This document shows, one piece after another, positions 1 to 40,606 of a stretch of DNA of 40,606 nt. Position numbers and translations under genes: made by a program. The notes beneath the pieces are model-generated. The model saw only the letters and a program-made list of their open reading frames with translations. It searched no databases and was not told where the DNA came from. Numbering within the stretch: the first letter of the stretch is position 1; the number at the start of each line of letters is the position of its first letter. This stretch comes from Pedosphaera sp. (GTDB taxonomy: Bacteria; Verrucomicrobiota; Verrucomicrobiia; Limisphaerales; SIBE01), in assembly GCA_009695265.1 (NCBI GenBank), contig SIBE01000006.1, forward strand, positions 1-40,606, written 5' to 3'.

Positions 1-315
1 AACCTACGTCCTATCTCAAACCCCTCTTTCGTCCGAAATCAGAAATCCGAATAACTCGCCAGCGTGGCGAAACCTAGCGGCGTTTAACGCAGAGCAAGCT
101 CGTTACGATAACGCAATGTCTGATTTGAATGCGTATCGACGGCCTCTTGAAGACGCAATGGCCCGAGATCGCTTTAAACCCCCTACGCACCATCCTGCCC
201 GTCGCCTCGTCGAATTCGTCAGAATCAGGCCAGACAAAATCCCGGAATGGAAAAACCGTTCTGGCGACTGACTGTCGGCAAAGCTTGGCAATACGCCTCA
301 CGGACGGTCCGAAAA

Positions 316-339
316 GTAAGAGGTAAATTTACCTCTTAC
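316..339. repeat. Perfect 24-bp palindrome GTAAGAGGTAAATTTACCTCTTAC
   Basis: 12-bp arms, no spacer, read directly from sequence. Confidence 0.9.
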
Positions 340-391
340 CCCTCATGTCACTCAGTCGGAAGCCGCCTTTCATTGGACTTTTCGACCACGC

Positions 392-409
392 CGTTGCCAA
401 TTGGCAACG
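392..409. repeat. Perfect 18-bp palindrome CGTTGCCAATTGGCAACG
   Basis: 9-bp arms, no spacer. Confidence 0.9.
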
Positions 410-530
410 CTTGCTCACCTTCGCACGGAACGGCCCCTCCACGCTACGCAAGCACACCGAGCGCGGCGTCGATAGCCTGAAACGGCCTGGGGCAGAATGG
501 GCGGTTGCGTGAGTTTTGGAGCCTCAAAAG

Positions 531-561
531 CGGTTGCCATCGGTTGCCATAATTTGCCACA
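531..561 (+). repeat. Tandem 10-bp direct repeat CGGTTGCCAT x2 plus degenerate third TTTGCCAC copy
   Basis: cggttgccat cggttgccat aatttgccaca. Confidence 0.85.
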
Positions 562-656
562 TTCGGAACGATTGGCCAGCATTGCCGACAATTGAGGATT
601 GAGTGGTGTAGGTGAAGAAAACCCTTTGTTTATTGGGCTTTTGTGGGGTTTTAAGG

Positions 657-731
657 TGGTGGGTCGGGTGGGGTTCGAACCCACGACCAACGGCTTAAAA
701 GGCCGCTGCTCTACCACTGAGCTACCAACCC
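657..731 (-). tRNA. tRNA-Lys (anticodon TTT), CCA encoded
   Basis: Minus strand reads GGGTTGG TA GCTC AGTGGTA GAGC A GCGGC CTTTTAA GCCGT TGGTC GTGGG TTCGAAC CCCAC CCGACCC A CCA: full cloverleaf, anticodon loop CTTTTAA. Confidence 0.95.
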
Positions 732-1061
732 ATCATGTTTAACTGAGACGACTTATGTGGCCAACATTCCTCGGCCGGATTACCCCTGGCGCCCAGGACT
801 TCAGACATCATTCCCGACCACGATAAACGAGCGCAATCGGTTCATCGACAACCGGGCTTCCCCATAGTTGGCAAAAACCTAGGGCGACTCGAATCATCGG
901 CCGGTTACTATGCCGCGCTCAACTGCGGGGGCAAGCAATTTCGTCGCTCGCCTAAGACCACCACTTGGGCAGGCGTTGCCCCGGATTTTATTTGCTGTTT
1001 CTCCGAACTCAAATTAGTTTTGCGCCTCATTTATTGAAGCAACAGTACTTCTGAACGATTT

Positions 1062-3194
1062 ATGGCTAAACCACCTCTTTCCACAAACGAGCTTACTGAG
1101 ATCATCGTAGGTATTCATCGGCTAGCACGAAACCTCTGGTGGACGTGGAATCAGGAGGCTCAGGAGATTTTTCACGAACTCTCACCTCGGTGTTGGCAAA
1201 ACCTTTACCACAGTGCTGTGGCGGTGTTGCGTGAGGTGTCCGATTACGAATTGCGAGTGCGTTTGCAGGATCACGACTTCGCTGAACGGGTTCGAGAGGT
1301 CCTAAAAGCATTCGATGCTTATTTGAATGACCGAAACACCTGGGGACGCCAAAACGCGCAGGTGTTGCAAAAAAGCCCGGTCGCCTATTTTAGCGCGGAG
1401 TTTGGTTTCCACGAAACCCTGCCTATCGCGGCGGGCGGGTTGGGCATCCTGGCTGGAGACCATGCGAAATCCGCGAGTGACTTGGATCTTGGCTTTGTCG
1501 GGATCAGCCTATTTTACCGGGAAGGTTATTTTCAACAAACGATCAACCCGGACAACTGGCAAACTGAGCTTTACACGCTGCTTAATCCACGCAATTTGCC
1601 GATCGAACCTGTCTTGGATGCGAAAGGTGAGCCTTTGGTCTGCGTGGTCGAGGTCGCGATGTCTCAGGTCTATTTTCAAGCATGGCGAGTGAACGTGGGA
1701 CGTTGTCCTGTTTATCTCCTGGATAGCAATCGTCCCGAGAATGAGCAACGGTATCGAGATTTGACCCTGCGGGTTTACGGCGGTGACAGCACCACCCGGA
1801 TCATGCAGGAAATCTTGTTGGGCGTCGGAGGGGTCAGATTGCTGCGCGAGCTCGGTGTTCAGCCTTCGGTCTTTCATATGAACGAAGGGCACGCCGCATT
1901 TCTCACCTTGGAATTGATTCGCGAAAAGCTCGCCTCGGGGAAATCTTTTGCGGAGGCCTCGGCCAGCACCCGAGCGGAATGCATCTTTACAACGCATACG
2001 CCCGTCGAAGCTGGGCACGACCGGTTTAGTAGCGATTTGGTGAGCTACGCGCTCATTAAGATGCAAGGGCTCCTCAAGCTGACGCTGCCGGAACTGATGG
2101 CATTGGGCCAAGTCGAGGTGGGCAGCGAAACGGAGCCTCTCTGCATGACGGTTCTGGCGTTGAAACTTTCGCGGGCCGCCAACGGCGTGAGCGAGTTGCA
2201 TGGGCAGGTGAGCCGGTCTATGTGGCAGCCTTTGTTCCCCGGGAAATCGGTTGACCAAGTTCCAATCGGGCACATCACCAACGGAATTCATCTGTTGGGT
2301 TGGATGAAAGGCCCGGTTCGCCGCCACTGGAAACGGCGACTCGGACCGGATTGGGAGAACGACGTGAACTCACATGAGTTTTGGGCGCGAATGGCGGATC
2401 CGGAGTTTATTTCCGACGAAGAAATTTGGGCACTGCGTTTCAGGCTGCGGAGAGAGTTGATAGAGTTTAGCCGTCGGCGTCTCCTGTTGCAAGGCCAGCG
2501 CCTGACACAGGGCGACTTTATCGCTTTCGATCAGTTGTTGAATCCCGATGCCCTCACGATTGGCTTTGCTCGACGCTTTGCTACCTACAAGCGCGCTCCT
2601 CTCATCTTTCAGCAATTCGAAAATATCGCTAAGCTCGTCGCTGATCGGCAACGTCCGGTCCAGTTTGTTTACGCGGGCAAGGCCCATCCACGCGATGACG
2701 AAGGTAAGCGCTTTATTCAGCACATCATTCATCTCAGTAAACATACGGAGCTGAAGGGCTACCTGGTGTTCATCGACAACTATGATGTGCATGTCGCCCG
2801 GCAAATGGTTTCGGGCTGCGATGTTTGGCTTAACAACCCGCGCCGTCCCTTGGAAGCATCCGGCACGAGTGGGCAGAAAACTGGTTGTCACGGCTGTTTG
2901 AACCTGAGCATTCTCGACGGATGGTGGCGCGAAGGTTACGACGGCACCAATGGCTTTGCGATTGGAGCCGATTCTCATCCCGATTCGGTGGAGGAACAGG
3001 ATCGGCTAGATAGTGAGGACCTTTATCGAGTTCTCACGGAGGAAGTAATTCCATGCTTCTACGCTCGTGATGCGCAGGGAATCCCTCGCCGTTGGATTGC
3101 CAAAATCCGCAGAGCCATGATCACGCTGGTTCCTCAATACAACACCTGGCGCATGGTGCAAGAGTACACTCAAAAATATTATTTAACCCGGTAG
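1062..3194 (+). CDS. glgP: Alpha-glucan / glycogen phosphorylase (GT35, DUF3417 N-terminus type)
   Basis: N-terminal LARNLWWTWNQEAQEIF, AEFGFHETLPIAAGGLGILAGDH, NPRRPLEASGTSGQK..LNLSILDGWW. Confidence 0.93.
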   Translation: MAKPPLSTNELTEIIVGIHRLARNLWWTWNQEAQEIFHELSPRCWQNLYHSAVAVLREVSDYELRVRLQDHDFAERVREVLKAFDAYLNDRNTWGRQNAQVLQKSPVAYFSAEFGFHETLPIAAGGLGILAGDHAKSASDLDLGFVGISLFYREGYFQQTINPDNWQTELYTLLNPRNLPIEPVLDAKGEPLVCVVEVAMSQVYFQAWRVNVGRCPVYLLDSNRPENEQRYRDLTLRVYGGDSTTRIMQEILLGVGGVRLLRELGVQPSVFHMNEGHAAFLTLELIREKLASGKSFAEASASTRAECIFTTHTPVEAGHDRFSSDLVSYALIKMQGLLKLTLPELMALGQVEVGSETEPLCMTVLALKLSRAANGVSELHGQVSRSMWQPLFPGKSVDQVPIGHITNGIHLLGWMKGPVRRHWKRRLGPDWENDVNSHEFWARMADPEFISDEEIWALRFRLRRELIEFSRRRLLLQGQRLTQGDFIAFDQLLNPDALTIGFARRFATYKRAPLIFQQFENIAKLVADRQRPVQFVYAGKAHPRDDEGKRFIQHIIHLSKHTELKGYLVFIDNYDVHVARQMVSGCDVWLNNPRRPLEASGTSGQKTGCHGCLNLSILDGWWREGYDGTNGFAIGADSHPDSVEEQDRLDSEDLYRVLTEEVIPCFYARDAQGIPRRWIAKIRRAMITLVPQYNTWRMVQEYTQKYYLTR

Positions 3195-3231
3195 TTCTCA
3201 CACTCCATTCGCTTCCATTCAAAACACCGCG

Positions 3232-3265
3232 CGGCCGTCCCGCATCACTGGGACGGCCGTATTGT
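3232..3265 (+). terminator. Candidate hairpin terminator after glgP
   Basis: CGGCCGTCCC-gcatcact-GGGACGGCCG perfect 10-bp stem, followed by a weak T-rich run (tattgtt). Confidence 0.55.
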
Positions 3266-3315
3266 TCAACAGAATAGAGGGCAAAGCTGGATAGTTATTC
3301 TAAGCACGGTAGGGT

Positions 3316-4476
3316 ATGTCAGTGAGCAGCGATATTAAATCTCAGACGTTTGAAGAGTTGCTGTCCCAGTTTCAAGCCTGGGACCAACCCGCTTATCGGG
3401 CCTCTCAGTTGTTGGAATGGCTCTATGTCCACCGCGTTGCTAGTTGGGATGCGATGAGCAATCTTCCCAAGGCATTAAGGGATCGACTTCGGCACCATTA
3501 TTCTCACAACGTTTTGGAGTTAGTCCGCAAACAGGGATCTCGCGACACGACGCAAAAATTTCTCTGGAAGCTGAGTGACCAGTCGTTGATCGAAAGCGTC
3601 TTGATACCAGCCAGCCCGGCTTTATACGGTGAACCAAGCGATCGCCACACTCTTTGTGTTTCCACGCAAGTGGGGTGTGCTTATGGTTGTAAATTTTGCG
3701 CGAGCGGACTGGACGGTTGGAAGCGCAACCTTGGCGTGGAGGAAATCGTCGAGCAAGTAATGGCGGTCGAACGCTGGGATGCCACGGAAGATCCGACGAG
3801 GCAAAATCCCCAGCCAAAATCCGAAACGATTTTTCCTGACGCCGATTCCAACTCTCCGCACGCAACTCTTCCACGCTTAATAAACAACCTTGTCATCATG
3901 GGAATGGGTGAGCCTCTCGCTAATTACGATAATTTGATGAGGGCCTTGGAGATTCTGAACGCGCCCTGGGGTGGGGGCATTGGAGCGCGTAAAATGACGA
4001 TCTCGACGAGCGGGTTGGCTCCTCAAATTCGCAAGCTCGCGGATGAGCCGCTTCAGTTCCGGCTCGCGATCTCTCTGCATGGCGCAACCGACGAGGTGCG
4101 GAGCAGAATCATGCCGGTCAACCGGAAGTACCCGCTTCATGAACTGACGTCCGCTTGTGAGTTCTACCAGATCAAAAAAGGACGAATGATAACGCTGGAA
4201 TACATTTTGATCGCCGGCGTGAACGACAGTTTAGATCAAGTGAAGCCGCTAGCGGAATTGGCTCACCGATTAAACGCAAAGGTGAATTTGATTCCGTACA
4301 ACAACGTTGATGGGCTTGATTGGGAACGCCCGAGCGAAGATGTTCAGGAGCGATTTGCTGCCGCCCTGGTGAATTCGAAAGTGACGGCCACTTTAAGGCG
4401 AGAGAAAGGCCATGACATAGACGCCGCGTGTGGGCAGCTCCGCTTGAAAACAGAAAAGGAACGGAGGCAAGAGTAG
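3316..4476 (+). CDS. rlmN: 23S rRNA (adenine(2503)-C2)-methyltransferase, radical SAM
   Basis: CAYGCKFC cluster, MGMGEPLANYDNL, LAISLHGATDEVRSRIMPVNRKYPL, C-terminal GHDIDAACGQL. Confidence 0.95.
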   Translation: MSVSSDIKSQTFEELLSQFQAWDQPAYRASQLLEWLYVHRVASWDAMSNLPKALRDRLRHHYSHNVLELVRKQGSRDTTQKFLWKLSDQSLIESVLIPASPALYGEPSDRHTLCVSTQVGCAYGCKFCASGLDGWKRNLGVEEIVEQVMAVERWDATEDPTRQNPQPKSETIFPDADSNSPHATLPRLINNLVIMGMGEPLANYDNLMRALEILNAPWGGGIGARKMTISTSGLAPQIRKLADEPLQFRLAISLHGATDEVRSRIMPVNRKYPLHELTSACEFYQIKKGRMITLEYILIAGVNDSLDQVKPLAELAHRLNAKVNLIPYNNVDGLDWERPSEDVQERFAAALVNSKVTATLRREKGHDIDAACGQLRLKTEKERRQE

Positions 4477-4545
4477 CTTTTTTCTCGGAAAGAAAGGGAG
4501 TCGCCGATTAAATGAATTCTCATCTGCGCTCGTATGGAGCGCCGC

Positions 4546-4577
4546 TTTAGCCGGTCGCCACGTGAAAACCGGCTAAA
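4546..4577. repeat. REP-like imperfect-context palindrome (TTTAGCCGGT...ACCGGCTAAA)
   Basis: Perfect 10-bp arms with 12-nt loop in intergenic DNA. Confidence 0.6.
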
Positions 4578-4608
4578 TACCTGCCATAACGAGAATTGAT
4601 GCTGACTG

Positions 4609-4771
4609 CCCAAATCAGCGCGTAAGAATCACGCAGGCTGCTGAACACACGTTGATCATTGATACCTCAAATCTCATGCCAGTCTACAACATGTATGACA
4701 CGAGAAATCGCTGATCGCCGCCTTTACGCGTGGAATTTGCCACGCACAAAAATATTACGCGCTGATTTGGG
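4609..4771. mobile_element. 163-bp MITE-like non-autonomous element
   Basis: CCCAAATCAGCGCGTAA (4609-4625) and TTACGCGCTGATTTGGG (4755-4771) are perfect 17-bp inverted repeats. They are flanked by direct repeat TGACTG (4603-4608 / 4772-4777), which could be read as 8-bp TGACTGCC. No ORF inside. Confidence 0.7.
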
Positions 4772-4958
4772 TGACTGCCTTCGCGCTTGACAAGAACTTA
4801 ATTTCTCCAAGAATGCGGCACGTTTGATACGAAATCGTGCTCGGCATCTTCGCTTGAGTCCTCCGAAGCCGCGTTATCAAGTTGCCCAGACAGCCGAGAA
4901 GCCAGTCGATGCCGAACATTCGACTGGACCAATGTAGTCTCGAGAGAACGAATCAGCT

Positions 4959-5918
4959 ATGACGGATACAGCCTCAGAGTCCCCAGAAAAAATCTCTACA
5001 CAGGAGGGTTACGGGAAGATATGCGGGACGTTTATTTCAACCTGCGATAAATTTTTAGGAAGGCTTCAGACGTCCATTGAAGCTCTGGGCCCGGCCGGCT
5101 CGCCACCCTCTTTAACCGACGAGTTTCTAACACAGTTTTTGGTTGAATCCGATAGTTTTTCAAGCGCCTGTTGTCGAGAGTTAGCCACAATGATTCGCGC
5201 TTCCTCTACTCAACCAGAGGTTAGGGACACCTCAGAACCTGTTTTAGCCAAGCTGATCAGGAATCGATGTTTTGATCGAATTGATAGCGTGCTGCTTAAC
5301 TATCTCAATCTCCTCGAGCGGTTGAATATCAACCTCAGCCCAGTTCGTCCTCGGCTTGGAGACTCGAAGATACGCGATATTCTGTCGCTCCCAGCTTCTG
5401 GCAGCCAGCCTTCATCTGGAGGAGCCGGAGAGAAGCTTGCAGTAGGTGCAAAAGGCAAGTCGGCTGCGATCCTCAAGGTTTTGGAATATCTCGAAGAACT
5501 GGACAAACTTCCGCATGACCTTCTTGATTACGGGGCTCTGAAGCTTTTTCCAGCAGAGGCAGATTTCCGTTTGGAGAGCGAGTTTGTGCTCAAAGCGCAA
5601 GACGGCATTCAAGTCACTTACCAAGGAGTGCTGTCGGCCTTGGATCGTTTTGAAGAAGTGAAAAGAAAGCGCTGGGAGGATCAGAGAACTGCAGAGACAG
5701 CGAACGTCAAGGAAGCAGCCATGAATTCCCTGCTCAATACCAACGCCACGAAGACCGGCTATGGCTCTTTGGTGGTCGGCGGCGTTTGCGCAGTGCTTGT
5801 TTGGGTGGCATTCTCCAGCGGGATAGTGCATAAGTACGTAATGATCGGAGAGGGTGTGGTGGCGCTGACTGGAGTTATCTTCTTCTTCCGAGGTATAGCC
5901 AGCCTCACCAAAAGCTAA
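4959..5918 (+). CDS. Hypothetical protein with C-terminal two-helix membrane hairpin
   Basis: Long ORF; C-terminus GSLVVGGVCAVLVWVAFSSGIV / YVMIGEGVVALTGVIFFFRGIA hydrophobic; no recognised family. Confidence 0.75.
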   Translation: MTDTASESPEKISTQEGYGKICGTFISTCDKFLGRLQTSIEALGPAGSPPSLTDEFLTQFLVESDSFSSACCRELATMIRASSTQPEVRDTSEPVLAKLIRNRCFDRIDSVLLNYLNLLERLNINLSPVRPRLGDSKIRDILSLPASGSQPSSGGAGEKLAVGAKGKSAAILKVLEYLEELDKLPHDLLDYGALKLFPAEADFRLESEFVLKAQDGIQVTYQGVLSALDRFEEVKRKRWEDQRTAETANVKEAAMNSLLNTNATKTGYGSLVVGGVCAVLVWVAFSSGIVHKYVMIGEGVVALTGVIFFFRGIASLTKS

Positions 5919-5973
5919 GATCTGGGAGCCACTTCGCGATGGAATTTGAGCTGGCTTCGGCTATTCTCTCTCA

Positions 5974-6594
5974 GTGATTGCATTGATCGATTACGGTGGG
6001 GGCAACTTGCACAGCGTGGAGAAAGCTTTGCGTTTCCTGGGAGCGAATGTCCGCCGCGTCACTCGTCCCAGCGAGTTGAAGGACGCTCGTGCCGCACTGT
6101 TGCCGGGCGTGGGCGCCTTCGATGATTGTATCAGTGCTTTGGGAACTCAGAGCCTCCTGGAAGCGACCCGTGAATTTATTTCTTCAGGACGTCCTTTTTT
6201 AGGGATATGCGTGGGCTATCAAGCCCTTTTTGAGAAGAGTGACGAATTCAACAGTTGCGCTGCTGGCTTGGGTCTCTTCAAAGGCAAAGTGGTCCGCTTC
6301 TCAGGCAAGAACAGATTGAAAGTGCCCCAAATTGGCTGGAACCAAGTCGAACTCACTCAGAAAGATTGTCCCTTGTTTCAAAACATTCCGGATGGGAGTT
6401 ACTTTTATTTCGTTCATAGCTTTTATCCACAGCCTATAGACCAGTCCGTCGTCGCCTGCGAGACTTGCTATGGCGAAAAGTTTGCCTCTGCGATTTGGCG
6501 CGACAACGTTTTTGCGACACAATTTCATCCTGAAAAAAGCCAGAAGCTAGGGCTGCAGTTGCTGAAGAATTTCGTTGAGCTTTCCGCGAAATAG
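5974..6594 (+). CDS. hisH: Imidazole glycerol phosphate synthase subunit HisH (GTG start)
   Basis: IDYGGGNLHSVEKAL, PGVGAFDDCISAL, GICVGYQALFE, VHSFYPQP, TQFHPEKSQ. Confidence 0.95.
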   Translation: MIALIDYGGGNLHSVEKALRFLGANVRRVTRPSELKDARAALLPGVGAFDDCISALGTQSLLEATREFISSGRPFLGICVGYQALFEKSDEFNSCAAGLGLFKGKVVRFSGKNRLKVPQIGWNQVELTQKDCPLFQNIPDGSYFYFVHSFYPQPIDQSVVACETCYGEKFASAIWRDNVFATQFHPEKSQKLGLQLLKNFVELSAK

Positions 6595-6783
6595 CGATGG
6601 CAAAGAATGGAGCGTTTTTCCAGAACCGCATCGCCCCGGATATGAACGCGGGGACTTGTTTTGGGTGTGATACACTTTACCCGAGTCTTGTGCATCCGAA
6701 GTCTCTTTGCTACTTTGATGAGGTTGGAGCAATAAGGGTTGCTGCTAGGGTAATTATCGAACAACAACATTAACTGAAATATT

Positions 6784-7398
6784 ATGGCTTACGAACTCCC
6801 CCCGTTACCGTATCCAAAGGATGCGCTTGAACCTTCTATCGATGCTCAGACCATGGAAATCCATCACGGAAAGCATCACAACGCCTACGTGACGAATGTC
6901 AACAAGGCGATCGCCGGAGCACCTGATCTCGAAAAGAAATCCGTCGAGGAATTGATCGGCAATCTGGACGCAGTTCCCGCTGACATTCGTAACGTCGTTC
7001 GAAACAATGGTGGTGGGCACGCGAATCACTCCATGTTCTGGAAGACTCTGGGTCCGAAAGCGGGCGGGGCTCCCTCGGGCAGTCTGGCGGATGATATCAA
7101 CGCGACGTTTGGGAGTTTTGACGCTTTCAAAGAGAAGTTCGAGGCGGCGGGTGTCGGGCGTTTTGGCAGCGGTTGGGCCTGGCTAATCGTCAATAAGACC
7201 GGCAAGTTGGAAATCGTTTCGACCGCAAATCAGGACAATCCAATCATGGAAGGAAACAAGCCTGTCTTGGGTTGTGACGTCTGGGAGCATGCCTATTATC
7301 TGAAATATCAGAATCGCCGAGTCGATTACCTGAAAGCTTTTTGGAATGTTGTGAGTTGGGGGGAAGTGGCTAAGTATTACGAGGCTGCCAAGAAGTAG
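6784..7398 (+). CDS. Superoxide dismutase, Fe/Mn family
   Basis: [60 protein letters not shown]. Confidence 0.96.
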
Positions 7399-7417
7399 TT
7401 TTAAGTTTGGAGATTTC

Positions 7418-7455
7418 AAAAGGCACGGCGAGCCTCGTTCGTCGTGCCTTTGTTC
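7418..7455. terminator. Bidirectional hairpin terminator between convergent SOD and lysS
   Basis: AAAGGCACG (7419-7427) pairs with CGTGCCTTT (7443-7451), then TTTGTT. Confidence 0.7.
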
Positions 7456-7512
7456 TCTCGGGGGGGGGCTTTGGTCTCAACCGCCTGGGTGAAGCATCTC
7501 TTTCCAGAAGCT

Positions 7513-8964
7513 CTATCCTTTGGGCTTCAACTGAGGAAAGAGAATTACGTCTCGAATGCTCTCTTGACCGAGCAACATCATGCAGAGCCGGTCAATGCCC
7601 AACCCCATTCCACCGGCCGGCGGCATGCCATGTTCGAGTGAGACGATAAAGTCTTCATCCAGCTTCTGCTGTTCGCCGCCCGCTTGGTGTTCGAGGCGTT
7701 CGCGCTGTTCGATCGGGTCGTTCTGCTCGGAGTAGGCCGGTGCAATCTCTTGCCCGTTAATACAACATTCAAAAACTTCCACTGTGTCACGGTCTTCCAC
7801 CGATAGTTTCGCCAGCGGGACGAGTTGTTTCGGGAGATGCGTCACAAACGTTGGCTGAATCAGCGTCGGCTCGATTAACTTTTCGAAGACAGCGCCGGTT
7901 ACTTCGAAATCCTCGTATTCTTTCCCAATTTCCGCGCCGAGAGTGACGGCTCGTTCTCGTCTTGCTTCCGGGGCAAGTTCAAACCAATCAGTGCCAGCCC
8001 TCTCGCGCACGAGGTCCTTATATCGAACACGCTTCCAGTGGGGCGTCAGATCGATAGTTCTGATTACCTGGCCTTCTCCATCCTTATGCTCAATCACCAA
8101 AGTGCCGAGCACGTTTTGCGCGACTTGGCAGACCAGCGATTGGACCAGCTCCATCATGGTCTCATAATCACCGTACGCTTGATAAGCCTCCAGCATGGTG
8201 AACTCCGGATTATGCTTTCTCGATAGGCCTTCGTTCCGGAAGTTGCGTCCAATTTCGTACACCCGGTCGAGGCCGCCGACGAGCAATCGCTTCAGGTAAA
8301 GCTCCAGGGCGATCCGCAAATAGAAGTTGCAGCCGAGCGCGTTGTGATACGTGACAAAAGGTTGTGCCGCTGCGCCGCCGGGAATGGCTTGCATCATGGG
8401 CGTTTCAACTTCCACAAAGCCGCGGTCATTCAGAAAATTCCGTATCTCCCGGATGATTTGGCTCCGCAGCAAGAAAACTCTCTTAACCTCGTCATTGGCC
8501 ATGAGGTCGAGATAACGCTGCCGGTAACGGATTTCTGTGTCGGCGAGCCCGTGCCATTTTTCCGGTGGCGGTCTCAGGGCTTTGGCGAGGATCACAAACG
8601 AGGAGAGCTTCACAGAAACCTCGCCGGTCCGCGTGGTAAACATGGTGCCGCAAGCTCCGATAAAATCTCCCAGATCCAGATGCTTAAAAATATCGAACTG
8701 CTCGTCGCCCAACGATTGCTTCTGAGCATACACCTGAATGCGGCTTGTTTGGTCCTTGATATCGATAAAATGGCTTTTTCCCATATCGCGGTGGGCGGTG
8801 ATCCGGCCAGCCAAGGCAACTTCGCGGCCTTCAGCGTAATTGGCTCTGGCGCTTGCAGCCGTTTCCGCCGGCGTAAATTTATTGGCAAATGGGTTAATGC
8901 CCTTGGCTCGCAAGGCAGCCAACTTCGCCTTGCGTTGTTCGATCAAGGAATTTGTTTCGTCCAT
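7513..8964 (-). CDS. lysS: Lysyl-tRNA synthetase, class II (probable start MDETNSLIEQ)
   Basis: VYEIGRNFRNEGLSRKHNPEFTMLEAYQAYGDY, PPAGGMGLGIDRLCMMLLGQESIRDVILFP. Confidence 0.96.
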   Translation of the reverse strand: MDETNSLIEQRKAKLAALRAKGINPFANKFTPAETAASARANYAEGREVALAGRITAHRDMGKSHFIDIKDQTSRIQVYAQKQSLGDEQFDIFKHLDLGDFIGACGTMFTTRTGEVSVKLSSFVILAKALRPPPEKWHGLADTEIRYRQRYLDLMANDEVKRVFLLRSQIIREIRNFLNDRGFVEVETPMMQAIPGGAAAQPFVTYHNALGCNFYLRIALELYLKRLLVGGLDRVYEIGRNFRNEGLSRKHNPEFTMLEAYQAYGDYETMMELVQSLVCQVAQNVLGTLVIEHKDGEGQVIRTIDLTPHWKRVRYKDLVRERAGTDWFELAPEARRERAVTLGAEIGKEYEDFEVTGAVFEKLIEPTLIQPTFVTHLPKQLVPLAKLSVEDRDTVEVFECCINGQEIAPAYSEQNDPIEQRERLEHQAGGEQQKLDEDFIVSLEHGMPPAGGMGLGIDRLCMMLLGQESIRDVILFPQLKPKG

Positions 8965-9079
8965 AGACTTTGTGTCGCCGCAAATGAAACACTGAGAAAG
9001 CCCGGATGTCGAAGGTTTTGAGGTGCGTTGCAACGATTCACGTTTTGGCCTAGAACATCTTTGGGTCTAAGACATCCGT

Positions 9080-10099
9080 TCAAGTTCCTGGATTCCTCGC
9101 GGGTCCCGTGCTGGACCGCACAACCAAATCGGCCGGGAGTCGCTTGATGTCGGGATGCTCGCCCCGCAGCAAGCGCAGCATCGAATCCATCGCTGCGTGC
9201 CCCAGGCGGTATTTGGGCTGGCGAATGGTGGTCAACGGAACTCTGAAGAACTGACTGCTCATGATATTTCCAAATCCAACGATCGAGATGTCCTCCGGGA
9301 TTCTCAATCCTTGGCCGAGGAGAATGTTGGCCGCGCCCATCGCGATCAAATCATTGGCCGCTTGAATCGCAGTCGCCTCAGGAGATTCTTCTAGCATTTG
9401 GAGCGCGGCTTTGGCTCCATCTTCAATCGTTTCGCCAGCTTGAAAAATCAAACGCTCGTCAACCTCTAGCCCGGCCTCGCGGAGCGCTCGGCGATAACCG
9501 TCGTAACGTTCTTGAGCCCACGGCGCGGCTACCAGGCCGGTGAAGAATGCGATGCGTTTGTGGCCCAGACTGAGCAGGTGCTGAGTGGCAGCGTAACTGG
9601 CCGCCAGATCATCCGTCTCGACACTCACAAACTGATTACAGAAAGGGGCGCGATGGCCGAGAACAATGGTCGGCGTCCCGCAGCGATGTAGCTCCTGATA
9701 GATGTGAGATGTCGGGTTCATGCGATAAACCGGAGAGAGAAACAAACCATCGACGCGGCGGGAAAGGAGTCTCCGAATACAAGTTTCTTCGCGCTCAGTC
9801 CTATTCAAGGTGTGGACTAGGAGGATGTCATAACCGAGTTCATTCGCCTGCTCTTCAATGCCGAGCACTATGCGAGCAAAGATAGGGTTGGTTATCGATG
9901 AGATGACCAGCCCCAGCAGTTTTGTGGTTCGAGTCCTGAGGCCTTGCGCCACACAGTCCGGCATGTAGCCCATCTCCTCGGAAAGTCGTCGGATGCGGGA
10001 TTTCGTAGCGGCAGAAATATCCGGCGCATCTCGCAAGACCTTGGAAACGGTCATGACCGAGACTCCAGCGCGCAGCGCTATATCTTTTAGACGAACCAT
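9080..10099 (-). CDS. LacI-family transcriptional regulator
   Basis: N-terminal HTH MVRLKDIALRAGVSVMTVSKVLRDAPDIS and periplasmic-binding-like effector domain. Confidence 0.93.
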   Translation of the reverse strand: MVRLKDIALRAGVSVMTVSKVLRDAPDISAATKSRIRRLSEEMGYMPDCVAQGLRTRTTKLLGLVISSITNPIFARIVLGIEEQANELGYDILLVHTLNRTEREETCIRRLLSRRVDGLFLSPVYRMNPTSHIYQELHRCGTPTIVLGHRAPFCNQFVSVETDDLAASYAATQHLLSLGHKRIAFFTGLVAAPWAQERYDGYRRALREAGLEVDERLIFQAGETIEDGAKAALQMLEESPEATAIQAANDLIAMGAANILLGQGLRIPEDISIVGFGNIMSSQFFRVPLTTIRQPKYRLGHAAMDSMLRLLRGEHPDIKRLPADLVVRSSTGPARNPGT

Positions 10100-10193
10100 A
10101 AATCTGATTCAGAGCTGCCACCAACCCCGACGGCTAACCCCATCCGAATCGTCGTTTCTCGGTGATCGAAACTCAAGCTGCTGCTCTCGGGCT

Positions 10194-11102
10194 TCACGGT
10201 CGCCTGGCCATGATATTCGAGCCACTCCAGTTCAGCTTCCGTCTCAGCGTCTCGAAAAACGAAGTGCCATCCAGATGGATTAAGTGAACCGAGTGCGGGC
10301 TCCGTCGAACAGTGATGACATCGCCGGCGCTTAGCTTGCTTTCATTTTGGCCATCCGCGCTCAAATTAATTTCCAGCTTTTCGCTGATTACCCTGACTTC
10401 AATCGTCGAGCTTAGACTAACGATCACCGAGCGGTTGGAGAGCGTGTGCGGACAGATGGGGGTGAGAGTAAAGACTTCAGCATTGGGACATACCACCGCG
10501 CCGCCGGCAGCCAGTGAATACGCCGTGGAGCCGGTCGGCGTACTGACGATCAATCCATCGCCCCGATATCGAGTGAGGATGGCTCCATCGACGCTGACTT
10601 CGAGTTCGATCAAGCGCGAAACAATCCCTCGACTGAGGACGAAATCATTCAGAGCGCAGGAGTGGATAGTGCGGTCCTGAGCTTTGCCAGCAGCCTCGAT
10701 CAACGCGCGCGATTCAAAAACGAAGTCGCCGGTCCAAAGCTGTTTCAGCGCTTTCGGCAAGTCTGAGGAGGAGACATCGGTCAAGAAGCCGAGCGCTCCG
10801 AGATTAATGCCCAGGAGGGGAGTTCGTGAGCCGCCGATTTCTCGTGCCACCCGCAGCATCGTCCCGTCTCCGCCGAAAACGAGGATCAAGTCCACATGCC
10901 GGGTCAGAGAGGCGGCATCCGGGCAGGTGGGACCTTTCAATCCGCCCAAGTTCGCCGTTGCGGTATCGCACAAAACAATGCGGCCGCTCCGCTTGATCAA
11001 TTGGGAAGCTCGCTGAAGGATGGCGCGCGCGGCGTACTTGCTTGAGTTCGCCAAGAGGCCAACACGTTGGATTTCTTTACTCGGTTTTTTCAAGCAAAAC
11101 AA
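10194..11102 (-). CDS. nadK: NAD+ kinase
   Basis: LVFGGDGTMLRVARE, GINLGALGFLTDV, GDGLIVSTPTGSTAYSLAAGG. Confidence 0.94.
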   Translation of the reverse strand: MFCLKKPSKEIQRVGLLANSSKYAARAILQRASQLIKRSGRIVLCDTATANLGGLKGPTCPDAASLTRHVDLILVFGGDGTMLRVAREIGGSRTPLLGINLGALGFLTDVSSSDLPKALKQLWTGDFVFESRALIEAAGKAQDRTIHSCALNDFVLSRGIVSRLIELEVSVDGAILTRYRGDGLIVSTPTGSTAYSLAAGGAVVCPNAEVFTLTPICPHTLSNRSVIVSLSSTIEVRVISEKLEINLSADGQNESKLSAGDVITVRRSPHSVHLIHLDGTSFFETLRRKLNWSGSNIMARRP

Positions 11103-11820
11103 AAAATTCTTTGTTACCTGCCGGCCCTAGCAACGGCGACTCTGCGACACGGCGCCATTCCAAGCCCGGAAGGTCGCTCACGAATCGTTCCATCTGGTCC
11201 AACACCCGCGCGTGAATGACTGGATCGGTTATAACGCCTGCTCCCTTGTCGGCCTCGGCTTTGCCAGCTTCAAACTGCGGCTTGATCAAGGCCGACACCT
11301 TACCGAATGCCTTCAACAATGCAACGGTGGCCGGGAGAATTTTCCGCAATGAGATAAACGAGCAGTCAATCACCACCAGGTTGACCGGATAGAACGGCTG
11401 CGGAAAGGTTCTGGGAGTTACCTCGCGGGCATTCGTTTTCTCCATCACCACCACCCGAGGATCACACCGCAGCTTCCAAGCGAGCTGACCCTGGCCGACG
11501 TCCACGGCATAGACTTTCGATGCGCCGCGCTGCAACAAGCAATCTGTGAACCCGCCTGTCGAAGCTCCTAAATCCACGGCCGTCAGTCCATTGACATCCA
11601 GGCAAAATTCATCCAGGGCACGCTCCAGCTTGTAACCGCCGCGGCTGACATATTTCTCCGGCGCCACCACGGTGAGCTGGTCGGCTGCCTTGACGGAATC
11701 GCTCGGTTTGCGTGCCAACTGCTCGTTGATCTTGACCGAGCCAGCGAGAATAACTCGTTTGGCTTTTTCGCGACTCTCACAGAGGCCGCGCTCTACCAGC
11801 GCTTGATCGAGTCGAGACAT
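11077..11820 (-). CDS. tlyA: TlyA family rRNA 2'-O-methyltransferase (S4 + FtsJ-like)
   Basis: MSRLDQALVERGLCESREKAKRVILAG, AVDLGASTGGFTDCLLQRGASKVYAVDVG. Confidence 0.93.
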   Translation of the reverse strand: MSRLDQALVERGLCESREKAKRVILAGSVKINEQLARKPSDSVKAADQLTVVAPEKYVSRGGYKLERALDEFCLDVNGLTAVDLGASTGGFTDCLLQRGASKVYAVDVGQGQLAWKLRCDPRVVVMEKTNAREVTPRTFPQPFYPVNLVVIDCSFISLRKILPATVALLKAFGKVSALIKPQFEAGKAEADKGAGVITDPVIHARVLDQMERFVSDLPGLEWRRVAESPLLGPAGNKEFFVLLEKTE

Positions 11821-11872
11821 TTTGCAAGCCTCAATGGTTAGAACTCCAACTTCGGACCCAGCTTCACAGCAG

Positions 11873-12346
11873 TTAAGCTTTACCTTGAGCCATTCGCAGT
11901 TGCGTTTCGCGATAGACGTTCAGGAATAAATTGTTGTCGGCAACGATCTGCTGCAGGACTTGTGACAGTCTGCTGAGATCCCCCCGGTTGACCACCGCGT
12001 GGACGCTTTGATGAAAGGCTTGCATCGGGTTCAGAGTTTGAAAAGTGGCACCCAATAAAACAACCACTGCATGACGCCGTTGGCCCATCGGCATCGCTTT
12101 GATGGTTTGCAAGGTCAGATTCTCCGCGGGAAGTTTCGCGCTAAATAATTCGTCAACAAGAACCACTTGATATTGCACCTGGCTAAAGCGGCTTGCGAAC
12201 TCCTCATGACTGCTGATCACATGGATTTTGTAAGCCAATTCGCCGAGCACCAACTTGCATGCCGCCAACGAGTTGGGGTCCTCGACGGCCAGCAAGGCCG
12301 GCTTATCGGTAGGGCTCAGGAAATCAAGGTCCGGTGCCATAGTCAC
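11873..12346 (-). CDS. Degenerate receiver-like protein, coupled to upstream pilT paralog
   Basis: ALLAVEDPNSLAACKLVLGEL...QVVLVDELF...VVNRGDLSRLSQVLQQIV resembles a REC fold; 4-nt overlap with 12343-13551. Confidence 0.65.
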   Translation of the reverse strand: MTMAPDLDFLSPTDKPALLAVEDPNSLAACKLVLGELAYKIHVISSHEEFASRFSQVQYQVVLVDELFSAKLPAENLTLQTIKAMPMGQRRHAVVVLLGATFQTLNPMQAFHQSVHAVVNRGDLSRLSQVLQQIVADNNLFLNVYRETQLRMAQGKA

Positions 12347-13551
12347 TTTATTTTTAGGGTCGCGGGAATGGGAGTCGATTCAGCTTTCTTTCCCGATTCG
12401 TCAACTCTCTTCATCTGCAAATTAGTCATCGTCGTCGTTGATTCGCCACGTTTCTTCCTAATGTTATCAATGCCGCGGCTCACTGGGCCGCGCTTGGTGC
12501 AATAGAGCAGAGCGCTCTCTTCCGTGATAGCGCCTTGCTCATACGCGTCCATGCAAGCCTGGTCGAATGTCCGCCATCCAAAGGTGTAGTTGGCTTCGAC
12601 GATTTCATAGAAACTCTTCCCTTCGCTTTCCCCCATGATGATGCTGTCCTTGGTGCGAAGATTCGACCCCATCATTTCCAATAGCGCGACGCGCCCGCCG
12701 CCAACTTTTGGTGCCAGGCGCTGACTTATAATCCAACGCACCGTGTCGGCGAGGCGAAGGCGGATCTGCTCCTGCTCCTCTTGCTCGAACAAGCCTAGAA
12801 TACGATTAATGGTTTGGCCGGCATCAATTGTATGCAGCGTGCTTACCACCAAATGGCCCGTCTCGGCTGCGCTCAAGCCGATTTCGACTGTTTCGCGATC
12901 GCGCATCTCCCCCACCAGAATCACTTTCGGAGCCTGGCGCAGCGCCGCCCTCAAACCACTGGCGAACGTATTGAAATCGGTTCCCATCTCGCGCTGGTTG
13001 AACGTCGCTTTCTTTTGGGGATGAACAAACTCGACCGGATCTTCCAGAGTAATAATGTGAATCGATTTTGATTCGTTGATCTCGTTCAACAATGCCGCGA
13101 GCGTTGTTGACTTCCCGGAGCCCGTGGCACCCGTCACGAGGATCAAGCCGGTCTTTTCCTTGGCGACCTGGTGAAAAATATCCGGCAACTTCATTTCAGC
13201 AAGCGTCGGAATCTTCGTGTTCAGCTTGCGTAACACGACCGAGTAGTTACCGCGCTGGGAGAAGATATTGACTCGAAACCGTGCCTTCCCGGTAAGCATG
13301 TACGATGAGTCACAGGATCCTGTCCGAAGCAAATCCTCGGTCAATCGCCTGCTGCCCCCGATCAAATTCAAGGCCATCATTTCCGTCTGAAACGGCGTTA
13401 GCTTCTCGATCGGAGGTTCAAGCACCACAGGCACGAGCTGTCCCGAGGATTCCACTTGCAACGGTTTATCCACCGTGATGTTCAGGTCCGAAACATCTTT
13501 GTTGGAATCCAACATGGTTCCCAAAACGTGATCCAATTCGTTGCGGCGCAT
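12343..13551 (-). CDS. PilT/PilU-type twitching motility ATPase
   Basis: VTGATGSGKSTTLAALLNEIN, ITLEDPVEFVH, ALRQAPKVILVGEMRDRETVEIGLSAAETGHLVVSTLHT. Confidence 0.93.
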   Translation of the reverse strand: MRRNELDHVLGTMLDSNKDVSDLNITVDKPLQVESSGQLVPVVLEPPIEKLTPFQTEMMALNLIGGSRRLTEDLLRTGSCDSSYMLTGKARFRVNIFSQRGNYSVVLRKLNTKIPTLAEMKLPDIFHQVAKEKTGLILVTGATGSGKSTTLAALLNEINESKSIHIITLEDPVEFVHPQKKATFNQREMGTDFNTFASGLRAALRQAPKVILVGEMRDRETVEIGLSAAETGHLVVSTLHTIDAGQTINRILGLFEQEEQEQIRLRLADTVRWIISQRLAPKVGGGRVALLEMMGSNLRTKDSIIMGESEGKSFYEIVEANYTFGWRTFDQACMDAYEQGAITEESALLYCTKRGPVSRGIDNIRKKRGESTTTMTNLQMKRVDESGKKAESTPIPATLKIK

Positions 13552-13602
13552 AAGCGAAATAGCTAAAGGTTCGAGGTGGCGTGGTATCGACTGTCGCTTG
13601 AG

Positions 13603-14697
13603 TTAGGCTTCATCATCTTCTGGTGGGTGGGCGAGAAAGGGTCGAAACTTCTTTTTATCCAGACATTTGTCGTAAGCTTCTTCTGGAGAGATGCGTTTCA
13701 TGCGCACGTGCTCCATGATCGCATCGTCCAGCGGTTGGTTGCCCAGCTTCTTTCCCACTTGGATCATACCCGGGATCTGGTGGGTCTTCCCTTCGCGCAC
13801 AAGGTTCGCGATCGCGGTGGTGAACACCAGGATTTCCAGGGCAGCGACGCGCCCTTTCTTATCGATGCGTTTGAAGAGGTTTTGCGCGATGACGCCTCTC
13901 AAGGCTTCCGAAAGAGTTGCTCGAATCTTGTTTTGCTGCTCACCCGGGAAGACGTCGATGATACGATCCACCGTCTTGGCAGCGCTCGGCGTGTGCAAGG
14001 TTCCAAAAACCAGATGTCCTGTGCTTGCGGCGGTCAAGGCTAGCTCGATGGTTTCCAGATCGCGCAATTCCCCGACCATGATAATATCCGGGTCTTCGCG
14101 CAAAGCTCCGCGCAACGCCGAAGCAAAAGACTTCGTGTGGATGCCAACCTCCCGATGATTCACCAGAGAGTTTTTGCTTTCATGCACGAATTCAATAGGG
14201 TCCTCCACGGTTAAGATGTGGTCTTTGCGATTCTTGTTCGCGTAATCCACCATGGCCGCAAGCGTCGTTGATTTGCCGGAACCGGTTGGCCCGGTAACCA
14301 CCACCAAGCCTTTGTGCAACATCGAGAACTTTTTCAATACCGCCGGAAGCGGCGCATCGAATTTCTCGAAATCCTCGAAAGACAATACCTTGGAAGGAAT
14401 CTGGCGAAAGACGGCAGCACAGCCGTTCTTTTGGCTAAAAAAATTGGCGCGAAAGCGTGAGACATTGGGGATCTCGTAGCCGAAATCAACATCGCCAGTT
14501 TCTTCATAGACCTTTATTTTGTATTCTGGCGCGATTTCGTACAGCATTGCCTTCAAGCTGTCGCTTTCCAATGGCGGGTAATCGACCCTGTGCAATTCGC
14601 CGTTGATCCTAAGAATCGGCGGGTTGCCGGAAGACAAGTGCAAGTCCGAAGCTTTCTGTTCGAACATCAAATTGAAGAATGCGTCGATTTTAGCCAT
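13603..14697 (-). CDS. pilT: Type IV pilus retraction ATPase PilT
   Basis: VTGPTGSGKSTTLAAMVDYAN, LTVEDPIEFVHESKNSLVNHREVG, REDPDIIMVGELRDLETIELALTAASTGHLVFGTLHT. Confidence 0.94.
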   Translation of the reverse strand: MAKIDAFFNLMFEQKASDLHLSSGNPPILRINGELHRVDYPPLESDSLKAMLYEIAPEYKIKVYEETGDVDFGYEIPNVSRFRANFFSQKNGCAAVFRQIPSKVLSFEDFEKFDAPLPAVLKKFSMLHKGLVVVTGPTGSGKSTTLAAMVDYANKNRKDHILTVEDPIEFVHESKNSLVNHREVGIHTKSFASALRGALREDPDIIMVGELRDLETIELALTAASTGHLVFGTLHTPSAAKTVDRIIDVFPGEQQNKIRATLSEALRGVIAQNLFKRIDKKGRVAALEILVFTTAIANLVREGKTHQIPGMIQVGKKLGNQPLDDAIMEHVRMKRISPEEAYDKCLDKKKFRPFLAHPPEDDEA

Positions 14698-14756
14698 AGA
14701 TTTTCAGGTCAAGCTGCTGAGTCCATTTATCTGAATATGCCGGAAACTGCAAGCCA

Positions 14757-16043
14757 ATGAATGATTTGAGCGAGATAATCCGCTGTGAGATCGCTTGCGA
14801 GGGCTGCATCTCCTTTGCCCGGTTCATGGAACTGGCCCTGTATTGTCCACGCTGCGGTTATTATGAACGCGAGTCAGTTCCAGTCGGTCGAAAGGGCGAT
14901 TTCTACACCAGCGTCAGTGTCGGCAGCTTGTTTGGTGAGCTGCTGGCTTTTCAATTCGCAGAGTGGCTCGAACGCCTTAAGTTCCAACCCTTGGGGCATC
15001 GCGATGACGAGGACGATGTAGCCTCTCATCCTCGGGGGAGTCGGCGTGAGATGGCTCGCTTATCTCTCCCGCAGCCAAGCCGGAGTATCCTTCTTTCGGG
15101 TGCGGTTGAAGGACATGACGACTCCATCAAACAAAGCGCTTTTCCATCGAGTTCGAATATCGCGCTCCTTCGCTTTCAACTTGTCGAAGCAGGCGCTCAT
15201 GACGGCCGCTTGGCGCTGGATATCCTCAATTGGTTTCGTCGGTGCCGTCCCGATCTCTTCGAAACTCTCGATTATTGGATTATCGAACCTTCCGCGCGAC
15301 GACGCGAATGGCAGGAGAACACGCTGGGAGAGTTTGCGGGGCGAGTGCGGTGGCATGCATCTTGGGATTCCCTCTCTTCGCCCGCCGTGCGCGGAGTGAT
15401 CTTTGCGAACGAACTCCTTGACGCATTCCCAGTTCACCGCATTGGCTGGAATGCCACGGAGCAATCTTGGTTCGAATGGGGAGTCGCTTGGAAGTGCGAC
15501 CGCTTCGAGTGGGTAAGAATGACGAGCGCGCCAATCGGCTGTTCGACTCTATCCCAGGTTTTAGACTGGCCGCGCCTACCACCTGAACTCCTCGCGGTGC
15601 TGCCAGATGGCTTCACTACGGAATTGTCTCCGGGTGCCGGAGCTTGGTGGAATCAAGCAGCCGGGAATTTAACGCAAGGCAAACTGGTGACTTTGGACTA
15701 CGGCCTGACAGGCGAGAGCTTTTTCTCGCCCGAACGAGCGGGGGGAACCCTGCGTGCTTACCGGCAACACCGCGTCAGCTCCAATCTACTTGAGCACGTC
15801 GGCGAACAAGATCTGACCGCGCAAGTCAATTTCACGGCTCTTCAACTCAACGGAGAGCAAGCAGGATTGAGAACGGAAGCGTTGATTTCGCAAGCGGCGT
15901 TCTTAACCCGAACGGCTGAAAAAACCTGGCACCCGAACTCACGATGTGGGGAATGGTCTGCCGCCGAGAAACGACAATTCCAAACTCTCGTCCACCCGGA
16001 ACACCTTGGGCGAGCCTTCCGGGTATTGGTTCAGTCTCGGTAG
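14757..16043 (+). CDS. SAM-dependent methyltransferase, MidA/NDUFAF7 family, with internal insertion
   Basis: FMELALYCPRCGYYER, GRKGDFYTSVSVGSLFGELLAFQ, LVEAGAHDGRLALDIL, GVIFANELLDAFPVHRI. Confidence 0.88.
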   Translation: MNDLSEIIRCEIACEGCISFARFMELALYCPRCGYYERESVPVGRKGDFYTSVSVGSLFGELLAFQFAEWLERLKFQPLGHRDDEDDVASHPRGSRREMARLSLPQPSRSILLSGAVEGHDDSIKQSAFPSSSNIALLRFQLVEAGAHDGRLALDILNWFRRCRPDLFETLDYWIIEPSARRREWQENTLGEFAGRVRWHASWDSLSSPAVRGVIFANELLDAFPVHRIGWNATEQSWFEWGVAWKCDRFEWVRMTSAPIGCSTLSQVLDWPRLPPELLAVLPDGFTTELSPGAGAWWNQAAGNLTQGKLVTLDYGLTGESFFSPERAGGTLRAYRQHRVSSNLLEHVGEQDLTAQVNFTALQLNGEQAGLRTEALISQAAFLTRTAEKTWHPNSRCGEWSAAEKRQFQTLVHPEHLGRAFRVLVQSR

Positions 16044-16048
16044 AGATC

Positions 16049-16639
16049 TTATCGCGTCTCCGTCACCGGAGTGAGCGTGATTGCCCGCAAGTCCATCACC
16101 GCCTGCCCCGGCTTTTTGATCGGCTTCACGGAGACAGTGTAATTGCCGGGCTTGGCCAGCTTCACTTGTCCGATGGTGCGGTTGATGAAATTCGTGAAGG
16201 AGCCCGTGTCGGGCACAATGTCGCGCAGAGCCTGGTCGTCGATCGTCACAAGGTATTCACTGCCGCCACTCCCTTTGCCACAAGCCTGGGTCAGCTCGAC
16301 TTTGAATGTCCCTGGTTGGTTGATCTTAAAATCCCAACTCACCCAATCTTTGGCATCGGTCCAGTAACCGACAGTGTTCTTGTGCGGTTGAGGCTCGTAT
16401 CGGACGTTTTTGCCGTGAATGGCGACGTCCTTGGCCAGGAGTCGCACGGTGGCATCGGCAGCTTGCTCAATCCGTTTGTTCGCCTGACTTCCGGGTTCGG
16501 TTTTCGCTCCCGCATCCTGAGTTGATTTGGCTGAGACGCCTTTCTCATTTTCGCCGGGCTTACGCACGTCTTACGCTGGAAGATTCAAGGTCAGCAGCAC
16601 CAAGAGGCCTGCGATAAATTTTACGGATAGTTTTGTCAT
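16049..16639 (-). pseudogene. Secreted carbohydrate-binding-like protein interrupted by in-frame TAA after the signal peptide
   Basis: Minus-strand ATG at 16639 gives MTKLSVKFIAGLLVLLTLNLPA, then TAA (16571-16573), then in frame DVRKPGENEKGVSAK..., the 16049-16567 ORF. Confidence 0.7.
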
Positions 16640-16662
16640 AAAGTTTTTCGTTAACTTGTTTT

Positions 16663-17658
16663 CTAAATGTTGTTTCGCCTTTGCCTCAGTCTATCCAACC
16701 CGACCGCCAGGATGATGACGACACCAATAATAATCTCCTGCATGTAGGTCGGCCACCCCATTTGATTCGAGCCATTGCGCAGGACGGCCATTATGAGCGC
16801 GCCAATCATCGAGCCCAGAATGCTGCCGGCGCCACCGCTCAGACTCGCTCCGCCAATGACGACGGCCGCGATGATATCCAGTTCCAACCCTATGGCCGCC
16901 GTGGGATCGCCTTGTGTTAATCGAGAAAGCTGCATCAGGCCGGCCAAGCCGAAAAATGAGCCGGCAACGGCATAGATAATTAGTTTTTGCAGTCGAACGC
17001 GGATGCCGCACAATCGGGCTGTGCTTTCATTTGAGCCGATGGCGAAGATATAACGCCCAAAGATCGTTTGCCGCATCACGACCGCCATCAGCACAGCCAG
17101 TCCGATCGTGATCCACACGCCAGGCGGCAGCGGGAAAAGATGGATCGGATCCACCAACCCCATGATATTGTTGATGGGGGTTTCTGGAGGATTGACGGTT
17201 TGATTGCCTGCCAGCCATTTGGCCGTTCCGCGCGCGATCCCCATCATGCCCAGTGTCACGATGAACGGCATCATTCGAAATCCAGCGATAGCGATGCCAT
17301 TCACCAACCCGAGACACCCACCGGCTAGAACTGTCAGCACCACGGCGGCGCTCGGGGAATAGCCTTTCACCAGCAAAGTCGCGCTGGCGACGCTCGTTAG
17401 CGCCACCATCGACCCAGCACTGAGATCGATGCCGCCACTGACGATGATCATGGTCATACCGAGCGCGCTGGTGGCGACGATCACTGTCTGAATCAGGATG
17501 ATCTTGAAATTCGCCCCCGTCAGGAAGTAAGGCCGCACCTCGTTGCTCAGCGAGAACAGTCCGATAACAAAAGCCAAGCCGAGAAAAGGTCCAAGAACGT
17601 TCAATAGAGTTCTGATCTTCGTCGTTCGGTCGGGTGAATCCGCGGATCGATTTTTCAT
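16663..17658 (-). CDS. rbsC: Sugar ABC transporter permease (RbsC family)
   Basis: MTMIIVSGGIDLSAGSMVAL, GLVNGIAIAGFRMMPFIVTLGMMGIARG, GGASLSGGAGSILGSMIGALIM; start overlaps upstream stop by 4 nt. Confidence 0.92.
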   Translation of the reverse strand: MKNRSADSPDRTTKIRTLLNVLGPFLGLAFVIGLFSLSNEVRPYFLTGANFKIILIQTVIVATSALGMTMIIVSGGIDLSAGSMVALTSVASATLLVKGYSPSAAVVLTVLAGGCLGLVNGIAIAGFRMMPFIVTLGMMGIARGTAKWLAGNQTVNPPETPINNIMGLVDPIHLFPLPPGVWITIGLAVLMAVVMRQTIFGRYIFAIGSNESTARLCGIRVRLQKLIIYAVAGSFFGLAGLMQLSRLTQGDPTAAIGLELDIIAAVVIGGASLSGGAGSILGSMIGALIMAVLRNGSNQMGWPTYMQEIIIGVVIILAVGLDRLRQRRNNI

Positions 17659-19160
17659 CGTGAGTTCTGAGCCTCCGTATGGCCAATCGCAACGCTGATG
17701 ATGCTGTGTTCCGTCCATTCCGAGACCGGGCGTATCTCGGAAAGAACGCCTCGGCACATGACCCCGATCGTATCGCAAACGCCCAGCAGTTCCGCGAGAT
17801 ACGAGCTGACAAACACGATGGCTTTGCCTTCGGCCGCGAGCTGTCCCATCAATTGGTAAATTTGAACCTTGCTGCCCACATCCACGCCACGAGTCGGTTC
17901 GTCTAGCAGTAAGACTCTTGCGTTGTGGTGCAACAATCGGCCGAATGCCACTTTTTGCTGATTGCCGCCTGAGAGCTCGGAGATCTGCTGGGTGGGACCG
18001 CGAGCGCGCACGTCAAGGCGCTGCATCCAGTCCATCGTGACTTGGTTCTGTCGGCGGTTGCTAATGACTCCAAACTTCGCGATAGGGCCATGCCGAGTGA
18101 TGGTAAGGTTCTCGGCCAATGTGCGGTTGAGCATGAGGCCCTCTTCTTTGCGATTTTCGCTCAGCAACCCAATGCCCTCGCGGAGGCGCTGCTTCGGAGT
18201 TCGATGCGTTTGCTCCCTGGAATCCACCCACACAGATCCGCTCCTCAGCCGGTCCAAGCCAAAGCAAGCACGCAGAGTTTCCGTTCGGCCTGCACCTACC
18301 AAACCCGCGATGCCCAGAATCTCACCTTCGCGAAGCAGCAAATCAACACAACGCGGTTTGGTCTCGCCAGCAACTGCTCTTAACTCCAAAACCGGTTTGC
18401 CCAGCCTGTGTGGAGTGCGCGGGTAAATGTCTTTGATCTCGCGGCCGACCATGAGTCGGATGATATCGTGAAGATCGGCTGAAGCCATCTCGCCAGTGCC
18501 GACGCTTTCACCGTCGCGGAGAACGGTGTATCGGTCAGAGACCTGTTTGCATTCTTCCAGAAAATGGCTGATGTAAATAATGCTCACACCACGCTCGCGC
18601 AGCCGGGCAATGACCGCGAAAAGATTTTTTGTGTCCACCTCGGTCAGGCTGCTGGTCGGTTCGTCCATGATGAGGATCTTGGACTTGCCCACCAGGGCTC
18701 GAGCAATTTCAACGACCTGTTGCTCTGCGATCGGGCGGCTTCTTACGGGCGCGCTCAACGGAATATTTTCATGACGAAGTTCAGCCAGCGCTTCACGCGC
18801 CATTTGGCGTCGTTGCGAGCGATGGATCCAGCCGAACGTGGCGGGTTCGTCGCCGAGCAAGATGTTTTCTTCCACGGTCAGATGCGGCGCGAGATTAAGC
18901 TCCTGGTAAATCATGGCGATGCCGCTACGGCGCGCGTGCCAGGGATTTGTGGAGGTGAACTCTCGGCCATCAAGCTCGATTTTTCCCGCGTCCGGAGTGT
19001 AAGCGCCGCTCAGGATTTTCATCAGCGTGCTTTTGCCAGCGCCATTCTCCCCAATCAACGCGTGGACTTCTCCGGGTGAGACATCGAGGTTAACGTTCCT
19101 TAGGGCGTGCGTCGCGCCGAAGCTCTTCTTGACTCCCAGCATGCGCAGCCGCGGAGTCAT
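17655..19160 (-). CDS. rbsA: Sugar ABC transporter ATP-binding protein (RbsA/MglA family, two ABC domains)
   Basis: ALIGENGAGKSTLMKILSG, IAEQQVVEIARAL, ISELSGGNQQKVAFGRLL, LLLDEPTRGVDVGSK. Confidence 0.95.
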   Translation of the reverse strand: MTPRLRMLGVKKSFGATHALRNVNLDVSPGEVHALIGENGAGKSTLMKILSGAYTPDAGKIELDGREFTSTNPWHARRSGIAMIYQELNLAPHLTVEENILLGDEPATFGWIHRSQRRQMAREALAELRHENIPLSAPVRSRPIAEQQVVEIARALVGKSKILIMDEPTSSLTEVDTKNLFAVIARLRERGVSIIYISHFLEECKQVSDRYTVLRDGESVGTGEMASADLHDIIRLMVGREIKDIYPRTPHRLGKPVLELRAVAGETKPRCVDLLLREGEILGIAGLVGAGRTETLRACFGLDRLRSGSVWVDSREQTHRTPKQRLREGIGLLSENRKEEGLMLNRTLAENLTITRHGPIAKFGVISNRRQNQVTMDWMQRLDVRARGPTQQISELSGGNQQKVAFGRLLHHNARVLLLDEPTRGVDVGSKVQIYQLMGQLAAEGKAIVFVSSYLAELLGVCDTIGVMCRGVLSEIRPVSEWTEHSIISVAIGHTEAQNSR

Positions 19161-19283
19161 AAGGGTCGTGTCAGCTCGACAGCGCTTTCCGCTTCGCTGG
19201 TTGTCTTCCGGAACATCCCTTTCGAATGCTGATCGAGAATCCAGAGCGTTGCCGAGCCAGCGAACTCCATAGCCGGGATCGGA

Positions 19284-20276
19284 TTACTTCAAATACTTGT
19301 CCAGCGGCGGGTTGAGTAATTCTTTGATCGCTGGCTGCTCCATGTTTTCGGGAGTCACGAGGACAACGCCGGTATCGATCTTCTTTTCGACCTTCTCGCC
19401 CTGCAAATGCTTGACGATCGTCATCACGCCAAGGTAGCCCATGAGCACGGGGTTTTGAACCACGAGGCCTTGAACATCACCGCTCTTCATATCCAGGACC
19501 GATTGAGAGCCCGCATCGAAGCCGACCATCTTCACTTTTCCGCCAGCCTTGCCGATGTCTCGCAGCCCTTTGGTCATGGCGATGGTGGATGGCTCGTTGG
19601 CGCAGAAGATCCCATTCACTTCGCGTCCGAAACGGTTGAGCAAATTTTGAGACGCTTGATAGGCCGTGTCACGCGTCGGTCCCGCGTATTGGTCAGACGA
19701 AATCAATTTGATACTCGGGTATTTGGTTTTCAAGACATCGAGGAAACCTGCTTCCCGCTCCTCCGTGCTTGCGGAACCGACTGCGTAGCGGAGCAGAATC
19801 ACATTGCCTTTTCCGTCGAGCAGTTTGCCCAAGTGATCACCCGCCATCTGACCGCCCTTGTAGTTATCTGTCGCGACGAAGCTGACGTATTTGTCCGATT
19901 TCAGGCCTGAATCGATGATGACGACTGGGATTTTTGATTGGACGGCATTGGCAACAGGCTTCACCAAAGCTTGGGAGTCCAGAGGCGCGAGGACAATGCC
20001 GCTGACTCGCCGACTCATGAAATTCTCAACGACCTGAATCTGTTGGTCTCGATCATCCTCCTTCAAGGGACCTTTCCAAATCACTTCCACTTTCAGCCCT
20101 TTGGCGTTGAGCTCTTGGCGGGCTTTGAACGCGCCGGCGTTGATTGATTTCCAAAATTCGTGAGTGGTGCCTTTCGGAATGACAGCAATGGTGTAGGCCT
20201 TTTCAGCGGCTTGTGATCCAACAACGGTCGAAGCAAGAAAAGCGGAAGCAACAAGAAACTGAGCAAGTGATTTCAT
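19284..20276 (-). CDS. rbsB: Sugar ABC transporter substrate-binding protein (RbsB family)
   Basis: Signal peptide; AYTIAVIPKGTTHEFWKSINAGAFKARQEL, VDGIVLAPLD-like core, GIFCANEPSTIAMTKGL. Confidence 0.92.
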   Translation of the reverse strand: MKSLAQFLVASAFLASTVVGSQAAEKAYTIAVIPKGTTHEFWKSINAGAFKARQELNAKGLKVEVIWKGPLKEDDRDQQIQVVENFMSRRVSGIVLAPLDSQALVKPVANAVQSKIPVVIIDSGLKSDKYVSFVATDNYKGGQMAGDHLGKLLDGKGNVILLRYAVGSASTEEREAGFLDVLKTKYPSIKLISSDQYAGPTRDTAYQASQNLLNRFGREVNGIFCANEPSTIAMTKGLRDIGKAGGKVKMVGFDAGSQSVLDMKSGDVQGLVVQNPVLMGYLGVMTIVKHLQGEKVEKKIDTGVVLVTPENMEQPAIKELLNPPLDKYLK

Positions 20277-20357
20277 GGGCGCACCCTATTGAACTCGATG
20301 CCGCTTTTCAACCATTTTGATGGGCAAGTCAGCGGACCGCTCAGGGCCAGTTTCAAT

Positions 20358-20386
20358 TTGCCAAACGGCCTTTGCTTCTTTAGGCT
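20358..20386 (+). promoter_or_regulatory. Candidate sigma70-like promoter for the thrS leader
   Basis: TTGCCA (20358-20363), 17-nt spacer, TAGGCT (20381-20386); weak -10. Confidence 0.3.
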
Positions 20387-20393
20387 GCGCGCA

Positions 20394-20432
20394 ATGTTAA
20401 TTTCAGTGAACGGAACAATTACGACTGTTTAA
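20394..20432 (+). CDS. Putative Thr-rich leader peptide MLISVNGTITTV*
   Basis: ATG TTA ATT TCA GTG AAC GGA ACA ATT ACG ACT GTT TAA; three Thr codons in the last five sense codons; upstream of terminator and thrS. Confidence 0.6.
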   Translation: MLISVNGTITTV

Positions 20433-20497
20433 GCGTTTGCGGTACAGCCGTGGACGCCAACGCCTCGCACCACTCGTTCGAGGCGTTTTTGCTTTTT
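20433..20497 (+). promoter_or_regulatory. Putative thrS attenuator (mutually exclusive antiterminator and terminator)
   Basis: Terminator AACGCCTCG (20459-20467)/CGAGGCGTT (20479-20487) followed by TTTGCTTTTT. Antiterminator GCGTTTGCG (20433-20441)/CGCCAACGC (20455-20463), 8 bp with one 1x1 mismatch. The arms share 20459-20463. Confidence 0.65.
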
Positions 20498-20536
20498 GAA
20501 TCCGACGCGCTGCGCGGCCGCTCGAATATAGAATTT

Positions 20537-22609
20537 ATGGAAACTAATGCTACGGAACGAAAAACCCTCGATGACCGACAGAAGATGACCGATCTGGAAC
20601 GTCTTCGCCATTCGTGCGCCCACGTGATGGCAACAGCGATTGCCAAGCTCTGGCCTGACGCCCAGTTCGCCGCCGGTCCACCAGTCGAAAACGGTTTTTA
20701 TTACGACGTTGAACTCGAGCATCGGATCTCGCCCGAAGATTTCCTAAAGATCGAAGCCGAGATGAAAGTGGTCACAAAATCCAATCAGACTTTCGAGAAA
20801 GTGGTTGTCTCCCGGGACGACGCGCTCGACCAGGCGAAGCGCGGCCGGCTCGCTGCGTTGAATGACCGTGCTGTGCCGAGCAAGTTCAAGCTCGACATCA
20901 TCCAGGGCATTCCGGAAGGCGAGGCGATTTCGTTCTACAAAAACGGCGATTTCATCGACCTTTGCGCCGGGCCGCACGTGATGCGCACTGGCAACATCGG
21001 CGCGTTCAAGCTCACTCATGTCGCCAGCGCTTATTACAAAGGCGATGAGAAAAATCCACAGCTTCAGCGCATTTACGGCACAGCATTCAAGAACAAGACC
21101 GAGATGGAGGCTTACTTCAATATGATCGAGGAGGCCAAAAAGCGCGACCACCGCAAGATCGGACAGGAGATGAGCCTATTCGTGATCGACACCGAGTTCG
21201 TCGGTCCAGGACTACCACTGTGGCTTCCCAAGGGCGCGGCGATCGTCGAGGAACTGGAGAAGCTGGCCAAGGAAACCGAGTTCGCGGCCGGTTACGTGCG
21301 CGTCAAGACGCCGCACATCGCAAAAGAGAAGATGTATCTGACATCAGGGCACCTGCCCAAGCTCTATGCCGATTCGATGTTTCCGCCGATGCAGCTTCGT
21401 GACGAGGGTTCTGGCGGCGGTCTGGACGCGAGGGAAGCTGAGTTGCACCAGAAGGAAGGGAACCTCGAAGAAATGGTGTCGAAGGAGTTCGCCGCGTTTA
21501 AGAAGAACTCTGGAATCGATTTATTATCGCCGGATCAGGTGAACGACTTTTTAGGAAGTCTCTCTGAGGAATATCAAAAAAAGTTTGATGAATATGTTCA
21601 TCAGAAATTCGCGATTGGTCTGGTCCGCTCTGGCCAGCCGGTCGAACGCTACTACCTCAAAGCCATGAATTGCCCGCATCACCACCGCATTTTTGCGGCG
21701 GAGCCACGCAGCTATCGTGACTTGCCGTTGCGTTTGGCCGAGTACGGCACCAACTACCGTTATGAGCAATCGGGTGAACTTTTCGGCCTCATGCGAGTCC
21801 GTTCGCTCAACATGAATGACGCGCACATCTACTGCCAGCCCGAGAAGTTCGCCGAAGAGTTCAACGCCGTGAACGAGCTCTATCTGAAATATTTTAAAAT
21901 CTTCGGCCTGGAAAAATATGTGATGCGCTTCAGCACGCACGACCCGAAGCGGCTCGGCGAAAAATACGTCAACGAGCCGGAGCTCTGGATTCAAACCGAG
22001 AACATGGTTCGCGATGTCCTCAAGAACTCAGGCATCAATTACGTCGAGGTGCCGAACGAAGCCGCGTTTTACGGCCCGAAGATCGATGTGCAGGTCTGGA
22101 GCATTATCGGCCGCGAATTTACGATCGCCACAAATCAGGTCGATTTTGCCGTGCCCAAGCGCTTCGGCCTGGTCTATCGCGACAAAGACAATATCGATAA
22201 AACCCCGCTTTGCATCCACCGCGCGCCGCTCGGCACGCACGAACGTTTCATCGGCTTCCTGATCGAACATTACGCCGGCAACTTCCCGCTTTGGCTCGCG
22301 CCAGAGCAAGTCCGTGTCATCACCATTGGCGATGAACAGCCGCTCGTGGACTACGCCAAGTCCATCATCCAAGAACTCCGCGCCCAGATGGTCCGCGCCG
22401 AGGGCGACTACGGCACCGACCCGATCAAGGCCAAGATTCAGAAGGCTGAACAATCGAAAGTCCACACCATGCTCGTGATCGGTGGTCGGGACATGGAAGC
22501 CGGCGCGGTGAGCGTCCGCCTCCACGGCAAAGGCAACCTCGGCGCGAAACCGAAAACCGAAGCCTTGGCTAACATTTTTACTGCGATTCGCGAGCGTAGA
22601 GAAATCTGA
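20537..22609 (+). CDS. thrS: Threonyl-tRNA synthetase (no TGS domain; internal insertion); start revised from 20450
   Basis: MTDLERLRHSCAHVMATAIAKLWPDAQFAAGPPVENGFYYDV, KAMNCPHHHRIF, SYRDLPLRLAEYGTNYRYEQSGELFGLMRVRSLNMNDAHIYC, EAAFYGPKIDVQV. Confidence 0.95.
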   Translation: METNATERKTLDDRQKMTDLERLRHSCAHVMATAIAKLWPDAQFAAGPPVENGFYYDVELEHRISPEDFLKIEAEMKVVTKSNQTFEKVVVSRDDALDQAKRGRLAALNDRAVPSKFKLDIIQGIPEGEAISFYKNGDFIDLCAGPHVMRTGNIGAFKLTHVASAYYKGDEKNPQLQRIYGTAFKNKTEMEAYFNMIEEAKKRDHRKIGQEMSLFVIDTEFVGPGLPLWLPKGAAIVEELEKLAKETEFAAGYVRVKTPHIAKEKMYLTSGHLPKLYADSMFPPMQLRDEGSGGGLDAREAELHQKEGNLEEMVSKEFAAFKKNSGIDLLSPDQVNDFLGSLSEEYQKKFDEYVHQKFAIGLVRSGQPVERYYLKAMNCPHHHRIFAAEPRSYRDLPLRLAEYGTNYRYEQSGELFGLMRVRSLNMNDAHIYCQPEKFAEEFNAVNELYLKYFKIFGLEKYVMRFSTHDPKRLGEKYVNEPELWIQTENMVRDVLKNSGINYVEVPNEAAFYGPKIDVQVWSIIGREFTIATNQVDFAVPKRFGLVYRDKDNIDKTPLCIHRAPLGTHERFIGFLIEHYAGNFPLWLAPEQVRVITIGDEQPLVDYAKSIIQELRAQMVRAEGDYGTDPIKAKIQKAEQSKVHTMLVIGGRDMEAGAVSVRLHGKGNLGAKPKTEALANIFTAIRERREI

Positions 22610-22725
22610 TCAAGGATGCCCCGGTGTTCTTCATTGCTCTCGGAGCGGAAGATGTTCTACAGATGATCGCCGGTTGAACCAACTTCTTGGTTTCAATCGC
22701 CGCCGCTGTTCTGCATATTCAAGCC

Positions 22726-24132
22726 ATGGTCCCGGAAATGTCCTCAGGTCACTCGCATGGTCATTCATTTTCATTCCTGAACGCGCGCGACCGCGACGGC
22801 CTTACCGTCTTCAGCCGCCGCAGCGTGTTGAAAGCCGGGCTCGCTGGCCTCGCAGGGCTCACTTTTCCCGACCTTCTACGGCTCCGTGCCGAAGCTCCTT
22901 CAACCGGCGGTTCAATGCCGCGCAACAAAGCCGTTATCTTGCTCTGGATGACGGGGGGGCCGTCGCACATTGACACGTGGGATGTGAAACCGGATATGCC
23001 GTCTGAAATTCGCGGCCCATTCAAAGACATTCGCACGAAGTTGCCCGGCGTCCACATCTGCGAGTATCTACCGAAGCAAGCCGCGATGATGGATCGGTTC
23101 ACACTGATCCGGTCCGTCGATTGCCGCGAGAGCAATCACGAGCCGAACGCAGTCATGCAGACAGCCAACCTTGCGGCCGAGCCTCGCACGAACCCGAGGG
23201 GCCATTTCTACCCCGCCATCGGCTCGGTGGTTGCGAAGCTCCGCGGACCCAACCATGCCGCGATGCCGCCTTACGTTGTCTTGAACATGAAAGACAAGTC
23301 GCACGTGGCATGGGGCGGTTACCTGGGAAAGCAATTCGATCCATTCATCGGGAACAATGTGGGCAAGCTCTTCCAGCTTCCGAGAGGTCTCACCATGGAT
23401 CGAGTGCATTCGCGCCGCGCCCTCTTTCAGCAGATGGACAAGCTGCGCTTTGAGTTGGATGGCACCGGCCAGATGGAGGCAATGGATCGGTTTGCACAAC
23501 AGGCATTCGACATCGTGGCAGGCGCGCGAGCGCAGACCGCGTTCGATCTCTCGAAAGAATCGGCAAAGATCATCGAGCGTTACGGTGAACACGATTGGTG
23601 CCGGCAAGCGTTGCTCGCTCGAAGACTCGTGGAGGCAGGAGTGAGCTTCGTCACGATTGATCTGAGCAATCACTCAGCGTCCGGGACCTGGGACACGCAC
23701 GGCGACAATATTCCTCCTTATGGCGGAATTTGGAACGGCCTTCGTCCTCTGCTTCCCGTATTCGATCATCTCATCACCACGCTCGTGGGCGACCTCGAAG
23801 ACCGCGGTCTTCTCGACGACACGCTGGTGATCGCCATGGGCGAGTTCGGCCGCTCGCCCAAACTCGGAACGCAAGGCAGCACGGATGGCCGTGATCATTG
23901 GCCGGTAGTGATGTCGATGGTGATGGCAGGCGGCGGTTTCCGGCACGGTCAAGTCATCGGAGCCAGTTCGCGTGACGGGGGTGAAATCGCCGAAAGGCCG
24001 ATCGCGCCGGGTGATATTGCGGCCACGGTCTATCATCATTTCAGAGTTCCACTCGACGCAACCTATATGGACCACCAGGGGCGCCCGCTGCGAATCGTGG
24101 AACATGGCGAACCCATTCGCGAATTGATCTGA
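22726..24132 (+). CDS. DUF1501 domain-containing protein (Tat signal)
   Basis: FSRRSVLKAGLAGLAGLTFPDLLRLRAEA, ILLWMTGGPSHIDTWDVKPDMPSEIRGPF, LVIAMGEFGRSPKLG. Confidence 0.9.
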   Translation: MVPEMSSGHSHGHSFSFLNARDRDGLTVFSRRSVLKAGLAGLAGLTFPDLLRLRAEAPSTGGSMPRNKAVILLWMTGGPSHIDTWDVKPDMPSEIRGPFKDIRTKLPGVHICEYLPKQAAMMDRFTLIRSVDCRESNHEPNAVMQTANLAAEPRTNPRGHFYPAIGSVVAKLRGPNHAAMPPYVVLNMKDKSHVAWGGYLGKQFDPFIGNNVGKLFQLPRGLTMDRVHSRRALFQQMDKLRFELDGTGQMEAMDRFAQQAFDIVAGARAQTAFDLSKESAKIIERYGEHDWCRQALLARRLVEAGVSFVTIDLSNHSASGTWDTHGDNIPPYGGIWNGLRPLLPVFDHLITTLVGDLEDRGLLDDTLVIAMGEFGRSPKLGTQGSTDGRDHWPVVMSMVMAGGGFRHGQVIGASSRDGGEIAERPIAPGDIAATVYHHFRVPLDATYMDHQGRPLRIVEHGEPIRELI

Positions 24133-24163
24133 GTGATCGAGGAAAACAACGACTCGGAATTAT

Positions 24164-24342
24164 GGAGCCTTCACGGTGAACGAGTTGTTCGTCGGCTTCC
24201 CCATCATCGCGATCTTGCCTGAGATGATGTTGCCTGCTTTGAGCAAGGCGTAAGAAAAGGATCGAGGCCCAGCCTGCTTGAACAAATCGAGGCAGATTGG
24301 TTTGGTTTTCTCATCTATTCGGATGACAACAGCGACCTTTCA
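24164..24342 (-). pseudogene. Possible gene remnant downstream of glk
   Basis: Minus-strand reading VVIRIDEKTKPICLDLFKQAGPRSFSYALLKAGNIISGKIAMMGKPTNNSFTVKAP*; open but lacks an obvious start codon. Confidence 0.3.
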
Positions 24343-24380
24343 AGTCGCCAGGAGCCTTCCAGTCGGCGATGTCCGAGCGG

Positions 24381-25382
24381 TCACCAGTTCGCCCATCGGC
24401 TCATGCGAATCCCGAAAAAGGCGACGCGTGCCGCGCCCAGTAACGCGGTCTTATCATTCACGATGACGTGGATTGGGACGCCCTTCAGCAACTCGGTCAT
24501 GCGGCCTTTTGCCCAGAACGCTTCTATAAAGGCTGACCCTTTTAACTTCGGCAGAATTTTAGGGGCGATGCCGCCGCCGATGAAAATGCCTCCTGTTGCC
24601 AGGACTTTAAGTGCAAGATTTCCAGTTTCGGCTCCGTAGATGGACACGAAGATGTCGAGCGCTTGCTCGCAAACCGGAGCGCGGCACTCTAATGCGGCCT
24701 TCGAAATCACGGCGCTGGGGTTCTTTTGCTGCAATTCATCGCGCAGCCACGCCGGCTCATCTCCTCTTCCTGTCTCGACAAGAAATTTATAAATGTTATG
24801 CAAACCTGGACCTGACAGAACCCGCTCGTAGCTGACGTGGTCGATCGATTTCAAGAGGTATTTGAGCAGCTCGATTTCGAGTTCGTTGCGAGGCGCGAAA
24901 TCGACATGGCCACCCTCCGACGCAAACGGCTGGTAATACTCGTCCACCCAATGAAGCCCGGCTTCCCCGAGCCCGGTCCCCGCGGAGATCAAGCCGGCAT
25001 TTCCATTCGGGTCAGGCCGGCCCGGGTGCAGCATCACCAGATCTTCCTTGGACAACACAGAAATCCCATGGGCGTTTGCCTCGAGATCGTTAATCAACTC
25101 GACACGTTCGACACCGAGCAACGCCGCCAGCTTTCGGGAATCGGCGATCCAGGGAAGGTTCGGCGTTTCGCAGACGCCATCTTTGATCGGCCCGGCGATC
25201 CCGACGCACGCACCGGTCACTTGATGAGAGTGCTGCTTGATGAATTCCTCGACGATCTGTTCCAAGCTTTGATGTTGCCCGCTCGGGAAGATTTGTATCG
25301 TAACTGGCGTGGGCCGATCCTGATCGAGTTCGAAAAGGCCCAAGCGAGTATTGGTGCCACCGACATCACCTGCTAAAATCAT
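24381..25382 (-). CDS. glk: Glucokinase (Glk family; probable start MILAGDVGGTNTRLGLFELD)
   Basis: LAGDVGGTNTRLGLFEL, GACVGIAGPIKDGVC, LINDLEANAHGI, SAGTGLGEAGL, ASEGGHVDFAPRNELEIELL. Confidence 0.93.
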   Translation of the reverse strand: MILAGDVGGTNTRLGLFELDQDRPTPVTIQIFPSGQHQSLEQIVEEFIKQHSHQVTGACVGIAGPIKDGVCETPNLPWIADSRKLAALLGVERVELINDLEANAHGISVLSKEDLVMLHPGRPDPNGNAGLISAGTGLGEAGLHWVDEYYQPFASEGGHVDFAPRNELEIELLKYLLKSIDHVSYERVLSGPGLHNIYKFLVETGRGDEPAWLRDELQQKNPSAVISKAALECRAPVCEQALDIFVSIYGAETGNLALKVLATGGIFIGGGIAPKILPKLKGSAFIEAFWAKGRMTELLKGVPIHVIVNDKTALLGAARVAFFGIRMSRWANW

Positions 25383-25665
25383 CCTCGCATCCTCCACGAA
25401 TGACGTCCATGCGCAAGAAAGTAGTTGCTCAATCGAAAATTGCCGGTTTCTGGATTTGGATTCGAGGATCGTCAAACGTTAAGAAATAATGGGTGAACAA
25501 ATGTTCCACGAACCATCAAGTGTGATTGGGCTTTTGCTTTGGATGGCGTCGGGCCGAATTAACTCGCCGTCTTGATATACACGTAGGTGCGGTGTTGAGA
25601 TCGCCGCTGCACTCCGATGGAGCGCTCCGGAGCGATCGAGGACTCGCGCAATGACCAATAGGCGA

Positions 25666-27498
25666 TTAGTCCTCCACCGGCACCACGAGGTGCTGCATGA
25701 TGTAGTTTTTGCGCTCAGGCGTGTTCCGGCCCATATAGAACGTCATGATGTGCGAGATGTCCGGTTTCGACGCGTATTCAACTTGGCTCAGACGCATTTC
25801 CGGCCCGATAAATTGCTTGAATTCATTCGGCGAGATTTCACCCAAACCTTTGAAGCGCGTGATCTCGCAGTTCTGGCCGAGAGCTTTTGCCGCCGTATCA
25901 CGCTCAGCTTCGGAGTAACAGTACAGGGTCTTCTGCTTGTTGCGCACTCGGAAGAGCGGTGTCTCGAGCACGTGCAGATGCCCGTCGTGGACGAGTTGCT
26001 CGAAGAATCGAAAGAAGTAAGTAATCATCAAATTGCGGATGTGCAAGCCATCCACGTCCGCGTCCGTGGCGAGGATCACTTTCTGGTAACGCAGCCCTTC
26101 GAGGTTGTCCTCGATATCCAGACTGCGCATCAGGTTGTACATCTCGTCGTTCTTATAAACGATGTCTCGTTTGAGATCCCAAACGTTCAAGGGCTTGCCT
26201 TTCAGCGTGAAAATCGCTTGCGTGTTCACGTCGCGGCAACTGACGATCGACCCTGCGGCGGACTGGCCTTCAGTTATGAAAACCATCGATCCCGCGCCTT
26301 TGCCCTTCTTCTTATCCAAGTGAACTTTGCAATCCTTGAGCTGCGGAATTCGGAGCGTGATGGCCTTGGCCCGATCGCGCGCCAGCTTCTTGACATCCTG
26401 CAGTTCCTTGCGGAGTTGCTTGCTGTCTTCCACCTTGGCGATAATTTTGTCGGCAACATCCTTGTTGCGATTGAAGAAGTGCAATAATTCCTCGCGGACG
26501 TTGTTGACCAGCTCGGAACGAATTTCGGTGTTGCCTAACTTATTCTTCGTTTGCGATTCGAACACCGGATCCTTCAGCCGAATGGCGACCGCTCCCACCA
26601 TGCACTCGCGCACATCGTCGCCCTCGAATTTACCTTTGGCATATTCGTTGACCGCTTTCAGCAAGCCTTCTCGGAAAGCGCTGAGGTGCGTGCCGCCGTC
26701 CGCCGTGTACTGGCCATTAACAAAGGAAAAGAACGCTTCACCATAGCGGCTGTTGCTGTGGGTGAAGCAGAACTCCAGCGTTTTACTCACGTAATGGAGC
26801 GGGGGATAAATGGGTTCGCTATCGTCAGACTTCAAATCTTCGAGCACCAAATCCATCAAGCCATTCCGCGACTGAAAAACCTGGCCGTTATAGATCAGCT
26901 TCAGGCCCGTATTCAGGTAGCTGTAATGACGGAGCCGCCTTTCCACATGCTCGGGGCGGAATTCGATTTGCTTGAAGATCTCTGGGTCGGGTTCAAATCG
27001 GATCAGTGTTCCGTCCGGCTCATCCACAACTTTGCCATCCTTCTGATTCTTGAGCTTGCCCTTCTTAAAGGAGGCTTCGGCGTATTCGCCGGAACGATGA
27101 CTACGCACCAGAAAATCCTTTGAAAGCGCATTGACAGCTTTCGTGCCCACGCCGTTTAGCCCGACGCTAAATTGGAACACCTCATCGTTGTATTTTGCTC
27201 CCGTGTTAATTTTGGATACGCAATCGACTACTTTACCCAGGGGAATGCCACGCCCGAAATCGCGCACCGTGATCGCGGTGTGATCGATCTTGATCTGAAC
27301 CTCCTTGCCATAACCCATGATGTATTCGTCAATGGCGTTGTCGATGACTTCCTTCAGCAGGATGTAGCAGCCATCATCGTAATGAGACCCATCGCCAATG
27401 CGCCCAATGTACATGCCGGTTCGGAGCCGGATATGCTCCAGCGATGAGAGGGTCTTGATCTTACTTTCGTCGTAAACGTGTTTCTTGCTGTCTGCCAT
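25666..27498 (-). CDS. parE: DNA topoisomerase IV / gyrase subunit B (ParE-like)
   Basis: RLRTGMYIGRIGDGSH, EVIDNAIDEYIMGYG, VGLNGVGTKAVNALS, ITEGQSAAGSIVSCRDVNTQAIFTLKGKPLN, TDADVDGLHIRNLMITYFF. Confidence 0.93.
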   Translation of the reverse strand: MADSKKHVYDESKIKTLSSLEHIRLRTGMYIGRIGDGSHYDDGCYILLKEVIDNAIDEYIMGYGKEVQIKIDHTAITVRDFGRGIPLGKVVDCVSKINTGAKYNDEVFQFSVGLNGVGTKAVNALSKDFLVRSHRSGEYAEASFKKGKLKNQKDGKVVDEPDGTLIRFEPDPEIFKQIEFRPEHVERRLRHYSYLNTGLKLIYNGQVFQSRNGLMDLVLEDLKSDDSEPIYPPLHYVSKTLEFCFTHSNSRYGEAFFSFVNGQYTADGGTHLSAFREGLLKAVNEYAKGKFEGDDVRECMVGAVAIRLKDPVFESQTKNKLGNTEIRSELVNNVREELLHFFNRNKDVADKIIAKVEDSKQLRKELQDVKKLARDRAKAITLRIPQLKDCKVHLDKKKGKGAGSMVFITEGQSAAGSIVSCRDVNTQAIFTLKGKPLNVWDLKRDIVYKNDEMYNLMRSLDIEDNLEGLRYQKVILATDADVDGLHIRNLMITYFFRFFEQLVHDGHLHVLETPLFRVRNKQKTLYCYSEAERDTAAKALGQNCEITRFKGLGEISPNEFKQFIGPEMRLSQVEYASKPDISHIMTFYMGRNTPERKNYIMQHLVVPVED

Positions 27499-27780
27499 AT
27501 TTCAAAGGCGGTGAATATCGAGAGGATTGACGCAATTGCCAATAGGGAAATTGGCAGGGCTGAGTTTGTTGCTCAAGTTTACTTCATGGAAGTGTCTCGA
27601 TCGCTAGCAATTCGTGGGCTGTATCGCAGATTTATGCCAGGCGGTGCAGCTCGGATCATTCCGCGAAACAATCCGACAAAAGTTTTCACCAGAGCCGGTA
27701 TCGCGATGGACGCAGCCCTGAACCCGACACCATTTTGAGAAGTGAAAGGAGCTTTGGTTGGAAAGTAACCTTGGCGGCTG

Positions 27781-29085
27781 CTACGCGGCGGGAAGCTTCC
27801 ACGGATCACGACGTTCTCGGTCGAGCCATTGATTGGCCTCATCGTCGCCTATGAATTTCCAACTCTTCGGGTCCCAGCGGAGTTTGCGATGATTCCAATA
27901 GGCCAGATTCCCCAGATGAACCACGGTCACAGTGCGCGCGCCGACCTCCACGTCGGCGACCGGGCGTTTGCGGGACCGAATGCAGTTCAACCAATCACGA
28001 TGATGCCCTGGCGATTCGTACAAGTGAACGTCTTTTTCCCCCAATGGCTCCTTGACGATGCTGTCGGGTTCGCTCGTGAGAACGCCGCGATCGATATGGA
28101 GTTTTCCCGCAGTGCCGGTGAAGACGCAGCCGCTTGGACCGCCGTGAGTCATCACTACGCCGTTGGCATAAACGTATTTGACGCCGCTGGTCGCTTTGGG
28201 GTCTTCGGGCGGATGGATCTCGACCGGCCCCGACTCATCCATACCAAGCGCCCATTGAGCGATATCATAATGATGAGCGCCCATGTCGGTGTGTCCGCCA
28301 CCGGAGTATTCGCGGTAACTGCGCCACGCCGGGAAATGATTATGAACGCCGCGCGGGCTCAGCGCGGAATTGTAAAGCCGCGTCGGAGCTGCTCCAAGCC
28401 ACATGTCCCAGTCGAGGCCGGGCTCCATCTGTTCCGCGGGGAGATCGCACCATTTGCTGGGTCCGCCGACGCCCACTGTGACAGTCTGGATTTTGCCGAG
28501 GCGTCCGCTGCGGATGATCTCGACAGCTTTGCGAAACTGGCCAAAGACGTTCGAGCGTTGTTGACTGCCGGTTTGCAGGACGCGGCCATGTTGGCGCACG
28601 GCATCGATGCAGCGTTTCGCCTCAGCAATCGTGTGCGTCAATGGTTTCTCGCAGTAAATGTCTTTGCCAGCCTTGCAAGCCTCAATGAGGGGAATGGCGT
28701 GCCAGTGGTCCGGCGCGGCGATCACGACAGCATCAACGTCTTTGCGGGCGAGCAGCTCGCGGAAGTCCGTATATTCGGCGCAGCCCTTCCAAGCCGTGTC
28801 TTTGGAATAAGCCGTCTCGACTCGTTTCTTTGCGTGAGCGCGGCGGTTCTGGTCCACCTCGCAGACAGCCACTGCCTGGACGTCGCTGAACTTCAGCAGC
28901 GTGCTCAGGTGAAAATCATTCGCCATCTTGCCGCAGCCGATAAAGCCAACAACGGTTCGCTCGCTGGGCGCGGCCTTGTTCTCGGCGCCAAAAACGGCGC
29001 GAGGCACAATGGTCGGCATTCCGACCGCTACAGCAGTCATGCCTTTGAGGAAATGACGCCGGGTGATATGAGGAATTCGTTTCAT
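27781..29085 (-). CDS. Gfo/Idh/MocA family oxidoreductase, Tat-exported
   Basis: MKRIPHITRRHFLKGMTAVAVG; VVGFIGCGKMANDFHL; AVVIAAPDHWHAIPLIEACKAGKDIYCEKPLTHTIAEAK. Confidence 0.93.
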   Translation of the reverse strand: MKRIPHITRRHFLKGMTAVAVGMPTIVPRAVFGAENKAAPSERTVVGFIGCGKMANDFHLSTLLKFSDVQAVAVCEVDQNRRAHAKKRVETAYSKDTAWKGCAEYTDFRELLARKDVDAVVIAAPDHWHAIPLIEACKAGKDIYCEKPLTHTIAEAKRCIDAVRQHGRVLQTGSQQRSNVFGQFRKAVEIIRSGRLGKIQTVTVGVGGPSKWCDLPAEQMEPGLDWDMWLGAAPTRLYNSALSPRGVHNHFPAWRSYREYSGGGHTDMGAHHYDIAQWALGMDESGPVEIHPPEDPKATSGVKYVYANGVVMTHGGPSGCVFTGTAGKLHIDRGVLTSEPDSIVKEPLGEKDVHLYESPGHHRDWLNCIRSRKRPVADVEVGARTVTVVHLGNLAYWNHRKLRWDPKSWKFIGDDEANQWLDRERRDPWKLPAA

Positions 29086-29333
29086 AGCAGAACAATCAAT
29101 CTCAGTGCGGTCGATGACATGGTGGACTTCAGGGCAGGCTATCTTCCTGAACTGCTGATGCAAGAATTTATCCCATCGAAAGAATCTTCCATGAATACGG
29201 TCGAAGGGCTGCGGAAAATTAATGTCGGGACGCTTCGAAACTCGAATCCATGTTGCACTTTCTGCGCGGCTTGCGCAGACTCCAAACTCACTTTGGCGGG
29301 GATGGTGACCATCTCAAACATTGAACTAAGATC

Positions 29334-32324
29334 ATGAAGACTAATTGCAGCGACCCTCTCGTATCACGGCGGATTGTGAGGAATTCAAATTTCATACCGG
29401 CATTCTTGGCAGTCGCGAGCGCGCTGCTGAGTCTTTCCCTCAATGCCCAAAACCTCACGGTCACAAACCGTCTTCAGCTCTGGCTCAAAGCAGACGGTGG
29501 CGTGACCGCAAACGCTTCGGGCGCTGTGACGGCCTGGGCGGATCAATCTGGCAAAGCGAATAATGCGATGCAGCTCGATGAGGCCGCCGCTCCAAGGCTC
29601 GTGCCCGGCGCTCTCAATGGCAAGCCAGTCGTGCGATTCGATGGCGACAATGATTATTTGGATGTTGCAAGCGCACCGAGCATCGAAATCGTCGGAGATA
29701 TATCGTCCTACTTCGTCGTGAGCTTTGATGATTTTGCGACGTTCCGGGCGGTCTGGGGCAAGACCCTGGTCAATATCCCGGCTGCCACCGACTATTACGT
29801 CACACCGCAGGCGGTGCCGCGTCTCTATCGCGGCAGCGGCGTGGTTTCGGACATAGGCACTGTCGATGCAAACACTACGGTGCGGGCGGCGACGTATATT
29901 GTTCTCGGATTCGAAATGGCAGGGACGACTTTGACGCACTATCTCAACGGCCAGCCTGTTGGCACTGGGCAGATCAGGGCCACTCTCGTCGATGGCGGCA
30001 CTCCTTTGAAGATCGGGTCGCGCGATGATCTCTTCACCAAAATGAAAGGAGATATCGCGGAGCTACTCATCTTCGATAGCGCGCTCTCGGACACCGATCG
30101 CAGCGGGGTGGTGAACTATCTGCAAACCAAGTATGGGATCAAGAACCTGCCGCCCACCATCAGTCTCACTGCTCCCGCCAACAATGCCTCCTTGACGGTG
30201 CCAGCGAACGTTACCATCACCGCGAACGCTGCCGACAGCGACGGCGCAGTTGTCAAAGTGGAGTTCTTTGCGAATGGATCATTAATCGGGACAGCGACAG
30301 CCAGTCCGTTTAAGTTACCGGTCACGCTTCAAACTGCCGGGACGGTCACTTTGACCGCCACCGCGACGGATAACAAAGACGCTTCTACCAAGTCGAGTCC
30401 AATTAAGGTCACGTTGACGGGCGGCGCGCCTGCGAGCCTAAGCGTCACCAACGGCCTTCAACTTTGGTTGAAAGCCGATGCAGGCGTCACCAAGGATACC
30501 ACCGGCGCGGTGACAGCGTGGGCAGACCAGTCCGGGAAAAATAATCACGCCGCTCAGGTCGATCCAACCTTGGCTCCAACTCTCGTGGATAACGCCGTCA
30601 ATGGGAAGGCGGCGATACGGTTCGATGGCGCAGATGATTATCTTGATGTAGCGAGCGCGCCGAGCTTGGAAATTACCGGCGACATCGCTTCTTTCTTCGT
30701 CGTGAAGTTCGATGATTTCGCCACTTACCGCGCTATCTGGGGAAAAACATCAGCCAATGTGCCACGGCCAACAGACTACTATCTTTTGCCCAATAGCGGA
30801 ATTCCACGAGTCTATCGAGGCAACGACGACGGCAATGTTAATGCCTTCGTGGACGGCGCGGCGGGAGTTCCCGCAGGTGCCTACGTGCTCCTTGGGTTCA
30901 GCCAGACGGGTAATCTTATGTCGCACTACCTGAACGGCCAGCCCTCCGGTTCAGGTTCGATGACTGTCACCCCCACTGACTCAGGCATCGCACTGAAGAT
31001 CGGTTCGCGCGACGATCTGTTCACCAAGATGAAAGGCGATATTGCAGAGCTGTTGATTTATAGCAGGGGGATTTCCGGCAACGATCAAGCCGCTCTGGCG
31101 ACATACCTGGCTGGCAAATACGGAATTCCTGTTGTTCAATCGGCGAACCTGCCTCCGACCATTAGCCTGGCTGGCATAACGAATGGCGCGGCATTCACCA
31201 TCCCCGCCGATATCGCCCTCACAGCAACGGCAGCAGATGCTGACGGCAGCATCGTGAAAGTGGAGTTCTTCGCGAACGGTGGATTGATCAGCAGTTCGAC
31301 CGCCGTTCCGTATAAAGCCACCCTGAAGCTCGTGACAGTCGGCAGTGTCACGCTGACGGCGGTCGCCACGGACAATCTCGGCCGCACCACCGTTTCATCA
31401 TCAATCGCCATCACTGCCAGCGCGAGCGCTCCTTCTCCTCTCCCCGCAGCCGGCGCATTAAAACTATGGCTGAAGGCGGACGCGGGAGTCACGGCGAATG
31501 CCTCTGGGGCGGTAACGGGTTGGGCTGATTACTCGGGCAACTTCAACAATGCCTTTCAACCGGACGTGACCGCTGCTCCCCAATTCATCGCCAACGCAAC
31601 CAACCAAATGCCTGCGCTCCGCTTTGATGGCTTGAACGATTACCTGCAGGTAGCTCATTCTTCGAGTCTCGCAATCACTGGAGATATCACTTCGTTCTTC
31701 GTCGTTAGATTCGACGACTTCGCCACCTTCCGCGCGGTCTGGGCCAAGACTTCCAGCAACGTGCCTCGGCCAACCGATTACTATGTCCTGCCCAACTCTG
31801 GCATCCCCAGAGTTTTTCGGGGAGGCCCGGCAGGTATTGGGAACGTAGATGCCTCGGAGCCGATCCCGGCGGGCGCTTATGTCGTCGCTGGTTTCGATAT
31901 GGCCGGAACGACTTTGACGCACTATCTGAACGGCCAATCGATCGGCACCGGCGAAATCGCTGCTGTGCCTGTTGATCTTGGTGATCCGCTGCGCATTGGC
32001 ACGCGAGGAGATTTGTTCACGAAGATGAAAGGCGATATTGCCGAGATTGTGATTTACAACACAGCCCTGAGTGAAGCCGACCGAAACAAAGTGGTCAGTT
32101 ACCTCACAACGAAATACTTCACTCATGCTGAACCGGCCCCTCGTTTCACGGGTGTTCGGCGGCAAGGCGCAGACATTGTGATCGAATGGGGCGCTGGCGT
32201 CGGGGGGCCGACACTGGAAGAGGCGGCTGAAATCGTCGGTCCTTGGACGTCTGTCAAAGGTGCGAACAGCCCTTACACAGCCACTGCCAGCGGTCAGCGA
32301 AAATTCTACCGGTTACGGTTTTAG
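29334..32324 (+). CDS. Secreted multi-domain protein: three LamG-like units separated by Ig-like domains
   Basis: Signal peptide; three LQLWLKADxGVT...RFDGxxDYL...RDDLFTKMKGDIAE units; two PPTISL...VKVEFFANG...TLTATATDN Ig-like units. Confidence 0.88.
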   Translation: MKTNCSDPLVSRRIVRNSNFIPAFLAVASALLSLSLNAQNLTVTNRLQLWLKADGGVTANASGAVTAWADQSGKANNAMQLDEAAAPRLVPGALNGKPVVRFDGDNDYLDVASAPSIEIVGDISSYFVVSFDDFATFRAVWGKTLVNIPAATDYYVTPQAVPRLYRGSGVVSDIGTVDANTTVRAATYIVLGFEMAGTTLTHYLNGQPVGTGQIRATLVDGGTPLKIGSRDDLFTKMKGDIAELLIFDSALSDTDRSGVVNYLQTKYGIKNLPPTISLTAPANNASLTVPANVTITANAADSDGAVVKVEFFANGSLIGTATASPFKLPVTLQTAGTVTLTATATDNKDASTKSSPIKVTLTGGAPASLSVTNGLQLWLKADAGVTKDTTGAVTAWADQSGKNNHAAQVDPTLAPTLVDNAVNGKAAIRFDGADDYLDVASAPSLEITGDIASFFVVKFDDFATYRAIWGKTSANVPRPTDYYLLPNSGIPRVYRGNDDGNVNAFVDGAAGVPAGAYVLLGFSQTGNLMSHYLNGQPSGSGSMTVTPTDSGIALKIGSRDDLFTKMKGDIAELLIYSRGISGNDQAALATYLAGKYGIPVVQSANLPPTISLAGITNGAAFTIPADIALTATAADADGSIVKVEFFANGGLISSSTAVPYKATLKLVTVGSVTLTAVATDNLGRTTVSSSIAITASASAPSPLPAAGALKLWLKADAGVTANASGAVTGWADYSGNFNNAFQPDVTAAPQFIANATNQMPALRFDGLNDYLQVAHSSSLAITGDITSFFVVRFDDFATFRAVWAKTSSNVPRPTDYYVLPNSGIPRVFRGGPAGIGNVDASEPIPAGAYVVAGFDMAGTTLTHYLNGQSIGTGEIAAVPVDLGDPLRIGTRGDLFTKMKGDIAEIVIYNTALSEADRNKVVSYLTTKYFTHAEPAPRFTGVRRQGADIVIEWGAGVGGPTLEEAAEIVGPWTSVKGANSPYTATASGQRKFYRLRF
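29454..32123 (+). repeat. Three ~230-aa coding repeats (starting near 29454, 30438, 31439)
   Basis: Protein-level repeats; DNA copies diverged, e.g. three versions of gat-ctN-ttcac-aaN-atgaaagg-gatat. Confidence 0.8.
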
Positions 32325-32420
32325 ACCGATCAGCAAACTGAATTTCAGAAACGCCGAAGGTCAGTCGGTTGGCAAGTTGTGATCCGCCTGGCTTGCTGGC
32401 GCGAAAGGCTATGTCCGGAT

Positions 32421-33059
32421 TTATTGGGTTTTCTGTTCCTGTGTAGTTTGCTTAGCAGCCCGGCGGACCACGTAATTCGTGATGCCTCGGCCAATCAATT
32501 CCTGATAGTTTGTTAGGACAATACCCTGCTGTCCTAGCAAGCCTTGGATGGCGATGGGCTCTGTCCGATCCAACTTTGTCCAATCGATATCGGGAAGTAA
32601 CACTGCTAAAAATTTCGGTTCAACGTACACCTCATCGCCCTCTTGAGGCAGGTCCTTTTCATTGATCACGGGCTGACTGGCTTCTGCGCCTGACGGCGGC
32701 TTCTCAGATAGGGTTGGTACTTGCTGGTCCGACTTTGAGGTCGAAACGGTCTGCGCCGTTGCGGGCAAAGTCCGTGCGCTAGGCATTCCGAGCTTTGCCA
32801 TCTGTTTTTGCAAGTCGTCGTGTTCCTTGCGGACCTGTGCTAATTCCTGATATTGACCTCGGAGTTTATGAATGTCCTGGTTTTCTTTCCGGAGGCGCTG
32901 AGACTCTTCGTTGTCGGCGCGAAGCTTCTCCAGGCTCTGGTTTTCTTCTCGGAGCCGCTCGATCTCCGGATTGTTCTGGCTCACTGACGCGTGTGGAGTT
33001 CCGTCGCAACCACCCGAAAGGAGTGCGCAAGCGACGGGTAACAGGATAAGGCATTTCAT
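32421..33059 (-). CDS. Putative lipoprotein with coiled-coil repeat region
   Basis: MKCLILLPVACALLSGGCDG lipobox; LREENQSLEKLRADNEESQRLRKENQDIHKLRGQYQELAQVRKEHDDL. Confidence 0.75.
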   Translation of the reverse strand: MKCLILLPVACALLSGGCDGTPHASVSQNNPEIERLREENQSLEKLRADNEESQRLRKENQDIHKLRGQYQELAQVRKEHDDLQKQMAKLGMPSARTLPATAQTVSTSKSDQQVPTLSEKPPSGAEASQPVINEKDLPQEGDEVYVEPKFLAVLLPDIDWTKLDRTEPIAIQGLLGQQGIVLTNYQELIGRGITNYVVRRAAKQTTQEQKTQ

Positions 33060-33413
33060 GGGTTTAAAGTTCAAAGATAAAACTTTATTCAAATTCATAC
33101 AGATTAGCGACGTGGGCAACCGAAAACATCGTCGAGGGCGACACGACGGTTTGGGGCCTTCGCCGGATATAGATTACACCTAGCTCGTTAATAAGTTTCG
33201 AAAGGAGATAATCTATTTGGGCGGTATTGGGCCTGGTTTTCTGCCTGGCGAAGCTCGGATCAGGGTCGGTTTATGCTTCACTAGCCGCGTTCCGCATAAC
33301 GAACTTTTCGGGCAAGATCAACACCAACGCTGGCGAGTCGGAATTTTTTGAGTTTGGAATTGTGAATTCCGAGCCACGATCTAGATTGCATCGAAACCCG
33401 TCCAACAAAGCAT

Positions 33414-35477
33414 ATGTATTTCGGCGCTGATTATTATCCTGAACATTGGGTCTATCCCTACGCCGGAACGCCAGAGCAGCCCGAATCTCGCTGGGAGCGG
33501 GATGCCGAGCTGATGTTCGACGCAGGAATCAATGTTGTTCGAATGGGCGAATTTTCCTGGGGTCTGTGCGAACCTAAAGAAGGTCAATATCAGTTTGAAT
33601 GGCTAAGACGCGCCATGGATGTCGTTGGCAAGGCTGGAATCAAAGTCGTACTCGGCACTCCGACTGCCGCCCCTCCCATTTGGCTGGCCCAGAAACACCC
33701 GGAGATATTGCCTGTTGATGAGCGCGGTCTCCGAAAGCACGAAGGCACCCGGCGAGCGTATTGTTTGAACAGCAACGTTTATTGGGATTTCAGCAAACGC
33801 ATTGTCGGTGCCATGGCCTCCGCGTTAGGCAATCATCCCCAGTTGATCGCCTGGCAGATTGACAACGGTATCGGAGGGCACGAAACGGAAAGCTCCTTCA
33901 ACGAGGAATCTCGGCGCGATTGGATCGCATGGTTGAAAGCTAAATACGACACCATCGAGCGTCTCAACGATTTGCTTGGAACCCGATTCTGGGGGCAAGT
34001 CGTCAGTGACTGGAGCGAAGTCCCCATTCCCATGTCCGCTCCTACGGTCCACAATCCGGCCATCGTCACGGATTGGAGACGCTTCTCCAGTGATACCTGC
34101 GTCGCGTTCATCAAGATGCAGGCTGATTTGTTGCACGAGTTGACGCCCAACATTCCCGTGACCGCCAACCTTCGGGCGCCGTCGCGGAAGTTTGATCATT
34201 TCGACATGGCCGACGTGCTCGACTTCGTTTCGATCGACAGCAACGCAACCGTCCGGGCCAAATCCGCCGAGAACGCCTGCGAGATCGATATTATGCGCTC
34301 GCTGAAAAAAACTGGCATCAAAACGCCCGATGGGACTTGCGGCTTCTGGGCTATCGAACAGAAAGCCGCGCAGGTCAACTGGCAAGATGTCAACTCGTTG
34401 ATTCGGCCAGGAGTGGTTCGACTCTTCACGTACCAGATGGTTTCCCGCGGAGCCTCTGGGGTGCTTTACTTTTTCTGGCGACAACCGCGCTTCGGTTCAG
34501 AAAAATTCTACGGTGGCGTTTTGAGCCATGACGGACGCGGTAATAGCAGGGTTTATAAGGAGATCAGCCAAATTGGGGAGGAGATGAAATTGCTGGCGCC
34601 GTTCTTGAAGGATACGCGCACCGTTGCCGAGACCTGCATCCTCTATAGTCACGAGAATGAATGGACGCTGCAACAGCCGATGCAGCCGAGCAATTGTTTT
34701 AGCCAGCGTGAGCACATCCAACTGTTTTATAATGCTTTGCATGATCGCAATATCCCAGTGGACTTCGCTCGCCCTACGGAAGACTTATCGAAATACAAAC
34801 TGGTCATTGCTCCGTCATTGCATCTGTTGGCGGGAGGCGAAGCGGACCTGCTGAAACTTTACGTCCAGAATGGAGGAACATTGGTCGGGACTTTCAACAC
34901 CGGCCTCGTGGACGAACATGGGATCGCACCTGACACAGGATACCCTCACAACTTGACGGATGTCTTCGGCATGGAGGTGATGGAGTTTGATCCGTTGGCA
35001 CCCGGCGAGGAAAATCATCTGATCTTCAAGGGAGCCTTTCCGACGAGTCATCTTCACCCAGCCAAGCTTTGGTGCGATCTGATCGAACCCAAGGATTGCC
35101 AGATTCTCGCCACTTACGCGAAAGATTTTTACGCTGGGCGTCCAGCCATGACGATGAATACCTTCGGGCTGGGCAAGGCAGTTTACGTCGGAACGATGAG
35201 TCATCAATTCTTCTATTACGACCTCATCATCTGGCTTCGGCAGATGTGTAATATCTTCCCTCTGATGAAGGTGCCCGATACTGTTGAAGTCAGCATGAGG
35301 CAGAAAGACGACACGCAAATCTACTTCCTGCTCAACCACCAGCATTCGCCTGTCCGGATTCAGTTTTATAAGCCGATGCATGATTTTTTGACTGGCAGTA
35401 CGTTGACAGGGAACTACGATCTTCCGCCGCACGGTGTCCTAGTGCTGGATGAGCATCACGCGAAAACAGAAGCCTAA
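33414..35477 (+). CDS. GH42 family protein (beta-galactosidase-like) with altered acid/base motif
   Basis: MYFGADYYPEHW, INVVRMGEFSWGLCEP, LGTPTAAPPIWLAQKHPEILPVD, AWQIDNGIGGH, WAIEQKAAQVNWQDVN. Confidence 0.9.
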   Translation: MYFGADYYPEHWVYPYAGTPEQPESRWERDAELMFDAGINVVRMGEFSWGLCEPKEGQYQFEWLRRAMDVVGKAGIKVVLGTPTAAPPIWLAQKHPEILPVDERGLRKHEGTRRAYCLNSNVYWDFSKRIVGAMASALGNHPQLIAWQIDNGIGGHETESSFNEESRRDWIAWLKAKYDTIERLNDLLGTRFWGQVVSDWSEVPIPMSAPTVHNPAIVTDWRRFSSDTCVAFIKMQADLLHELTPNIPVTANLRAPSRKFDHFDMADVLDFVSIDSNATVRAKSAENACEIDIMRSLKKTGIKTPDGTCGFWAIEQKAAQVNWQDVNSLIRPGVVRLFTYQMVSRGASGVLYFFWRQPRFGSEKFYGGVLSHDGRGNSRVYKEISQIGEEMKLLAPFLKDTRTVAETCILYSHENEWTLQQPMQPSNCFSQREHIQLFYNALHDRNIPVDFARPTEDLSKYKLVIAPSLHLLAGGEADLLKLYVQNGGTLVGTFNTGLVDEHGIAPDTGYPHNLTDVFGMEVMEFDPLAPGEENHLIFKGAFPTSHLHPAKLWCDLIEPKDCQILATYAKDFYAGRPAMTMNTFGLGKAVYVGTMSHQFFYYDLIIWLRQMCNIFPLMKVPDTVEVSMRQKDDTQIYFLLNHQHSPVRIQFYKPMHDFLTGSTLTGNYDLPPHGVLVLDEHHAKTEA

Positions 35478-35856
35478 AGCCAAGTCCTCTTACGAGGACG
35501 CACGGAGGCTTATCCTCGCCCAATGGCGAGGCATGGACCTGTCCAAGTTGGAGAAGGCGCGAACCCCGAACACGAAGTCTCTGGCGAGCTTGATGCCCAG
35601 CGTGCTGAATAGCGTCGGATTGGACCGCCGCCGTGTCGAACTCGAAGTATTGAAAGTCTGGAATCATCTGTTGGACCCCAATATCGTGGCCCATGCACAA
35701 CCTACGGGCCTCAACAAAGGAACGTTGTTCGTCACCGTCGATAATAGCGTCTGGTTGAGCGAAATCGTCCGTTACCGACGCAAAGAAGTTTTGGACCGCT
35801 TGCAACACAGCTTCGGCCGCGAGTTCATCACACGCATCTCCTTTCGGGTAGGTTGA
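35449..35856 (+). CDS. DUF721 / DciA-like protein
   Basis: LEVLKVWNHLLDPNIVAHAQPTGLNKGTLFVTVDNSVWLSEIVRYRRKEVLDRLQHSFGREFITRISFRVG; overlaps GH42 3' end by 29 nt. Confidence 0.8.
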   Translation: MSITRKQKPKAKSSYEDARRLILAQWRGMDLSKLEKARTPNTKSLASLMPSVLNSVGLDRRRVELEVLKVWNHLLDPNIVAHAQPTGLNKGTLFVTVDNSVWLSEIVRYRRKEVLDRLQHSFGREFITRISFRVG

Positions 35857-35956
35857 GGCTTTGAAAATTGTTGCTCCTCTTCGCGCAGGTCAGCGTTGCG
35901 CGAATGAGCGCAGTTCCTCCGGAAACGACGACCGTTCAGGAGATTAGATTGTCTCT

Positions 35957-36496
35957 CTACTTTTGGCTGCGGAGATAGTCGCATCTACTGAGGGCAAGTA
36001 AGTTGACCATTCCCTGCTTGGGACAATTAATCTTCGTGCGATAAGTCAGCCCTATTTTTTCCGCCACCCGCATGGATCGTAAATTCGCGGGATGAACGGA
36101 AGCGACAATTTCTTTGAGATCCAGTTTGGCAAAGCCATGGTGCAACATCGCGGTTGCGGCCTCAGTGGCAAAACCCGCACCCCAGAATCGGCGCGTGATG
36201 CCGTAGAAGATTTCGATCGGTTTCTCGGGTAAATGAGGGAGGTAGTCAAATCCGCAATAACCGATATTGAGTTGCTTGGATTTGAGGACGACGGCCCGGC
36301 CGCCTAGAGGAGCTTTTGCCGACTGCTCGTCGATGAGATTTTGGAGCAGACGTTGGGTATCGTTGTAGCTTAGGACCTCGCCAGTGAACCGCAGGACCTC
36401 CGGATCACTCGCCCGCGCGTAAACCTCTGGCAAATCATCGCTTCGTACCGGGCGGATCAGGAGCCGCTCCGTTTCGATGATGTCGAATGGATTCAT
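35957..36496 (-). CDS. GNAT family N-acetyltransferase (RimJ/RimL-like)
   Basis: IIETERLLIRPVRSDDLPEVYARASDPEVLRFTG, GITRRFWGAGFATEAATAMLHHGFAKLDLKEIVASVHPANLRSMRVAEKIGL. Confidence 0.92.
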   Translation of the reverse strand: MNPFDIIETERLLIRPVRSDDLPEVYARASDPEVLRFTGEVLSYNDTQRLLQNLIDEQSAKAPLGGRAVVLKSKQLNIGYCGFDYLPHLPEKPIEIFYGITRRFWGAGFATEAATAMLHHGFAKLDLKEIVASVHPANLRSMRVAEKIGLTYRTKINCPKQGMVNLLALSRCDYLRSQK

Positions 36497-36565
36497 GTCA
36501 GGTCGTTGATCAGTGCCACCGCGATTAGCGAACGTGACAACACAGCGTAAAAAAACCAGGCTTGA

Positions 36566-37561
36566 TTGTCTTTGAAAATCGGTGTGACGTATCTGCCTAT
36601 GACCCGGCTACAAACTGACTCCACACGACGAACTCTCAATCGCCGCAAGTTTCTTTTCTCCGCTGCGGTTGGATCTTTTGCCGTTCCACGCCTCTCTCGA
36701 GGGGCAGAAACGTCAAGGCCTTCGAGCGCACCTCCCGTGGTGGACGCGCATCTCCATTGTTTTGCCGGAAAGAACGATTCGCGTTTCCCGTATCATCCCA
36801 AGGGACCTTACCAACCCGATGCTCCAGCCACTCCCCAACATTTGCTCAAGTGCATGGACGATGCCCATATCGATTATGCAATAGTCGTGCACCCGGAACC
36901 TTATCAAGATGACCACCGTTATTTGGAATATTGCCTCGACGTGGGAAAAGGGCGTTTGAAAGGGACCTGTTTGCTTTTTGCGGATCGCCCGGGATCACTC
37001 GATAGGATGCCTGATCTGGTTAAGCGCCTGCCTATTGTCGCAGCGCGCGTTCATGCGTACGCGCCTGACCGATTACCACCATTTGGCAAACCGGAACTGC
37101 GAAAATTCTGGCAGATGGCAACGGAGCACCACCTGGCTGTGCAACTTCATTTCGAGCCCCGTTTCGCTCCTGGTTTCGAGCCGTTGATAAAAGAATTCTC
37201 CGAAACCAACGTCATCATCGACCACCTCGGCAGGCCATTCCCGGGAACGCCCGAAGAACATGAAGTCGTCCTACGTTGGTCACGGTTCAAGAATACGATC
37301 ATGAAGCTATCCGCGATTCCCGCGCCTACCGCGTATCCGCATCGAGATATCGCTCCGGTGATCCGGCGGTTGGTGGATGCGTTCGGAGCGGAGCGGTTGA
37401 TCTATGGCGGAGGGTTCGGTCCGGAAACGACCGGCGAGAGCTATCGGGCCGCAATCGAGCGAACCCGCTCGTTCATCACACACCTCTCGAAGGCCAATCA
37501 AGCAAAGGTTCTTGGCGGAAATGCCGCGGTGTTGTTTGGGTTCAGAGCAATCGCTCGTTAA
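36566..37561 (+). CDS. Amidohydrolase-2 family (metal-dependent TIM barrel), Tat-like signal
   Basis: NRRKFLFSAAVGSFAV; VVDAHLHCF; QLHFEPRF; VIIDHLGRPFPG; AERLIYGGGFGPET. Confidence 0.88.
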   Translation: MSLKIGVTYLPMTRLQTDSTRRTLNRRKFLFSAAVGSFAVPRLSRGAETSRPSSAPPVVDAHLHCFAGKNDSRFPYHPKGPYQPDAPATPQHLLKCMDDAHIDYAIVVHPEPYQDDHRYLEYCLDVGKGRLKGTCLLFADRPGSLDRMPDLVKRLPIVAARVHAYAPDRLPPFGKPELRKFWQMATEHHLAVQLHFEPRFAPGFEPLIKEFSETNVIIDHLGRPFPGTPEEHEVVLRWSRFKNTIMKLSAIPAPTAYPHRDIAPVIRRLVDAFGAERLIYGGGFGPETTGESYRAAIERTRSFITHLSKANQAKVLGGNAAVLFGFRAIAR

Positions 37562-37659
37562 TGCCTGAGCAGAGCAAGACCCCTCCAGAACTTCACCCTT
37601 GTTTTGAAGGCTTCGCACGGTATTGTTTTTCGAGGATCGTGAACTGATCCCAATCGCTT

Positions 37660-37842
37660 ATGATCCAAAGTTGGCCAACGACCCGGCGCACTTTCTTGAA
37701 AGGGATGGGAACCTCCATGGCCTTGCCGTTGCTCGAGGACTTTCAGGTTCTGAGCTGGTTGGCTCATCAAAAAGCCACTGAGAATGGCGACGGCCCTGGC
37801 GACCACGCCCGTGCTTCGGCACCGTTGAATGGTCTTGTCTAG
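37660..37842 (+). pseudogene. Truncated N-terminus of a DUF1552-like Tat-secreted protein
   Basis: TRRTFLKGMGTSMALPLLEDFQVLSWLA resembles DUF1552 N-termini; ORF ends after 60 aa. Confidence 0.45.
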
Positions 37843-37900
37843 CTCACGCTTAATTTCTGCTTCACACACGAATCGAGTGACATCAACGCAACTTGAACCA

Positions 37901-39163
37901 ATGAGAACAAATAGTTACCACGTTTTTTGCCTAGTGGCTTTAATGGCAAGCGCCCTCCAATCTTCCGCTCAGGAATGGACCCGGTTTCGCGGCCCGAACG
38001 GTACGGGAATAAGCGACACCAAGACCATTCCAGCGAAGTGGACGGAAAAGGACATCAACTGGAAAGTGGCTTTGCCGGGAACGGGGCATTCCTCGCCGGT
38101 GCTGTGGGGTGAAAAAATATTTCTGACTAGCACCGAAGAAAATCCGAGCAGGATTTTGATTCTCTGTGTCAACGCCGCCAATGGCGCGGTTCTCTGGCGA
38201 AAGGATTTTCCATTCGCTCCATTTAAGAAACATAACTTCAATAGCTTTGCTTCCTCGACTCCCACCGTGGACGCCGACCGTGTTTATGTTTGCTGGTCGA
38301 ATCCTGACCGATACACAATGATGACACTCGATCATCAAGGGAACACCCTTTGGGAACGCAATTTGGGAACTTTCAAAAGCCAGCACGGGAGCGGCACTTC
38401 ACCGATTGTTTTTAACGACAAGGTTATTTTAGCCAACGAACAAGACGGTGACAGTTTCTTGATCGCGATGGATTCGAAGACCGGTGAAACTCGCTGGAAA
38501 ACGCCTCGGAGCAGCACCAACACCTGCTATTCCACGCCTTTTATCTACCAGCCGAAGGGGCAACAGCCTGCTGTGATCTTTAGCAGCCAGGCGCACGGAA
38601 TCTCGGCTATCGACCCCGAGAATGGCACTTCGTTATGGGACTACTCCAAAGCTTTTGACAAACGGTCGGTTGCTTCTCCCATCGTTGCGTCGGGGTTGAT
38701 TATAGGCTCCTGCGGCCAAGGAGGAGGTCAATCCGATTACCTCGTGGCAATTCGACCAGGCGATGTGGCTGCTGGAAAACGCCCGCAGCTTGCTTACGAG
38801 TTGCGGCGCGCGGCTCCGTATGTGCCCACAGGTGTGGCGTATGGCGACTTGTTGTTCTTGTGGGACGATAGCCTCACGGCGACTTGCTTGCATGCTCCCA
38901 GCGGGGAAATCCGCTGGCAGGAACGCGTCGGAGGAGACACCTTCGGTTCTCCCGTGTGCGTGGATGGCCGTTTGTTTTGTGTTTCCGCGACCGGCGACGT
39001 GGTCGTGATCGCAGCATCAGACCAATTCCATGAACTGGCCAGAAATCCATTGGGAGAAACCTGTCACACCACCCCGGCAGTGGCAGGAGGTCGAATGTAC
39101 ATTCGCACGGTCGGTCACCTTTTCAGCATCGGCGGCAAGGCGAAGGAAGTTTCGCTCAAGTAG
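37901..39163 (+). CDS. PQQ-binding-like beta-propeller repeat protein, secreted
   Basis: Signal peptide MRTNSYHVFCLVALMASALQSSAQ; EWTRFRGPNGTGISDTKTIPAKWTEKDINWKVALPGTGHSSPVLWG; repeated W-motif blades. Confidence 0.92.
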   Translation: MRTNSYHVFCLVALMASALQSSAQEWTRFRGPNGTGISDTKTIPAKWTEKDINWKVALPGTGHSSPVLWGEKIFLTSTEENPSRILILCVNAANGAVLWRKDFPFAPFKKHNFNSFASSTPTVDADRVYVCWSNPDRYTMMTLDHQGNTLWERNLGTFKSQHGSGTSPIVFNDKVILANEQDGDSFLIAMDSKTGETRWKTPRSSTNTCYSTPFIYQPKGQQPAVIFSSQAHGISAIDPENGTSLWDYSKAFDKRSVASPIVASGLIIGSCGQGGGQSDYLVAIRPGDVAAGKRPQLAYELRRAAPYVPTGVAYGDLLFLWDDSLTATCLHAPSGEIRWQERVGGDTFGSPVCVDGRLFCVSATGDVVVIAASDQFHELARNPLGETCHTTPAVAGGRMYIRTVGHLFSIGGKAKEVSLK

Positions 39164-39307
39164 CCACATCAATCCAGAGGATGCCGTCACAGCGCGCTCC
39201 TCAGAGCGAGGCTTGATCCTCTTCTGTCCGCCTTGCTCTCCGAAATCGGAGCTCAATTCAATGGCAGCGGCCTCTGGGACAGAGATGCTTCGGATCTCCA
39301 AACGCCG

Positions 39308-40606
39308 TCAGATCATGGTGACAGGCTCGATAGTCGTTAATCGATCCCCGGTCTTTTCCAGGCAATCCGTTAGATACGGGAGCAATTGCTTTTTGCGCGA
39401 GACGACGCCAGTTAATTCATAAATTCCCGGTTGTAGATTGGGGTAATCAATCTGCTTCAACAGGGCCGAGGCTCCCGTCACGGCGAGCAGCGAACTTTGC
39501 TTCACCACATCTGTTATCAGCAGCGCAGAGAAATAATAACCTTTCTGACGCTGATAATTCTCAAGTGCAGCCATGACTTCATCCGCGCGCCTCCAGAAGG
39601 AATCAAACCCAACTTCCTCGATCTGAGCCGCGCTGAAAGTACGGCCCTTTTCCTGAAACTCCTTGCAATCAACAACAATTGCATCAGCAACCGGTCGCGA
39701 CGCCAACACGGAGCCCGAGGCAAATAATGTCTGCGTGAATTGCGTCGCATTGATGCCGGTAATTTGCTCCAGCTTTTCGAGAATCTGCGCGTCCCGCTCC
39801 GTTGCCGTCGGTGACGTCAGATTCAAAGTGTCGGAGACCAAGCCTGCCAGCAGGAGGCCTGCAATTGGCTTGGGGAGTTCGACCTGGTTGCGGAAGAAAC
39901 AGTCGGCGACGATCGTGCTGGTGGAACCGACCGGTTCGTTGCGGAACAGAATCGGATGGCGAGTGGTCATAGTCCCCAGCCGGTGATGATCGATGATCTC
40001 AAGGATTTCCACCTGGTCGGCGCCTTGCACCGCTTGAGACAATTCGTTGTGATCGACCAAAATTAATTGGCGGCGCACCTTCTTGAGGAAATCGGACTTG
40101 GAGAGAATTCCAACCGTTTTCTTGTGCGCATCGAGAACCGGAAACGCCTGGAATTGCGACGAGGTTGCCATGCTTTGGACCTCGGATAATAATTCGTCTT
40201 CGCGAAAAGAAAGGAACTGCTCATGGACCATATGCTGGACCGTTATGGCTGCGCGACATAACGAAGCTGTAGTCGCTGTGTTCTGCGGCGAGATCAGTAG
40301 ATTTACTTTATTGCGTTGGGCTTCCTCTTTGATCGACGCAGACACTTCGAGTCCTCCCGTCACCACGAGCACGCGCACTTTGCCGCGGATGGCCAGCTGC
40401 TGAATTTCACGCTGGTCGCCCACGATGACGAGAAGCCTTTCCGGCGGGAATTTCGCCAGGCGCTTCGCGAAGGATTCCTCATTCATCGCTCCGATCATGA
40501 GAATGAGTTCCTCTTCCTGATCGGATTCAGTCGTGACCACCGCTCGCGCTCCCAAAGTCCGGGCGAGGTTGCGCATCGAAGCCAGCACCCGGCGTGAATC
40601 AAACAA
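39308..40606 (-). CDS. Manganese-dependent inorganic pyrophosphatase-like protein with CBS/DRTGG regulatory region, 5' end outside window
   Basis: AFPVLDAHKKTVGILSKSDFLKK (CBS), LVDHNELSQAVQGADQVEILEIIDHHRLG (DHH), VGSTSTIVADCFF, LLLAGLVSDTLNLTSPTATERD. Confidence 0.88.
   Translation of the reverse strand: MFDSRRVLASMRNLARTLGARAVVTTESDQEEELILMIGAMNEESFAKRLAKFPPERLLVIVGDQREIQQLAIRGKVRVLVVTGGLEVSASIKEEAQRNKVNLLISPQNTATTASLCRAAITVQHMVHEQFLSFREDELLSEVQSMATSSQFQAFPVLDAHKKTVGILSKSDFLKKVRRQLILVDHNELSQAVQGADQVEILEIIDHHRLGTMTTRHPILFRNEPVGSTSTIVADCFFRNQVELPKPIAGLLLAGLVSDTLNLTSPTATERDAQILEKLEQITGINATQFTQTLFASGSVLASRPVADAIVVDCKEFQEKGRTFSAAQIEEVGFDSFWRRADEVMAALENYQRQKGYYFSALLITDVVKQSSLLAVTGASALLKQIDYPNLQPGIYELTGVVSRKKQLLPYLTDCLEKTGDRLTTIEPVTMI

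Follow-up and report, generated by a model that had tools for sequence, protein, structure and literature searches.

A 163-bp MITE with 17-bp terminal inverted repeats, most likely moved by an IS1380-family transposase, downstream of an rlmN-like gene in Pedosphaera sp.

Downstream of the stop codon of an RlmN-like gene (3316-4476, + strand; family assigned by reading of the translation) and upstream of a gene for a 319-aa, probably membrane-anchored protein (4959-5918, + strand), the stretch of Pedosphaera sp. DNA analyzed here (40,606 bp in all, referred to as the window) carries a short sequence bounded by long inverted repeats. The question raised by this locus is what the sequence is and which enzyme, if any, has moved it. 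A preliminary description made from the sequence alone had proposed a non-autonomous transposable element and left its parent family unnamed. With a probability of about 0.9, we conclude that positions 4609-4771 are a non-autonomous MITE with 17-bp terminal inverted repeats (TIRs) which is most likely moved by an IS1380-family transposase. Mobile elements of this kind are ordinary, and this one is first described here; within the portions of the literature open to our search, no IS1380-linked MITE was found in Verrucomicrobiota.

The element (163 bp, + strand) begins with the TIR CCCAAATCAGCGCGTAA at 4609-4625 (+ strand), which is matched perfectly by its inverted copy at 4755-4771 (- strand), as first described. 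The hexamer TGACTG adjoins both outer ends as the left (4603-4608, + strand) and right (4772-4777, + strand) copies of a target-site duplication. A simple calculation gives about 5e-4 as the chance number of perfect inverted pairs of 17 bp, both arms lying within 200 bp, in 40.6 kb of DNA. The left TIR is followed by G, a feature also of related IS1380 elements at their right end (the transposase 3' side), while the inward neighbor of the right TIR is TATTTTT, and the left ends of IS1380 elements are likewise followed by AT-rich sequence. An open reading frame scan of 4609-4771 returned no frame of at least 80 aa, in line with the earlier statement that the element is non-coding, and its length places it among MITEs as these are delimited by size (less than about 600 bp with terminal inverted repeats). 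The interior holds an imperfect dyad, TCTCATGCCAGTCTACAACATGTATGACACGAGA, at 4672-4705 and a small hairpin, GCGTGG-AATTTG-CCACGC, already noted earlier and now placed exactly at 4728-4745 (no strand assigned to either). The hairpin is largely retained in other copies, and the dyad is the best-conserved inner part when the element in its own genome is compared with the copy in a congener (G001). Plasmid and phage searches with the element found nothing.

The preliminary description had proposed a search for additional copies flanked by other repeats. The whole source assembly (153 contigs totalling 3.1 Mb; completeness 61%) was searched and returned seven full-length copies, each of 163 bp and the window copy included. 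Identity to the window copy is 95-97% for the remaining six, and pairs among the seven differ at 3-9 of 163 sites. The mean divergence of 4% suggests a spread within the species lineage some time ago and no very recent burst. A single copy of the seven, at C8:871-1033, lies on the opposite strand. Distinct 5-bp duplications flank six of the copies (GGAAT, TGTGT, AGCAT, GATCT, GTTAT and CGAGT), whereas that of the window copy is 6 bp long, a difference which we counted against the main reading. The earlier uncertainty as to whether the flanking repeat should be read as TGACTG or as TGACTGCC was settled by the other copies, which give CCC...GGG as the element ends (CCT in one copy). Beyond the source genome, a copy was found only in G001 among 58 genomes searched; it is 78% identical and flanked by ACCCGG (6 bp), and lies on contig C229, whereas the orthologue of the window site lies on C138, so that the two are different loci.

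Empty sites, also proposed earlier as a check, were found in the same congener. There, the region between rlmN and the 319-aa reading frame can be aligned to the left and to the right of the insertion point (96% and 92% identity, the former on the rlmN side), the element is absent, and TGACTGCC, with its single TGACTG, is present once, which further supports the borders. For the copies at C73 and C148:22381, the joined flanks align without gaps to G001 (169/178 and 171/180 positions), where a single CGAGT or GGAAT is found. Three orthologous sites, that of the window included, are thus empty with one target copy each, which demonstrates insertion and fixes the borders of the element. Copies, varied duplications and empty sites all agree with the proposal of a non-autonomous transposable element. 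As a separate observation, a second dispersed palindromic repeat, GCTTTAGCCGGTCGCCACGTGAAAACCGGCTAAA, lies just upstream of the MITE at 4544-4577; its 18-bp core occurs at 9 places in the source genome with at most 2 mismatches (reversed control, none), and the repeat is also present at the orthologous site in G001.

To identify relatives of the ends, related genomes were searched with CCCAAATCNNCGCGTAA, a degenerate form of the TIR, at one mismatch and with reversed patterns as controls. The TIR class, CCCAAATCNNCGC[G/C]TAA, occurs in multiple copies in many genomes of the order while the reversed controls were nearly silent, and class-wide the exact pattern was matched in 15 of 286 genomes and by none of the controls. 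In many cases the match is 50-150 bp away from the end of its contig, as is expected of repeated ISs, which break assemblies; repeats such as ISs tend to drop out at contig ends. Several TIRs were located a few hundred bases past the 3' terminus of a transposase gene of IS1380 type, and a scan for such transposases led to full-length ISs of 1.76-1.79 kb with the TIR class at both ends, the last of the checks proposed at the outset. Their ends read CCCT[GA]ATC... on the left and CCCAAAT...TAAG on the right. One of these elements (L160, 1772 bp) is flanked by a 6-bp duplication, CGCACG. No recognizable duplication flanks the other three of the four (L162, 1785 bp; L163, 1762 bp; L164, 1766 bp), and this too was counted against the main reading. 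Family assignment was by NCBIfam NF033539 at a cut-off of 180, and all three elements tested scored above it (L160, 211.5; L163, 187.5; L164, 196.6).

Remnants of such elements are present closer to the MITE. An IS1380-type right-end relic in the congener (G001:C5) carries a TIR identical to that of the element at 17/17 positions, and two right-end relics were found in the source genome. One, at C70:13975-13991, has the end of a transposase (FELPTQATAF) some 245 bp further in; the other, at C61:14831, is close to the end of its contig. No complete IS1380 element with the TIR class and no PF13701 match was found in the source assembly, which is 61% complete. TIRs aside, the MITE interior showed no significant similarity to the available IS ends; the best match (z about 2) was to the left end of L164, at about the matching position. 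Duplications of 5 bp are described for the IS1380 elements ISEcp1 (PMC12589106) and IS1247 (PMC3281130), and the 5-6 bp seen here, with 6 bp at L160, fit this family. Since both ends and duplication length match, the IS1380 family fits, and it is most likely the parent family that the preliminary description had not named. The TIRs of the element would most likely be recognized by a DDE transposase of the IS1380 family whose gene lies in a separate IS; this enzyme would then excise or copy the 163 bp, and reinsertion at a staggered cut would produce the 5- or 6-bp target duplication. Action of the transposase in trans is what the ends and duplications point to, and the element itself may have originated through internal deletion of an IS1380 element.

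A transposase of another family, such as that of an IS4-family element in the same genome, could instead have moved the MITE, although we consider this unlikely. In the source genome, just one sizeable transposase gene was found next to a TIR-like sequence. It is of the IS4 family (contig C54; L020 1462-2619, running off the contig end and above the cut-off of NF033592); the sequence agrees with the TIR at 15 of 17 positions, and the gene was the first-choice parent. However, the matching 17-mer is part of the transposase coding frame itself, and CTAATGCCATTCGGTAATT, found upstream of the gene, recurs beside the copy in a relative and is the likely terminal sequence of the IS4 element, so that the match is probably due to chance; reversed-pattern controls likewise gave 8 matches at up to 3 mismatches. 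This candidate was dropped, the TIR class being found instead at both ends of IS1380 elements. An IS1634-like gene in the congener (G001:C159, L089; family by reading) lies within an IS1380 relic and is not the owner of the TIR; the gene is broken by frameshifts or stops. PF13701 matches in relatives (L138-L143) were set aside because their ends differ, being like CTAAAAACGGCAGTT, and they form a separate transposon group in the same relatives. It was also observed that records titled Akkermansia muciniphila (L158-L161, L167) apparently derive from other verrucomicrobial MAGs, one of them matching G001, and that these titles look wrong.

Highly improbable is another reading, in which the sequence is a conserved structured RNA or serves the rlmN locus as a regulatory element, with inverted repeats that stem from folding and not from transposition. 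It would agree with the intergenic location and with a predicted RNA fold far stabler than shuffles (z = -5.8, with the TIRs mainly the source of this stability), but as an origin it is refuted by seven copies at unrelated loci, each with its own duplication and one in opposite orientation, by empty orthologous sites in G001 and by an Rfam search of the element without a match, and with it falls the single-copy structured RNA that the preliminary description had named as the contrary outcome. Individual copies may have acquired a regulatory role afterwards.

Further MITEs bounded by the same TIR class were obtained from a scan of fetched loci in related genomes. These comprised a 133-bp MITE in G041 (duplication AGCTT), 163-bp MITEs in G003 (CCACC and AGGGA) and G006 (CCTGT), a 186-bp MITE in G017 (CCGTGG) and a 187-bp MITE in G036 (GAAACG, CTGGA and TGTGA). 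A genome from another order of the class, G090, gave 66 exact TIR-pattern matches and a 249-bp element with TCCCC on both sides; loci L188-L193 of this genome hold MITE-like elements of about 250-300 bp, in an apparent burst. When the interiors of MITEs from different genera were compared, their likeness was at most suggestive, and the internal dyad was weakly echoed in other MITEs. A final G was present in 5/5 of the 6-bp duplications and in 0/13 of the 5-bp ones, although these numbers are small; the 6-bp duplications that end in G next to CCC are those at L001, L029, L042, L066 and L160.

From these features two conjectures follow, which we jointly regard as unlikely. The internal dyad, lying approximately where the promoter of an IS transposase would be expected, may owe its conservation to binding of the transposase or of a host regulator, so that the MITEs would serve as decoys or would spread regulatory sites. 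Because all five 6-bp duplications and none of the thirteen 5-bp ones end in G, this IS1380 group may also select a 5- or 6-bp stagger by the target base.

The analysis supplies a likely parent family for a MITE from a group that has received little study, and a single TIR class is shown to join IS1380 elements to several MITEs that look unrelated, in the order and outside it. Knowledge of this class aids annotation and accounts for many contig breaks in such assemblies; concepts are left unchanged by the finding. With respect to known systems, REP/BIME-type palindromic repeats are, like the element, short, palindromic, intergenic and multi-copy, but they are not defined by long TIRs, by target duplications or by empty sites, all of which are present here. 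A likeness in form is found with type I MITEs such as MITEPye1 of Paracoccus yeei, whose TIRs are of IS1182 type (PMC11578231); these are similarly small, with TIRs and target duplications, without a transposase and mostly intergenic, and they too have ends in common with an IS family. In contrast to the present element, the partner of MITEPye1 is IS1182 and not IS1380, its host belongs to a different phylum, and 1-3 copies are present per chromosome (PMC11578231) as against seven here. In comparison with the IS1380 family itself (ISEcp1, IS1247, ISPme1), the element differs in having no transposase gene, in its length of 163 bp versus about 1.77 kb, and in an interior without detectable similarity to available IS ends, while it has in common with verrucomicrobial IS1380 elements both the TIR class and duplications of 5-6 bp.
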